A DNA stretch of 56,784 nt from Nitrospirota bacterium (GTDB taxonomy: Bacteria > Nitrospirota > Thermodesulfovibrionia > Thermodesulfovibrionales > Dissulfurispiraceae): positions 1 to 56,784 of the forward strand of contig JAFGXL010000022.1 in the NCBI GenBank assembly GCA_016936655.1. The letters run 5' to 3'. Numbering within the stretch: position 1 is the first letter of the stretch; the number at the start of each line of letters is the position of its first letter. The notes under the pieces are model-generated. The model saw only the letters and a list, made by a program, of their open reading frames with translations, ran no database searches and was not told where the DNA came from. A program made the position numbers and the translations under genes. Shown one piece after another: positions 1-56,784 of this stretch.

Positions 1-837
1 GCTCTGTATAAATTCGTTCTCCTGCTCGATACGAGCTTTAAACTCTTCCTTATGGATTTGTTCAAAACCGAGTCCTGAAAAAAGATCCTGATGCTTTTGC
101 GTCCATTCAGAATCTGAGGTGAACTCCGGAGCTGTTTCAGAAACAACACCTTCTGCTAGATACACAAGAGTGACTATGCCCTTGTGTCTGGCATCCTGAT
201 CTAAGCGGTGATGATTATGCACTGATGAGACGATCTCTTCCGGAAAAGAAAGCTGCTCAAGGAACCACTCGCCAGCCTGGCTATGTGTGCATCCAAAATT
301 CTGAATCTCTGCAGCTTCAAGATCCTCGTCATGCAAGGCACTAATTTGTGCATGAATCTCTCTGTAATTATCTGCTGCATAATGTTTGAGAAGTACAATC
401 CTTCCGATATCATGAAGCAGCCCGCTAAGGAAGCAGACATTTCTGTTGCTTACAGGCACGTTCTTGCAGAACATCTCAGCCATTACAGCAACACAGTAGG
501 AATGAACCCAGAGTTTTTTAAGTTTCTTTGGATCAACATTAAAAGAATGAAATATCGAAACTCCAAGCGCTATGCTCTTGGCAAGATTAAAACCGAGCAT
601 AAGAAGAGCCTGTTCAATACTGTTTATGCGGCCGGGGTATCCGAAAAATGGGGAATTAGCAACCCCGACGACTCGTTCGGCAAGCGATTGATCAAATTTT
701 ATAATTTCTGACAGCTCATTCAGAGATGCGTTCTCTTTGTTCAGAAGCTTTACCAGTCTCAGAGAAACCTGTGACAGAGTCGGGATGTCTTTCATCCTGC
801 TTATAGATTTTTTCAGCTCAATAATTCTGTTATCCAT
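1..837 (-). CDS. HDOD-domain signalling protein (3' end cut by window edge)
   Basis: The reading frame begins with ATG at 837 and stays open to base 1, giving 279 residues without a stop, so the C-terminus lies outside the window. The N-terminal part resembles HDOD domains: a conserved hydrophobic pattern with NSPFFG near residues 61-66, then LLHDIGR with the His-Asp pair at residues 142-143 and an NHH near residue 220. HDOD proteins are non-catalytic relatives of HD phosphohydrolases and usually take part in signalling or cell-cycle control; the exact role here is unknown. The start overlaps the stop of the upstream histidine kinase by 8 bp, so the two are probably translationally coupled and may act in one pathway. 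A second HDOD gene lies at the other end of the window. Confidence 0.85.
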   Translation of the reverse strand, partial: MDNRIIELKKSISRMKDIPTLSQVSLRLVKLLNKENASLNELSEIIKFDQSLAERVVGVANSPFFGYPGRINSIEQALLMLGFNLAKSIALGVSIFHSFNVDPKKLKKLWVHSYCVAVMAEMFCKNVPVSNRNVCFLSGLLHDIGRIVLLKHYAADNYREIHAQISALHDEDLEAAEIQNFGCTHSQAGEWFLEQLSFPEEIVSSVHNHHRLDQDARHKGIVTLVYLAEGVVSETAPEFTSDSEWTQKHQDLFSGLGFEQIHKEEFKARIEQENEFIQS

Positions 838-1978
838 GTCTGTCTCCGTAGATTACTCTTTTGATATCTTCAATTCCAAACGGTTTTCTAAGAACAGGTA
901 TGCTGAAATTATTCTTTATCACCCTGTCTTCAAGCGTTATATCAGCTGTTGTGAATACAAAATTCTGCGGAAATACATACGCAGTAGCCCTATTTATAAA
1001 ATCTATAATTCCTACATTGTCTGAATTATAATCCACAAAAACAAAATCAAACAACTCTGACTTTATATGTTTTAAAGCGGTTTCTGTGTTATTTACGCAT
1101 ACAACATCACAGCCGGCAGCATCAAGCATCGCAGCCATCGCCTCAGACACAAGGGCTGAAGGCTCAACAACAATAACTTTTTTAGCCTTGTCAGATTCGC
1201 CCCTGTGCGGAGCAAGGAGGTTTAATTGAGGATCAACAACAGGCAGCTTGATTGTAAGCTTTGCGCCTCTGCCTGATGAATAGACCTCTATACTGCCTCC
1301 ATGTTCAATTATAACACCATGCGAGATACTCAACCCAAGTCCTGTTCCATCTTTCTTTGTTGTGAAAAATGGCATAAAAACCTTGTCTATATTTTCCTTG
1401 CTTATCCCTTCACCAGTATCTGATATATGAATCTCTGCCAGGCTATTGACCCTTTTAACAGTTACTTCAAGATGCTTCTGGCTGTCAGATTCAGCCATCG
1501 ACTGGATAGCATTCATTAACAGATTAAATAGTACCTGCTGAAGCTTGTAGTAATCACCGTTGACATAAATGGGCTGTTCTGAAAGACAAAGTGATTTTGC
1601 AATGCGTCCTGTCTTGATGTGGTAGTCAAAAAGATCTAATGTGTGCAGAACAACTTCATTCAGATCAACCTGGCTGAATGACATCTTATCCTTGCGTAGG
1701 AAGATGAGAAGACCTTCAACTATCTTTGCTGATCTTATAGCTGCAGACTGGATGTTATCTATATACCGCTGCGCCTGCTGATCAATCTCCATAGCCTGGA
1801 GCACCTGTGCGAAACCGATTACTGCTGCGAGAGGATTGTTAAGTTCGTGAATAATGTTGGAGATTAATTCATTTAGTGAAGAATTGTTGTCTGTACGTTT
1901 ATTGTCAGCCTTTTTTACATGTCTGCCAATCTCGCTGGTCATAAGAAAATCAGGACCCCCAATGTATGTTATTATCAA
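830..1978 (-). CDS. Hybrid sensor histidine kinase with C-terminal receiver domain
   Basis: A soluble histidine kinase of 382 residues. The phospho-accepting H-box HELNNPL (His44) is followed by an N-box (QVLFNLLMNAIQ), a G1 box (DTGEGIS) and a G2 box (GTGLGLS), so all catalytic parts are present. The last ~120 residues form a receiver-like domain with Asp316 (FVFVDYN) and Lys365 (LRKPF); its N-terminal acidic pair is reduced to one Glu. There is no transmembrane or PAS sensor domain, so it probably senses through a partner protein. An alternative start at 1942 (MTSEIG) has a G-rich stretch upstream and may be the true one. It overlaps the HDOD gene at 837, which suggests that protein is a partner or downstream element. 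Confidence 0.88.
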   Translation of the reverse strand: MIITYIGGPDFLMTSEIGRHVKKADNKRTDNNSSLNELISNIIHELNNPLAAVIGFAQVLQAMEIDQQAQRYIDNIQSAAIRSAKIVEGLLIFLRKDKMSFSQVDLNEVVLHTLDLFDYHIKTGRIAKSLCLSEQPIYVNGDYYKLQQVLFNLLMNAIQSMAESDSQKHLEVTVKRVNSLAEIHISDTGEGISKENIDKVFMPFFTTKKDGTGLGLSISHGVIIEHGGSIEVYSSGRGAKLTIKLPVVDPQLNLLAPHRGESDKAKKVIVVEPSALVSEAMAAMLDAAGCDVVCVNNTETALKHIKSELFDFVFVDYNSDNVGIIDFINRATAYVFPQNFVFTTADITLEDRVIKNNFSIPVLRKPFGIEDIKRVIYGDRHG

Positions 1979-2089
1979 TGAATATGTTATCGTGTTTCAA
2001 AATTATATCTTTAGTAAACTTATTATAGTAAGAATTCTTCTAAATATTATGTTAATTTCTAAATACATTAAACATCTTAATGAGGATAA

Positions 2090-2872
2090 ATGCTACGTAA
2101 ACTAGAGTTCATTAATGGCTGCTACAAGTCTTCTCAAAAAAAGATGCCGCTGACAGCCAGATTTGCTCCGCAGGCATACTTTAAGTCAAGGCTTATCCAG
2201 ATAGTTATGAGAGGAGGATTAAAGGCAAAACAAGGTCTTTATGGCGACGCTGAATGGGTACAAAGCAGTCTAGCCACGCTCGACACACTCGAAAAGATAG
2301 GAGTAGACATATCTATCAAGGGAGCGGATAATTTTATAAATCTTCCAGGCCCATCTGTATTCATCGCCAACCACATGAGCACACTAGAGACATTCGTACT
2401 TCCCGGAATTGTGCAGCCATACAAAGATGTGACATTCATTGTAAAAAAGAGCCTTATCTCTTATCCTGTATTCGGCCATATAATGCGATCACGAAATCCT
2501 ATAGTTGTATCAAGAGACAATCCCCGTGACGACCTTAGAACAGTGCTTACAGAAGGTGAAGAGAGGCTCTCAAAAGGCATATCTGTTATTGTATTTCCTC
2601 AGGGTACAAGAAGCACAAGACTTGACACTTCAGACTTCAATACAATAGGCATAAAGCTCGCAAAAAATGCCGGCGTGCCTGTAATACCTGTGGCTCTCAA
2701 GACAGATGCATGGGGCAATGGAAAGATTCTGAAAGAGTTTGGCAGAATTAATCCCGGCTTAAGAGTATACTTTGAATTTGGAAGCCCAAGCAGCATATCC
2801 GGCAGAGGCATACATGAGCACCAGGCAATAGTAGAATTTATAAGATCAAGACTCTCTGACTGGAGCGATTAA
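2090..2872 (+). CDS. 1-acyl-sn-glycerol-3-phosphate acyltransferase-like protein (PlsC family)
   Basis: A 260-residue acyltransferase of the PlsC/LPLAT family, which transfers a fatty acyl group to lysophosphatidate or a similar lysolipid at the inner membrane. Motif I appears as NHMSTLE (the family's NHX4D, here with Glu in place of Asp), and motif III as FPQGTRS, matching the usual FPEGTRS. A GAGG sequence about 6 bp upstream supports the start at 2090. It is transcribed alone on the plus strand between minus-strand genes and converges with the nitroreductase gene. The Glu substitution is conservative and probably still active. The acyl acceptor cannot be told from sequence, and a role in another lipid such as ornithine lipid is possible. 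Confidence 0.85.
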   Translation: MLRKLEFINGCYKSSQKKMPLTARFAPQAYFKSRLIQIVMRGGLKAKQGLYGDAEWVQSSLATLDTLEKIGVDISIKGADNFINLPGPSVFIANHMSTLETFVLPGIVQPYKDVTFIVKKSLISYPVFGHIMRSRNPIVVSRDNPRDDLRTVLTEGEERLSKGISVIVFPQGTRSTRLDTSDFNTIGIKLAKNAGVPVIPVALKTDAWGNGKILKEFGRINPGLRVYFEFGSPSSISGRGIHEHQAIVEFIRSRLSDWSD

Positions 2873-2878
2873 CAGCTG

Positions 2879-3388
2879 CTACCACCTGTCGTAATGTATT
2901 CTTGACAGACTAAACCTTTCTGCAGGCTCTTTGGATTCTGCAGGGTAACCAAAAGATATAAGTGAAAGAGGCATCACAGAATCAGGCAGATTCATTAAAC
3001 TTCTTATGTCATTTACCCTCTCCTGCCTAGGATATATACCGAGCCATACAGCGCCTAATCCTATTGCGTGAGCTGCAATAAGCATATTCTGAGTTGCTGC
3101 TGAACAATCCTGCACCCAGTAGTCTTTATACCTTTCCAGAGAAGTATCTGCGCATACGAGAATCGCAGCCGGAGCATCTTTAAGCATCTGGGCATGGGGA
3201 TGAAAATCTGCAACAGAGTTAAGAGCCTCTCTGTCTGTTATAACAATAAAATGCCAAGGCTGCTGATTCCCTGCTGAGGGCGCGCTCATTGCACACTGTA
3301 TCAGCTCTTTGATTATCGATTCAGGAACAGCTTCAGATCTGTACTTTCTTATACTTCTTCTGGTCAGTATTGCTGTTACAGCATCCAT
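2879..3388 (-). CDS. Nitroreductase-family flavoprotein
   Basis: A 169-residue single-domain nitroreductase-family protein. The N-terminal motif TRRSIRKYRSEAVP and the SAPSAGNQQPWHF segment are the FMN-binding signature of the family; a conserved LGAVWLGIYP segment occurs in the C-terminal half. Members use FMN and NAD(P)H to reduce nitro compounds, quinones or enones, and substrates are rarely predictable. GGAGG four bases before ATG 3388 supports the start. It sits downstream of a strong terminator that closes ppdK, so it is probably transcribed on its own. Confidence 0.9.
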   Translation of the reverse strand: MDAVTAILTRRSIRKYRSEAVPESIIKELIQCAMSAPSAGNQQPWHFIVITDREALNSVADFHPHAQMLKDAPAAILVCADTSLERYKDYWVQDCSAATQNMLIAAHAIGLGAVWLGIYPRQERVNDIRSLMNLPDSVMPLSLISFGYPAESKEPAERFSLSRIHYDRW

Positions 3389-3412
3389 GCGTCCTCCATC
3401 TCGAGTCTAAAA

Positions 3413-3452
3413 TATAATAAGGGAGGGCTTTACCAAGCCCTCCCTTATTATA
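3413..3452 (-). terminator. Rho-independent terminator of ppdK
   Basis: A perfect 18-bp stem with a TACC loop (arms 3413-3430 and 3435-3452; core GGGAGGGCTT/AAGCCCTCCC). On the minus strand the lower arm runs into a T-rich stretch (TTTTAG). It lies 13 bp past the ppdK stop and before the nitroreductase start, so it most likely ends ppdK transcription. Confidence 0.85.
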
Positions 3453-3465
3453 GTAAAAATATATA

Positions 3466-6249
3466 CTACTTTTTCTTTTTGTTGTTTATAGCTGCCTGAG
3501 CTGCCGCAAATCTGGCGATAGGCACCCTGAATGGTGAACAGCTGACATAATTCAGTCCAATTATATGGCAGAACTCTACAGAACTCGGATCTCCGCCATG
3601 CTCTCCGCAAATGCCCAGCTTAATGTCCTTTTTCACCTTTCTGCCCTTTTCAGCAGCTATCTTCATAAATTCACCGACCCCATCCCTGTCTATTGATACA
3701 AAAGGATCTACCTTAAGTATCCCTTTCTCTACATAATGTGGCAGGAACTTTCCGGCATCATCTCTCGATAATCCAAAAACAGTCTGCGTCAGGTCGTTTG
3801 TGCCAAAAGAGTAGAAGTCAGCATGCTCCGCTATCTGGTGAGATGTTACACATGCCCTTGGCAGCTCGATCATTGTGCCGACAGTATAGTTGATTTTTAC
3901 TTTATACTGCCTGCATACATCATTTGCAGTAGCAACAGTGCTCTCTCTCATCATCTGCAGCTCTCCCACATGACCAACAAGAGGTATCATTATCTCGGGC
4001 ATCACTTTTACCTTCTGCTTTGTAAGCTCGCAGGCTGCCTCCATAATAGCCCTTACCTGCATTTCGTATATTTCAGGGAATGTTACTCCCAAGCGGCATC
4101 CTCTATGGCCGAGCATAGGGTTAAATTCATGAAGAGACGAATTTTTCGCATTCAGCTGCTCAAAAGGCACGCCCATCTCTGATGCAAGATCCTTCAGTTC
4201 TTTCTCTGTATGCGGAAGAAACTCATGAAGCGGCGGATCGAGAAGCCTTACAGTAACCGGCAGCCCAGCCATAGCCTTGAATATGCCGATAAAGTCAGCC
4301 TTCTGAAAAGGAAGCAGTTTTGCCAGAGCCTTTTTCCTTCCTTCTAGAGTCTCAGAAAGAATCATCTCTCTTACAGCCTTAATCCTGTTAGCCTCAAAAA
4401 ACATATGCTCTGTCCTGCAGAGGCCTATTCCCTGCGCTCCAAAAGATCTGGCTGTCTGAGCATCTTTTGGTGTATCAGCATTTGTCCTCACACCAAGAGT
4501 ACTGATCTGGTCAGCCCACTTCATAAGCTCTTTGTACCATGGGTTATTATCAGGATCAGCAGGCAGCAGAGTCAGTTTGCCAAGATATACCCTGCCTTTT
4601 GTGCCGTTGAGTGTTATCCAGTCTCCTTCTTTTATGACTGAACCATTCACCTTTATGATTTTGTTTTTGAGATCTATATCCAGAACAGAGCATCCTACTA
4701 TGCAGCACTTTCCCCATCCCCTTGCAACAAGAGCTGCATGGCTTGTCATTCCTCCCTTTGCTGTGAGTATGGCCTCAGCAGCATGCATGCCATGGACATC
4801 CTCAGGAGATGTCTCGTTTCTGACCAGTATTACCTTTTCTCCTTTTTTTGACCATACTTCAGCGTCGTCAGCATTAAAAACCACTCTGCCTACTGCACCG
4901 CCCGGACCTGCAGGAAGACCTTTTGCAAGCTCAACAGCCATCTTCTCAGCAGCAGGATCAACACTCGGATGCAGCAGCTCATCTATCTGCTCAGGTTTTA
5001 CCCTCATGATAGCTGTCTCTTTTGAGATCAGCTTCTGTTTTGCCATCTCAACAGCCATTCTGATGGCAGCCTGTCCGTTTCTCTTGCCAACTCTCGTCTG
5101 GAGCATCCATAGCCTGCCCTCTTCTATCGTGAACTCAATATCCTGCATATCTTTGTAATGTTTTTCGAGATTCTTCTGTATAGCGAAAAGCTCTTTGTAT
5201 ATCTTTGGCATAGACTCTTCAAGTGATGGAAGATGCCTTGTATCGTCGGTCTTGCCTGATTTATTTACCGGATAAGGAGTCCTTATGCCGGCAACCACAT
5301 CCTCTCCCTGTGCATTTGTAAGCCACTCGCCAAAGAATTTATCCTCTCCGGTTGCAGGGTTTCTTGTAAATGCAACGCCTGTTGCAGAATTGTCACCTGT
5401 ATTTCCGAACACCATTGACTGGACATTAACAGCTGTGCCCCAATCCTGAGGTATCTTCTCTATCTTTCTGTACGCAACAGCTCTCTTGCCCATCCATGAC
5501 TGAAACACAGCGCCTATTCCGCCCATCAGCTGATCTTCAGCATTATCAGGAAAAGGCTTTCCGAGCGTATCCTTTATGATAGTCTTAAACTCGCTGCAGA
5601 GCAGTTTAAGGTCATTGACTGTCATATCTGTATCGCTTTTGTAGCCCTTCTGTTTCTTAAGCATATCCATTCTATGTTCAAGCTTATGCCTTATGCCCTG
5701 ACCGTCTTCAGTCTCTATTCCTGCTGCCTTTTCCATAACAACATCTGAATACATCATCATAAGACGGCGGTAAGCATCATAAACAAATCTTTCATTGGAT
5801 GTCTTCTTGATAAGTCCTGGGATGGTCTTTGTGGTGAGTCCTATATTAAGAACTGTTTCCATCATGCCTGGCATTGAGCTTCTTGCTCCTGATCTTACAG
5901 ACATGAGAAGTGGATTTGATGGATCACCGAAGCCGCTGCCCATAATCTTTTCGACTCTTGCCATAGCTGCATCTATTTGGGGTTTAAGCTCTTTGGGATA
6001 TTTCTTGTTATTATCATAATAAAGGGTACATACTTCAGTAGTTATTGTGAAGCCTGGGGGAACCGGCATGCCCAGATTAACCATTTCCGCAAGATTTGCT
6101 CCCTTGCCGCCGAGCAGATTCTTCATTTCTGCCTTTCCGTCCGCTTTGCCTGATCCAAAAAAGTATACATACTTCTTAGTCTTAGTCCTAGAAGGCTTAG
6201 AGGCAGCTGATACCTTCTTTTGGCACTTCCTTGCTGCAGATTTAGCCAT
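3466..6249 (-). CDS. ppdK: Pyruvate, phosphate dikinase
   Basis: Catalyses pyruvate + ATP + Pi to PEP + AMP + PPi, or the reverse, and links glycolysis with gluconeogenesis in anaerobes. All three domains are present in about 927 residues: an N-terminal ATP-grasp domain (KNLLGGKGANLAEM), the central phosphohistidine domain (GGMTSHAALVARGWGK, catalytic His) and the C-terminal TIM barrel (LCRTEHMFF, GTNDLTQTVFGLSRDD, GICGEHGGDP with the catalytic Cys). The start was set at 6249 because AGGGGG lies 9 bases upstream; the frame remains open upstream to 6300 without a good RBS. The first ~25 residues are a Lys/Ala/Ser-rich basic extension before the usual KYVYFFG start. Monocistronic, closed by the hairpin at 3413-3452. 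Confidence 0.97.
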   Translation of the reverse strand: MAKSAARKCQKKVSAASKPSRTKTKKYVYFFGSGKADGKAEMKNLLGGKGANLAEMVNLGMPVPPGFTITTEVCTLYYDNNKKYPKELKPQIDAAMARVEKIMGSGFGDPSNPLLMSVRSGARSSMPGMMETVLNIGLTTKTIPGLIKKTSNERFVYDAYRRLMMMYSDVVMEKAAGIETEDGQGIRHKLEHRMDMLKKQKGYKSDTDMTVNDLKLLCSEFKTIIKDTLGKPFPDNAEDQLMGGIGAVFQSWMGKRAVAYRKIEKIPQDWGTAVNVQSMVFGNTGDNSATGVAFTRNPATGEDKFFGEWLTNAQGEDVVAGIRTPYPVNKSGKTDDTRHLPSLEESMPKIYKELFAIQKNLEKHYKDMQDIEFTIEEGRLWMLQTRVGKRNGQAAIRMAVEMAKQKLISKETAIMRVKPEQIDELLHPSVDPAAEKMAVELAKGLPAGPGGAVGRVVFNADDAEVWSKKGEKVILVRNETSPEDVHGMHAAEAILTAKGGMTSHAALVARGWGKCCIVGCSVLDIDLKNKIIKVNGSVIKEGDWITLNGTKGRVYLGKLTLLPADPDNNPWYKELMKWADQISTLGVRTNADTPKDAQTARSFGAQGIGLCRTEHMFFEANRIKAVREMILSETLEGRKKALAKLLPFQKADFIGIFKAMAGLPVTVRLLDPPLHEFLPHTEKELKDLASEMGVPFEQLNAKNSSLHEFNPMLGHRGCRLGVTFPEIYEMQVRAIMEAACELTKQKVKVMPEIMIPLVGHVGELQMMRESTVATANDVCRQYKVKINYTVGTMIELPRACVTSHQIAEHADFYSFGTNDLTQTVFGLSRDDAGKFLPHYVEKGILKVDPFVSIDRDGVGEFMKIAAEKGRKVKKDIKLGICGEHGGDPSSVEFCHIIGLNYVSCSPFRVPIARFAAAQAAINNKKKK

Positions 6250-6391
6250 TGTTATACCCCCTGAATTTGAGCTTATTAGTGAATATATATATTTGAACAT
6301 TAAGTCTAAATCAAAAATCCCAAAATTTCAAGAAAAAGCTTTATAAATCATTATTGCACTTTTTAGCATTAAACAAGACAAAAACAAGTAT

Positions 6392-7351
6392 TCATCCCAA
6401 AACTAGCCCTTTTTCATTAATAAATCTTATATCATCTTCATAAGATCTGCCATTTGTTGTTAAATAATTGCCTGTCATTACAGCATCCGCGCCTGCTTCA
6501 AATATCATTGTATGCATATTTTGTAGTATCTGAATCCTGCCGCCGCATACTCTTATTGATTTATCAGGAAGCATAAATCTTAATATGCTTATAATTTTCA
6601 GTGAATCATCAGGCAGTATCAGAGCACTGTGTTCAAGCCGGGTGCCTTTTACCGGCACAAGAAAATTCACTGGAACAGATTCTATACCCAAATCAGCTAA
6701 AATAAGCGCCATATCAATCCTGTCCTGCCAACTCTCGCCAAGCCCGAATATGCCCCCTGAGCAGACCGAGATACCTGCTGAAATTGCAGCCTCGATTGTC
6801 CTGAGTTTATCTGAATATTTATGGGTTGTGCATATTTTGGGAAAGAAGTTCTCTGATGTTTCTAAATTGTTATGATATCTCTCGAGACCGCAGGATCTAA
6901 GATAAGAAAGCTCCTGTTTATCCAGCAGACCTAAAGAAGCACATGGCTTTAACCCCAGTGTTCTGATAATTTCTATCATTTTGCCTATAATCTTGAGCTC
7001 ATCAGCTCCGCACTTTCTGCCGCTGGTTACTATGCTAAATCTCTTTACTCCTGCTTCCGCTGCCTCTGAAGCAGCCATTCTAAGCTTTGCTGAGTCTATA
7101 AGAGAATACTTGCTTACATCTGCTGTGCTGAGAGAAGATTGAGAACAGTAAGCGCAATCTTCAGGACATTTGCCAGACTTGGCATTGACAATTGCGCAGA
7201 GTTCTATGCGGTCTCCGGAATATCTAATTCGTGCTGCATATGCCGCCTTTACTATTTCAGCGCTATACTCAAGGCCTGAATCTGCCATCAGCATAGCTTC
7301 TGATGCTGTTATCGCTTTGCCACTATATATTTTTTTTATTATCTGTTCCAT
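6392..7351 (-). CDS. bioB: Biotin synthase
   Basis: A radical-SAM enzyme that inserts sulfur into dethiobiotin to form biotin. The CPEDCAYCSQSS segment carries the CxxxCxxC [4Fe-4S] cluster motif typical of BioB, and later segments such as HNLETS-like (HNNLETSENFF), GGIFGLGE, VPVNFLVP and AGADAVMTGNYLTT match the family along its whole length. The most upstream ATG is at 7393, but similarity begins with MEQIIKK at 7351, chosen here; the RBS is weak. Other biotin genes are not in the window. It follows the acylphosphatase gene on the same strand. Confidence 0.95.
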   Translation of the reverse strand: MEQIIKKIYSGKAITASEAMLMADSGLEYSAEIVKAAYAARIRYSGDRIELCAIVNAKSGKCPEDCAYCSQSSLSTADVSKYSLIDSAKLRMAASEAAEAGVKRFSIVTSGRKCGADELKIIGKMIEIIRTLGLKPCASLGLLDKQELSYLRSCGLERYHNNLETSENFFPKICTTHKYSDKLRTIEAAISAGISVCSGGIFGLGESWQDRIDMALILADLGIESVPVNFLVPVKGTRLEHSALILPDDSLKIISILRFMLPDKSIRVCGGRIQILQNMHTMIFEAGADAVMTGNYLTTNGRSYEDDIRFINEKGLVLG

Positions 7352-7396
7352 GAAAATTAAGGTTATCCTAGAGATTTTAAAAAAGCAGGACAACTT

Positions 7397-7672
7397 CTAA
7401 TATCTTATCTGAAATCCGTTTAAAACTTCTGTGCTGTTATCAGCAACCACAGTTACAGCTGTAACAACAGAAGCCTGCGGACCTTGCCTACAGAGCTCAA
7501 CGAGGCGTTCAAGCAAATCTTCCTCTCCCTCTGCAAGAGACTCTACAGCTCCGTCAGGCATATTGCGAACCCAGCCATTTAGACCTAGCAGTTCAGCATT
7601 ATGTTTTGTGAATGCTCTGTAGCATACGCCCTGAACACGTCCGGTTATGCTTAAATGAATTCTCCGAATCAC
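7397..7672 (-). CDS. acyP: Acylphosphatase
   Basis: A 91-residue protein covering a whole acylphosphatase domain, which hydrolyses carboxyl-phosphate bonds such as those in acetyl phosphate or carbamoyl phosphate. The anion-binding loop GRVQGVCYR with its catalytic Arg and the following NGWVRNMPDG with its catalytic Asn are both intact. The start codon is GTG, with GGAG eight bases upstream. The same fold occurs at the N-terminus of HypF at 35.8 kb, but this is a free-standing enzyme. Confidence 0.93.
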   Translation of the reverse strand: MIRRIHLSITGRVQGVCYRAFTKHNAELLGLNGWVRNMPDGAVESLAEGEEDLLERLVELCRQGPQASVVTAVTVVADNSTEVLNGFQIRY

Positions 7673-7694
7673 GATCGATTCTCCAAAAACCCTT

Positions 7695-8246
7695 CTATTT
7701 ATTTATTTTTATATTTTTAAAAAGTGATTTGTTCATCTCGCCTGCCCATTTACCACCTGTCAATACAACCGAGAGAGTAAAATCTGATTTGGCCGCACCT
7801 TTATAATGAAATATAAGTTGTCCCGGCTCAGTCTGACCTTTGTTCAGAAAGGTCTTTGCCAAACCGTCAGGCAGAGATGAGCTGCCTGCGATAGACTTTT
7901 TCCTGAGTTCGTATGATGTGCCGGTTGAGTCATAAAAGCTGCTGGAGCTTTCGAGAAAAAACCAGCCAGATCTGTCGCCACAATTTGTGACCTCAAAACC
8001 GCATACAGCAAGATCATCATTTACAGAACAGCCCTTGAGCTGAAAAACAAGATCATTTACAGACTGGAGCTGATTTTCGATAAGCCAGAAAGAAATTTTC
8101 GCTTTAGTGCATATAGGCAGAGGTAAATTAATATTGATCTGTTTTTCACCATCAGTCTGCTCTGCTGATATACTCTCCGGATCAGCAGCTGTAACAGCTG
8201 CCGCCAGTATAACAACCATTAAATAGTACAGAACCCTTGATATCAT
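7695..8246 (-). CDS. Secreted protein of unknown function
   Basis: A 183-residue protein with a likely signal peptide (YYLMVVILAAAVTAA, residues 7-21) and a mostly beta-strand mature part. The pattern of a short polar linker and then WFFLESSSSFYDSTGTSYEL and QLIFHYKG recalls small extracellular immunoglobulin-like domains of the DUF4352 type, but this is a loose resemblance. A good RBS (GGAAGG, spacing 7) supports the start. It lies between livF and acyP on the same strand with short gaps. I do not recognise its function. Confidence 0.75.
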   Translation of the reverse strand: MISRVLYYLMVVILAAAVTAADPESISAEQTDGEKQININLPLPICTKAKISFWLIENQLQSVNDLVFQLKGCSVNDDLAVCGFEVTNCGDRSGWFFLESSSSFYDSTGTSYELRKKSIAGSSSLPDGLAKTFLNKGQTEPGQLIFHYKGAAKSDFTLSVVLTGGKWAGEMNKSLFKNIKINK

Positions 8247-8283
8247 AAGATCACCTTCCTGTCTTAAAGTATAACCTTAAATA

Positions 8284-8988
8284 CTACTTCCCGAGATAAG
8301 CTTTTTTTACTTGATCATCATTTATAAGGTCTCTTCCCCTTCCTGATAATTTAACAGCCCCGCTGTCCAGCACATAAGCCCTTTCACATAACGATAATGC
8401 GGCCATGGCATTCTGCTCTACAAGCAGCACTGTTACCCCTTCCTTATTTATCTCCTTTATAACCCTGAATATCTTCTGCGCCATGACAGGAGAGAGCCCG
8501 AGCGACGGCTCATCAAGCAGCAGTAGTCTCGGACTGCTCATCAATGCCCTTCCTATAGCCAGCATCTGCTGTTCTCCTCCGCTTAGAGTGCCCCCAAGCT
8601 GTGATCTGCGTTCTTTAAAAACAGGGAATAGATCATATACATCCTGGAGCCTCTTCTTCAATGAGGCAGTGCTGGTAGAAAACCCGCCCATTAGCAGATT
8701 TTCATGAACAGACAGGCCCGGAAATATTCTCCTGCCCTCAGGTACCTGCGATATGCCCATATTGACTATGGCATGCGGATCCAGACCTGCAATGTTCCTG
8801 CCGTCAAATAGTATCTCTCCGGAGTCAGGCTTCAGTATTCCTGACAATGCCATCAACGCTGTAGATTTGCCGGCTCCATTGCTGCCGATCAGGGTTATTA
8901 TCTCACCTAAATGCACCTCCAGGCTTATGTCCTTGAGCGCCTTTACAGATCCATAAGATACTTGAAGATTATTTATTCTTAGCAGCAT
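8284..8988 (-). CDS. livF: Branched-chain amino acid-type ABC transporter ATPase
   Basis: Second ATPase of a LivHMGF-type importer. Walker A (GSNGAGKST), the ABC signature (LSGGEQQMLAIGRALM) and Walker B (LLLLDEPSLGL) are intact, and the protein ends with the usual QVKKAYLGK. A longer frame starts at 9042, but ATG 8988 overlaps the livG stop (TGATG arrangement), matches the family length of about 235 residues and is chosen. It sits at the inner face of the membrane and works with LivG on the LivH/LivM channel. Confidence 0.95.
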   Translation of the reverse strand: MLLRINNLQVSYGSVKALKDISLEVHLGEIITLIGSNGAGKSTALMALSGILKPDSGEILFDGRNIAGLDPHAIVNMGISQVPEGRRIFPGLSVHENLLMGGFSTSTASLKKRLQDVYDLFPVFKERRSQLGGTLSGGEQQMLAIGRALMSSPRLLLLDEPSLGLSPVMAQKIFRVIKEINKEGVTVLLVEQNAMAALSLCERAYVLDSGAVKLSGRGRDLINDDQVKKAYLGK

Positions 8989-9755
8989 CAGTAAACAACC
9001 TCTTTGCCAAGATATGCCTCTATAACCTGAGGGTCTTTGCATACTTCATCAGGCCTGCCCTCAGATATCTTTACTCCGTGGTCAAGCACAACAATAAAAT
9101 CAGAAGCATTCATAACCAGCTTCATGTCGTGTTCAATTAGAATTATAGTTATGCCGAGAGACTGAATTTTCTTTATCAGCCCCATAATATCCTCTGTCTC
9201 TGACGGGTTCATTCCTGCTGTAGGTTCGTCCAGTAGCAGCAGTTCTGGTTCAGTCGCTAACGCCCTAGCTATCTCAAGCCTCTTCTGGCTGCCATACGAC
9301 AGGCTTTGTGAAGGGGAGTGAGCATGTTCATGGAGCCCTGCAAATTCTATAATCTCCAATGACTTTTCTGTGATACTCTTTTCTGTATCAAGAAACTTTT
9401 TTGTTGAGAATATTGAGTGCATTACTGAATATTCAGCCCTTGTATGCTGTGCCACCACCACATTTTCGAGAACAAACATTGATTTGAAAAGCCTGATATT
9501 CTGGAATGTTCTTGCTATTCCCAGCCTGCATATTTCATGCGGCTGCATGGTAGTTATATCCTTGCCGCAAAAAAAGACAGCTCCCTTTGACGGCTTGGTT
9601 ATGCCAATCAGACAATTAAAGAGTGTAGTCTTTCCAGCTCCATTAGGCCCTATAATACTGGTTATTGTGCCTCTTGGTATTCTGAAAGTCACATCCTCCA
9701 GAGCTTTTATACCGCCGAAATATCTGGACACGCCTCTCGCTTCTAATATCTGCAT
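8988..9755 (-). CDS. livG: Branched-chain amino acid-type ABC transporter ATPase
   Basis: First ATPase of the importer, 255 residues. Walker A GPNGAGKTT, signature LSYGSQKRLEIARALA, Walker B LLLLDEPTAGM and switch His (LIEHDM) are present. The LSYGSQKR form of the signature and the long insert before it (roughly residues 95-140) are typical of LivG. It overlaps livM by 13 bp and livF by one base, so all four genes are translated from one mRNA. Confidence 0.95.
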   Translation of the reverse strand: MQILEARGVSRYFGGIKALEDVTFRIPRGTITSIIGPNGAGKTTLFNCLIGITKPSKGAVFFCGKDITTMQPHEICRLGIARTFQNIRLFKSMFVLENVVVAQHTRAEYSVMHSIFSTKKFLDTEKSITEKSLEIIEFAGLHEHAHSPSQSLSYGSQKRLEIARALATEPELLLLDEPTAGMNPSETEDIMGLIKKIQSLGITIILIEHDMKLVMNASDFIVVLDHGVKISEGRPDEVCKDPQVIEAYLGKEVVY

Positions 9756-10900
9756 TTTTTCATATTCCCTATAATTCCTTGAGGTCTGAATATCATCATA
9801 ACAACAAGGCCTAGCCCAACGATGAGCATCCTGTAGCTTTCTATACCGCGAAGCGCCTCAGGCAGAATAGCTATAATAAAAGCGCCTATCAAAACCCCAT
9901 ATGTATTGCCTAGGCCGCCGAGAATAACCATGCAGAGAATAAACACTGACTCTATGAATGTAAAGCTTTCTGGAGAGACAAACTGCATCTTTGCAGCAAA
10001 CAGCTGACCCGCTACCCCTGCCCATAAAGATCCAAACACAAATGCATAAATTTTGTATTTTGTTGTATTAATTCCCATTGATGACGCTGCTATCTCATCC
10101 TCTCTTATAGCCATCCATGCCCTTCCTGTTCTTGACTGCTCCACTCTTTTTGTAATAAAAACAGCCAAAACAACTAATGCCATGACAAGATAGTAGTAGC
10201 GCCTAAGGCCGCTTAATGAGATTCCGGCAACAGAGGGCGCTGCAATGCCTGATATACCGTTTGGACCTCTGGTTACAGAGTCCCAATTGTTCAGCACAAT
10301 CCTTGTGATCTCGCCAAAACCAAGAGTCACAATAGCAAGATAATCACCCCTCAGCCTTATTGCAGGCATAGACAGAAGGATTCCGGCAAAAGAAGCTGAA
10401 AGAGCAGAAACAGGCAGGCAGAGCCAAAAGCTGAGTCCAAAATATGTATTCAGAAGCGCATATGTGTAAGCTCCTATCGCATATGAACCTGCAAAGCCCA
10501 GATGCAGCTGGCCTGTAAGCCCGACAATAACATTCAGACCAAGGGCAAGAAGCATATAAATCCCTGCCATTATAAATATATCAAGATAGTAGCTTGTCAG
10601 CATTAATGGAAACAGAACAGCCGATGCAGTAATTATGTATAAAAATGCTTTTATCCTGAGGTCAGAGGAGATGATAGATAACAGATATCTGTACTTTTCT
10701 GAAAATATAGAGCATCGGCTGCTGGAAAAAGACTTTTTTTTATATACAGCTAAGACAGCAACGCAAAATAACACAACCAGAAAAACCATAAAAGATGTTC
10801 TGGGGCCGGCAAACGGCAGTATAAGAATGCCTGTCCAGAATCCTGTAAATGCTCCCTTAAGCATAGGATTTGTTCTAAAGGCTGCAAACAGGGCATTCAT
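9743..10900 (-). CDS. livM: Branched-chain amino acid-type ABC transporter permease
   Basis: Integral membrane permease with about ten hydrophobic segments. The central segment YMLLALGLNVIVGLTGQLHLG and the later GPNGISGI and GLGNTYGVLIGA motifs are diagnostic for LivM. ATG 10900 is preferred over 10918 because AGAAGG lies six bases upstream and it follows the livH stop by one base. It pairs with LivH to form the channel. The ~60-residue stretch before the LivM core is longer than in many members and holds two extra hydrophobic segments. Confidence 0.94.
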   Translation of the reverse strand: MNALFAAFRTNPMLKGAFTGFWTGILILPFAGPRTSFMVFLVVLFCVAVLAVYKKKSFSSSRCSIFSEKYRYLLSIISSDLRIKAFLYIITASAVLFPLMLTSYYLDIFIMAGIYMLLALGLNVIVGLTGQLHLGFAGSYAIGAYTYALLNTYFGLSFWLCLPVSALSASFAGILLSMPAIRLRGDYLAIVTLGFGEITRIVLNNWDSVTRGPNGISGIAAPSVAGISLSGLRRYYYLVMALVVLAVFITKRVEQSRTGRAWMAIREDEIAASSMGINTTKYKIYAFVFGSLWAGVAGQLFAAKMQFVSPESFTFIESVFILCMVILGGLGNTYGVLIGAFIIAILPEALRGIESYRMLIVGLGLVVMMIFRPQGIIGNMKKCRY

Positions 10901-10901
10901 G

Positions 10902-11804
10902 TTAAACCTTCTGATCACTGGATCTGCCGAGCAGCCCTGATGGCTTTATCATAAGTATTATTATCAGTATTCCAAACGCATATGCATCTTTATATTCAGC
11001 AGATATATACGCGGAACCAAGGCTCTCTACAAGTCCCAGAGCCAGCCCGCCGATCATTGCTCCAGGTATGCTGCCTATGCCTCCAAGCACAGCTGCTGTA
11101 AATGCCTTAATGCCAGCTATATAGCCGATATAGTAATTGATTACACCGTAATAAGAAGCTATCATCATCCCAGCCACAGCAGCAAGCCCAGCGCCGATAA
11201 TAAATGTGACTGAAATAACTCTGTCCACATTTATGCCTACAAGAGATGCCATCAGCGCATCCTGTGACGTAGCTCTCATAGCCCTGCCTGTTTTTGAAAA
11301 CTTTGTAAACAAATATAGACCGGCCATCAGCAGAAATGAACTGCAGATTATAAGCATCTGCAGAGATGTCAGGCTCACACCGAGAAAATCAATGGATGCA
11401 AAATGAAATTTATACGGGAATACCTTGTCTGTAGCGCCCTGTGTCTTCATCACAAAATTCTGGAGAAATATTGATACTCCGATTGCGCTGATGAGCGGGC
11501 TGAGTCTTGAAGACCCGCGAAGTGGCTTATACGCAGTCTTCTCCATTGTGTATCCGAAAGCTGAGCAGAATATAACTGCCAAAAGAAGTGAGAGGAAGAT
11601 ACTAAGAACAATGCTATATGATGTGATGCCAGCTACAGTGAATAGACCAAGGAAGATTATGGAAAGATAAGCACCGAGCATGTATATTTCACCATGCGCA
11701 AAATTGATGAGCCCCAAAATGCCGTAAACCATTGTGTATCCGAGAGCTATAATCGCATACACGCACCCCAGGGTCAGCCCGTTTATGACCTGCTGGAAAA
11801 ACAT
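10902..11804 (-). CDS. livH: Branched-chain amino acid-type ABC transporter permease
   Basis: Permease of 300 residues with about eight membrane segments. The start FFQQVINGLTLGCVYAIIAL and the GLINFAHGEIYMLGAY segment are typical of LivH; GGIGSIPGAMIGG near the C-terminus is the conserved cytoplasmic loop that contacts the ATPases. First gene of the livHMGF cluster. No periplasmic binding protein gene (livK) is adjacent, so the ligand is supplied from elsewhere, and amino acids, short amides or urea remain possible substrates. Confidence 0.95.
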   Translation of the reverse strand: MFFQQVINGLTLGCVYAIIALGYTMVYGILGLINFAHGEIYMLGAYLSIIFLGLFTVAGITSYSIVLSIFLSLLLAVIFCSAFGYTMEKTAYKPLRGSSRLSPLISAIGVSIFLQNFVMKTQGATDKVFPYKFHFASIDFLGVSLTSLQMLIICSSFLLMAGLYLFTKFSKTGRAMRATSQDALMASLVGINVDRVISVTFIIGAGLAAVAGMMIASYYGVINYYIGYIAGIKAFTAAVLGGIGSIPGAMIGGLALGLVESLGSAYISAEYKDAYAFGILIIILMIKPSGLLGRSSDQKV

Positions 11805-11861
11805 TCTGCAAATTTTATCAGAAACATGCCGTCTGTGTCATTTTATTAATCAATATATTCT

Positions 11862-13322
11862 TTAACGGTAGCCTTGCCTTAGAAGTATAGGCCTCAAAAC
11901 AGCCATTCTTGATGCCGCATGCCTTCCAAATTCATTATTCGGCGCAACACGCACCTGCAGCACATACGAATTATAAGCGGAAAGGAGGTCGTTTAAATTC
12001 TCATAGCATATGCCTAGAGCGCCATGAACTTCTGGGTGTGAAGACTGAGCCTCAGCAAACCCCTTTAGATAAGGAACAGCCGATTTATAGCTGTTAAGCC
12101 TAAAGTAGCTCATGCCCAGATAAAAGTGGGATGCAGCATCCTGAGGAAAAAGCTTCAATGATTTGGTGAGCAGATCAACCGCTCTCTGATAGCTGCCGGA
12201 TGCATAACTGAGAGCTCCAAGCCCGCGCATTGCAGGCTGATATTCTGGATTCAGTGCAAGAGCCTTGTTCAGATGCTGTTCAGCAGATGCATGATCTTTT
12301 TTATGTATACGTATAATCCCCTTAAGCGTATGAAAAGCTGCCTGCGAGCTGTCCCTAGATATGGCAGAATCGAGCAAAGAATCAGCAGTTTCCAAATTCT
12401 TTTTCTTGTACTCTGCCACAGCCTTGTCGTAATACTCCCTGTATATTTCTGTAGCCCTTCTGATATCTGTTGTCATATCCAAATATAACTGCCTGTTTGT
12501 GCCGTCACCTTTAATTGCAACAGGTCCAGCAGCCTTTATCATCTCCTGTATCTCCTCTATACGGACTGATGATCTGGGATGCGTTGATGTAAGCTCCTCA
12601 AAAAAGCCTCTCTCTTCAGATGTCTTGCCTAAAGATTTCAGGTAGTCATCAGCTGTCTTCTGGAGGTTCTTATGAGCGCTCACAGCATTATTGGGATCAT
12701 AACCAAGCTTAACCATATACCGGACGCCGAGTTCATCAGCCTGCAGTTCGTCGCTTCTGCTAAACTTCATCATAAGCAAATTGCTTCCGACAGAGCCAAG
12801 CAGTACACCTGCCTGTCCTGCCAGTGTGCCGCCAAAAACAGCATTTGCAGAACCCAGCCCTATCTGCTGGAGCATACCATAGGACATCTGGCTTGCAGAA
12901 TGGCGCGCAGAAACATGTCCAATCTCATGCCCCATGACAAAAACAAACTCCGCCTCGCTCTGGAGTCCAGCAACAAGACCTCTTGTAATCACAACATAGC
13001 CGGGTATAGCCCATGCATTTGGTACTGAGCTGTCTTGTATTGAAAAATCCAGAGGTAGATTTGCCCTATGAGAAACCTTGTGAATATTCATTACAACGCC
13101 CTTCAGATACTCCTTAAGCCTGTCATCCCTGTATTCTCCGCCCCCGCCCTCAGAAGCCCATAATGCATTGGGATAGAGGTTTTTACCCATTTCAAGCTCC
13201 TGGCTCTCAGATACCAGCATTAGCTGGCTTCTGCCTGTTACAGGATTAGTTGCGCACCCGGCAAAGATTACGGATACCATAAAAAGTAATACAACAACAA
13301 AAAGCTTCATATTTTGCTTCAT
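11862..13322 (-). CDS. M48-family periplasmic metalloprotease with TPR repeats (lipoprotein)
   Basis: A 486-residue secreted zinc protease of the BepA/YfgC type. The signal peptide ends in a lipobox (IFAGC, about residues 19-23), so it is probably a lipoprotein. The HEIGHVSARH motif gives the two zinc His residues and catalytic Glu, and QADELG supplies the third ligand. From about residue 305 on come four or more TPR units, including a typical GMSYFRLNSY helix pair. In proteobacteria such proteins degrade misassembled outer-membrane proteins. Its ATG overlaps the nagA stop (ATGA), so it is translationally coupled to a cell-wall sugar enzyme. Confidence 0.93.
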   Translation of the reverse strand: MKQNMKLFVVVLLFMVSVIFAGCATNPVTGRSQLMLVSESQELEMGKNLYPNALWASEGGGGEYRDDRLKEYLKGVVMNIHKVSHRANLPLDFSIQDSSVPNAWAIPGYVVITRGLVAGLQSEAEFVFVMGHEIGHVSARHSASQMSYGMLQQIGLGSANAVFGGTLAGQAGVLLGSVGSNLLMMKFSRSDELQADELGVRYMVKLGYDPNNAVSAHKNLQKTADDYLKSLGKTSEERGFFEELTSTHPRSSVRIEEIQEMIKAAGPVAIKGDGTNRQLYLDMTTDIRRATEIYREYYDKAVAEYKKKNLETADSLLDSAISRDSSQAAFHTLKGIIRIHKKDHASAEQHLNKALALNPEYQPAMRGLGALSYASGSYQRAVDLLTKSLKLFPQDAASHFYLGMSYFRLNSYKSAVPYLKGFAEAQSSHPEVHGALGICYENLNDLLSAYNSYVLQVRVAPNNEFGRHAASRMAVLRPILLRQGYR

Positions 13323-14203
13323 TGTTTACAATCTCCGTAAAGATACCTACATGGATTTATCTGCGTAAATCTTTCTATATCTTCATCCGAAAGACCAATC
13401 TTTTCTTTTAGATGCTCGGCAGATTCAGTTACTGTCATTGCTCCGCCAAGCAGCCTGTCATAAGCATCTGAAACCTTGGCAAACCCGTGACCGCAACTTG
13501 ATTCCTTTATGCTATCGGATACTAAAATAATCCTGCCTCTGTTCTTTATTTTAAGCACCATTTTTATAATATCTATATCCAGATGAAACGGATCAGCTAT
13601 CAGCTCTACATATATATCATCGTGCATAAGGCCAAAGCCCGCAAGTCCCGGCTCCCGGTGGTGGATGCCGCGCATTGCATTGAACAGATGAGTTACGCCT
13701 TTAGCTCCTGCCCTGTATCCAGCCTCAGCCTGTCTATATGTAGCATCTGAATGTCCCATATTTACAGAAATGCCTTTTGCTGTAATCTCTTTGATCAGAT
13801 CCTTGGCTCCATCAAGCTCCGGTGCTACAGTAATAATCTTTACAATATCTTCAAATCCCTTTATGAGATCATCAAGCGAATGCTTGGTAGGCTCAAGAAA
13901 ACATATCGAATTAAGAGATCCCGCTTTAGCTGGATTAAGGTATGGCCCCTCAAGATACACCCCTATAATCCTCGCCTGTTTTTCAGAAGATTGAGGATCA
14001 GAATCCTGCTGCATTCGCATCGCTGTGCGTATGTTGTTCATCTGGCTGCGCATAAGATTAATCGGGGACGGATATAGAGCAAGCACAATTTCAGAGACGC
14101 CTTTTGAGCCATGCATCTGTGCAATTCGGATAAGGTGTTCAGGCTGGGTTGAGCGGGTGTCAAAGCCTCCCAGACCATGTGTATGAATATCAATAACAGC
14201 CAT
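13319..14203 (-). CDS. nagA: N-acetylglucosamine-6-phosphate deacetylase-like amidohydrolase
   Basis: An amidohydrolase that removes acetate from GlcNAc-6-P, feeding recycled wall sugar into central metabolism. Metal-site motifs IDIHTHG, YLEGPYLNPAKAGSL, NMGHSDAT, THLFNAM and LVSDSI match NagA in order. The open frame runs up to 14320, but the first ~39 codons are Cys-rich and cross repeat-derived DNA, so ATG 14203 (MAVIDIHTHG) is used; no clear RBS is seen. At about 294 residues it is shorter than most NagA (~380), lacking much of the small N-terminal beta domain. The nearby nagZ and ampG support a muropeptide-recycling role. Confidence 0.88.
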   Translation of the reverse strand: MAVIDIHTHGLGGFDTRSTQPEHLIRIAQMHGSKGVSEIVLALYPSPINLMRSQMNNIRTAMRMQQDSDPQSSEKQARIIGVYLEGPYLNPAKAGSLNSICFLEPTKHSLDDLIKGFEDIVKIITVAPELDGAKDLIKEITAKGISVNMGHSDATYRQAEAGYRAGAKGVTHLFNAMRGIHHREPGLAGFGLMHDDIYVELIADPFHLDIDIIKMVLKIKNRGRIILVSDSIKESSCGHGFAKVSDAYDRLLGGAMTVTESAEHLKEKIGLSDEDIERFTQINPCRYLYGDCKQ

Positions 14204-14299
14204 GAAATTATGATAGCACAACAGAACGTCAGTGCGGCAGAACAATTGAACACAGAGTACAGATAACAGATCAGAATAACAACAACACCAAAGCATAAC

Positions 14300-14313
14300 A
14301 ATAAAGGCAGATG
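14300..14313. repeat. Solo copy of the fold-back element's terminal repeat
   Basis: The 14-bp sequence AATAAAGGCAGATG is identical to the right end of the repeat at 14461-14713 and inverted relative to its left end. It may be a relic of a second copy. The 147 bp between them hold a small stem (CTCAGTC/GACTGAG near 14400-14430) but no gene. Confidence 0.6.
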
Positions 14314-14460
14314 GCCTCAATTTCCTAATCTTGTGAACTACCTTGATGCATGGGTTAAAGTCTTATGGACATTTAAGCAGTATCCAGATATATAGCCTCA
14401 GTCTCCCGCTTCGACTCCCGACTGAGTAGCAGTTACCCGTACAAGCCACGGAAATCGAAC

Positions 14461-14713
14461 CATCTGCCTTTATTAAAAACTAAAAGCAAAAGAAAAGAAC
14501 CACAGAAGGGATGGACTGGCTTGAGAGATTTAGGCTCGGTTTTGGTAACACTACTTTGCGAAGAGAAGCGAAACACAGCCGCAACTGTCTGAGTCCGCCA
14601 GAGGCGGATGAGTTTTGCGGCTGGAGCGTATCGAGCATTTAGTAGTGTCAAAACCAGGCTCATGAACGAGAGCAGGCTATCCCTTCTTTGTTTTGTATTA
14701 ATAAAGGCAGATG
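14461..14713. repeat. 253-bp fold-back (MITE-like) element
   Basis: Perfect 16-bp terminal inverted repeats (CATCTGCCTTTATTAA at 14461-14476 and its complement at 14698-14713) enclose further paired blocks: AGAAGGGAT with ATCCCTTCT, GGTTTTG with CAAAACC, ACACTACT with AGTAGTGT, and an apical GCCGCAA...TCCGCC AGA GGCGGA...TTGCGGC hairpin. The whole element can fold into one long imperfect hairpin and carries no credible gene. No target-site duplication is obvious. Its right end supplies the ATG and an AAAGG motif for the gene at 14711. This explains most of the 507-bp gap between 14204 and 14710. Confidence 0.8.
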
Positions 14714-15472
14714 TTTTATTATCCAGACATGACGAGAGTTAAAAAACATGAACCTCTGATAATACCAGGAAGCATTGATCAATATCTGGCGGAAAAGATC
14801 ATCAAACAGGCTGCTGCTGAAAAAAGCATCTCCAACAGAATCATCACAATATCCTCAGCATTTCTCGGCATACCATACAAGGCATCAACCATAGATGAGC
14901 ACTCAAGAGATGCTGAACAGCTTGTAATAGATTTTTCAGGAGTTGACTGTTTCACGCTGCTGGATTATGTGGAGTCAATGCGCAGGTCTTCAACATGGCC
15001 CGGATTTATAAGATGCCTTAGATCGACAAGATATAAAAAAGCGTCTGTGCTGTTTAAAAACAGAAATCACTTTTTCAGCGACTGGGTAAAGAACAACACC
15101 GGTCAAATTTCAGACATCACAAAAAAGATAGCCTCTGACAAAGCTGCTGCTGTCACAAAAACACTTAATCTGAAGAATGACGGCTCTCTATATATTCAAA
15201 ATATCAAACCTGTACGGCGCAGGATAATGTACATACCTCCAGATGCGGTTGACCAGAGCATACAGGAAAAACTCAGAACAGGAGACTATGCCGGCATATA
15301 CTCTGACAAACCAGGGCTTGATGTATCGCATGTCGGCATTATCATCAGGACATCATCAGGACTGAAGCTGAGACATGCCTCTTCATCTCCTGAAAAACGA
15401 TGCGTTCTGGATGAAGATCTGCTCGATTATATTTCGCGCAGGCAAGGCCTTGTTGTCTACAGGCCGGTATAA
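14711..15472 (+). CDS. DUF1460-family protein (NlpC/P60-like amidase fold)
   Basis: A 253-residue protein of the DUF1460 family (PF07313), described as N-acetylmuramoyl-L-alanine amidase-like with a papain/NlpC fold. The expected catalytic Cys lies in SGVDCFTLLDYVE (about residue 79) and the His in DVSHVGI (about residue 206); a second conserved His occurs in LRHASS. No clear signal peptide is visible, so it may act in the cytoplasm on imported muropeptides. The ATG is the last three bases of the fold-back repeat, and the next start is MTRVKK at 14729. It lies among nagA, ampG and nagZ, in keeping with cell-wall turnover, and ends two bases before the convergent ampG. Confidence 0.85.
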   Translation: MFYYPDMTRVKKHEPLIIPGSIDQYLAEKIIKQAAAEKSISNRIITISSAFLGIPYKASTIDEHSRDAEQLVIDFSGVDCFTLLDYVESMRRSSTWPGFIRCLRSTRYKKASVLFKNRNHFFSDWVKNNTGQISDITKKIASDKAAAVTKTLNLKNDGSLYIQNIKPVRRRIMYIPPDAVDQSIQEKLRTGDYAGIYSDKPGLDVSHVGIIIRTSSGLKLRHASSSPEKRCVLDEDLLDYISRRQGLVVYRPV

Positions 15473-15474
15473 AT

Positions 15475-16722
15475 TCAGGCGCTATTTGTATCGAGCTTCT
15501 CTACTGTCTCTCTCATCAATAACAGTGCAGCCAGCCCTGGCAGAGCTGTAATAAAGGTGATAAAAAAGAAGATGGGCCAGCCGGTTGATTCAGCAACGAA
15601 TCCGGCAGTAGGACCGACAATATACTTTCCGACAACAGCGAGCGATGAAAGCAGCGCGTATTGCGTTGCGCTGTACCTGTGATCGCAAAGCGACATCAAC
15701 AGAGACACAAAAGCAGCAGTTCCCATACCACTGCTCAGATTCTCAAAAACAACAGAGAATATCATCAACTCATAGCTCTTGCCCGCAGCAGCAAGGGCCA
15801 TGAACGCGAGATTCGATACTGCCTGGAGCAGGCCAAAGATAAAGAGCGATCTGAAGAGCCCGAGCTTCACCATCATCGAGCCGCCAAAGAGAGCGCCAAT
15901 AATCACTGATGCCATGCCGAGCCACTTATTAACAAGCCCAACCTCTGTTACAGTAAAGCCCATTCCTTTTATCAGAAATGCTGTACTGAGCGCTCCGGCA
16001 TATGCATCCCCGAGTTTGTACAGGACAAGAAGCAGGATAATGCCTGCAACAGACTCCCTCGTAAAAAAGTTTTTAAGAGGTTCTACCACAGCCTCTGACA
16101 TTGTGCGCGGCAGTCGTATCTTTTCATCAGGCTGAGGGCTGGTGATGCTCGCGATCAGGCCGATTGACATCAGCCCTGCCATCGCAAGATATGTGTACCT
16201 CCAGCCTATGCTGTCTGAAAGTATCAAGGCAAGACCGCCGGATGCGATCATCGCTGCCCTGTAGCCGAGTACAAATACAGCAGCGCCTGCGCCTCGCTCT
16301 TTTTCGTGCAGGATATCTGTTCTGTATGCGTCTGTGACAATGTCCTGCGAAGCAGACATAAATGCTACAAAGAGCGCGATTGCTCCGATCGTCATCGGTG
16401 ACACATCAGGAGGATTGAGCGCCATAGCTGATATCCCTGCTATAAGAGCAAGCTGTGTGATAATCGCCCAACCTCGTCTTCTGCCCAGAAACGGCGGCAC
16501 AAACCTGTCCATAATCGGTGCCCATAAAAATTTAAATGTATAAGGCAGTCCGACAAGTGTAAACATTCCTATTGTCTTGATATCAATATTACTGGATGCC
16601 ATCCATGCCTGAAGCGTGCCTGATGTGAGAGCAAGAGGCAGTCCTGAAGAAAAACCAAAGAGCATCACAGCAGCAATTCTTCTATTTGTAAAGACCTTCA
16701 TATACGGAGACATATCGACCAT
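15475..16722 (-). CDS. ampG: AmpG-family muropeptide MFS transporter
   Basis: Major-facilitator permease of 415 residues with twelve predicted membrane segments. The N-terminal FGFSSGLPLALTSGTLQAWM and GLPYTFKFLWAPIMDR segments are characteristic of AmpG, which imports GlcNAc-anhydroMurNAc peptides from the periplasm. The start lies three bases after the nagZ stop with AAGGAT as RBS, so nagZ and ampG form an operon: transport followed by removal of GlcNAc. Confidence 0.93.
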   Translation of the reverse strand: MVDMSPYMKVFTNRRIAAVMLFGFSSGLPLALTSGTLQAWMASSNIDIKTIGMFTLVGLPYTFKFLWAPIMDRFVPPFLGRRRGWAIITQLALIAGISAMALNPPDVSPMTIGAIALFVAFMSASQDIVTDAYRTDILHEKERGAGAAVFVLGYRAAMIASGGLALILSDSIGWRYTYLAMAGLMSIGLIASITSPQPDEKIRLPRTMSEAVVEPLKNFFTRESVAGIILLLVLYKLGDAYAGALSTAFLIKGMGFTVTEVGLVNKWLGMASVIIGALFGGSMMVKLGLFRSLFIFGLLQAVSNLAFMALAAAGKSYELMIFSVVFENLSSGMGTAAFVSLLMSLCDHRYSATQYALLSSLAVVGKYIVGPTAGFVAESTGWPIFFFITFITALPGLAALLLMRETVEKLDTNSA

Positions 16723-16725
16723 GAT

Positions 16726-18231
16726 CTATCCTTCAGCCTTTGATGCAGTAATACTCACAGGAAGCCTGCCGCAGAACTCAGAGCCATTTATGATGTGCTG
16801 AGCAAACAGCTCCTGAATCCAGTCATCATATCCATATGCAGCAGCGAGCGCATCAGCTTCACCAAAACCTGCAAGAACATAAGGACTGCCGAATGATACA
16901 ACAGCAGCGCTCTCAGCATTTTTGATGACTTCTTTGATTCTGGTCTTTGCTGATTGATCTATCCCTGACCTGCCACGCCATGCTGCAACCTTTGTTGATA
17001 TAGCAATTATTACGCTTCCTGATACTGCCTCTGCACAATTAATATCAAGCACCCTGCTGAAGTATTTGGTGAACACCTTTTTTGATATCCCATCCTCATC
17101 ACCTGCAAGCACTATTGTCCAGCCCGAAATATCTCTGGGCCACTCACCTTTTAAAAGAGCAAAAGAGAGCTGGGCCAACTCCTGCGCTGAATTTATGTTA
17201 GATATAAAATCAGGCTTGTGGATTTTTTCGGAACTCAGATCGGATTTGACTCTTATGATTCTATCCAAAGCCTGATCAATCCTTTCCAGAGGAAGCTCGC
17301 CTGACATGATCGCGTTCTCAAGCTCATGAACAGCAGCATCCGGATCATCAGGATGCAGAAGTATATCAAGGCCTGCTTTAAGGCACTTTACATGTATGTT
17401 GCCGTAATCATTCAGAGCGGACATATTGAGGGCATCTGTCATTAATAATCCATTAAACCCGATTGAGTCTCTGATGTATCTGACAACAGCATTGGACAGG
17501 GTCGCGGGCTGATCATTAAATGCAGGAACAAGCAGATGGCCAACCATTATTGAACGCGCTCCGGCTTTGAGAGCTGATTCAAATGGAATCAGCTCAGTCT
17601 CCTGCATATGGTGCATTGTTTTGTTTATCACAGGCAGCAACAGATGCGAATCAACTGAGGTATCGCCATGTCCCGGAAAGTGCTTGGGGCATGATATCAG
17701 CCCATTATTCTCAATGGATTTAACATACTCAGCGCACAGTTCAGCGCAAAAAGCAGGATCATCAGAAAATGCCCTTGTGCAGATTATGGGATTGGCTGGA
17801 TTGTTATTCACATCAGCCACAGGTATAAGAGGCATATTAATGCCAGCATATGATGCCTCAGCAGTCAAGGCATCGAGGTTCTGATGCAGCAGTTTCAGAG
17901 CAGTCTGTCCGCTGCCCTTTATTGCTGATGCTACAGCCATCTGGCACGGCATTGGAGCTGCGCCGTTCAACTGCTGAGCTGTGCCGCGTTCTATGTCTGA
18001 GGCGATAAACAGAGTAATAGGCGCAGCCTGCTGGAGCTCGTCAACAAAAAGCCTTACAGCTTCGAGCTCACCGCCAAAGATTATGAACCCGCCTATGCCG
18101 TTTTGTGCATAGTTGAGCATCTTTTGCCTGTATGCTGAGTCTGACAACTGATCTCCATCAAGACGGATGATCAGCAATTGCCGAAGCTTATTGTCAATAG
18201 ATGAAAAAAAGTGAGGGATATTAAAAGACAT
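16726..18231 (-). CDS. nagZ: Beta-N-acetylglucosaminidase, glycoside hydrolase family 3
   Basis: NagZ cleaves GlcNAc from anhydroMurNAc peptides. The catalytic TIM barrel carries the NagZ signature KHFPGHGDTSVDSH (about residues 200-213), whose His acts as general acid/base, and the nucleophile Asp in LLMTDALNM (about residue 267). At 501 residues it has a C-terminal alpha/beta domain after residue ~350 that E. coli NagZ lacks but many Gram-positive and deep-branching homologues have. No signal peptide is seen, which suits a cytosolic recycling enzyme. Co-transcribed with ampG. Confidence 0.93.
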   Translation of the reverse strand: MSFNIPHFFSSIDNKLRQLLIIRLDGDQLSDSAYRQKMLNYAQNGIGGFIIFGGELEAVRLFVDELQQAAPITLFIASDIERGTAQQLNGAAPMPCQMAVASAIKGSGQTALKLLHQNLDALTAEASYAGINMPLIPVADVNNNPANPIICTRAFSDDPAFCAELCAEYVKSIENNGLISCPKHFPGHGDTSVDSHLLLPVINKTMHHMQETELIPFESALKAGARSIMVGHLLVPAFNDQPATLSNAVVRYIRDSIGFNGLLMTDALNMSALNDYGNIHVKCLKAGLDILLHPDDPDAAVHELENAIMSGELPLERIDQALDRIIRVKSDLSSEKIHKPDFISNINSAQELAQLSFALLKGEWPRDISGWTIVLAGDEDGISKKVFTKYFSRVLDINCAEAVSGSVIIAISTKVAAWRGRSGIDQSAKTRIKEVIKNAESAAVVSFGSPYVLAGFGEADALAAAYGYDDWIQELFAQHIINGSEFCGRLPVSITASKAEG

Positions 18232-18280
18232 GACCGGATTTTATCAGAACAGGAGCATCAGAGACAAACAATATTCACAA

Positions 18281-18763
18281 TCAAACGATATCGATAAATT
18301 CCGGCTGCATTGTATTTAAGTCGAGCAGCGCAATCGTCGGCCTGCCGCTAACCCATCCGCATGTTTCACCAGGATTGAGTATGAGTGTGCTGCCTCTCTT
18401 TTCTGAATACGGCTTGTGCGTGTGTCCGTGAATTATCAAATCAAAAGCGCCGGAGGCAGCATGCTCATCTATCCTGTATGGCTCATGCATGAGCAGAATC
18501 TTTTTTCCTGCGAGTTCAAATGAGTATGGCTGGTTATGGATCATACCCGGATACATCTGATTAAGCAGCGGCTTGTCGCCGTCATTATTGCCGAAGACCC
18601 CGGTGAAGCCATGAATGAATTCGTAGAACTCCTTGCCTGTAAATGGAGCTACATAATCTCCGGCGTGAATAATATGTGCAACTGATTTTTGTTTGAGGAT
18701 TGAGACAGCTTTTTTTATGTTGTCTACATGGTCATGAGTGTCTGACATTATTCCAACAAGCAT
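18281..18763 (-). CDS. YfcE-type metallophosphoesterase
   Basis: A 160-residue calcineurin-like phosphoesterase. Metal-binding motifs appear in order: GIMSDTHDH, HAGDYV, GNNDGD, LMHEPY and IHGHTHKP. Members of this small family hydrolyse phosphodiesters in a manganese-dependent manner; natural substrates are largely unknown. GGAG six bases upstream of ATG 18763 supports the start. It lies downstream of no close gene on its strand and is divergent from hisF. Confidence 0.92.
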   Translation of the reverse strand: MLVGIMSDTHDHVDNIKKAVSILKQKSVAHIIHAGDYVAPFTGKEFYEFIHGFTGVFGNNDGDKPLLNQMYPGMIHNQPYSFELAGKKILLMHEPYRIDEHAASGAFDLIIHGHTHKPYSEKRGSTLILNPGETCGWVSGRPTIALLDLNTMQPEFIDIV

Positions 18764-18912
18764 CTCTGACTCCTTTTATATAAATGCCTCAAAAACGTTT
18801 ATAAATTATACCATCAGATATCTTTCTTACTAAAACTACTATTTAGAAAAGTGCGATTTCTGGTACTATACGAAACCAATTAAATATCTGAATACCAGGA
18901 GGATAGATACGA

Positions 18913-19677
18913 ATGAGCAAGATTAAAATCATGCCATGCCTCGACATGAAAAATGGCAGGGTTGTAAAAGGCATAAATTTCGTTAATTTGAAGGATGCTG
19001 GAGATCCTGTCGAAAACGCAATATTTTACCAGAGTGAAGGCGCTGATGAACTGGCCATGCTCGATATAGCGGCAACTCTCGAAAACAGAAAGACACGCCT
19101 TGAATGGGTCAAAAATGTTGCAGATGTTATATCTATACCATTGACCGTAGGAGGCGGCATCTCGAGCCTCGACGATATACATCTGACACTATCAGCAGGA
19201 GCCGCCAAGGTATCTATGAACAGCGCTGCTGTCAAAAACCCGTCTCTTGTAGAGAAGGCAGTTAATGATTTCGGGTCTGAACGAATAACAGTAGCTGTTG
19301 ACGCACGCAGAAACAGCTCTATCCCATCAGGTTTTGAACTTGTGGTTTCAGGAGGCACAAAGCCTGTAGGTCAAGACGCAGTCGAGTGGGCAAGAAGATG
19401 CCAGGATTTGGGAGCAGGAGCGATTTTGCCTACCAGTATGGATGGAGACGGCACACTTGCAGGCTACGACATTGAGTTCACCAAAGCTATATCAGATGCT
19501 GTAGCCCTGCCTGTAATAGCCTCTGGAGGAGCTGGAACACTTGAACACTTCTATGAGGGAGCTGTAAAAGGAGGAGCGCAGATTCTGCTGGCAGCGTCAG
19601 TGTTTCATTTCAGAACTTTTCGTATTAGGGAAGTTAAAGAATATCTCCAGAGCCGTGGGCTAGAGGTAATCCTGTAG
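18913..19677 (+). CDS. hisF: Imidazole glycerol phosphate synthase cyclase subunit
   Basis: Cyclase half of IGP synthase, which converts PRFAR and ammonia from HisH into imidazole glycerol phosphate and AICAR in histidine synthesis. The (beta-alpha)8 barrel has MPCLDMKNGRVVKG with catalytic Asp11, LTVGGGISS, and DGDGTLAGYD with the second catalytic Asp. Full length at 254 residues. AGGAGG lies ten bases upstream. No other his gene is in the window, so hisF is separated from its partner hisH. Confidence 0.97.
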   Translation: MSKIKIMPCLDMKNGRVVKGINFVNLKDAGDPVENAIFYQSEGADELAMLDIAATLENRKTRLEWVKNVADVISIPLTVGGGISSLDDIHLTLSAGAAKVSMNSAAVKNPSLVEKAVNDFGSERITVAVDARRNSSIPSGFELVVSGGTKPVGQDAVEWARRCQDLGAGAILPTSMDGDGTLAGYDIEFTKAISDAVALPVIASGGAGTLEHFYEGAVKGGAQILLAASVFHFRTFRIREVKEYLQSRGLEVIL

Positions 19678-19796
19678 AAATGAACTGAATCAAGGAGTAT
19701 GCTGCTTAGTCAAGTATAGAAATATTGGTTTCAATATGCCTATCCTTATTTAACTATATTTTCAAAACTGTACCAGAACAGTATCAACTACATGTG

Positions 19797-20807
19797 TTAT
19801 AGCGGCAGATAGGCCTTTGGGTTGAGATCCAACCCTGCAATATCACCTGCAACAAAGTGGTGATATCCTGCTGCTGCAATCATTGCAGCGTTGTCTGTAC
19901 AGAGCCTGATCGACGGCAGCCAGAGCTTTGCATTCTGTTCATCAGCCATCTTCTGCATCCTCTTTCTGAGTTCGCTGTTTGCAGAGACTCCACCCGTAAG
20001 CACTATCCTTCTGATTCCTTTTTTCACTATCGCCCACTCCACCTTTCGGACAAGCACATCAACAACAGCTGCCTGAAATGAGGCAGCAATATTGTTGAGA
20101 ATATCAGAAGGTATTTTAGTGATATCACCATCTGGCGCAATAGCCTGCAATTCCCTTCTGACAGCGGTCTTGAGTCCGCTGAAGCTGAAATCAAATGAAT
20201 CTGGCAGATATGCGCGAGGAAAGCTGACTGCCTTTGGGTCTCCATCAGCAGCCATTCTGTCTATTACAGGACCTCCGGGATAGCTTAACCCGAGCATCTT
20301 TGCTATCTTGTCATACGCCTCACCAGCTGCATCATCACGAGTGCGACCCAGCTCTTCATAGTCTCCAAAGCCGTTTATAAGATATAGGCTTGTGTGGCCG
20401 CCTGATGCAATTAGGGAGACAAAAGGGAATTCAGGCTCGCTCTCTAAAAACGGGGCAAAGATATGTCCCTCAAGATGATTAACACCTACTAGAGGAATTC
20501 CTGCTGCATACCCTAGCGACTTTGCAAAGCCGCAGCCAACAAGCAGTGAACCAATAAGCCCGGGGCCTTTGCATACAGCTATTGCATCAATATGACGAAG
20601 CTCTGTTTTTGCCTGAATTAAAGCCTCATTTACAACATGCGATATCATATCCATATGCATCCTTGAGGCCAGCTCAGGCACAATCCCGCCATACTTTTTA
20701 TGGATCTCTGTTTGTGATGAGACTATGTTGGACAGTATTGTGCTGCTGCCTTCAATTACTGATGCTGAGGTGTCGTCGCAGGATGTATCTATTCCGAGTA
20801 TTCTCAT
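19797..20807 (-). CDS. tsaD: tRNA N6-threonylcarbamoyladenosine transferase
   Basis: TsaD transfers threonylcarbamoyl from TC-AMP to A37 of ANN-decoding tRNAs. It starts with the ASKHA-fold motif LGIDTSCDDTSASV, and the metal-binding VNHLEGHIFAP (two His) and LTGGVSANSELR motifs are present. Full length at 336 residues. It follows ccsA after a terminator-like hairpin, so it may have its own promoter or be expressed by read-through. It converges with hisF; the 119-bp gap between them holds only a weak hairpin. Confidence 0.97.
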   Translation of the reverse strand: MRILGIDTSCDDTSASVIEGSSTILSNIVSSQTEIHKKYGGIVPELASRMHMDMISHVVNEALIQAKTELRHIDAIAVCKGPGLIGSLLVGCGFAKSLGYAAGIPLVGVNHLEGHIFAPFLESEPEFPFVSLIASGGHTSLYLINGFGDYEELGRTRDDAAGEAYDKIAKMLGLSYPGGPVIDRMAADGDPKAVSFPRAYLPDSFDFSFSGLKTAVRRELQAIAPDGDITKIPSDILNNIAASFQAAVVDVLVRKVEWAIVKKGIRRIVLTGGVSANSELRKRMQKMADEQNAKLWLPSIRLCTDNAAMIAAAGYHHFVAGDIAGLDLNPKAYLPL

Positions 20808-20818
20808 AAGAAAGTAAA

Positions 20819-20854
20819 GCTAAGGAGCATGGGCTTATGCCCATACTCCTTAGC
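20819..20854 (-). terminator. Terminator-like hairpin between ccsA and tsaD
   Basis: Two 16-nt arms (GCTAAGGAGCATGGGC and its near complement, one mismatch) around a TTAT loop, followed on the minus strand by a T-rich stretch. It lies eight bases after the ccsA stop and 12 bases before the tsaD ATG, so it could also mask the tsaD ribosome-binding site. Confidence 0.7.
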
Positions 20855-20862
20855 ATGAATTC

Positions 20863-21948
20863 CTATTGTGCGCCGTATGAATGGAGTCCTGTAAGAAGCA
20901 GGTTTACTCCAAGGTATGTGAAGATTGTTGATACAAATCCGACTACCGCTACTATGGCTATCTTCTGCCCCTTCCATCCGCGCAGATATCTTGCATGAAG
21001 AAAAAATGCATAAACAAACCATGTTATAAGCGACCATGTCTCTTTAGGGTCCCAGCTCCAGTATCTTCCCCATGCTTGATCAGCCCATACTGCACCGAAT
21101 ATCAGTCCTCCGAGGGTAAATACAGGGAATCCAACAGCTATGCTCTTGTATGTCAGATCATCCAACACATCCTTCGAAAGATTAAACGATGTAATAACCT
21201 TTTTCAGAATATGTCCATAGTTATAAACAGCATAAATAATAGCGCCGAGACCTATTGTGCTCAGGAGCACAACAATGCCTGAACTGCTTCTGAATGTGGC
21301 TTTAAAGAGATAACTTTTTATAAAAGACTCCGGTCTGCTTGCTGCTATCTTAAATGCAAAAAAATCAATACACATAGCTGCAAGTATAGTTATAAAAACA
21401 CCGAGAGTGGTTGTCCAGAAGATGTACGCTCCGTCCTTCTTCTTCTCTGTTGTAACTGCAAGATACATCATGGCAGTTGCAAATGAGATAGCAAATGCTG
21501 CGTATGCAAGAAAGCTCATTGTCACATGTGAAAGCAGCCAGTTGCTCTGCAGAGCAGGCACAAGTGGATGAATGTCCTTGTGTATTCCAGACAGTTCAAT
21601 AAAAGCGAGCGTCATGCCCGCTATAGGTGTAATAAACGCTCCAAAAGATTTTGTCTTGTACTTGAACTCGATAACTAAATAACCGAGTATTATGCACCAG
21701 ACAAAAAATATCAGAGATTCATAAAGGTTTGTGAGCGGTATGGCTCTCATAATGCCCATCTGGCCGACCTCTAGAAACTCGGCTGTTCTGACAAAAAATG
21801 CTATTGTGTGCGACACAAAGCCTGCAATTGTTATGGTTGTTGCTATGCTGCCAATAGTAGAATTCTTGAACGCAAGATACGCTATGTAGGCTACCATTGC
21901 AAGTATATACGCTATAGTAGCTATGCCAAACAGCTGCGAACTGTCCAT
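20863..21948 (-). CDS. ccsA: System II cytochrome c biogenesis protein CcsA
   Basis: Membrane protein of 361 residues with about eight to nine transmembrane helices. The tryptophan-rich WGRYWSWDPKETWSL segment near residue 285 is the WWD-type heme-handling motif of CcsA/ResC, and conserved His residues flank it. With ResB it moves heme across the membrane and attaches it to apocytochromes c on the outside. GAGGAGG lies upstream of ATG 21948. It follows resB by 16 bp in the same operon. Names ccsA, ccsB and resC are used for this family. Confidence 0.95.
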   Translation of the reverse strand: MDSSQLFGIATIAYILAMVAYIAYLAFKNSTIGSIATTITIAGFVSHTIAFFVRTAEFLEVGQMGIMRAIPLTNLYESLIFFVWCIILGYLVIEFKYKTKSFGAFITPIAGMTLAFIELSGIHKDIHPLVPALQSNWLLSHVTMSFLAYAAFAISFATAMMYLAVTTEKKKDGAYIFWTTTLGVFITILAAMCIDFFAFKIAASRPESFIKSYLFKATFRSSSGIVVLLSTIGLGAIIYAVYNYGHILKKVITSFNLSKDVLDDLTYKSIAVGFPVFTLGGLIFGAVWADQAWGRYWSWDPKETWSLITWFVYAFFLHARYLRGWKGQKIAIVAVVGFVSTIFTYLGVNLLLTGLHSYGAQ

Positions 21949-21964
21949 TTACTCCTCCTCTTGA

Positions 21965-23374
21965 CTATAAACTTTTAGTTAAAGAATCTATTTTCTGGTC
22001 AAACTGAATCTTATTCTTGTTTGCGCTGCCTGCAACAGTAACAGTAGTCTTGCCCTTTTCCTCAGCTACATGCACCCATATCCTGCGGTGGCTCATGAAG
22101 AATGCTGCATAAAGTCCAACAGCCATAAACAGGCACCCGAGATAGACCAGCCATACACCGGGGTCTTTTCTCACCTGCAAACCTGTGTACTGAACGCCCC
22201 ATATATCAAGAAGCTGGATAGAACCAAAAGGAGTCTTCCATGTCTCTGGGAACCTCTTTAGCACCCATTGTTTATGAACTGTCTTGCCTGCCTCTGAAAA
22301 CTCTATAAAGGCAGCAGGATTGTTCATCTGGTTGGAGTATGTAAAAAGCTCTCCGGTTTTATTATCTATTCCTACCGCCGGACTATAGTCAACAACCTTT
22401 CCCTTGATCTTTGTGCCGGGCACATCAAAAGACTGATCCAACCCCACAGACACATCCTGGCTGCTTCCTGCGCCCTGCGCATAAACCTTCATCTTAAATT
22501 TGGAATTAGCTATATTGTCAGGGTTAAAAAAGTAGCTGGCCTGATAGAATACAACCCCCTTATACCTGAGAGGATCGTTGACGCTGATCTGTTTTTTAAG
22601 CACCTCTTTGTTGTTCTCTATCACAACAAGATTGCTTACATAAGACTTAGGTGTATCCGTATCATCATAAAAAGAGACATCAAAATCATCGCATCTTACA
22701 CTAAACTCAAGAGGTATTTTAGATCCGTCTCTGGATTCTATGGATGAGGCTGTTCCGCCCTCAGGAAGAGCGAGATAGCCATCAAAACCGAAGAATTTAC
22801 CTTCTATTCCCCCCATCATTATCAACAGTATGCTGAGATGCGTTACATAAACACCAAGCCTGCTGTATCTGCCTTTTTCAGAGTATATCTGACCTGACTT
22901 TCCATCAGTAAGCACATTACTAAACCCTATTTTTTTGAGTTCAGCAGTGACTGAAGATACAGTATCCTCGAGTTTTCCCTTTACCTGAATCTGAGGTCTC
23001 ACTATCATTGATTTAAAGATCTCAGGCTCAATAGGCCTTATCGGAGTCTTTGCGAGTTTCCATATCCCCGGCAATCTGTCTATTGAACAGATGACCAAGT
23101 TTACAGCAAAAATGAAGAGAAGCGCGAGAAACCACCATGAACGGTACATATCTGTAAAACCCATTGCATTTATAACCTTAAACACAGCAGGAGCTGAATC
23201 GCCAAAAACTTTAGTGAGCATCTTGATATTGCGCTCAGGCTCAACCTGCTGCTGGATAAGTGTGCCAGCTATGGAGGTTACAGATATAAGAGTAAAAACC
23301 ACTACCGCCAGTTTAATAGAAGTCAGGATATTCCATATCCTGTCCACTATGCCCTGACTCTTTTTATCTTCCAC
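21965..23374 (-). CDS. resB: Cytochrome c biogenesis protein ResB
   Basis: A 469-residue ResB/Ccs1-family protein. Two to three membrane segments in the first ~100 residues, a fourth near 175-190, a large periplasmic domain, and a last helix around 405-425 (GCLFMAVGLYAAFF) fit the family. The RYSRLGVYVTHLSILLIMMGG segment carries the conserved heme-related His. It partners CcsA in System II assembly of c-type cytochromes. The start codon is GTG with GGGGAGGG upstream. No thioredoxin-like ResA lies nearby. Confidence 0.93.
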   Translation of the reverse strand: MEDKKSQGIVDRIWNILTSIKLAVVVFTLISVTSIAGTLIQQQVEPERNIKMLTKVFGDSAPAVFKVINAMGFTDMYRSWWFLALLFIFAVNLVICSIDRLPGIWKLAKTPIRPIEPEIFKSMIVRPQIQVKGKLEDTVSSVTAELKKIGFSNVLTDGKSGQIYSEKGRYSRLGVYVTHLSILLIMMGGIEGKFFGFDGYLALPEGGTASSIESRDGSKIPLEFSVRCDDFDVSFYDDTDTPKSYVSNLVVIENNKEVLKKQISVNDPLRYKGVVFYQASYFFNPDNIANSKFKMKVYAQGAGSSQDVSVGLDQSFDVPGTKIKGKVVDYSPAVGIDNKTGELFTYSNQMNNPAAFIEFSEAGKTVHKQWVLKRFPETWKTPFGSIQLLDIWGVQYTGLQVRKDPGVWLVYLGCLFMAVGLYAAFFMSHRRIWVHVAEEKGKTTVTVAGSANKNKIQFDQKIDSLTKSL

Positions 23375-23546
23375 TGTTATAATGCCCTCCCCTTTTAAAG
23401 TATCCGCATCATAAGATTTCTGACACAGACAAGTTTTTGTTCCGATGACATTTCAGCGGATATGATACTGTCTTAAATATGAAAATTTGATGAAATCTGA
23501 CCGGGTTTCAAATTTTAACAAAACAGAAAAAATGTTTGCAAACTAA

Positions 23547-25358
23547 TTATGCGCTGTCCAAAGATATGACAGCAGTAACTACAAGACCTTTGTTCTTAAG
23601 GTTTTCGACAATCAACCTGCCAGATAGCTGAAGAGCTGCTGCTCGTGCTAAAGCGAGCTCAATATTATTTATGTCATTGAATCCGCCCTGCTCAAAAATT
23701 TCAGCAGCTTCATCATCAAGCCCCTTGCCGGTGTCAGCCACAACTATCTCAAGAGCAGCAGAGCCTGCTTCAGCAGATGAGGCTCTTGAAACAAGCAGAG
23801 ATACTGTGCCTGCATCAGTATTAGCAACTGAGTTTTTTATGAGGCTCAAAACCATTTTTTTAATAAGGTTAGCATCAGCGCATATTTGTGATCCATCTTC
23901 ACAGCTGATCAGATCGCTTACAAATGTCAGTTGCTTGGCTGTGGTTATAGATTCAGCTTCTCTGCTTAAATCATTAAAGAAAGAAGAGAGGTCAAACCGC
24001 TCAGGCGTTAAATTTTGGGGTTCAACTATTGTCTTAGCCATGCTTCTGAGAGAGCCGGAAAAAGATTCGAGCTGGTCAGACATATTAGATATAAATTTTA
24101 TTGCTGACCTTCCAGCATTCTGGTCCTGATAGTTCAGCATAAGCGCATCTGACTTTTTCTTCATCTGGCTTGAACTGTTTTTTAATACTGAAGATACCTG
24201 TTCTAAAAGCTCCTTGCTATCCTGAGCAGCCCTTTTTGCCTTAAGTCTATCATCCTGTTTATTCTGTTGCTCAGTAACAAGTTCTATCAATTCATATATT
24301 TCGTTCTTTATTGAACTTAGTTCACCTCTGCATTTTATATCTCCTGCAATGAAAGCATCGCCGTTTCGGTACGCTCTGATAGAAGATGCAAGATCTCTAA
24401 GAGGCAGCGAAACAAGGTTGTTAAACCTATACAAAATAAAAATAATTATCATACCCAAAAGAACGAGTATGCTTAAGTAGCATATTGTTATCAGTCGCAT
24501 TGCAGAGGAGGTCTCTGACCTGCTGACCTTCACAAATATGTTTAAAGGAGCGTGCTGCAGCTTGCTTATCGTTGTATAAAACCTGCCGCTCTCTGGAGCA
24601 TCTTTTTCTGACGATGCTGAACCAAAATCTGGCAGACCAAATACGACCCTGCCTGACTGGTCTGTTAGAGATACACTCAGACTTCTGAATTGGGGCTTCT
24701 CAGCTTTAATAAGCGCAAGCAGCCTTGTTGTATCTATCTGGCCAAAGAGCAGGCCGTTAACATTCCCATCAGCATCTGCAACAGGCACTATCATCTCAAC
24801 GCTCCTGTCTACTGAGGAACCTGTAAGTCTGACCAGAGGATCTTTAAGACTCTTTATATCCTGAGTTACAAATCTGAGGCTGCTCCATTCAGAACCGATG
24901 ATTTCTGCATCAGTAGATGCGATGACAGTTCCGTCATTATGTATCAGTGAAATAGCCCTGTAACCGAGTACAGACCTTTCTTTAAGAAGGCTAGATATAG
25001 ATTCCTGCATCTCTGAACGGGCAGAGCGGCTGAGCACCCTGCGGCGGGCTGCAGCTCCTTTTTTTGATGCATCCTCAACTCCCAGATGAAGGGTATTAAA
25101 CTTTATCAAGGGATGATTCGAGATAATCTCCAGATCTGAAGTCCTTTCACTGAACCATGAGTCTATTGATGACTTCTTCTCTGCAGATACTGCTGCAATA
25201 TACGCAGCTTCAGGAGTTCTAATATGAGAAAACTCCGGCATTATATAAAATGCTCCGCCAGCACAAACTAAAACAATAAATATAAAAATAAGCGGCCAGA
25301 TGAGCACTCTGGTCGCAATTCTGCCTGAAAAGTCTTTATTATCTGAGCTTTTTCCCAT
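23547..25358 (-). CDS. Membrane sensor kinase-like protein, catalytically degenerate
   Basis: A 603-residue protein: N-terminal membrane helix (residues 18-38), a periplasmic double-Cache-like sensor (about 45-280), a second helix (about 290-312), a HAMP-like linker and a GHKL ATPase-like domain at the C-terminus. The ATPase domain keeps an N-box Asn (LSLIKNSVAN) and a G1-like DTGKGLDD, but the G2 box is absent and the expected dimerisation helix (about 400-440) has no H-box histidine. It may signal by conformation rather than phosphotransfer. GGAG before ATG 25358 gives the start. It lies 39 bp downstream of a diguanylate cyclase whose receiver is also degenerate. Confidence 0.82.
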   Translation of the reverse strand: MGKSSDNKDFSGRIATRVLIWPLIFIFIVLVCAGGAFYIMPEFSHIRTPEAAYIAAVSAEKKSSIDSWFSERTSDLEIISNHPLIKFNTLHLGVEDASKKGAAARRRVLSRSARSEMQESISSLLKERSVLGYRAISLIHNDGTVIASTDAEIIGSEWSSLRFVTQDIKSLKDPLVRLTGSSVDRSVEMIVPVADADGNVNGLLFGQIDTTRLLALIKAEKPQFRSLSVSLTDQSGRVVFGLPDFGSASSEKDAPESGRFYTTISKLQHAPLNIFVKVSRSETSSAMRLITICYLSILVLLGMIIIFILYRFNNLVSLPLRDLASSIRAYRNGDAFIAGDIKCRGELSSIKNEIYELIELVTEQQNKQDDRLKAKRAAQDSKELLEQVSSVLKNSSSQMKKKSDALMLNYQDQNAGRSAIKFISNMSDQLESFSGSLRSMAKTIVEPQNLTPERFDLSSFFNDLSREAESITTAKQLTFVSDLISCEDGSQICADANLIKKMVLSLIKNSVANTDAGTVSLLVSRASSAEAGSAALEIVVADTGKGLDDEAAEIFEQGGFNDINNIELALARAAALQLSGRLIVENLKNKGLVVTAVISLDSA

Positions 25359-25397
25359 TGATATCTCCGGAGATTTTAAAAATTAGAGAATAATTTT

Positions 25398-26303
25398 TCA
25401 GGCTGTTATCTCGTCAAAAATTGCTACGGTTTTATTTCGTCCGCCCTCTTTTGCCTTGTAGAGCGCCTCGTCAGCCCTTGATATTAGCTTGTCTATTGAC
25501 GGCTCCATTCCCTCGGAAAATATTGTGAGGCCCTGGCTAATTGTTACAGGGATTCCCTTGTCCAGATCCTGACAGACAAAAGGCTTGTTCAGAAAAGCGC
25601 ACCTTATCCTTTCGCATACAGAAAGAGCGCTGTCCCCGTTTGTGTTGGGCATAAGGAGTATAAACTCTTCTCCTCCGTATCTGGCAGCTATATCCTCAGT
25701 GCGCACAGCAAGAGATATCCTCTTTGCTGCCTGCTTTAAAACTTCATCACCACAGCTATGGCCATAGGTATCATTTATTCTTTTAAAAAAATCTATATCC
25801 ATGATTACAACAGAAAAAGGCTCGTTATACCTAACAGCCCACGCTATCTCTTCATTGAATCTCTCCATAAAGAATTTTCTGTTATAAAGCCCTGTAAGAT
25901 AGTCCCTGTCGAGCATCTTCTCAAGGTCATGCACACGGTCATTAACATAAGATATGTTCTTGATCCTGGCTGCAATCTCGGCAGGGAAGAACGGTTCGGA
26001 TACATAGTCAAAGATGCCGAATTCATAACAGGTTTTTATTATTTTTTTGCATCTTCTTGAAGATATAAGAATTATCGGAATGTCCCTTGTAGATGGAGCT
26101 GATTTTAGTTTGCGAACTATCTCTGCAACTCCAGGGTTTGGCATATCAGTGCCGAGCATTATAAGCTCAGGATTGTCAGCATAGACCCTATCAAAAATTA
26201 TCTCTGGCTTTTCGATGAGCAAATATTCATGCCCTGCGTCATCAAGTATATCGCATAGTACGCAGTTAAACTTTGATGCCTTATGTACAATCATCACTTT
26301 CAT
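25398..26303 (-). CDS. Diguanylate cyclase with pseudo-receiver domain
   Basis: A 301-residue protein with a receiver-like domain (1-120) and a GGDEF domain (130-301). The active-site signature is GGEEF at 210-214, and an RxxD inhibitory site (R201-D204) stands five residues before it, so the protein should make c-di-GMP and be product-inhibited. The receiver domain lacks the N-terminal acidic pair, has Gly51 where the phospho-acceptor Asp is expected and Glu103 in place of the conserved Lys, so it probably cannot be phosphorylated. It heads a two-gene unit with the degenerate kinase-like protein at 23547-25358. Confidence 0.9.
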   Translation of the reverse strand: MKVMIVHKASKFNCVLCDILDDAGHEYLLIEKPEIIFDRVYADNPELIMLGTDMPNPGVAEIVRKLKSAPSTRDIPIILISSRRCKKIIKTCYEFGIFDYVSEPFFPAEIAARIKNISYVNDRVHDLEKMLDRDYLTGLYNRKFFMERFNEEIAWAVRYNEPFSVVIMDIDFFKRINDTYGHSCGDEVLKQAAKRISLAVRTEDIAARYGGEEFILLMPNTNGDSALSVCERIRCAFLNKPFVCQDLDKGIPVTISQGLTIFSEGMEPSIDKLISRADEALYKAKEGGRNKTVAIFDEITA

Positions 26304-26348
26304 AGAGAAAAGTATACACTACCATGCTTCTTCAATCAAGCGGAACAG

Positions 26349-27845
26349 CTAGTTTAAAAGGGTTTTAAGAAGAGCCTCTGCCTTTTTTATTGTTTCATTA
26401 TATTCACGGTCAGGATCAGAGTCCGCTACAATTCCTGCTCCAGCCTGTATATATGCTGTGGCGTCCTTTATGGCAAAGGTTCTGATAACAATATTGAGAT
26501 CCATATTGCCGTTAAACCCAATATATCCGAAAGAGCCGCAGTATGGCCCTCTTCTTACAGGCTCAAGCTCGTCAATTATCTGCATACATCTTACTTTTGG
26601 CACTCCGGTTATTGTGCCGCCTGGGAATACCGCCTTTATAGCATTAAATGCAGTTCTGCCTACCATCAACTCTCCACGAACATTTGATACAATGTGCATT
26701 ACATGCGAATAGTCCTCAGTAATCATTAGCTCATCAACATTCACAGTGCCATATCTGCAAACACGTCCTATATCATTTCTTTCTAGATCAATAAGCATTA
26801 TATGCTCTGCCCTCTCCTTTTCATTAAGCAGAAGCTCAGCCCTTAGTCCTTCATCTTCAGATTTGCTGCGCCCCCTGGGCCTTGTGCCTGCTATAGGCCT
26901 GGTATCGATAATATTGCCTCTTAAGCGTACCAGCCTCTCCGGGGAAGAGCTCACAAGCTTCAGCTCCCCAAGATCTGCATAAAGCCCAAATGGCGAAGGA
27001 TTTATGGATGTCAATTTTCTGTATATATGCCATGGATCTGTCTCCCCAATATCTGCTCTTATTCTTTGAGACAGGTTGGCCTGAAATATGTCTCCTGCAG
27101 CTATGTAATCTTTTGCCCTCATTACCATATTTTTAAAATAATCCTTCGACATCTCAAAAAAAGGCTCTGATGTGCTTACACAAAATTTATTCGGCTGCTC
27201 AGAAGCTGAGACGCAGAGACTTTTTAGGCTATTAATCCTCATCAATGCCTCATCATATGCACTTGAAAGATCATTCTCATTAATGTCTCTGTATCCCAGT
27301 TCTGTCATGGAGGCTGCAGGAGCAGCGATTATCCATGCCCTTGCTTCATAGTGATCATATGCCACAACAAGATCAACCATAATGAAAACAGCATCAGGAA
27401 TGCCAATATCATCAGCAGCATACAGACTTATATCTTCAACATACCTCACAAAGTCATAAGAAAACAGCCCAACAGCTCCGCCCTGAAACGGCGGCAGCCC
27501 TGAAACAGGCGACTGTTTGTAGGAGTTTACGATCTCAGATAGTCTGTCCAGAGGATTTCTGAATGATACAGAACTCCTCGACCCGGCAAGAGAAGTTATA
27601 GATACCTCGCCATCTTTTACACAATAGAAAATATAAGGATCAATACATATGAAAGAGTATCTCGAAATGGGGGATACACCACCGGAGCTCTGAAGCAGCA
27701 CAGAGTATTTTCCAGCAGCGCCTGAGTTTTTAAGGTGTTCATAAAGGTCTGAAGGATTAAGGCAATCTATCTCAAGATATATTGGCGGAATATTGCCTGA
27801 TCCAGCTTTTTTGATAAATTCGGTTTTGGTGATCAATGAATGCAT
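26349..27845 (-). CDS. pabB: Aminodeoxychorismate synthase component I
   Basis: Chorismate-binding enzyme of 498 residues. The C-terminal catalytic half has GDIFQANLSQR, the PabB-type sequence (TrpE usually has AVPSQ), then SSPERLV, DTRPIAGTRPRG, LIDLERNDIGR, FPGGTITGVPK and IQAGAGIVADS. It makes 4-amino-4-deoxychorismate for folate. The N-terminal half contains LLQSSG where TrpE has the LLES inhibition site, again favouring PabB, although anthranilate synthase activity cannot be excluded. A TTG lies one codon before ATG 27845; the ATG is chosen. No pabA or pabC is in the window. Confidence 0.88.
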   Translation of the reverse strand: MHSLITKTEFIKKAGSGNIPPIYLEIDCLNPSDLYEHLKNSGAAGKYSVLLQSSGGVSPISRYSFICIDPYIFYCVKDGEVSITSLAGSRSSVSFRNPLDRLSEIVNSYKQSPVSGLPPFQGGAVGLFSYDFVRYVEDISLYAADDIGIPDAVFIMVDLVVAYDHYEARAWIIAAPAASMTELGYRDINENDLSSAYDEALMRINSLKSLCVSASEQPNKFCVSTSEPFFEMSKDYFKNMVMRAKDYIAAGDIFQANLSQRIRADIGETDPWHIYRKLTSINPSPFGLYADLGELKLVSSSPERLVRLRGNIIDTRPIAGTRPRGRSKSEDEGLRAELLLNEKERAEHIMLIDLERNDIGRVCRYGTVNVDELMITEDYSHVMHIVSNVRGELMVGRTAFNAIKAVFPGGTITGVPKVRCMQIIDELEPVRRGPYCGSFGYIGFNGNMDLNIVIRTFAIKDATAYIQAGAGIVADSDPDREYNETIKKAEALLKTLLN

Positions 27846-27893
27846 CAATTATTTTAAGGCAGAAGCGCATTAATTGAAAAGCATAAATCAAAA

Positions 27894-28613
27894 CTACGCT
27901 GTAAGTATGTCTATGGAGATCAGCTCGAGTGTCTTTACAGGATCTTCCTGTGCCAGTATGCCCCTGCCCATAACAATATAGTCAGCTCCGTCTCTCAATG
28001 CCTGTTTGGGAGTTGCTGTACGCATCTGGTCATCAGGCAGAACCCATGAAGGCCTTATGCCCGGAGTAACAACCAGAAAATCATCGCCCTGGCTGTCCTT
28101 TATAAGGGATATCTCCTGAGGAGATGCTACCACTCCATCCATGCCGGCCTGTTTTGCCACACCTGCGAGATGCTTTACCTGTGTCTTTATCGTATGGTTG
28201 ACGCGGAGCTCATTTTTCAGCATATCACTGCTTATGCTTGTGAGCACAGTTACGCCTATCATCTTGGGCTTCACCAGCCCCTGCTTGTCGCAGAATTCAG
28301 ATACTGTGTCACAACACCTCTTCATCATCTGGAGACCGCCGGATGTATGAACATTAAACATGTAGACACCCATTCTTGCTGCTGCAACAGCAGCCTTTGC
28401 CACAGTATTTGGTATATCATGGAACTTAAGATCAAGAAAGACCTTTTTGTTCTTTTTATGGATATCTTCAACAATCCTGGGACCGGCTGTTACGAAAAGC
28501 TCAAATCCAACCTTAAAAACACCAGCGTAATCACCGAGTCTGTCGACAATATCAAGCGCCTTGTCTGGATCAGAGACATCTAGAGCGATTATGAGTTTGT
28601 TTTTCCATGACAT
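27894..28613 (-). CDS. pyrF: Orotidine 5'-phosphate decarboxylase
   Basis: Converts OMP to UMP, the last step of pyrimidine synthesis. A TIM barrel of 239 residues with IALDVSD at the start, the catalytic DLKFHDIPNTV motif with its Asp-Lys-Asp charge network, LTSISSD, VVTPGIRP for phosphate binding, and DYIVMGRGI. It is four bases downstream of the dcd stop, forming a pyrimidine-nucleotide pair. Confidence 0.97.
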   Translation of the reverse strand: MSWKNKLIIALDVSDPDKALDIVDRLGDYAGVFKVGFELFVTAGPRIVEDIHKKNKKVFLDLKFHDIPNTVAKAAVAAARMGVYMFNVHTSGGLQMMKRCCDTVSEFCDKQGLVKPKMIGVTVLTSISSDMLKNELRVNHTIKTQVKHLAGVAKQAGMDGVVASPQEISLIKDSQGDDFLVVTPGIRPSWVLPDDQMRTATPKQALRDGADYIVMGRGILAQEDPVKTLELISIDILTA

Positions 28614-28617
28614 AAGT

Positions 28618-29166
28618 TTATAACCTCGGTAGTGTTATCTCTCTCTGAGCCTGGTACTTTCCTTTTTTATCTTTATAAGATACAGTGCAAACATCTGAAG
28701 CCTTCAAAAATACAAGCTGGCCTATGCCCTCGTTTGAGTATATCTTAACCGGAACAGGCGATGTATTGGAAATGGATATTGTTATATGCCCCTCCCACTC
28801 GGGCTCCAGTGGAGTTACATTTACAACAACTCCGCATCGAGCATACGTGGACTTGCCAAAACATATAACAAGTATATCACGCGGTATACGGAAATACTCC
28901 AGGGATGTTGCGAGTATAAAAGAGTGAGGCGGTATTATACAATGATCAGCCTTAATATCTTTGAACACTGACGGATCAGGGCACTTCGGATCAAATACAG
29001 CACCCCCTGAAGCGCTGAACACCTTAAATGTATCAGCAACTCTCATATCATAACCATATGAGCTTACTCCATAAGATATAACTCCTGTGCGAACCTGATC
29101 TTCATTAAAGGGCTCTATCATGCCCTGCGCTGCATTTTGGCGTATCCAGTCGTCATTTTTTACCAT
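28618..29166 (-). CDS. dcd: dCTP deaminase
   Basis: A 182-residue trimeric beta-barrel enzyme that deaminates dCTP to dUTP. The motifs [21 protein letters not shown] (catalytic Ser/Arg region), [11 protein letters not shown] with the catalytic Glu, and EGIGQLVFL are typical. AAGGGA nine bases before the ATG supports the start. Whether it is a bifunctional DCD/DUT cannot be told by eye. It leads into pyrF. Confidence 0.95.
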
Positions 29167-29245
29167 ACAGCAATTCCCTTTCAGAAGTTATAAGTTATGT
29201 AAAATAGCACAAAGAGATTAAGACAGACAATACCAGCGCTGGAGG

Positions 29246-29485
29246 CTAAGAGACAGGGTCTTCGTCCATTTTTTCTGCAATCTCATCAAACAACGCGAGA
29301 GTCTCTTTTGCAGCCTGCTCATCAATCTTCTGGATGGCAAAGCCAGCATGAACAAGCACATACTCTCCCACCTCAGGCTGCTCTGGCATGAGTATAAGAT
29401 TAATCTCTTTTCTCGCGCCGTAAACATCAACTGTAGCATTAAGCCCGTCTATTTTAACTATTTTTGAAGGGACAGCGAGGCACAT
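29246..29485 (-). CDS. hypC: Hydrogenase maturation chaperone HypC
   Basis: A 79-residue HypC/HybG-family protein starting MCLAVPSKI; Cys2 binds the Fe(CN)2CO group with HypD and carries it to the large subunit. ATG 29485 is chosen over the frame's earlier start at 29497 because maturation removes Met1 and exposes Cys2, and GGGAG lies upstream. It overlaps the maturation protease gene by 28 bp and is the last gene of the hydrogenase operon. hypD and hypE are not in the window. Confidence 0.95.
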   Translation of the reverse strand: MCLAVPSKIVKIDGLNATVDVYGARKEINLILMPEQPEVGEYVLVHAGFAIQKIDEQAAKETLALFDEIAEKMDEDPVS

Positions 29486-29964
29486 TCTATATTCCACTCC
29501 CTTAATATATCCAGAGCGCTCTCAATAAGCTGAGGCACTTTTGAGTTTATCTCTTCAGTAAGCTCAAGCCCGAGTTCAACCTTTTTAGGCTGTATGCCGA
29601 GCAGGCAGATCTCAGGAGGCAATGTTCCGCTCAATTTCAGAACAAATATTATATCAGCAAGACCAACATTATGCAGAGATACTTTTGAACTGAATGCAGA
29701 GGGAATTTCTTCATTTCGGAGAACCCCGATATATCCGGGGTCCTTGCCGAAATCAACAGCATCAATTATAAGAACCTTTTCTCTGCCTTCTATGTAGGGC
29801 ATAAGTTCAAGCCCCATTGTGCCGCCGTCAAAAAACTCAACTTCAGGAGCGCACTTCAGGCGCTGACCCATTTTTTTGGCTGCCACCACGCCTACCCCCT
29901 CATCCATCATCAGGATATTGCCGAGTCCGATGACAGATATCTGAGGTTCGTTGCTACTCCCCAA
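29458..29964 (-). CDS. hyaD: Hydrogenase large-subunit maturation endopeptidase
   Basis: A 168-residue HyaD/HybD/HupD-family protease that clips the C-terminal tail from the large subunit after nickel insertion. The nickel-sensing Glu is in GNILMMDEGVGV (about residue 23), the Asp in DGGTMGLELM and IDAVDFG follows. The likely start is TTG at 29964, overlapping the end of the cytochrome b gene by 11 bp. Its expected substrate is HupL at 30605-32308. Confidence 0.93.
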   Translation of the reverse strand: MGSSNEPQISVIGLGNILMMDEGVGVVAAKKMGQRLKCAPEVEFFDGGTMGLELMPYIEGREKVLIIDAVDFGKDPGYIGVLRNEEIPSAFSSKVSLHNVGLADIIFVLKLSGTLPPEICLLGIQPKKVELGLELTEEINSKVPQLIESALDILREWNIECASLSLQK

Positions 29965-30595
29965 TCTTATACCCGCTGAATATTGAGCTCATTATGCCGT
30001 TCTTCTCGTGTCTGTCGAGCAGCCAGCCAAGATAAACATGCACTATAACAAAAGTGAGTATGAACCACATAACCAGGTGATGCCAGAGCCTCAAAGTGGA
30101 TATGCTGAATACATTACCCAGCCATCCGCCAAGAAGAAGAGCCGACACATTAGGCTGCGCGCTGTAATAAAGGGCAAAACCCGATGCTATCATAAACAGA
30201 TACAGCACAGTCAGCCCTAGATAAGCGAAGCTTGCAGATGCCGTATGTCCCAGCCAATCCTTGGGAGGCTTGTTTGTTATGCACATATAAAACTTGCAGT
30301 GCTCTATCATAAGCTTGGCTCTGCCCTTAACAAAGGGATTAAATGCCCTCCAGTCTGAGAAGTTGTTACCCTTAAAGATCCAGTACAGCCTTAAAGCCAA
30401 AGATACTGTAAACACATATGCAAATGTAAAGTGCAGGAACCTCATGGTGCCCATTATATACTCGGTCGTGTAGAGAGCGTGTATAAAAGGCGCGCCTATG
30501 TAAATTCCTGTTACAGACAACATCACTATGCTGAGTACATTCAGCCAGTGAGTCAGTCTTACCGGAAACTCCCATACATAAACACTTTTTAGCAT
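29954..30595 (-). CDS. hyaC: [NiFe]-hydrogenase b-type cytochrome subunit
   Basis: A 213-residue membrane protein with four transmembrane helices. VWEFPVRLTHWLNVLSI at the N-terminus supplies a heme-ligating His, and further His residues occur in helices 2 and 4 (FLHFTFAY, LRLWHHLVMW). It anchors the periplasmic HupSL dimer and passes electrons to the quinone pool. It follows hupL by nine bases and overlaps the protease gene. Confidence 0.94.
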   Translation of the reverse strand: MLKSVYVWEFPVRLTHWLNVLSIVMLSVTGIYIGAPFIHALYTTEYIMGTMRFLHFTFAYVFTVSLALRLYWIFKGNNFSDWRAFNPFVKGRAKLMIEHCKFYMCITNKPPKDWLGHTASASFAYLGLTVLYLFMIASGFALYYSAQPNVSALLLGGWLGNVFSISTLRLWHHLVMWFILTFVIVHVYLGWLLDRHEKNGIMSSIFSGYKIGE

Positions 30596-30604
30596 GGTGC
30601 CCTC

Positions 30605-32308
30605 CTATCTGACCCTGATCTGTGATACTTCTTTTCCTGTAGCATCGACCAGATGTACTGCGCATGCGAGACATGGGTCGAATGAATGTATCGTCCTTAA
30701 TATCTCTACCGGCTTGTTCGGATCAGCTATAGGTGTGCCAATAAGTGACTCCTCATATGGTCCTCTCTTACCTTTGGCATCTCTTGGAGATGCGTTCCAT
30801 GTTGTAGGAACAACACACTGGTAGTTTGCTGTCTTCTGATCCTTGATATGAATCCAGTGACCCAGGAAACCTCGAGGAGCCTCATGAAAGCCCCAACCCT
30901 TTGCCTCTTTAGGCCATGTAGATGGCTCCCACTTGTCGCCATTATGGATTGCATAGTCACCTTTCTTCATATTGGCAGCAAGCTCGTTTATCCATCCAGG
31001 CATAGCTTCTGCTATAAGAAGTGTTTCTATGCCTCTTGCTGCAGTTCTGCCGAGTGTTGAAAAGAGCGCTTCCGGACCTACGCCGAGCTTCTTGAGAACA
31101 ACATCAACAACTTCTTTAACCTTCTTGTCTCCTGAAGCATAGGCTACAAGCACTCTTGCAAGAGGTCCAACCTCCATAGGCTTGTCATCATAGCGTGGCG
31201 CCTTGACCCATGAATACTTTTTGTTAGTGTCGAGATAATCATATGGAGGTTTTGGTCCGTTGTATTTATAGTTTGTCTCGCCTTCCCATGGGTGCTTGCC
31301 CTTTGCATCACCACCACTGTACTCATACCATGAGTGGGTTACATATTCCGAAATCTTGGACTGGTCAACAGGATGAACCTTACTGAGGTCCTTATTTAAG
31401 ATTATGCCTGCCGGCATCCACATACTTTTCATAGTGCCGTCTGTAGGAAACTCGCCTATAGAAATATAGTTGCCTATACCAGCGCCGTAACTTGCCCAAT
31501 CTTTGTAAAAAGAAGCGACCGCTAGGAGATCAGGGATATAAACCTTTGCTACGAATTCCTGCACTTTTTTGGAGAGGCTCTGCATAAACGCTATGCTGTC
31601 CGCATTAAGCGCGTTCTGGCTGTTAGGATCAACAGGTAATGATATGCCGCCTACGAGATAAGTCTGCAGATGCGGGTTTTTCGATCCTAAAAGCGCATGA
31701 ATTCTGATATACTCCCTCTGCATATCAAGGGCTTCAAGATAATGGGCAACTGCCATAAGATTAGCCTCAGCAGGCATTTTATATGCAGGGTGACCCCAAT
31801 AGCCATTTGCGAATATGCCGAGCTGTCCGCTTTCCACAAGTCCCTTCACCTTGTTCTGCACTCCCTTAAAATATGCTGTCGAAGAGAGCGGCCAGTCAGA
31901 AAGAGACTGTGCCAATGCTGAAGTTTTAGACGGATCAGCCTTGAGAGCACTCACAACATCCACCCAGTCAAGAGCATGCAAATGGTAGAAATGAATAATA
32001 TGATCATGAATGAACTGGCTGCCTGCAATGAGATTTCTGATAATATTTGCATTTGAAGGAATGGTTATCTTGAGCGCATCCTCAACCGCTCTTACAGAAG
32101 CAAGCGCATGAACTGTTGTACAGACTCCGCATATTCTCTGAGTAAAAACCCATGCGTCTCTTGGATCGCGGTCTTTAAGAATAACTTCGATACCTCTGAA
32201 CATAGTTCCTGCTGCCCAAGCATCTGTTATCTTTCCATTATCTACCTGAGCCTCTATTCTCAAATGTCCTTCTATTCTGGTGATCGGGTCAACAACTATT
32301 CTGGCCAT
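30605..32308 (-). CDS. hupL: Uptake [NiFe]-hydrogenase large subunit
   Basis: Catalytic subunit of a group 1 membrane-bound hydrogenase, 567 residues. The L1 motif RICGVCTTVHA (about residues 58-68) and L2 motif DPCLACAVH (residues 544-552) supply the four Cys ligands of the Ni-Fe site. Cleavage after His552 would release a 15-residue tail. It begins with DPITRIEGHLRIE. It lies between hupS and the cytochrome b gene in a hupS-hupL-hyaC-hyaD-hypC operon, which suggests H2 oxidation coupled to quinone reduction. Final subgroup assignment needs a phylogeny. Confidence 0.97.
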   Translation of the reverse strand: MARIVVDPITRIEGHLRIEAQVDNGKITDAWAAGTMFRGIEVILKDRDPRDAWVFTQRICGVCTTVHALASVRAVEDALKITIPSNANIIRNLIAGSQFIHDHIIHFYHLHALDWVDVVSALKADPSKTSALAQSLSDWPLSSTAYFKGVQNKVKGLVESGQLGIFANGYWGHPAYKMPAEANLMAVAHYLEALDMQREYIRIHALLGSKNPHLQTYLVGGISLPVDPNSQNALNADSIAFMQSLSKKVQEFVAKVYIPDLLAVASFYKDWASYGAGIGNYISIGEFPTDGTMKSMWMPAGIILNKDLSKVHPVDQSKISEYVTHSWYEYSGGDAKGKHPWEGETNYKYNGPKPPYDYLDTNKKYSWVKAPRYDDKPMEVGPLARVLVAYASGDKKVKEVVDVVLKKLGVGPEALFSTLGRTAARGIETLLIAEAMPGWINELAANMKKGDYAIHNGDKWEPSTWPKEAKGWGFHEAPRGFLGHWIHIKDQKTANYQCVVPTTWNASPRDAKGKRGPYEESLIGTPIADPNKPVEILRTIHSFDPCLACAVHLVDATGKEVSQIRVR

Positions 32309-32322
32309 TTATATATCCCCCC

Positions 32323-33411
32323 TTATTTATTTGACTCTTCTTTATTGGAGCACTCTTTGTCTTTCTTCAGCGTGCTCGCAACAGCATGTCCTGCCACGCC
32401 TGCCGCTGCAGCAGCAGCGAGTCCGAGACCTATCTTGTCAGCAGTTGTCTCTATGCCAAAGCCAGGCACCTTCTGAAGCCTTCCATAGAAAGGATATACC
32501 TTGTCCCAATTATGGTCAGCAGCGCATGCAACACATCCGTGTCCAGCCTGCACAGGCCAGCTCGTTTTGTCGTTGAACTTGACTGTTGGACAGTTGAGAA
32601 ATGCCTCAGGACCTTTGCATCCCATTTCATACAGGCACCAACCCTTCCTATGACCTTCATCACCCCACTGGCGTACAAACTGGCCAGCATCAAAGTGAGC
32701 CCTGCGCTCGCAGTTGTCATGAACTCTTTTGCCGTAAGCAAAAAGCGGCCTATTCCTGCTGTCAAGAGCGGGCAGCGAGCCGAATGTAAGAAAATGAACT
32801 ACAGCAGCTACCAGATTAACAGGATTCATAGGGCAGCCAGGGAAATTTACTATATTTGCACCCGGAACAACATCTTGAAGCCCAGAAGCTCCTGTGGGAT
32901 TCGGATTTGCCGAGCCGAGTCCGCCCCATGCAGCGCATGAGCCGGCTGTAAAACATACGAGTGCATTTGAACAGACCTCTTTTGCTATGCTCAGCGCAGT
33001 ATGGCCGCCGATTACACAATATATGCCGTCGTCTTTTGTAGGTATTGAACCTTCTACTATCGCTATATATTTACCTTTATGTGTTTTAATAATATCCTGC
33101 AGGGATTTATCTGCAGCCTTGCCTGAAGGAGCCATAATTGTCTCGTGGTATTCGAGGGATATAATGTCTAACAGCAGGTCAGCAACTGAAGGATTCGAAG
33201 CCCTGAGAATCGCTTCCGTATCTCCTGTACAGTCCTGAAAATTGAGCCAAACAACATAAGGTTTCTGTTTCTTTTCGAGTGCTTCTGCTATCTTGGGAGT
33301 GAATGCTTCTGGTAAAGCGAGTGTTGCTGTGATAGTGGCGCAGAACTTCATAAAATCCCTTCTGCTTACGCCCCGCTTGGAAAGCGATGCATAAATACTG
33401 TCGTCTTTCAT
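32323..33411 (-). CDS. hupS: Uptake [NiFe]-hydrogenase small subunit
   Basis: Iron-sulfur subunit of 362 residues. The twin-arginine motif SRRDFMKF (about residues 16-23) and following hydrophobic stretch direct Tat export of the dimer. Cys ligands for the proximal cluster are in NFQDCTGDTEA, FTAGSCAAWGG and FPGCPMNP; C-rich segments after residue 230 hold the medial and distal clusters. The proximal region has C-T-G and W-G-G, lacking the two extra Cys of oxygen-tolerant enzymes. A C-terminal helix (about 325-350) anchors it in the membrane. AGGGAGG precedes the ATG, and a palindromic operator lies at 33466-33485. Confidence 0.97.
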   Translation of the reverse strand: MKDDSIYASLSKRGVSRRDFMKFCATITATLALPEAFTPKIAEALEKKQKPYVVWLNFQDCTGDTEAILRASNPSVADLLLDIISLEYHETIMAPSGKAADKSLQDIIKTHKGKYIAIVEGSIPTKDDGIYCVIGGHTALSIAKEVCSNALVCFTAGSCAAWGGLGSANPNPTGASGLQDVVPGANIVNFPGCPMNPVNLVAAVVHFLTFGSLPALDSRNRPLFAYGKRVHDNCERRAHFDAGQFVRQWGDEGHRKGWCLYEMGCKGPEAFLNCPTVKFNDKTSWPVQAGHGCVACAADHNWDKVYPFYGRLQKVPGFGIETTADKIGLGLAAAAAAGVAGHAVASTLKKDKECSNKEESNK

Positions 33412-33465
33412 CTTGGACCTCCCTTAAAGGTTTTTTGGCTATTGCAAATATAAGAATATAAGAAA

Positions 33466-33485
33466 CTATTGACCTAAGTCAATAG
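33466..33485. promoter_or_regulatory. FNR/CRP-type palindromic operator upstream of hupS
   Basis: The 20-bp inverted repeat CTATTGACCTAAGTCAATAG (8-bp arms, 4-bp centre) lies 55 bp upstream of the hupS ATG. Its TTGAC-N4-GTCAA core resembles sites of CRP/FNR-family regulators, and a TTATAT -10-like sequence lies about 25 bp nearer the gene. The same core occurs upstream of trxA at 41441-41458. Confidence 0.7.
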
Positions 33486-33491
33486 CATATA

Positions 33492-35825
33492 TTACTTGTT
33501 TTTCAATAAGGTTCTGGCTATATAAATCTGACCTAACGCTATTCCGGCATCGTTGCAAGGAACGGTATTGTTTATGTATGTTGTAAATCCGGCATTGTTT
33601 AAAAGAAACAAGCATTTTGATGTCATATAGTTATTCTGGATCACTCCGCCGCTAAGCGCAACTACTGAAATGGATGACTTATCTCTCAGCTTTTTGGCTC
33701 CCTCTAAAACAGCTTGAGCCAGTGTGTTATGAAACTTTGCTGATATTGAGCCTTTAGGCATTCCTGCGGAAATATCCTCCAGCATCATCTCTGTCATCAT
33801 AGAAAAATCGATCACAAAAGGTTCTTTGTCAATTATCTGAAAAGGATACGAATCATCAACACCTTCATTAGCAGTGTACTCAAGAGAAATTGCTGACTCG
33901 CCCTCAAATGTATTCAGGTAGCAGCTGCCGATCAATCCGGCTGCAGCATCAAAGAGCCTGCCAGCTCCGCAAGAGAGTGGAGAAAACTGCTTATTGTCAA
34001 TTATAGAGATAACCCTGCCTACATGGTCTGCATCAACAAAAGAAGTCAGGCCGCATATATCAACAGCCCTTGAAATAAATCCTGATTGCGCATCAGCAGA
34101 CAATCCTTTATTTAAAGAAGCCTGCCATATCATACTGAGGCTGCATCTCCAGCACTCTTTTGCAGCCATATCACCACCAGGAAGAGGCAGGTAATTAAAA
34201 TGCCCATATCTGGTGAACTCATCTGCGCTGCATACCATAAACTCGCTTCCCCATATATTTCCATCTGTGCCGTAGCCAGTTCCATCAATAGCAATGCCTA
34301 TAACCGGCTCTTTCAGCTCATGCTCTGCCATAACAGAACAAATATGCGCATGATGGTGTTGAACAACTATCTTCTTTATGCCGTTATCCTTTGCGTAGTC
34401 ATCAGCCAGCGCTGCAGAATGGTAGTCAGGATGCATATCGCATACAACAGCGACTGGATCGGCATTATAAACGCTCTTGAAATTATTAAGAACCTCTTTA
34501 TAAAAAAGTGCTGTCTCGTAATTCCGCATGTCTCCTATATGCTGACTTAAAATAGCAGAATCTCCAACCGCTATTGCAAATGTATTTTTAAGATCAGCGC
34601 CTGCTGCAAATATATCCGGACCGCCTGTCCGAAGCTTTACAGCATCTGGCACATAGCCTCTGGCTCTCCTGATACAAGATAGACTGCTGCCTGAGAATAA
34701 ACGTCTAACTATAAAAACAGAATCATCCGCGCGCATAAAGATATCTCTGTTGTGCATTACAAAAGCATCTGCAACATCAGAGAGCTTTTGGACAGCATCA
34801 CGATTGTCTATGACAATGGGTTCTTCTGCATTATTTGCGCTCGTCATAACAAGCGCCCTCAGCTCAGCATACTGGTCATTAAAAAGCAGAAAGTGCAGCG
34901 GAGCATATGGAAGCATAAATCCTGTATATGCATTATTGGGAGATACAGCAGAAGGAAGTGCATAATCATATCTTTTTCGCAGAAGCACGACAGGTCGTCT
35001 GCTATTCAGCAAAAGCGCCTCCTCATCTGCAGAAACAATGCAGTGTTTTTTAATCTCATTCATATCAGCTGCCATCAAGGCAAAAGGCTTGTTGCTTCTG
35101 CGTTTTACAGACCTAAGCCGCTCTACAGACTCCTTGTTGTATGCATCGCAGCAGAGATGGAATCCGCCCACACCTTTTACACCGAGTATCGCACCCTGCT
35201 TAATAAGCTTGACAGCAGCGCTTAAAGGATCAGCAGACAACGCAGCATCCGGATACTTTGATGAAACTATAGAGACAGAAGGTCCGCAGGCATGGCATGC
35301 ATTTGGCTGCGCATGAAACCTCCTGTCTGAAGGGTCATTATACTGTCTGCTGCATGATTCGCACATGTTGAAGCCTGACATTGTTGTGTTCTTCCTGTCA
35401 TACGGAACTTTTTTTGTGATGGTGAATCTCGGTCCGCAGTTTGTGCAGTTGATAAATGGATATCTGTATCTGCTGTCTTTTGGATCGAGCATCTCTTTCA
35501 GACAGTCGCTGCATATGGATATATCAGCAGATATGTGTGTAAAAGCAGATCCTGGCTCGCTAGCAGTGATCAAAAAAGCATCGCCTCCAGCCAGAGGAAT
35601 TTCATGAAATATTATCGAGTCGATTCTGGAAAGTTCCGGTGCATTATGCCGTATCAAGAAGATGAAGTAATCAAGGTTGTCAGCCTCTGCCTCAATCAAC
35701 ACGCCTTCAGAAGTATTGGTCACAAAACCTGATATGCCGAGTGAATTGGCAAGATTGTATATAAAAGGCCTGAACCCCACTCCCTGAACAACTCCCTTGA
35801 TATTGATCCTGAGCCTTTTTGCCAT
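33492..35825 (-). CDS. hypF: Carbamoyltransferase HypF, hydrogenase maturation
   Basis: A full-length 777-residue HypF, which makes the thiocarboxamide on HypE that becomes the cyanide ligands of the active site. Domains in order: acylphosphatase (GVVQGVGFRPF, 1-90), two zinc fingers (CSDCLKEML...CTNCGPR and CESCSRQY...CHACGPS, about 105-185), a YrdC-like domain (GAILGVKGVGGFHL, about 200-390), and a Kae1-like C-terminal domain with VQHHHAH and IDGTGYG. It lies just upstream of hupS on the same strand, separated by the palindromic operator, so hupS probably has its own promoter. Confidence 0.97.
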   Translation of the reverse strand: MAKRLRINIKGVVQGVGFRPFIYNLANSLGISGFVTNTSEGVLIEAEADNLDYFIFLIRHNAPELSRIDSIIFHEIPLAGGDAFLITASEPGSAFTHISADISICSDCLKEMLDPKDSRYRYPFINCTNCGPRFTITKKVPYDRKNTTMSGFNMCESCSRQYNDPSDRRFHAQPNACHACGPSVSIVSSKYPDAALSADPLSAAVKLIKQGAILGVKGVGGFHLCCDAYNKESVERLRSVKRRSNKPFALMAADMNEIKKHCIVSADEEALLLNSRRPVVLLRKRYDYALPSAVSPNNAYTGFMLPYAPLHFLLFNDQYAELRALVMTSANNAEEPIVIDNRDAVQKLSDVADAFVMHNRDIFMRADDSVFIVRRLFSGSSLSCIRRARGYVPDAVKLRTGGPDIFAAGADLKNTFAIAVGDSAILSQHIGDMRNYETALFYKEVLNNFKSVYNADPVAVVCDMHPDYHSAALADDYAKDNGIKKIVVQHHHAHICSVMAEHELKEPVIGIAIDGTGYGTDGNIWGSEFMVCSADEFTRYGHFNYLPLPGGDMAAKECWRCSLSMIWQASLNKGLSADAQSGFISRAVDICGLTSFVDADHVGRVISIIDNKQFSPLSCGAGRLFDAAAGLIGSCYLNTFEGESAISLEYTANEGVDDSYPFQIIDKEPFVIDFSMMTEMMLEDISAGMPKGSISAKFHNTLAQAVLEGAKKLRDKSSISVVALSGGVIQNNYMTSKCLFLLNNAGFTTYINNTVPCNDAGIALGQIYIARTLLKNK

Positions 35826-35935
35826 ATAATGTAATTATTGCTTAAATAGATAATCCTGAGCAATTAAATGTGGGGTGGGATATTCAATCATGTCCTGAAT
35901 GCATTCCAGCTCGTAAATAGAAAGATGCGGATAAA

Positions 35936-36589
35936 TCAGTCGTTGACTCTCTTTACAAATATCTCTTTTGCAAGATCAGAATCTATAGCTATTATCGTCT
36001 CATCTACCTGAAGCACTACTGAAGGCTTCTTCTGGATGAGTTTTACAACAGCTCCGGGTATGATGCCTATTGAGCTGAGCCTGCCTATAACAGATGCCTC
36101 TGAAGGAGTTATAAAATGTATTTTGAATCTGCGTCCAACCTCAGAATCAATAAGCCTTGTTACAACAGGTTTTACTTCGATCCTGTTTTTTAAGCAGCAT
36201 TCGCCTCTGGGTATTGATCCGCCGTTTGGGCTTGTTGTAGGGTGGCCGAGAAATGTGCATACGCTGTCAGTAAGCTCTTCACTGAGTATATGCTCAATCC
36301 TGCATGCATCAGCATGCACACTGTCCTTGGGAAGATCAAATACATCTGTAAAAAGCCTCTCTGCGAGCCTATGCCTCCTTACCAGCCCCTTTGCAAGCTC
36401 CCTGCCTCTGCCTGTAAGGATAAGCCCGCTGTCAACAACAATAATGAGGGCTTTTGCGAGAAGTTCCTCGAGCACTTCAGAAGGATCAGCGTCATCAAGA
36501 TTGGCCTTGAAGTAGTCTACTGAACTCTGATTAGACTCTTCCATGCGCCATATAAACTCCAGAGCTTCGTCAATACGTTCCTTATGCAT
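35936..36589 (-). CDS. DtxR/MntR-family metal-dependent regulator
   Basis: A 217-residue regulator with an N-terminal winged helix, a dimerisation and metal-binding domain (RIEHILSEELTDSVCTFLGHP, about 92-112, and GECCLKN) and a C-terminal FeoA/SH3-like domain (EASVIGRLSSIGIIPGAVVKL). Members bind DNA with Fe2+ or Mn2+ and repress metal uptake or activate storage. GAGGG nine bases before ATG supports the start. No feoAB or Mn transporter lies near, so the target is unknown. The recognition helix region is less typical than in canonical DtxR. Confidence 0.87.
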   Translation of the reverse strand: MHKERIDEALEFIWRMEESNQSSVDYFKANLDDADPSEVLEELLAKALIIVVDSGLILTGRGRELAKGLVRRHRLAERLFTDVFDLPKDSVHADACRIEHILSEELTDSVCTFLGHPTTSPNGGSIPRGECCLKNRIEVKPVVTRLIDSEVGRRFKIHFITPSEASVIGRLSSIGIIPGAVVKLIQKKPSVVLQVDETIIAIDSDLAKEIFVKRVND

Positions 36590-36599
36590 TATCCACCCT

Positions 36600-37220
36600 C
36601 TAAAAGTTATTGTACGGCAGCTTCATGTCGAGCACGCCCTGAAAAGTTGTTCTGTGAATTGGGCATGGTCCATTGTCAAGTATGCACTTTATATGAGCTT
36701 TTGTAGCATAACCCTTATTAAGATGAAAATTGTATACAGGGTACATTGAGTGATAGCGCTTCATAATGCTGTCACGCACCACTTTGGCTATTATTGATGC
36801 GGCTGCTATTGATGCACTCTTGGCATCACCTTTTATTATAGGCGTCTGGGTAATATCCACAGATGGAATTGTTATTGCATCAAGCAGCAGCATCGATGGT
36901 TTTAAAGCAAGGCTTGTTATAGCCTCATACATAGCTTTTTTTGTGGCATTAAGAATATTTATGCTGTCTATCTCTGAAGAATCTGATATGCCAATGCCTA
37001 TATCTGCTGCTCCTGCAACAATGTCCCAAAACAGCTGCTGCCGCTCCTTCTCAGGTATCTTCTTGGAATCCCTGACCCCCTCAACCCTGAAACCGGGATT
37101 AAGCACAACAGCAGCAGCCACTACCGGACCTGCCAGTGGACCTCTTCCTGCTTCATCAACGCCGGCCAGAATCCTGAAGCCTTTTCTTCTTACAGCATCG
37201 TCATGAGCGTAGAGGTCCAT
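36600..37220 (-). CDS. rnhB: Ribonuclease HII
   Basis: A 206-residue RNase HII that removes RNA, including single ribonucleotides, from DNA hybrids. The active-site Asp-Glu pair is in AGVDEAGRGPLAGPV (about residues 20-34), the third Asp in LLLDAITIP and the fourth in KVVRDSIM. It follows rplS by 15 bp and closes the ffh-to-rnhB cluster. Confidence 0.97.
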   Translation of the reverse strand: MDLYAHDDAVRRKGFRILAGVDEAGRGPLAGPVVAAAVVLNPGFRVEGVRDSKKIPEKERQQLFWDIVAGAADIGIGISDSSEIDSINILNATKKAMYEAITSLALKPSMLLLDAITIPSVDITQTPIIKGDAKSASIAAASIIAKVVRDSIMKRYHSMYPVYNFHLNKGYATKAHIKCILDNGPCPIHRTTFQGVLDMKLPYNNF

Positions 37221-37235
37221 AACCCTGCAAACCGC

Positions 37236-37592
37236 TTATGCTGTTTTTGTATTGCGGTCTTTTTCCTTTATTCTGGCTTCCTTGCCCTTCTTGTCCCTTA
37301 TATAGTAGAGCTTTGCCCTTCTGACATCTCCTCTTTTTAAAACCTCGATCTTGTCGAGAGAAGGTGAATGCACAGGGAATATTCTCTCTACGCCTACTCC
37401 GAAAGATATCTTCCTGAGTGTAAAAGTCTCACGTACTCCGCTTCCTTTACGGGCTATAACAAAGCCCTCAAAAGGCTGGAGCCTCTCCTTGTCGCCCTCA
37501 ACAACTTTAACAAATACTTTTAGTGTGTCTCCAATTCCAAAATCAGGAACATCCTTTCTAAATGATTCTTCAACTGCCTTTATGAGGTTCAT
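37236..37592 (-). CDS. rplS: 50S ribosomal protein L19
   Basis: L19 lies at the 30S-50S interface. The 118-residue protein shows [51 protein letters not shown] and the C-terminal [26 protein letters not shown] seven bases before ATG marks the start. It is one base after trmD in the cluster. Confidence 0.98.
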
Positions 37593-37593
37593 C

Positions 37594-38364
37594 CTATTCC
37601 TCCGTTTTTGATCTCTTTATATCAAAACTCTCATCCGGGCAAAGCCCGTCCAGAATCTTTCTGTCTTCCCTGTTCAAGGCTGCGCTTTTAAAAAGATCGG
37701 GCCTTGATGCAAGCGTCCTTTTAACAGCCTCTGCCCTGCGCCATGAATCTATCTCTTTGTGGTTGCCGGACATCAACACATCAGGCACCTTGATTCCCAT
37801 AAACTCAGGAGGCCTCGTAAAGTGCGGGTAGTCGAGAATTCCCCAGCTGAATGACTCCTCTTTTGAAGACTCATCATCTCCGAGCACACCGGGCAGCAGA
37901 CGCGAAACACTGTCTATTATAACCAAAGAGGCCAGCTCACCTCCAGTCAAAACATAATCGCCTATGGATATCTCTTCATCAACAAAACTGTGTATCCTGT
38001 CGTCTATGCCTTCGTATCTGCCGCATATCATCAATATCCTGCCCTGCTCTTCAGCCAGAGATTCTGCGCAGGACTGGTCAAAACATCTGCCCTGAGGACC
38101 AAGAAGTATGGTTCTTCTGGCTGCTCCGTCAGACTTTACAGCTTCTAAAGCCCTGTATAGCGGCTCTATCTTCATAACCATTCCAGAACCGCCGCCATAG
38201 GGATAATCATCAACAGTTTTATGCTTGTCTGTTGTGAAGTCTCTAAGGTTGTAGGTCTTCACATCTATCAAGCCGTTAGCAGAAGCCTTCCCAAGAATGC
38301 TCTGCGAACAGTACGAGCTTATAATCTCGGGGAATATTGTTATGACATCAAATCTGCCTGACAT
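37594..38364 (-). CDS. trmD: tRNA (guanine-N1)-methyltransferase TrmD
   Basis: TrmD makes m1G37 in tRNAs that read CNN codons and prevents +1 frameshifts. The SPOUT knot is seen in the segments [26 protein letters not shown], and [11 protein letters not shown] (about residues 50-145), followed by the SWG...HFTRPPEF linker. Full length at 256 residues. The ATG directly follows the rimM stop. Confidence 0.98.
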
Positions 38365-38883
38365 CTATTCAGCAATCTCCGGCATTGATACAACAATTAT
38401 CCCCTTATCAAGATCTATCTGCTTAACAACATCCTTTATAGCCGGCACCAGCAGCTCATGCCCGCCCTCTGTCACAACATAAACATCATTGCTGCCTGTC
38501 TTTATTATCTCCTTCACGCTGCCCAAACAAACACCCTGCTCATCTTTAACATCAAGCCCGATTATCTGGCTGAATAGGTAGATGCCTTCGGGCAGAACAG
38601 GCTCTTCAGAAAGATATGCGCTCACTGTTGCGCCCCTGAACTTTCTGGCGTCTTCAGGGTTTTCTATGCCTTCTATTTTAATAAGAGCCTGTCCCTTATG
38701 CTGACGGACAGATTCGATTGTTCTCCATTTTTTTGGATCTGTGCTGATCAACAATTCATCAACATATTCCAGCTCTTCAACATTAATATCAAAAAGCCTG
38801 AGCAGCATCTCGCCCCTGATGCCCCACTCTCTTGTCAAAACACCAATTTCTGCCAAATAGCCTGCTGCGCTGTCCTGTTTCAT
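38365..38883 (-). CDS. rimM: Ribosome maturation factor RimM
   Basis: A 172-residue RimM that binds S19 and assists maturation of the 30S head. The N-terminal barrel carries EIGVLTREWGIRGEMLLR and the PRC-barrel half has LFSQIIGLDVKDEQG and ELLVPAIKDVVKQIDLDKG. A stem-loop just upstream (38899-38928) may modulate expression of rimM-trmD-rplS-rnhB relative to rpsP-khpA. Confidence 0.96.
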   Translation of the reverse strand: MKQDSAAGYLAEIGVLTREWGIRGEMLLRLFDINVEELEYVDELLISTDPKKWRTIESVRQHKGQALIKIEGIENPEDARKFRGATVSAYLSEEPVLPEGIYLFSQIIGLDVKDEQGVCLGSVKEIIKTGSNDVYVVTEGGHELLVPAIKDVVKQIDLDKGIIVVSMPEIAE

Positions 38884-38898
38884 TACCTTCGCAATAAT

Positions 38899-38928
38899 AA
38901 AGGGCGTTTACGCGTATAAACGCCCTTT
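38899..38928 (-). terminator. Hairpin between khpA and rimM (terminator or attenuator)
   Basis: A perfect 12-bp stem, AAAGGGCGTTTA with its complement, around a CGCGTA loop, followed on the minus strand by TTATTATTG. It lies 24 bp past the khpA stop and 15 bp before the rimM ATG. The tail is not a full T-run, so partial termination is likely. Confidence 0.6.
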
Positions 38929-38951
38929 CAGATTTTCGATATAGTGATCTT

Positions 38952-39182
38952 CTACTCTAGAATTTCCAGAACACATCTCTTGCCGGCCTTTGTGCCGGCA
39001 GCTCCGAGAATAGTCCTCATGGATCTTGCTGTTTTGCCCTGTTTACCTATAACCTTCCCCAGATCTCCCTTAGCGACCCTGAGCTCATATACCGTGGTCT
39101 TTTCGCCCTCAACTTCTGCAACCTTTACATCATCAGGACTGTCGACCAAAGACCTTGCCATAGTCTCAATCAATGCCTTCAT
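38952..39182 (-). CDS. khpA: KH-domain RNA-binding protein KhpA
   Basis: A 76-residue single KH-domain protein (YlqC/KhpA). The GxxG loop appears as [18 protein letters not shown], and the start [19 protein letters not shown] is typical. It works with KhpB as a global RNA chaperone affecting cell size and wall synthesis. Its position between rpsP and rimM is highly conserved among bacteria. Confidence 0.95.
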
Positions 39183-39249
39183 TGTCCACCTCCAGAGTTA
39201 ATGCTTCCGGTTCAAGGGGAATGCCGCATACGGGAAAGGCTTTAAGCTG

Positions 39250-39486
39250 TTAGGCTCCGGCCTTCTGCAAGAGTCTCTTCACCGTATCAGTTGGCTGAGC
39301 GCCCTGGTTCAGCCAGAACTGTGCTCTTTCCTTGCTGACCTTTATCTCCGACGGCTCCTTTTTAGGATCATAAGTGCCGAGGATTTCTATAAAAGGACCA
39401 TCCCTTCTCGCTTTAGAGTCAGCGACGATTATCCTGTAGAATGGCTGTTTGTGCGCACCCATTCTTGTGAGTCTTATCTTTACCAA
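39250..39486 (-). CDS. rpsP: 30S ribosomal protein S16
   Basis: A 78-residue S16 beginning [31 protein letters not shown]-like sequence and containing [12 protein letters not shown] and [21 protein letters not shown]; this covers the family end to end. An AGGAGG-type RBS lies upstream (complement of acctcct near 39491). A 99-bp gap separates it from ffh. Confidence 0.98.
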
Positions 39487-39585
39487 AAAAACACCTCCTG
39501 AATGTCATTCAATTTAAGTCAATGATAATAATATAACTTGGCATAATATTGCAAATATCTCAAGTGAATTCAGCGGATTGGCAAT

Positions 39586-40917
39586 TTAAAACGGCATTAT
39601 ATTCGGCATCCTGAAGCCTCTTTTGCCGCCGCCATTCTTAAACATCTTCATCATCTTTTTCATCTCAAGGTATTGTTTTACAAGCCTGTTGATGTCTGAC
39701 ACACTAGTTCCGCTGCCTATTGCTATCCTGCGCCTTCTGCTGCCGTTGATAATGTTATGATTTCTGCGCTCAGCAGGAGTCATAGAGTCAATTATTGCCT
39801 CTATTTTGATAAACTCTTTGTTGTCCACTTTTACATCCTTTAGCGCCTTGCCCATGCCAGGTATCATGCCTAGCAGATTTTCGAGCGACCCCATGTTTCT
39901 GAGTTTGCGCATCTGGTCGCGAAGATCCTCAAAACTGAATGTCTCCTGCATGATCTTCTTCTGTAGCTTTTCAGCCTCTTTCTGGTCATAGCTGCTCTGA
40001 GCCTGCTCAATGAGAGTAAGCACATCTCCCATGCCGAGTATTCTTGAAGCAATCCTGTCCGGATGAAATGGCTCTAGCATATCAATCTTTTCGCCAACGC
40101 CGATAAATTTTATAGGCTTGCCTGTTACGTTTCGGACAGAGAGCGCTGCGCCGCCTCTTGCATCTCCATCCATTTTTGTGAGCACAACTCCGTCTATACC
40201 AATGGTCTCATTAAAACTCTTAGCCATAGTTACAGCATCCTGGCCTGTCATAGCATCAACCACGAGAAGCACCTCATTCGGCTTTGCCTTTGAGCGCACC
40301 TCTTTGAGCTGATCCATCAGGTCTTCATCTATATGCAGCCTGCCCGCTGTATCGAGTATTACTATATCTCTGGCCTCAACAGTTGCCTGCTTGATAGCCA
40401 TCTGGCAGAGCTCTGCAGGATTCTTTATATCTCTGGAATGGAATACTGGTATGTCCAGCTGTTTGCCCAGTGATATAAGCTGGTCAATAGCAGCCGGCCT
40501 ATGAAGGTCAGCTGCGACAAGCATAGGTCTTCTGCCCTCTTTTTTGAAGAGCCTTGCCAGCTTTGCGCTGGTAGTTGTCTTTCCTGACCCATGCAGGCCC
40601 GCCATCATGATAATTGTTGGAGGATTTGGTGAAAGGGCTATTCTTGAGCTGGATGCACCGAGCAGATTAATCAGCTCTTCATGAACTATCTTTATCACCT
40701 GCTGAGCTGGCGAGAGGCTTTCGAGCACCTCTTTGCCCACAGCTCTTTCCCTGATATGCTGAACAAATTCTTTAACAACCTTGAAGTTAACATCAGCCTC
40801 TAGCAGAGCCAGCCTTATCTCCTTAAGAGCTGCATCAACATCATCTTCTTTAAGTATGCCTCTGCCTTTAAGTTTCTTAAAAACAGCTTCAAGCTTATCA
40901 CTAAGGGCTTCAAACAT
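39586..40917 (-). CDS. ffh: Signal recognition particle protein Ffh
   Basis: SRP54 GTPase that recognises signal sequences on nascent chains. It has the N domain starting MFEALSDKLEAVFKKLKGRG, the G domain with GLHGSGKTTTSAKLA (P-loop), DTAGRLHID and TKMDGDARGG, and the M domain with MIPGMGK and RRRRIAIGSGTSVSDINRLVKQ. A start at 40932 is open, but family similarity begins at 40917. SRP RNA is not visible in the flanking gaps. Confidence 0.97.
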   Translation of the reverse strand: MFEALSDKLEAVFKKLKGRGILKEDDVDAALKEIRLALLEADVNFKVVKEFVQHIRERAVGKEVLESLSPAQQVIKIVHEELINLLGASSSRIALSPNPPTIIMMAGLHGSGKTTTSAKLARLFKKEGRRPMLVAADLHRPAAIDQLISLGKQLDIPVFHSRDIKNPAELCQMAIKQATVEARDIVILDTAGRLHIDEDLMDQLKEVRSKAKPNEVLLVVDAMTGQDAVTMAKSFNETIGIDGVVLTKMDGDARGGAALSVRNVTGKPIKFIGVGEKIDMLEPFHPDRIASRILGMGDVLTLIEQAQSSYDQKEAEKLQKKIMQETFSFEDLRDQMRKLRNMGSLENLLGMIPGMGKALKDVKVDNKEFIKIEAIIDSMTPAERRNHNIINGSRRRRIAIGSGTSVSDINRLVKQYLEMKKMMKMFKNGGGKRGFRMPNIMPF

Positions 40918-41047
40918 ATTGTATGCCTCCATATAAAAAAATAAGTGCGGAAATTCCAGATTAATTATTTAGTGCAAAAAAATATAGGCCTCCAAACCAG
41001 CATAAGCTGTTATAAAGGCCCTTATTCCTTAATAGAAATTAAGCGTG

Positions 41048-41377
41048 CTAAGCAAGCAGGGAGTCTATCTTTGACTTTAGCTGGGTCTTTGGCACAGCTC
41101 CAACAATCTGGTCAACCTTCTGGCCCTGTTTAAAAAACATGATTGTAGGAATACCCATTATCTTGTATCTACCAGCAACTTCAGGACTCTCATCAGTATC
41201 GAGCTTGCAGACTTTAACCTTTCCTGCATATTCTTTTGCGAGCTCTTCAACTGTTGGAGCTATCATCTTGCAAGGACCGCACCATACAGCCCAAAAATCG
41301 ACCATAACCAGCTCGTTTGCCTGAATGACCTCGCTGTCCCAGTTTGCTGTATTAACCTGCATTGCGCCTTCTGCCAT
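41048..41377 (-). CDS. trxA: Thioredoxin
   Basis: A 109-residue thioredoxin with the redox site WCGPCK in VDFWAVWCGPCKMIAP and the cis-Pro loop MGIPTIMFF. It supplies electrons to ribonucleotide reductase and repairs protein disulfides. AGGAGG lies six bases before ATG 41377, so this start is better than 41383. Upstream are a near-consensus sigma-70 promoter and a palindrome shared with the hydrogenase operon. Confidence 0.97.
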   Translation of the reverse strand: MAEGAMQVNTANWDSEVIQANELVMVDFWAVWCGPCKMIAPTVEELAKEYAGKVKVCKLDTDESPEVAGRYKIMGIPTIMFFKQGQKVDQIVGAVPKTQLKSKIDSLLA

Positions 41378-41411
41378 AAACATCCTCCTTGATAAACTAT
41401 TAACTTGTAAA

Positions 41412-41441
41412 ATTATAGAGAGGCAGCAATTTCTTTGTCAA
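41412..41441 (-). promoter_or_regulatory. Sigma-70 promoter of trxA
   Basis: On the minus strand, consensus -35 TTGACA (41441-41436) and -10 TATAAT (41417-41412) are separated by 18 bp, predicting a start near 41405 and a leader of about 27 nt. The -35 box touches the adjacent palindrome. Confidence 0.8.
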
Positions 41442-41458
41442 TTTGACCTAGGTCAAAT
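41441..41458. promoter_or_regulatory. FNR/CRP-type palindromic operator upstream of trxA
   Basis: A perfect 18-bp palindrome, ATTTGACCTAGGTCAAAT, centred about 44 bp upstream of the predicted trxA start site, where class II CRP/FNR activators usually bind. It overlaps the last bases of the neighbouring gene, including its stop codon. Its core differs from the hupS site by one base. Confidence 0.7.
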
Positions 41459-42217
41459 ATCAGGCTGCTTTGGCTTGTCGCTTCCGTGGTGCTGCCTGTA
41501 CAGGTGCAGATACTCCGTCTCGAGGCCTTCATACTGCTGCTTCAGCTTAGATATCTCTTTGTCCTTTGCTACAACATCAGCCTCAAGCTCAGCAATCCTT
41601 CCTGACACATCTGTTGTCTCTGCAGGCATAGCCAACTCTCCGCTCATCAGGTTTTTGAACTTTTCATCCCACTCGCTGAACTTTGCTGAAAGAGCCTCAT
41701 TCTGCTTATCAACAGTCTTGATAACAGAGTTCAAATCCATTTCGCTCTGCTCGAATTTTTTAAATGTCGAGGTCTGCTCATCACTCGGAGGCAGAGCGCC
41801 AAGCAGCATCATTACACCTTCCTGTATATCGCCTCCCAGATCCATCAGGCTCCTCAACCTCTTGTTTGCGCCCTCAAGTATCTCCTTGTATCCCATCAGC
41901 TCAACAATAACATCCTTCTGGTAGAGCAACAGCTCTCTGAGCCGCGCTACATCTGATGGCAGCTCCTCAGCAGCATCTGGTGCAGGTTCAGCTATAACCG
42001 GTACTGGCTCAGGTACTGGTTCTGGTTCAGGCAAAGGTTCCGGCTCTGGCTGCACAACTTCCTCAACAATAGCTGGCGCAGGCTCAGGAAGAAGCATTCC
42101 TGAAGCGAGCTTCTTAAACTTCTTTGCGCGTATAAAGAAGAAGAGCATAAGAGCAAAGACGAGCACAAAAAGCTCTATGAAAGCAAGAAAATAAATGGCA
42201 TCAATCTCTAACACCAT
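41453..42217 (-). CDS. Membrane-anchored coiled-coil protein of unknown function
   Basis: A 254-residue protein with one N-terminal transmembrane helix (about residues 8-29), a Pro/Glu/Val-rich spacer (residues ~43-82, PEP-type repeats, likely extended and rod-like), and a long helical, coiled-coil C-terminal part. The topology suggests a cytoplasmic or envelope scaffold. It starts two bases after the stop of the VWA protein gene and is probably its partner. No domain with a known function is recognised. Confidence 0.8.
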   Translation of the reverse strand: MVLEIDAIYFLAFIELFVLVFALMLFFFIRAKKFKKLASGMLLPEPAPAIVEEVVQPEPEPLPEPEPVPEPVPVIAEPAPDAAEELPSDVARLRELLLYQKDVIVELMGYKEILEGANKRLRSLMDLGGDIQEGVMMLLGALPPSDEQTSTFKKFEQSEMDLNSVIKTVDKQNEALSAKFSEWDEKFKNLMSGELAMPAETTDVSGRIAELEADVVAKDKEISKLKQQYEGLETEYLHLYRQHHGSDKPKQPDI

Positions 42218-42219
42218 AT

Positions 42220-43752
42220 CTATCCTCCACCAGTTTTTTTATCATCATCTACGGTCTTTAATTTTGCCTTTCTCTTTCTGAGAATGAACACACCCGTTAT
42301 AATAGCTGCAGCGAATATATTGATTCCGCCAAATAGCATTATCAGCTTAATATTGTCTGCAGGAAAGAGCACACGCACAACCTTTTTCTTGGATGATGCA
42401 GCCTTGGGAGCTGCCACAGGTGACGGCTTTGCAGGCGGCTCAACTGCCTTAAACTTGAAGACCTTCTCTCTCTTAAATGCAGGTCCTTCAGCGAATATGC
42501 TTATAGTGTAGTCGCCCTTTTCTGCTGTAGTAATTGTAGCTGCTCTCACAGCATCATCAGCATCTGCCTGCTGAACAGACTGATCCGGCTGCTTCATATC
42601 AACCTTAACCTTTGATCCATCAGGCCTGGTCAACAGAGAATAAAAATATGTCTGGCCAAGGACTCCCCTTGAGCCGATTTTGATATCATCTTTCTGGAGC
42701 CATGCATCAAGATAAACAGGGCTGCCTGAGTTTACATAGTTCTGGTTAAAGCTGCTCATAAGCTTGAGATTTGTGATAACAAAGACCTTGTTTCCGTCTG
42801 CCTTGCTCAGCTTAACTCTCCATGCTCCTGCTGCAGGTGTCTGTATGCTTATCATCTCAAACACAGTTGCTGAGTGCCACTTCATGTTGGCAGCATGAGA
42901 GGCGCCAGTATACTTCCTGCCGGACGGGTCATACAAAGCTATTTCTGCGCCGGGCTGCTTGTTAACAACAACAATCGCCTCGTTGATACTTGCATCAATC
43001 TTAAAAGTGTCGCCCTCTATAGGCACAGTATCCGGCGATTTGATCTTCTCAAAAAGGTCAGTGAATATCAGATGAATATCCTTGTCCTCTTTCGCTATCT
43101 TAGAAAAACCACCTCCGGCCCTGGCAAGCCCCTCCAGATACTTCATATCAGAAAGGTCTGTAAATGCTATTGAATAGAGCTTGATGCCTGACTTAACAAC
43201 CTCCGGCATAAGCGCGTTTAAAGCAGCATTCGCCTCCTCATCCCTCTCCTTTGTACCGAGAGCGAGCTTGCCGTCTGACATCAAAAGCATTATCCTGTTT
43301 TTGCGTTCAGACCTGCTCAGCTCTTCATAGCCCGATTTCACAGCCAGATAAATATTTGTGGCCAACTCTTTGGACGATATTGCGGATACAGCATTACTGA
43401 TGGCTTTGGTGTTTTTATCAGATACATCTGTAAGGCTCAACAGAGTTTTTGATGACTCGCCAAAAGATATTATAGACACCCTGTCAGATTTTGAAAGCAG
43501 AGTAATAAATAACTGTGAAGCAGGTTTCCTGAAGCTTCTGGGATCAGTCTCTTTCATGCTGCCAGAGCTGTCCATAAGCAGCACAATGTCAAATCCATTG
43601 TCTGCATTTTGTACTGTCTGGGCTGCATGCTGGAGAGTCTGCTGCTTCGGCTGTTCGGCTTGTGTATATGCAAAAGGCGCACAGAACAAGAGAGCTGAGA
43701 TACACACAGCAGCTATCATGCCTATTTTATATGCAGTAGCTTTATTCATCAA
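42220..43752 (-). CDS. Secreted von Willebrand factor A-domain protein with C-terminal anchor
   Basis: A 510-residue protein: signal peptide (about residues 10-31), a VWA domain (about 53-235) with an intact MIDAS motif DSSGS and downstream Thr and Asp, a beta-rich middle region, a Pro/Ala/Ser/Lys linker and a C-terminal membrane helix (about 470-490) followed by basic residues. VWA domains bind protein ligands through a metal ion. The layout suggests a periplasm-facing adhesion or assembly protein. It forms a tight pair with the coiled-coil gene downstream. Confidence 0.85.
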   Translation of the reverse strand: MMNKATAYKIGMIAAVCISALLFCAPFAYTQAEQPKQQTLQHAAQTVQNADNGFDIVLLMDSSGSMKETDPRSFRKPASQLFITLLSKSDRVSIISFGESSKTLLSLTDVSDKNTKAISNAVSAISSKELATNIYLAVKSGYEELSRSERKNRIMLLMSDGKLALGTKERDEEANAALNALMPEVVKSGIKLYSIAFTDLSDMKYLEGLARAGGGFSKIAKEDKDIHLIFTDLFEKIKSPDTVPIEGDTFKIDASINEAIVVVNKQPGAEIALYDPSGRKYTGASHAANMKWHSATVFEMISIQTPAAGAWRVKLSKADGNKVFVITNLKLMSSFNQNYVNSGSPVYLDAWLQKDDIKIGSRGVLGQTYFYSLLTRPDGSKVKVDMKQPDQSVQQADADDAVRAATITTAEKGDYTISIFAEGPAFKREKVFKFKAVEPPAKPSPVAAPKAASSKKKVVRVLFPADNIKLIMLFGGINIFAAAIITGVFILRKRKAKLKTVDDDKKTGGG

Positions 43753-44045
43753 TTAGTTATCGTGAGCAGAGCAGAACACTGTAATATTAGATACAACATA
43801 TAAAACAATAAAGCACTATTGAAAAAAGTATACCAAAAAATGAGCTCAAAAACGAGACGCCCGTAACAATCAACAATTACTCAACCGATCCCCTAGATCA
43901 GCAGCAAGGCTGATTACAAATACATATATAAAATAAAAATATAGAATTATTTTTGACCAGCTGATAGAATGTAAAAATACAAAAAAAATCGCTGTCGCAA
44001 GATTCACAAATAAAAAACAGTCTCAACAACATAGCTGACAAAACA

Positions 44046-45428
44046 ATGCAGACCACAAAAAAAATAAACATAATAATACTTGCCACCTTAATGGCAGTCC
44101 TGCTGCCTGCAGCAGCATACTGCACAATCGGACATTCCGGAGAAGGCGCTCATAACATATCAATGACAATCCTCTGGATCGCTGTCATACTGATATCCGC
44201 TAAGCTATCGAGTCTTGTAGAACGTTTTGGCCAGCCGTCTGTTCTCGGGGAGCTGCTCGCAGGAGTTGTGCTGGGCAACCTCGCACTCGTTGGAATAAAT
44301 ACCTTTGAACCCATAAAAACTGACTCCATCATATCCTTTCTTTCTGAACTCGGCGTTATAGTGCTGCTTTTCCAGATAGGATTGGAATCCAACATAGAAA
44401 AGATGAAGAAGGTTGGACTTAAGGCTTTTTTTGTAGCCATCGTAGGAGTAGTAGCTCCGTTTATTGCCGGCACATACATTGTCGGCCCATGGCTCATGCC
44501 CGGACTCAGTTCCAATGCATACCTCTTTATCGGAGCCACGCTTACAGCAACATCAGTCGGCATAACAGCGCGAGTTTTTCAAGATCTCAAAAAACTCCAT
44601 ATACCTGAAGCCCAGATAGTATTGGGCGCTGCTGTCATAGATGATGTAATGGGCCTCATAATACTGGCTGTTGTGTCAGCCATAGTTACTACGGGAGGCG
44701 TAGGACTCGGAGTTATAAGCTGGATAACAGCAAAGGCTATACTCTTTTTAGCAGGTTCAATAATATTTGGGCAGCTGCTAGCACCAAAAATCAGCAAGCT
44801 ATTCTCAAAAATACACACAGGCATGGGCATGAAATTTACTCTGGCCATAAGCTTCTGCCTCATCTTCGCATTTCTTGCACAAAAAGTGGGATTAGCTCCA
44901 ATAGTAGGAGCATTCGCTGCAGGATTAATTCTCGACCCTGTGCACTTCAACTACTTTAATGATCCACAAATATCAAATGACATTAACAAAGAGCTGGCAT
45001 CTTGTGACGAGAATCTTAGAAATAAACTTCTCACTATCACCAACTCATACACAAAACACCATGTTGAAAACCTCATCGCTCCGATAGGCCTTCTGCTGGT
45101 CCCAATATTTTTTGTAGTAACAGGCATGAATGTAAAACTCGAAACAATGTTTAACATGCCTATACTGATCGTAGCTCTTGGCATCACAGTAACAGCATTT
45201 ATAACCAAAATAATTTCTGGCCTTGCAGCAGGCAATGTGAACAAACTACTTGTGGGATTCGGCATGATACCAAGAGGAGAAGTCGGACTCATCTTCGCAA
45301 TGATCGGCAAAAACCTGAATGTGATATCTGACGAGATATTTTCAGCAATCGTGATAATGGTGATATTAACCACCCTGCTCACTCCGCCCATACTCACATA
45401 CCTGCTTAAAAAAGCTGACAAAAAGTGA
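44046..45428 (+). CDS. Cation/proton antiporter, CPA2 family
   Basis: A 460-residue sodium/proton-exchanger-family membrane protein with about 13 helices. The N-terminal QPSVLGELLAGVVLGN motif and central AAVIDDVMGLIILAV segment (the ion-binding Asp-Asp) are typical of CPA2 members such as KefB, NapA and GerN. No RCK nucleotide-binding domain follows, unlike Kef. Na+/H+ or K+/H+ exchange cannot be told apart. The RBS is weak. The 293-bp upstream gap is AT-rich and holds no recognised gene. Confidence 0.9.
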   Translation: MQTTKKINIIILATLMAVLLPAAAYCTIGHSGEGAHNISMTILWIAVILISAKLSSLVERFGQPSVLGELLAGVVLGNLALVGINTFEPIKTDSIISFLSELGVIVLLFQIGLESNIEKMKKVGLKAFFVAIVGVVAPFIAGTYIVGPWLMPGLSSNAYLFIGATLTATSVGITARVFQDLKKLHIPEAQIVLGAAVIDDVMGLIILAVVSAIVTTGGVGLGVISWITAKAILFLAGSIIFGQLLAPKISKLFSKIHTGMGMKFTLAISFCLIFAFLAQKVGLAPIVGAFAAGLILDPVHFNYFNDPQISNDINKELASCDENLRNKLLTITNSYTKHHVENLIAPIGLLLVPIFFVVTGMNVKLETMFNMPILIVALGITVTAFITKIISGLAAGNVNKLLVGFGMIPRGEVGLIFAMIGKNLNVISDEIFSAIVIMVILTTLLTPPILTYLLKKADKK

Positions 45429-45466
45429 AACATCTTAATAGTAAGTATTGGATATCGTCTATGCGA

Positions 45467-46342
45467 TCACTTGTCTCTCTTTAAATTCTTTTGCAGTCTT
45501 TTCTGATTGTCGTGATCCTGTAATTTGTACATTAGATATTCTTCTTTTTTCATTTCTATCAGCTGTTTATTCAATCGACCTGCAAGATCATACCATTGAG
45601 CGATACGCTTCTCAAAAGCTCGTTCATCAAAATCTTTAGATGTCTCCAGATATGCCAGAATTGCAATATAAAAACATACAACATTGCGCTCTACAGAGCC
45701 CCTTAACCCATCTACATAAACAGGATTCCCTGCGCTATCCATTCCGGTTACGCTGAAACCGGTCTTACTGCCGCCCAATAATTTCATAAGTAAATATGTC
45801 CAGGGACTGTAACGATATGAATATCGCAAATGAATAAGCGTATTACCTTTATCTACCGGTATTGCTTCAAGTTCAAATTCATGGTTTTTTGTGCTTGATG
45901 GGCCCTCACGCGCCGCAAGTAAAATATCAAAATACCTGGATTGCAGTTTGCTTACGCGGTACTCAAACTTCATTTGATATGCTTTTTCAAGAGAGTCAGA
46001 ATGCTTATCGACATTATAAACATTGAGTAACCATGTATCATCCAACTTGTTGTAGGTACATGCTCTTACATTTGTATGAGGCAAAAGAATCTCGCACCAG
46101 TTAGTCGGGACCAAAAACTCATTTTGTACAGAATCGAAAGAATATTTAATAACGCTGTAAATATCGACATGCGAGGCATTTTTACTCACATATGATTCTA
46201 TATGGAAAGGGATAGAAGAGGAATTTGTTTCCAGTTCATTTTTGACAATCTGGTACTTATCGACAAGAGCTCTTTGCCCAGTAGGCATCAAGTCATCAGC
46301 ATACAAGTTTACATATGATCGCGGGAAAAGCGCAAAAAACAC
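45467..46342 (-). CDS. Conserved protein of unknown function, N-terminus uncertain
   Basis: A 291-residue protein with mixed alpha/beta content and no known catalytic motif; the middle part (AREGPSSTKNHEFELEAIPV to YSYRYSPWTYLL) has the feel of a lipid-binding START/SRPBCC-like fold, which is only a guess. The C-terminus is charged and helical. The visible start is GTG 46342 without an RBS. A good RBS and ATG occur about 18 bases upstream (ATG at 46357) but in another frame, and a T6 run lies between, so a one-base frameshift at the signal peptide is possible. It is divergent from the sigma-54 activator. Confidence 0.7.
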   Translation of the reverse strand: MFFALFPRSYVNLYADDLMPTGQRALVDKYQIVKNELETNSSSIPFHIESYVSKNASHVDIYSVIKYSFDSVQNEFLVPTNWCEILLPHTNVRACTYNKLDDTWLLNVYNVDKHSDSLEKAYQMKFEYRVSKLQSRYFDILLAAREGPSSTKNHEFELEAIPVDKGNTLIHLRYSYRYSPWTYLLMKLLGGSKTGFSVTGMDSAGNPVYVDGLRGSVERNVVCFYIAILAYLETSKDFDERAFEKRIAQWYDLAGRLNKQLIEMKKEEYLMYKLQDHDNQKRLQKNLKRDK

Positions 46343-46385
46343 GAATAGTGAACATATGAAATCTCCTCTATACTTTTACGATTTT

Positions 46386-46399
46386 ATTGTTGCAACAAT
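46386..46399. promoter_or_regulatory. Palindrome between divergent genes
   Basis: A perfect 14-bp palindrome, ATTGTTGCAACAAT, lies in the 213-bp gap between the unknown protein gene and the sigma-54 activator. Position and symmetry suit an operator controlling one or both genes. No regulator can be named. Confidence 0.4.
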
Positions 46400-46519
46400 G
46401 TCATAAGAATGCAAATATTGGCTTTCTGCTTAACGACAATTCTGATCTTATTGTTTCTGTCTTAATCCAGCTAATCATAAGTTTATAAAACATTAACAAT
46501 AATTAATTCATATATTAAA

Positions 46520-46548
46520 TTGACAATTATCTTTCAATCTGTTAATTA
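46520..46548 (+). promoter_or_regulatory. Putative sigma-70 promoter of the sigma-54 activator
   Basis: TTGACA (46520-46525) and TAATTA (46543-46548) are 17 bp apart. The predicted start site would fall at or one base before ATG 46556, and no RBS is seen before that ATG. Confidence 0.45.
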
Positions 46549-46555
46549 ATCATGT

Positions 46556-48181
46556 ATGAACAGCAATGATAAGAAAAGACAGCAGCGCCAGAATCAATTC
46601 AAAGAACCGCATCAACCTATCAAGGGTCAAAAATCAAGAGAAACGAAGCGCAGACAGGCAGATAAAGCTCTGGAAATATCAGAAACCCGCTATCGCAGAC
46701 TCTTTGAAGCCGCACAGGACGGGATATTACTGATCGATTCAGAAACAGCGCAGATTCTTGATGTTAACCCATTTTTGTTAAATATGCTTGGATACTCATA
46801 CACGGATTTTCTTGGAATGAAACTGTGGGAAATTGGCCCTTTCAGAGACATTACAGCATCAAGACTCCGATTTACAGAATTGCAGAATAATGGATATGTA
46901 CGGTTCGAACATCTTCCGCTTCAAACAAGAGATGGTCTACTTATTGATGTTGAATTTATCAGCAATGTTTACCTTGTCGATCAGAAGAAAATCATCCAGT
47001 GTAACATTCGCGACATTACATTGCGAAAACAGGCAGAGTATGCGCTGCAGAAGGCATATGATGAAATGGATCTGCGAGTAGAGGAACGCACTAAAGATTT
47101 AGTCGAAGCAAACAATAAGCTCTTGTTCGAAATAGAGAAACGCAAGAAAGCAGAGGAATCACTAAAAGAGACCCTTGTCGAAATCAAGGAATTAAAAAGC
47201 AAATTACATCAGGAAAACATTTATCTTATGGAAGAAATCAATCTATTGCACTCACATAAGGATATTATAGGCAACAGTGAATCTATCAGGGCTGTTTTAA
47301 AACAAGTAGAACAAGTAGCACCAACAGACTCGACAGTTTTAATCCAGGGAGAAACAGGCACAGGAAAAGAGCTCGTAGCCCATGCTATACATAACCTGAG
47401 CGCACGCAAAGATCGGCTCATGATTAAAGTCAACTGTGCTGCCCTGCCGCCACCCCTCATTGAAAGCGAACTGTTCGGCCGTGAAAAGGGAGCTTTTACC
47501 GGCGCGCTTTCAAAGCAATTGGGTCGTTTTGAGCTTGCGGATGCATCAACTATCTTGCTGGATGAGATTGACTCCTTGCCGCTGGAACTCCAGGCCAAGC
47601 TGCTACGGGTACTTGAAAGCGGTGAGTTTGAGCGGCTTGGCAGTCCACATACCCAAAAAGTTGATGTCAGAATTATTTCTGCAACAAACAGCGATCTTGC
47701 TAAAGTAGTAAGCGAAGGCGGATTCAGAGAAGACCTTTACTACCGTTTGAATATCTTTCAGATTACTGTGCCGCCTCTTCGCGAGCGAAAGGATGACATC
47801 TTGCCGCTTGTATGGTCTTTTGTACAGGAGTTCAGCAAACGAATGGGCAAGCGGATAGAATCAATACCCCAGAATGGCATTGAAGCTCTTCAAGCATATT
47901 ACTGGCCGGGCAATATAAGAGAACTGCGAAATGTTACCGAGCGCGCGATGATCATAACCACCGGATCGGTACTGCATTTAGATGTGCCAGTAACGATTAC
48001 GCAGTCAGACCCATGCCATTTTGGAACTCTTCAAGAGGTTGAGAGACAGCACATTATAGAGGCCCTAAGTGCTACAGGATGGCGGGTAAGCGGCAAGAAC
48101 GGTGCAGCAGAGATATTAGGTATCAACCCAAAAACACTTGAATCAAGAATGCAAAAACTGGACATACGAAGAAACAGTTAG
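46556..48181 (+). CDS. Sigma-54-dependent transcriptional activator with PAS domain
   Basis: A 541-residue enhancer-binding protein. An N-terminal PAS domain (about 40-160) is followed by a coiled-coil (165-225), then the AAA+ domain with Walker A GETGTGKE (near 264), the GAFTGA loop that contacts sigma-54 (near 311), Walker B (LLDEIDSL) and arginine-finger region (REDLYYRL), and a Fis-type helix-turn-helix at 495-540 (GAAEILGINPKTLESRM). It lacks a receiver domain and therefore probably senses a small ligand or redox state through PAS. It stands directly before a sigma-54 promoter and a run of small envelope-stress genes, its likely targets. Confidence 0.95.
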   Translation: MNSNDKKRQQRQNQFKEPHQPIKGQKSRETKRRQADKALEISETRYRRLFEAAQDGILLIDSETAQILDVNPFLLNMLGYSYTDFLGMKLWEIGPFRDITASRLRFTELQNNGYVRFEHLPLQTRDGLLIDVEFISNVYLVDQKKIIQCNIRDITLRKQAEYALQKAYDEMDLRVEERTKDLVEANNKLLFEIEKRKKAEESLKETLVEIKELKSKLHQENIYLMEEINLLHSHKDIIGNSESIRAVLKQVEQVAPTDSTVLIQGETGTGKELVAHAIHNLSARKDRLMIKVNCAALPPPLIESELFGREKGAFTGALSKQLGRFELADASTILLDEIDSLPLELQAKLLRVLESGEFERLGSPHTQKVDVRIISATNSDLAKVVSEGGFREDLYYRLNIFQITVPPLRERKDDILPLVWSFVQEFSKRMGKRIESIPQNGIEALQAYYWPGNIRELRNVTERAMIITTGSVLHLDVPVTITQSDPCHFGTLQEVERQHIIEALSATGWRVSGKNGAAEILGINPKTLESRMQKLDIRRNS

Positions 48182-48185
48182 AATC

Positions 48186-48220
48186 TTCTGATATATCAGG
48201 AAACTCCTGATATATCAGAA
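48186..48220. promoter_or_regulatory. Tandem palindromes after the activator gene (enhancer site and/or terminator)
   Basis: Two copies of the 12-bp palindrome CTGATATATCAG (48188-48199 and 48207-48218) are spaced 19 bp centre to centre and together form a 16-bp stem with an AAC loop. They lie about 100 bp upstream of the -24 box at 48319. That distance suits enhancer sites of the adjacent activator; the RNA hairpin could also terminate its message, although no T-run follows. Confidence 0.6.
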
Positions 48221-48317
48221 TCAATCCTCTTGCATCGCACCATACTACATTTATAGTCTTCACGAAAAACTCCACGTTTCTAAAGACTTAGACATCTATT
48301 TACCTAAACGCCGGACT

Positions 48318-48333
48318 TGGCACGCATTCTGCT
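48318..48333 (+). promoter_or_regulatory. Sigma-54 (-24/-12) promoter
   Basis: TGGCACGCATTCTGCT matches the -24/-12 consensus (TGGCACG-N4-TTGCW) with one mismatch; GG at 48319-48320 and GC at 48331-48332 have the required 10-bp spacing. The start site would be near 48344, 87 bp before the first gene of the cassette. Confidence 0.75.
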
Positions 48334-48430
48334 CATCAATACATAAGAAAAACAAAACATATTTTCTTTTGGCGCGATTAAGCATAAGACGAATACACCC
48401 GTTAATCGTCAATATGAGGCAAGAGGCACT

Positions 48431-48754
48431 GTGATAATCGTTACATTACGAATTATTGTCCAACACGAAAAGCAGAGCGACTTTTTAGCAGCTATGAGGG
48501 GTATGCTTGAACCAGCGCGGGTCGAACGGGGCTGCCTAAATTACTGCCTTCTTAAGAACATAGAAAACAACAATGCCTTTGTCCTCTTTGAGGAATGGGA
48601 AACACAGGAAGATCTTGAGAGCCACATCAGCACAGACAATCAAAGACAGCTGGTTGCTCTAATGGATTCGCTTGGAGAAAATATAGAATTACGATTTAAC
48701 ACCGTGTCACACACTGCTGGAATAGAACTAATGGAAAATGTTCTCAAAAGGTAG
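48431..48754 (+). CDS. Antibiotic biosynthesis monooxygenase (ABM)-domain protein
   Basis: A 107-residue dimeric alpha/beta-barrel domain protein. The pattern RIIVQHEKQSDFLAAMRGM, EPARVERGCLNYCLL and FVLFEEWETQEDLESHIST matches ABM/YgiN-like proteins, which act on quinones or as small monooxygenases without cofactor. The start codon is GTG with GAGG four bases upstream. First gene behind the sigma-54 promoter. A YgiN-like quinone or redox role would fit a stress operon but is inference. Confidence 0.88.
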   Translation: MIIVTLRIIVQHEKQSDFLAAMRGMLEPARVERGCLNYCLLKNIENNNAFVLFEEWETQEDLESHISTDNQRQLVALMDSLGENIELRFNTVSHTAGIELMENVLKR

Positions 48755-48826
48755 ACATCATCAAAAAATGCTTAATTGTTTTTTTTTATTAACATGAGGC
48801 AAAGCCTCAAATGAAAGGAGGTATAT

Positions 48827-48976
48827 ATGCTGTGGACGATTTTTCTTGTACTCATAGTACTTTGGCTATTAGGTCTGGTAAGCGGTTACACGATTGGTGG
48901 ATTCATTCATGTACTGCTGATTATCGCTGTAGTTGTAGTGGTGATCAGAATCATTCAGGGCCGAAGGCTTGTCTAA
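48827..48976 (+). CDS. Small lmo0937-type membrane protein
   Basis: A 49-residue peptide, MLWTIFLVLIVLWLLGLVSG at the start, with two hydrophobic helices (about 3-18 and 25-42) separated by a Gly-rich turn and ending RIIQGRRLV. This is the pattern of the lmo0937/DUF5670 family of stress-associated membrane peptides. AAAGGAGG precedes the ATG with good spacing. A small hairpin (TGAGGC AAA GCCTCA, 48795-48809) lies upstream. Function is unknown; such peptides often sit beside BON and YtxH genes. Confidence 0.85.
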   Translation: MLWTIFLVLIVLWLLGLVSGYTIGGFIHVLLIIAVVVVVIRIIQGRRLV

Positions 48977-49061
48977 GCGGCATGCATGTATTGATGTACA
49001 TTAATTGTATTTATTAACGCTGCAGTCTAAGGATTGCACATTTAAAGACAGGAGGAGAGCA

Positions 49062-49376
49062 ATGAAGAAAGTTATATTTTTATCAATGTTAATGGTTTTT
49101 GGTATGTCCCTTTTTTCTGGCTGCGCTTCTATGACAGGCAGAACAACTGGTCAGTATATCGATGATTCAAACATTACCACAGAAGCCAATGCGATTATAG
49201 TCAAAGACCCTGACGCCAGATATTTAAAGATCGATGTTTCATCTACAAATGGAAATGTTGTTCTGAATGGCTTCATACATGACAAGGCAGCTGAAGAACG
49301 GATTGTTTCGAAGATCAGACAGATCAAGGGTGTAATGTCAGTCCTGAGCAACCTGAAGATAGAAATAAACAAGTAG
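49062..49376 (+). CDS. BON-domain lipoprotein
   Basis: A 104-residue lipoprotein. The signal peptide MKKVIFLSMLMVFGMSLFSG is followed by Cys21 of a lipobox. The mature part is a single BON domain (about 33-103) with DVSSTNGNVVLNGFI and VMSVLSNLKIE. BON domains bind phospholipid and are found in OsmY and DolP, which guard envelope integrity. AGGAGG lies six bases before ATG 49062; the frame's earlier start at 49005 would spoil the signal peptide. Confidence 0.92.
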   Translation: MKKVIFLSMLMVFGMSLFSGCASMTGRTTGQYIDDSNITTEANAIIVKDPDARYLKIDVSSTNGNVVLNGFIHDKAAEERIVSKIRQIKGVMSVLSNLKIEINK

Positions 49377-49435
49377 ACAGGACAGAAATTAAACATACAT
49401 ACAATTAAAGAGAATCAGATCAAAAGGAGGGTTAC

Positions 49436-49918
49436 ATGTTTAAGAAGAAACTGAAAATGACAACTATTTTTTTGACATTACCTTTATTGCTAGGGTTCAT
49501 GGCGTACTCGCTTAATGTGCTGGCCGAGGAGAAAACTCCAGCACAAACAAGGGTCGTAAAAGCCATTGAAAAAGGTCTGGACGAGTCACTCGGCATGCCG
49601 GTTTTGAAAGGAGATCTTTGGCAAAAGATGACCCACGATTCAAAAGTGGCTTTTATATGGGGCTTCGGTCATGTGGTCTCAATCGAACATTACCTTATGG
49701 GAAAATACCCTGAACTTAAAAGAGACAGTTTCATTCCAAAGGTTGTTGAGGGCATGAACAATATTCCAATGAACAAGGTAATTGCACAAGTGGACAACTA
49801 TTATCAAAACCACCCAAGCGAGATTGATAAGCCAGTTACGAGTGTGTTGTGGGATACCATGATCAGGCCGAACATAAAAACAGGAATAGCCGGCAATCCA
49901 CTCAAACCAAAAAAATGA
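49436..49918 (+). CDS. Secreted protein, possibly Rap1a/Tai-like
   Basis: A 160-residue protein with a signal peptide (about residues 1-31, ending VLAEE) and a helical mature part. The segment KVAFIWGFGHVVSIEHYL and the later VDNYYQNHPSEIDKPVTSVLWD resemble the layout of Rap1a/Tai small periplasmic proteins, where a similar NHPE motif occurs, but the match is weak and the usual paired Cys are absent. A good AAAGGAGG precedes the ATG. Its genomic setting suggests an envelope-stress role. Confidence 0.75.
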   Translation: MFKKKLKMTTIFLTLPLLLGFMAYSLNVLAEEKTPAQTRVVKAIEKGLDESLGMPVLKGDLWQKMTHDSKVAFIWGFGHVVSIEHYLMGKYPELKRDSFIPKVVEGMNNIPMNKVIAQVDNYYQNHPSEIDKPVTSVLWDTMIRPNIKTGIAGNPLKPKK

Positions 49919-49946
49919 AGCATTAAAAATTAAAAGGAGATGCGAT

Positions 49947-50144
49947 ATGAAACACATACCATATGTTTTTATTATTCTTGCGCTTGTTTTTTCATTTAGC
50001 TGTACTGGAATGTCCAGCACACAACAGTCAACGCTGAGCGGAGCCGGCATCGGAGCTGTTGGCGGCGGAGTGCTTGGCGCAGTAGTTGGTGGAAGCCCTG
50101 TAACAGGAGCAATTGTTGGTGCTGGTGTAGGCGGGGCAGCGTAA
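49947..50144 (+). CDS. Glycine-zipper (YMGG-like) lipoprotein
   Basis: A 65-residue protein with a lipoprotein signal (LVFSFSC, Cys19) and a mature part almost wholly made of a glycine zipper (GAGIGAVGGGVLGAVVGG, repeated to GAGVGGAA). Such segments insert in membranes or mediate helix packing. AAAAGGAG precedes the ATG. It is short for the family and ends inside a 13-bp stem-loop, so it may be a truncated member. Confidence 0.82.
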   Translation: MKHIPYVFIILALVFSFSCTGMSSTQQSTLSGAGIGAVGGGVLGAVVGGSPVTGAIVGAGVGGAA

Positions 50145-50174
50145 ATATCTCCTGAACAAGTAGATATTTACGCT
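50138..50174. other. Stem-loop spanning the stop codon of the glycine-zipper gene
   Basis: A perfect 13-bp stem (AGCGTAAATATCT with its complement) and an 11-nt loop. The TAA stop at 50142-50144 is inside the left arm. No T-run follows, so it is more likely an mRNA-stabilising or processing element than a terminator. Confidence 0.65.
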
Positions 50175-50223
50175 ATCACCAAGGTAATGACAAGAGAGCG
50201 CTCTTAACCATTTGGAGATAAAT

Positions 50224-50478
50224 ATGAACGATGACAGAAAGGCATATGTAGAAAAACTCGATGCGCAGCTGGATGAATTGGATATCCAGATCGCTATGCG
50301 CAAAGACAGGGCAAAGCTGGACGAGTTAATGACCGTCGCAGATGAGGCATGGGAAGATCTAAAGATAAATGTTTTTTCAAGAACTAACTCAATTTTCAAA
50401 CAAGCACCTATGCCAAGAAACACATTGGATAAATTAAACAGCACAAAACTTAACATGATAAGGGAGAAAACACAATGA
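50224..50478 (+). CDS. sll1863-family-like small helical stress protein
   Basis: An 84-residue, highly charged helical protein (DDRKAYVEKLDAQLDELDIQ) with heptad spacing that suggests a coiled coil. It resembles the sll1863 family of small stress-response proteins. ATG 50224 is chosen over TTG 50212, as GGAG lies seven bases upstream. The stop overlaps the ATG of the next gene (ATGA), showing translational coupling with the triple-BON protein. Confidence 0.78.
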   Translation: MNDDRKAYVEKLDAQLDELDIQIAMRKDRAKLDELMTVADEAWEDLKINVFSRTNSIFKQAPMPRNTLDKLNSTKLNMIREKTQ

Positions 50479-51245
50479 AAGTAAAGAATATGTATTGTAT
50501 AACTCTGATTTTGACAGCTGTGTTACTGCTGGCGCTCGGCGTGCCTGCGCACTCTGCCAAAATGGATGATCGTATCGAGTCCTCAGCTAAAAATTCGTAT
50601 GTATTCAAAACCTACCTCAAAGAAGATAACATTAAAATCAAGTCTACTGAAGGCATCGTCTCTTTGACAGGAACGGTATCACAAGAACTGCACAAATCAA
50701 TGGCGCAAGAGACAATACAAAATCTGCCAGGCGTAAAGAGCGTGGATAATAAGCTGGAAGTCAAAGGCGAACGTCCTGCTGAAAAGTCCGATGCATGGAT
50801 TAGTGCAAAAATAAAAACAGTTCTCCTGTTTCACAAAAATGTGAGCGCCATGACAGATGTTAGTACAAAAAACGGAATCGTAACCCTAAAAGGCAATGCA
50901 GCTAACAAGGCCCAAGCAGACTTGACAACTGAATATGCCAAGGATGTTGAAGGGGTTAAAGATATAAAAAATGAGATGACAGTTTTGAAAAATCCTAAAC
51001 GAATTAACCAGACCGTAGCCGGAGAAATTGATGATGCATCTACCACCGTGCAGGTCAAAATGTCACTACTGATGCATCATTCGACCAGCGCCCTCAACAC
51101 CAATGTTACAACAAAACGAGGCGTAGTTTCTCTCGAAGGCAAGGCCAGGAACGCGGCTGAGAAAAGTTTGGTCTCCAAAATTGTCAGTGATGTTAAAGGT
51201 GTTAAGGATGTAAGCAATTTGATGACTATTGAGAACACCAAGTAA
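50475..51245 (+). CDS. Periplasmic protein with three BON domains
   Basis: A 256-residue exported protein with signal peptide (about 1-28, ending PAHSA) and three BON domains at about 35-98, 108-168 and 183-252, each with the TxxGxVxLxG-type strand and VxGVKxVxN helix-strand end. OsmY, an osmotically induced periplasmic chaperone, has two such domains. Overlaps the previous gene by four bases. The next feature is a strong inverted repeat that probably ends transcription. Confidence 0.93.
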   Translation: MKVKNMYCITLILTAVLLLALGVPAHSAKMDDRIESSAKNSYVFKTYLKEDNIKIKSTEGIVSLTGTVSQELHKSMAQETIQNLPGVKSVDNKLEVKGERPAEKSDAWISAKIKTVLLFHKNVSAMTDVSTKNGIVTLKGNAANKAQADLTTEYAKDVEGVKDIKNEMTVLKNPKRINQTVAGEIDDASTTVQVKMSLLMHHSTSALNTNVTTKRGVVSLEGKARNAAEKSLVSKIVSDVKGVKDVSNLMTIENTK

Positions 51246-51250
51246 ACACT

Positions 51251-51296
51251 AGCTGGATTGCAGGCTGGCGCACTTGCAAAAGCCTGCAATCCAGCT
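51251..51296 (+). terminator. Terminator-like inverted repeat after the triple-BON gene
   Basis: A perfect 16-bp stem (AGCTGGATTGCAGGCT and complement, 51251-51266 and 51281-51296) with a 14-nt loop. It lies five bases past the stop. The 3' side is TAATAAAT rather than a T-run, so termination may be incomplete and allow read-through to the DUF3185 gene. Confidence 0.65.
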
Positions 51297-51319
51297 TAAT
51301 AAATAGAACGAAGGATAAA

Positions 51320-51541
51320 ATGAAAAAATATACACTTATAGGCATTATTCTTATAGTGGCCGGTATTACCGCCCTGGCGTATCAGGGTATTACCTATACT
51401 AATAGAGATAAAGTTGTTAATCTCGGCCCTGTCCAGATAACTGCTGAGAAGACAAAAACAATCCCGCTGCCACCGATTGTAGGAGCAGTTGCGCTTGTAG
51501 GAGGCATCGCATTGCTGGTTGTAGGGAGAAGAAAAAGCTAA
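51320..51541 (+). CDS. DUF3185-family small membrane protein
   Basis: A 73-residue protein with two transmembrane helices (about 4-22 and 51-69) separated by a short loop containing VNLGPVQITAEKTKTIPLPP; this is the DUF3185 pattern. GAAGG lies upstream of the ATG. It is the last gene of the cassette, and its stop abuts the decayed RhuM gene on the opposite strand. Function unknown. Confidence 0.88.
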   Translation: MKKYTLIGIILIVAGITALAYQGITYTNRDKVVNLGPVQITAEKTKTIPLPPIVGAVALVGGIALLVVGRRKS

Positions 51542-51757
51542 TCGGTTGGCTCATATGCGGAACTTGGTGCCGCGTCTGGAGTTGACACGATAGCCGACCG
51601 ATAGGATCATATCAAGATTGTAATATATGATTTCGCGTGTAATCTGCCTTTTCCCTTCTTGTCGAACTTGTGCAAATTTTGCACAAGTTGAAATTTCATC
51701 AAGCTCACCTGTCTCGAATATATTTTTAAGATGTTTTGTAAGCGAGTCAGTTTTATC
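51542..51757 (-). pseudogene. Remnant of a RhuM-family (COG3943) gene
   Basis: Reading from the tRNA end, the frame encodes LTKHLKNIFETGELDE, then EGKRQITREIIYYNLD and ILSVGYRVNSRRGTKFRI, a close match to the conserved middle of RhuM-like proteins, which are common on islands and phages. The N-terminal part is missing at the tRNA boundary. After TKFRI a TGA replaces the conserved Trp codon, and the next codons (A-N-R-L) still fit the family before homology stops at about 51542, where the DUF3185 gene ends. It has no start codon of its own. A 21-bp palindrome inside it (TTGTGCAAATTTTGCACAA core, about 51666-51686) may be chance. Confidence 0.8.
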
Positions 51758-51847
<90 letters not shown>

Positions 51848-51893
51848 AATACTAAAAACAATTTTCGAGCGTTTATTTTATCACAGTTGCTGT

Positions 51894-52370
51894 TTATTGG
51901 TTCAGGTTGTTCTGCCTGAGGCTGCTGAAAAAACTCTTGAGCAGCTCTGCGCTCTCTGCTTCGAGCACGCCTGATGTTATCTCAACCTGATGATTGAGCC
52001 TGCTGTCAGAGAGCAGTTGATAGAGGCTGCCGACTCCTCCGCCCTTTGCATCGCTGCATCCGTACACAAGTCGGCCGAGTCTCGAATTTATCATCACACC
52101 TGAGCACATTATGCATGGCTCTTTTGTGACATAGAGGGTAGCATCTGTCAGGCGCCAGTTACTAATCTTTATGCAGGCTTCTCTCATGGCGAGAGTCTCT
52201 GCGTGCGATGTTGGATCGTATGAGGATTCTCTCAGGTTGTGAGCTCTTGATACTATCTCTTCTCCTATCACAACTACTGCTCCAACAGGCACCTCTCCCT
52301 TTTCATATGCCTTCTGCGCCTCCTCAAGCGCAGCGGTCATGAAGAGAGTGTCTGCAGCCAGTCTGTCCAT
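51894..52370 (-). CDS. tadA: tRNA-specific adenosine deaminase
   Basis: TadA converts A34 to inosine in tRNA-Arg(ACG). The 158-residue protein has the catalytic HAE in PTSHAETLAMREA and the zinc PCxxC in EPCIMCSGVMINSR. The start at 52370 gives the family's usual FM..AL lead (ADTLFMTAALEEA); a start at 52340 forms an ATGA overlap with the hypB stop and is an alternative. It overlaps hypB. Confidence 0.94.
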   Translation of the reverse strand: MDRLAADTLFMTAALEEAQKAYEKGEVPVGAVVVIGEEIVSRAHNLRESSYDPTSHAETLAMREACIKISNWRLTDATLYVTKEPCIMCSGVMINSRLGRLVYGCSDAKGGGVGSLYQLLSDSRLNHQVEITSGVLEAESAELLKSFFSSLRQNNLNQ

Positions 52371-52981
52371 TTATCAACGCCCTGCCCTGTCTGGCAGGAG
52401 ACCTCGAATATTTTAATGGATGGGTTGAGAGACAAAGCGTCTTTCTTTATCTTCTCGATATCAGCATTCACATATGGAGCAAGATCTATTTTGTTAATGA
52501 CAAGGGCTGAGGATGTCTGGAACATATTAGGATATTTAAGCGGCTTGTCGTGTCCTTCTGCTATGCTCAGTAGCATAACTTTTATATCTTCACCAAGGTT
52601 AAATGCTGCGGGGCATACGAGGTTGCCAACATTTTCTATAAACAGTAGATTTATTCCATCAAGGGGAAGATCTTTAAGCGCATCCTGCACCATGCCTGCA
52701 TCGAGATGGCATCCTCCGCCTGTATTTATCTGTATTACAGGTATATTTAGTTTGTCTATACGCTCTGCATCGTCGCTGCCTGCTACATCTCCCTCTATTA
52801 CTGCTATCTTTAATTTGGGGCTGAGAGACATTATGGTCTTTTCGAGCAGCGTGGTCTTGCCTGCTCCCGGAGAGCTCATAAGGTTAATTGAAAATATTCC
52901 CTTGCCCTTCATTATGTTTGCGTTTTCGTTTGCGATTCTTTCGTTAGCGCCCAATATTTTTGACGCCACCTGCAGTTTCAT
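52337..52981 (-). CDS. hypB: Hydrogenase nickel-incorporation GTPase HypB
   Basis: A 214-residue GTPase that drives nickel insertion into the hydrogenase large subunit. It shows P-loop SSPGAGKTTLLEK, IEGDVAGSDDAERI, the metal site in GGGCHLDAGMV, ENVGNLVCPA and NKIDLAPY. The N-terminal CxxCGC nickel motif and His-rich stretch of some HypB are absent. It directly follows hypA and lies about 20 kb from the hydrogenase operon. Confidence 0.96.
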   Translation of the reverse strand: MKLQVASKILGANERIANENANIMKGKGIFSINLMSSPGAGKTTLLEKTIMSLSPKLKIAVIEGDVAGSDDAERIDKLNIPVIQINTGGGCHLDAGMVQDALKDLPLDGINLLFIENVGNLVCPAAFNLGEDIKVMLLSIAEGHDKPLKYPNMFQTSSALVINKIDLAPYVNADIEKIKKDALSLNPSIKIFEVSCQTGQGVDKWTDWLQTLSS

Positions 52982-53326
52982 CTAGTTGACCTCCAATTCA
53001 GATAGTTCAAGTTCTCCGCCTGCTGTGAGCACAAAAGAGGGGCTTCCGCAGCAGGGACAGGCAAGTACATATTTTTCTTCAACGCTAAAATCAGCGCCGC
53101 ATTGATGGCATCTGCCGGATACAGGAATGTCTATAACCTCAATAGAAGCTTCCTGCGCCATTGTGCCCGGCTTAAGCGCGTCGAAGGCAAAAGTGAGGGC
53201 CTCGGGCACGACGCCCGAGGCCCTGCCTATTTTTAAAATCACCTTCTCTACTTTAGTGCAGTTGTTTGCCTCTGCCTGTTCTATTACGGCCTTAAGCAGG
53301 CTTTCAGCAACTGATACTTCATGCAT
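52982..53326 (-). CDS. hypA: Hydrogenase nickel-incorporation metallochaperone HypA
   Basis: A 114-residue HypA. MHEVSVAESLL at the N-terminus has His2 as nickel ligand, and the zinc site is formed by CHQCGADF and CPCCGSPS. It delivers nickel together with HypB. A perfect 11-bp G+C-rich inverted repeat (53197-53223) lies inside the coding region over the conserved SGVVPEAL segment. Confidence 0.96.
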   Translation of the reverse strand: MHEVSVAESLLKAVIEQAEANNCTKVEKVILKIGRASGVVPEALTFAFDALKPGTMAQEASIEVIDIPVSGRCHQCGADFSVEEKYVLACPCCGSPSFVLTAGGELELSELEVN

Positions 53327-53338
53327 GCTGTAGCTGGG

Positions 53339-53653
53339 TTAAACCCCTTTCTCCTTCTTTACTTCATGCTCATATGCATGTTTGCCGGCTTCGATAGCGG
53401 ATGCTATAGCTGTTTTGCGGCCTTCTAGCAAATCCTTGCCTTTTTCCATTGATGATGTGATCGACTCTTTTGTGTGTGCTACATAATCAGATGCCTTTTC
53501 CTTTGCAGTTTCCGCAAGGTCATGCAGTTTGCGTCTTGTGTCTGATCCTGACTGAGGAGCAACAAGCAGCGCTATGCCTGCTCCTACCATGCCGCCTAAA
53601 AGAAAAGATACCAGTATTGCTCCCGTACCGAAACCTGATTCATCGCGTCCCAT
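53339..53653 (-). CDS. YtxH-domain small membrane protein
   Basis: A 104-residue protein with one N-terminal membrane helix (about 10-30) with the typical GGMVGAGIALLVAPQSGSDTR segment, followed by a charged helix. YtxH proteins are general-stress-associated in many bacteria; the molecular role is unclear. AGGAGG precedes the ATG. It follows the DUF948 gene, its common companion. Confidence 0.92.
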   Translation of the reverse strand: MGRDESGFGTGAILVSFLLGGMVGAGIALLVAPQSGSDTRRKLHDLAETAKEKASDYVAHTKESITSSMEKGKDLLEGRKTAIASAIEAGKHAYEHEVKKEKGV

Positions 53654-53655
53654 AT

Positions 53656-54045
53656 TTATTGCCTCCTGTCTCTGATTTGGCTTATCAATACTGCGAGCGC
53701 TGCTTTTGCTCCTGCTCTTACACCCGCTACCCTGAGAGGTATAGCTGACTTAACGTCTTCAACAAGATTGCTGACTGCAACCACATTTTTGACTATTACA
53801 GAAACAGCATCAGAAAGATCTCTTGCGCTTGATGTTACTGTACCCACATCGTCGCTTATTCGATTAATGTTTTTAACAGCTGTGTTGGCCTCATCCAGAA
53901 GTGGTTTTACTCTGTCATCAAGGTTTTTTATAAAGACTCCTGTATCATCAACAAGCCTCCTGAATCCAAGCAAAACCCATATAAGAACAGCAACTCCTGC
54001 AATGCATGCCAATATTAGTGTTGTACTCAGAATTTGGGTTAACAT
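53656..54045 (-). CDS. DUF948-family membrane protein
   Basis: A 129-residue protein with an N-terminal membrane helix (about 5-25) and an amphipathic helical domain (VKPLLDEANTAVKNINRISDDVG), typical of DUF948. GAAGGAGG lies six bases before ATG 54045, so this start is preferred over 54072. It pairs with YtxH downstream (2-bp gap). Suggested to be an envelope-stress module; unproven. Confidence 0.88.
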   Translation of the reverse strand: MLTQILSTTLILACIAGVAVLIWVLLGFRRLVDDTGVFIKNLDDRVKPLLDEANTAVKNINRISDDVGTVTSSARDLSDAVSVIVKNVVAVSNLVEDVKSAIPLRVAGVRAGAKAALAVLISQIRDRRQ

Positions 54046-54074
54046 GTCGCCTCCTTCAAGACAGTATATCACAT

Positions 54075-55634
54075 TTAGTGTGCTGCGACCATGTTAACAA
54101 ATATGGATACCAGTGACGGGTCAAACTGTGTGCCTGCTCCTTTTTTAAGCTCCTGAACAGCCTCATCAACAGTTAGTCCTGCCCTGTATGGCCTGTCTGA
54201 CCTCATAGCCTCATATGCATCAGCTATGCATAAAATTCTGGCCTCGAGATTAATCTCGTCGGCCTTGAGGCCGTCCGGATATCCTGTGCCGTCATACTTT
54301 TCGTGGTGATGTCTTATAATCGGGATTATCTCTTTCAACGGGTTGAGCGGCAGCAGTATTTCTGCGCTATGTATGGGATGCATCTTTATCATATGCAGGT
54401 CTTCATCACTCAGCTTGCCCTGTTTGTCAACAATATTTTCATATGTGTTGATCTTGCCGACATCATGCAGCAGAGCTGCTATTCTGAGCCTCTGGAGCGC
54501 ATCTTTCTTAAGTCCTACAACGGTGCCGAACTTTATAACGCAATCTGCTACGCGTATTGTGTGGCCTTCTGTCCATTTGGACTTCGAATCCATTGCAGAT
54601 ATAAGGGTTGTTACTGTGCCTATGAATATATCTTCAAAATCTTCCATAAGCTTTGCATCCTGAAGAGCAACGCTCACCTGCGTGGCGATCTTCTCCATTG
54701 TCTGGACATGATCTTTTGTAAACCATGCTGCCCTTACGCTCGAGAGCACCATGACTCCAAAAGGTTTGTCCTGAAAGCTGAGAGGCAGGCAGAGATATGA
54801 AAACACATTCTTCTCAGCAGCCCATTCTGCCATGAAGGGATAGATGGTGAAGTCCTCTGTAACATCGCTCTGATAATGCGGCTTGCCTATCTGGAGCACT
54901 TTGTAAAAGGGGGATTCGTCTCTGCATATGCGCCTGCCCACATCAAGCGCAGTGCCCCATCCTGTAACGACCTCAAGCTCATTATCATCAACAAAGGCGA
55001 TCATTGCGCCGTCACAAGGAATAACTCTTCTTATAAGCTGTACTACGGAACCGACTATATCCTTTGTCTTAAGACTGGAGAGCATCTCTTTGCCTATCTC
55101 GTTTATCAGATGAAGGGTCTCTATCTTGTGCATTAAGTTGCCTTCAAGCTCTATAAAGTGCTTGTTAAGCCTGATGCTTTCAAAACCCATGCCCGTTATT
55201 GATGCAATGCCCTGAAGCAGAGTTTCGCTAGAGCTGTCAAAAGAGGTGGAAAAAGAAACTATTACAGCAACAGGATCAGCGCTGGCAAATACAGGACAAA
55301 TTATCGCAGATGCCTCTGGCGATTCCTGCGCTATAGGATGCGGCAGGCTTCTTATTGTGAGCGGAGATTTGTTTAAAACAGTATGCCTGAAAAAATCTGA
55401 GCAGCATTTGTCGCAGTATGAGGCTGTGAATTCAAGCTTCTTTTCTCTTGAGACGCCTGAAACTGAAGAAACTACAAACTCATTGGATTCATTTATAATC
55501 AGAACCAATGCGATCTCTGCAGTGAGTGAAGATGTTATAAGGTCTGCAACAGAAGCAGACAATTCTGTTGCGTTTTTTGCTGATACAACTACTGAAGAGA
55601 GCTTGTTGACCAGTTCAGCAGACTGCTTATCCAT
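54075..55634 (-). CDS. GAF-domain HD-GYP phosphodiesterase-like protein
   Basis: A 519-residue protein. Two N-terminal regions of GAF type (about 20-160 and 165-325) precede an HD-GYP domain with LLHDVGKINT (His390-Asp391), then MHPIHS, IRHHHEKYDGTGYPDGL and ADAYEAMRSDRPYR. The complete motif set predicts c-di-GMP hydrolysis. ATG 55634 has GGAG six bases upstream and overlaps the stop of the preceding HDOD gene by 8 bp. Part of a three-gene signalling operon. Confidence 0.94.
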   Translation of the reverse strand: MDKQSAELVNKLSSVVVSAKNATELSASVADLITSSLTAEIALVLIINESNEFVVSSVSGVSREKKLEFTASYCDKCCSDFFRHTVLNKSPLTIRSLPHPIAQESPEASAIICPVFASADPVAVIVSFSTSFDSSSETLLQGIASITGMGFESIRLNKHFIELEGNLMHKIETLHLINEIGKEMLSSLKTKDIVGSVVQLIRRVIPCDGAMIAFVDDNELEVVTGWGTALDVGRRICRDESPFYKVLQIGKPHYQSDVTEDFTIYPFMAEWAAEKNVFSYLCLPLSFQDKPFGVMVLSSVRAAWFTKDHVQTMEKIATQVSVALQDAKLMEDFEDIFIGTVTTLISAMDSKSKWTEGHTIRVADCVIKFGTVVGLKKDALQRLRIAALLHDVGKINTYENIVDKQGKLSDEDLHMIKMHPIHSAEILLPLNPLKEIIPIIRHHHEKYDGTGYPDGLKADEINLEARILCIADAYEAMRSDRPYRAGLTVDEAVQELKKGAGTQFDPSLVSIFVNMVAAH

Positions 55635-56484
55635 TTGATACTCCACTGATATAAATTTTAAGCGCTGGATCAGACTCTACAACATCCATCACATCAGAGA
55701 CTATATCTGTTATGTCATTTTCAAGAGAATTCATAGCCTTGAGGCATTCAGGGTCAAACGGCACAATATAAGGATCTGATCCGTATGTTATGCCAATAGC
55801 CTTTGATACAATATCAGATAAATGAACAATTGATACGGCCTTGATATTATCCCCGGCTTCTGACGGCCTGTGGTGAAATCTGATTATCTCCTTTATTATG
55901 GGAGGAAAGTTCCATACTTCAGCCAGCCACCAACCAATCTCGTCATGCCCCTTGCCAAGAATAGCCTTTTCAGCCTCGAGCATATTCATTTTTTTGCTGG
56001 TCACTATGTCGTTCAGATAAACCATCTCTTCCTTAAGGTATCTGTGCAGAAGCACCTTGCCTATGTCATGCAGCAGAGCGCCTGTCATAAGCTCTTCTAT
56101 CGTTATCAGGTTATACCTTCTGGCCAGGAGTCCGGCAACTGCTGATGTGCAGTAGGAATGATCCCACATGCCGGGCATCTCATCCTCAGCTCCTCTGAAG
56201 AGTGATGTACTCAATATTATGCCTCTTATCAGATTAGCTCCAAGCAGTATAACTCCTCTTCTTACTGAGGCTACTTTGTTGTTAAGTCCGTAGGATGGAG
56301 AGTTCACAAGCTTAAGCACCTTTGACGATAGCACATGGTCTTTTTCTATTAGTCCAGAGACCTCTTCGACTGAGTAGTTTATGTCTTCAATAATTTTAAG
56401 TATCCTGTTGTGTACGGACGGGATGGTCGGCAGATCCTTTATCTCGATCCTCTTGTCGCCGATTTTAAGAAATTCACCGGGCAT
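55627..56484 (-). CDS. HDOD-domain signalling protein
   Basis: A 285-residue HDOD protein. It has LVNSPSYGL near residues 57-65 and LLHDIGKVLLHRY (His-Asp around 144-145), and RFHHRPSE near 215. It probably serves as a regulatory protein for the HD-GYP partner; the upstream small gene's stop overlaps its start by one base. Similar in layout to the HDOD gene at the start of the window. Confidence 0.92.
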   Translation of the reverse strand: MPGEFLKIGDKRIEIKDLPTIPSVHNRILKIIEDINYSVEEVSGLIEKDHVLSSKVLKLVNSPSYGLNNKVASVRRGVILLGANLIRGIILSTSLFRGAEDEMPGMWDHSYCTSAVAGLLARRYNLITIEELMTGALLHDIGKVLLHRYLKEEMVYLNDIVTSKKMNMLEAEKAILGKGHDEIGWWLAEVWNFPPIIKEIIRFHHRPSEAGDNIKAVSIVHLSDIVSKAIGITYGSDPYIVPFDPECLKAMNSLENDITDIVSDVMDVVESDPALKIYISGVSNG

Positions 56485-56768
56485 CAGATAAGCTCCTTTA
56501 TAATGGCTTTGAGCTTACGCATAAATGGATGATCCCCTGCTGTGCTGAACCGGATATTGAGCAGTTCACTCTTTTTCTTATCTTCAGCGCTGCCATCAGG
56601 AGCGCTGCCCTCAACAATAACTCTGGAGACTCCTCTTGCCTGTATGATTGATATGTGCCTGTCTGTAAGCTCAACGCCTTTGAGAAAGAGGATATTCCCC
56701 TGTGGGTCTTTTACTGTGACAGCAAGCACCATGCCGGGATTAATCTCTTCTGGAGTAATTTTGCGCAT
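56484..56768 (-). CDS. Small conserved protein upstream of HDOD gene
   Basis: A 94-residue protein whose first half (EEINPGMVLAVTVKDPQGNILFLKGVELTDRH is the general pattern, residues 7-38) resembles the N-terminal regulatory segment found in many HD-GYP proteins. The C-terminal half is charged and helical. As a free-standing protein it may act as a sensor or partner of the HDOD and HD-GYP proteins translated after it. It lies 16 bases from the window edge, so an earlier start cannot be excluded. Confidence 0.75.
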   Translation of the reverse strand: MRKITPEEINPGMVLAVTVKDPQGNILFLKGVELTDRHISIIQARGVSRVIVEGSAPDGSAEDKKKSELLNIRFSTAGDHPFMRKLKAIIKELI

Positions 56769-56784
56769 CGCACCGCCCGGAAGA

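Follow-up and report, generated by a model that had tools for sequence, protein, structure and literature searches.

Separate decay of phosphotransfer residues, as suggested by sequence, in a pseudo-receiver diguanylate cyclase and its pseudokinase neighbour in a Nitrospirota bacterium

Two adjacent genes in a Nitrospirota genome encode proteins built like two-component partners, and both have lost residues of phosphotransfer. Did they lose them together, as a pair that came to signal by direct contact, which a sequence-only reading of the locus had proposed, or did each decay on its own? The stretch analysed is the ORF pair at 23547-26303 of a 56,784-nt window, the window being the whole stretch of DNA under study. 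Both ORFs are genuine and lie where that reading had placed them. They encode a diguanylate cyclase (DGC) and a kinase-like protein (HK), are separated by 39 bp on the minus strand, and are sandwiched by genes that, from sequence and prior knowledge, we take to be trpE and a Ccs1/ResB-CcsA cytochrome c biogenesis pair (Table 1). The compared genomes (labelled G000 etc.) belong to one order, with 31 in the window's own family (f1), and the numbers are small. Elsewhere in the window, positions 830-1978 (minus strand) encode a histidine kinase in which both HisKA and HATPase_c are clearly matched, so ordinary kinases are also present in this genome. Near the other end, a GAF-HD_5 (HD-GYP-like) protein (54075-55646, minus strand) is followed by an HDOD protein on the same strand (55627-56484); these could be c-di-GMP turnover genes.

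Table 1. Features of the locus, in window positions.
Feature	Position	Strand	Basis
Rec-GGDEF diguanylate cyclase (DGC) with predicted pseudo-receiver, 301 aa	25398..26303	-	Pfam, AF2, Foldseek
Pseudo-receiver domain, residues 1-118	25950..26303	-	Response_reg 33.8 bits; 4/5 catalytic residues missing
H7 K8 replacing acidic pair	26280..26285	-	alignment
G51 replacing phospho-accepting Asp	26151..26153	-	alignment
Alpha3-beta4 segment KSAPSTRDIP, residues 67-76, nearly invariant family signature	26076..26105	-	entropy
E103 replacing conserved Lys	25995..25997	-	alignment
Alpha5 coiled-coil linker, residues 119-132, DgcR length; R123 at first 'd'	25908..25949	-	alignment, AF2
GGDEF domain, residues 134-294; GGEEF 210-214 and I-site RTED 201-204 intact	25422..25904	-	Pfam, alignment
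dCache-HAMP-(DHp)-CA predicted pseudo-histidine kinase (HK), 603 aa	23547..25358	-	sequence, Pfam
Periplasmic dCache sensor domain, residues 56-256	24591..25193	-	dCache_1 39.9 bits, under cut-off
DHp-equivalent helical region, no His, ~residues 366-450	24009..24263	-	alignment; no HisKA match
HATPase_c (CA) domain, residues 495-600; N509, DTGKG kept, G2 replaced	23559..23876	-	Pfam, alignment
trpE (presumed), upstream neighbour in conserved gene order	26349..27848	-	synteny in relatives
Ccs1/ResB-like cytochrome c biogenesis gene (presumed), downstream of HK in most relatives	21965..23374	-	synteny

Phosphorylation pocket and dimer face of the cyclase

The DGC matches the Pfam families Response_reg (33.8 bits, cut-off 30.2) and GGDEF (159 bits). 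As the sequence-only reading had it, alignment places H7 and K8, G51 and E103 where a canonical response regulator carries its acidic pair, phospho-accepting Asp and Lys; Ser81 is retained at the Thr/Ser position, so four of the five receiver catalytic residues are missing. The outside comparison set consists of 25 full-length Rec-GGDEFs from other bacteria, taken from a contig scan in which the DGC alignment found general Rec-GGDEFs only, and in it the four changed sites are occupied by D/E, D, D and K, each in 25/25 sequences, so the losses in the DGC receiver go beyond ordinary variation. Chance or a frameshift was considered as their cause and ruled out, as the ORFs are intact and the orthologue in G024 shares the losses. 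The fold is retained. With outside homologues as input, AF2 gave a model (pLDDT 93.2) that has complete Rec and GGDEF folds and a single unbroken alpha5 helix (107-132) that runs into the cyclase domain; Foldseek aligned it with native DgcR (6zxb) at TM 0.87/0.89, and among PDB chains PleD gives the best profile match (256 bits), over a stretch (~155-449) that covers its second receiver and GGDEF domain. The receiver thus scores above the PF00072 cut-off, shows the full alternating fold in the model (pLDDT 93) and lacks four catalytic residues, which fits the definition of a pseudo-receiver (PsR) in PMC12632262. In the output domain, GGEEF fits the GG(D/E)EF signature and RTED, five residues ahead of it, the RxxD inhibition site; GGEEF, R201 and D204 are invariant, and both motifs intact, in all orthologues scored. 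The sequence features examined consistently indicate a pseudo-receiver diguanylate cyclase, an already known kind of protein.

What the cyclase has kept outside the pocket bears on how it might work. DgcR receivers form a constitutive dimer through the alpha4-beta5-alpha5 face, where D104 and R118 make a salt bridge; activation moves the coiled-coil register from a-d to a-e (PMC8041772). The two proteins align without gaps from the salt-bridge site to the DxLT motif, so positions transfer directly, with D99 and R113 equivalent to D104 and R118. D99 and R113 are invariant in 16/16 orthologues and present in 25/25 and 24/25 ordinary Rec-GGDEFs, which indicates that the interface was retained rather than specially selected. 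At the start of the linker, the first 'd' position of the inactive register is Arg or Lys in 18/18 sequences (the four outside linkers of equal length being too few to call this unusual) and the first 'e' position of the active register is hydrophobic in 15/18; the second heptad fits either register. The residues of the first heptad would favour the active register, and hence lean towards constitutive activity.

Variation among the 16 orthologues is concentrated in the phosphorylation pocket. No receiver elements vary more than the beta1-alpha1 and beta3-alpha3 loops, with entropies of 2.12 and 2.14 bits against 1.02 and 1.35 in the outside Rec-GGDEFs, whereas all remaining elements except beta3 vary less than in the outside set. 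The extreme case is alpha3-beta4, where residues 69-76 have an entropy of 0.15 bits compared with 2.08 outside, and the motif APSxR[ED]IP recurs in most sampled orthologues of another family, f10. Because the pseudo-receiver FrzS binds its partner through an alpha3-beta4-alpha4 surface (PMC12632262), this patch could, by analogy, be a docking site for a partner. No DGC orthologue has the full receiver catalytic set. The Asp is still present in 10/16, so that some phosphorylation could persist in those lineages.

The cyclase also occurs without the HK. Orthologues in f10 lie beside dcd-pyrF and, in most of the loci read, have no HK there; no full-length relative of the HK was found in f10. Sampled f10 receivers lack the acidic pair and the Lys, and several keep the Asp. 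Altogether, pseudo-receiver DGCs were found where the HK is absent in f10, g7 and g11. Three individual matches deserve mention: that in G009 was rejected as an orthologue owing to its canonical receiver, that in G028 runs off the contig end, and that in G020 is split into two frames (L090 6041-6998, minus strand), either broken or mis-assembled, with no HK in the slot.

The kinase-like neighbour and its family

The HK has two transmembrane helices, a dCache sensor (dCache_1, 39.9 bits, just below the cut-off of 45) and a kinase-like cytoplasmic half with an above-threshold HATPase_c match (31 bits); no Pfam match to HisKA was obtained. Its only histidines, at positions 45, 82, 91, 140 and 269, are all N-terminal to the second transmembrane helix. 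A residue overlooked by the sequence-only reading was sought in the cytoplasmic half, and none is present; S390 aligns with the H-box His of the G011 protein. The G2 site reads INNIELAL (563-570), so that reading was also right about the missing G2 box. Of the features of a canonical HisKA kinase, the H-box His and G2 box are therefore absent, and the N box (N509) and G1 box (DTGKG, 542-546) are present; as far as motifs can tell, the protein is not fully stripped and should retain these parts of its nucleotide-binding site. RetS (93 bits) and DivL (88 bits) are among the best solved relatives of the family profile, RetS serving here as a relative in fold. A HisKA-related fold without a phosphoacceptor His is the mark of a pseudo-histidine kinase, and by this mark the HK appears to be one of the DivL/RetS kind. 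An AF2 model from the single sequence reached pLDDT 40 and was set aside.

With catalytic residues missing in both partners, ordinary phosphotransfer is impossible for the window pair, as had been claimed. Neither protein is fit for His-Asp chemistry, so any signalling between them must be phosphorylation-independent.

How the HK reached this state can be followed in its 23 family members. dCache_1 is detected in 21/23, HATPase_c in 23/23 and HisKA in 11/23, and DTGxG is nearly invariant. None of the 23 has a G2-box GxG, of which the final Gly is kept in about half, so that G2 decay seems to predate loss of the His. The H-box His is gone in most lineages, replaced by S, G, R, W, P, D, K, V or T; the losses amount to three changes on the tree if regain is allowed and to about nine, counted by hand, if it is not, with an alignment that is uncertain across the DHp region for the most divergent members. 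A His in G024 (LHNAAES) was not counted, being three residues off the H-box column and without a following acidic residue. From the HK genes of G013 (L077 5071-6711, minus strand) and G014 (L078 7449-9095, minus strand) the DHp has been removed by in-frame deletions of 192 bp and 162 bp; the deletion ends differ, the Cache domain, HAMP region and CA domain are retained in both, and the two deletions are independent. The sister of G013, G011 (99% SH-aLRT; 92% HK identity), keeps MSHELRN. Of all genes at the locus, the HK evolves fastest in each of the pairs compared, with 37% identity between two congeners against 68–90% for neighbouring genes. Its frames are nonetheless long and open in more than 20 genomes (about 550–640 aa in most), with dN/dS of 0.11–0.22 (with saturation of dS in some pairs). 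The HK is fading as a kinase, yet its ORF is under purifying selection.

Distribution of the two genes and of their losses

Among the families searched, full-length HKs occur only in the window's own; most of them occupy the slot upstream of ccs1, and this shared slot supports their orthology despite identities of 20–25%. The HKs of G006, G008 and G025 lie outside ccs1 synteny, and a contig scan with the HK alone found no relative. The alignment of the HKs shows no conserved stretch that could serve for such a scan. The DGC adjoins the HK in eight genomes of three genera (G000, G024, G011-G016) and lies away from it in another set (G017, G019, G022, G023, G029, G030, G031, G035); a scan of the genes next to the relocated DGC in G017, G030, G022/G023 and G035 found no kinase. 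A chemoreceptor is encoded on the opposite strand near the DGC of G017. Across the 31 genomes of the family, 16 have both genes, seven the HK only, three the DGC only and five neither, although gene absences may reflect incomplete assemblies. Co-presence is not significant (Fisher p 0.21, or 0.58 in genomes at least 90% complete).

The 16 genomes with both genes allow the two losses to be compared directly, with receiver Asp states entered by hand. A kinase without His accompanies a receiver with Asp in seven (G017, G019, G030, G031, G035, G015, G016), and in two (G013, G014) the receiver has its Asp beside a kinase without a DHp. Four have neither residue, two have the His and no Asp, as in G012 (VSHELRA), and one has both. 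All four combinations thus occur, with no association between His and Asp states (Fisher p 0.52, a descriptive value that treats genomes as independent when the states follow phylogeny); the double loss in G000 and G024 was counted as one lineage. Checking orthologues for co-occurring losses, as the sequence-only reading had suggested, therefore turned up degeneracy of single partners, and its proposal of co-evolved loss in a dedicated pair is not supported, given the unlinked losses and the broken receivers of HK-free f10. In the relatives, the DGC and the HK lost these residues separately. Direct contact between the two proteins is possible.

Which explanation fits best? That the HK steers the DGC by touching its pseudo-receiver, the two having shed their phosphotransfer residues jointly, we consider quite improbable. 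The short intergenic distance on one strand, the adjacency that recurs in G024 and G011-G016 and could, across eight genomes and three genera, reflect a real functional link there, the degeneracy of both partners in G000 and G024, and the precedent of DivL-DivK for contact between a pseudokinase and a receiver (PMC4211667) all speak for it. Against it, the losses are unlinked over orthologues, each gene occurs without the other (pseudo-receiver DGCs in f10, g7 and g11 and in three genomes of the window's family; HKs without a DGC orthologue in the four syntenic genomes G018, G026, G027 and G033), and the nearly invariant DGC patch is common to lineages without the HK. The DHp is the usual receiver-docking surface of a histidine kinase and its usual dimerisation part, and G013 and G014 have deleted it with the DGC still adjacent. 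These deletions also weigh against a second proposal, to which we give little credence, in which the HK, unrelated to the DGC, dimerises with or modulates another, active histidine kinase. RetS reportedly acts through contact. Its place and that of DivL among the best solved relatives, contact as the mode of action of DivL (PMC4211667), the active-looking hybrid kinase that adjoins the HK in G030/G031 and the HisKA kinase in G006 would suit this proposal; no kinase neighbour, however, is constant across genomes. It is similarly unlikely that the HK is drifting to loss with little function, kept by its position inside a conserved operon. Its rapid divergence, the variety of residues that replace the His and the two DHp deletions are what drift would produce, but long open frames, low dN/dS and the near-universal dCache, HATPase_c and DTGxG are not. 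A further, doubtful reading is that in dCache pseudokinases the DHp is dispensable and a HAMP-coupled ATPase fold signals by contact, the alpha3-beta4 patch of the adjacent DGC docking a partner; loss would then have run from the G2 box to the His and, in two lineages, to the whole DHp.

The account that we regard as fairly probable is that a PleD/DgcR-like cyclase, whose pseudo-receiver serves as a phosphorylation-independent dimerisation or docking module, sits beside a DivL/RetS-like pseudokinase. The DGC family would be vertically inherited, its phosphorylation pocket eroding as the alpha4-beta5-alpha5 face and fixed-length linker were kept. The DGC would most likely be a constitutive dimer through that face and make c-di-GMP without phosphorylation, limited by product at the RxxD site, with output probably set by expression level or by protein docking on the alpha3-beta4 patch. 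The membrane-bound dCache pseudokinase, which occurs in a single bacterial family, would no longer donate phosphoryl groups and, given its absence from the other families searched, may have arisen in or entered the operon separately. That the receiver broke independently of the HK is suggested by the want of any orthologue with the full set and by broken f10 receivers without a full-length HK. On present sequences, then, the two look like a known kind of phosphorylation-free enzyme beside a slowly decaying sensor, not a matched pair.

The switching of pseudo-receivers between on and off states has been described as an open question (PMC12632262). The DGC family offers a natural series for it, orthologues with and without the Asp and Lys whose dimer face and linker have not changed, and the kinase-fold neighbours offer another, with the His, without it and without the DHp, including the near-identical species pair G011/G013. 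The locus also carries a caution: adjacency and joint degeneracy in one genome mimicked co-evolution, and relatives revealed independent losses.

Likeness to known systems

The two proteins resemble characterised systems in part. Like PleD of Caulobacter, the DGC joins a pseudo-receiver (in PleD the non-phosphorylated second receiver) to an active-type GGDEF domain with an I-site, but PleD has an extra, phosphorylatable first receiver that drives dimerisation and the window DGC has none. DgcR of Leptospira shares the single Rec-GGDEF architecture and domain order, the ungapped linker and the salt-bridge pair; it is activated by phosphorylation of D56, whereas the DGC has a Gly there and neither acidic pair nor Lys. 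With the class of aspartate-less and pseudo-receivers (ALR/PsR) it has the missing catalytic residues in common, and an enrichment of ALRs on GGDEF proteins has been reported (PMC4395418). It differs in being a cyclase, the largest ALR group being DNA-binding regulators (PMC4395418) and characterised pseudo-receivers mostly orphans (PMC12632262). DivL, for which an absence of kinase activity and binding of DivK~P have been demonstrated (PMC4211667), has a Tyr where the His would be, and the HK likewise lacks the His on what appears to be the HisKA-type DHp and HATPase fold of DivL and RetS. Unlike them, the HK has neither a PAS array nor a receiver, carries a dCache membrane sensor and belongs to a family in which the whole DHp can be deleted.
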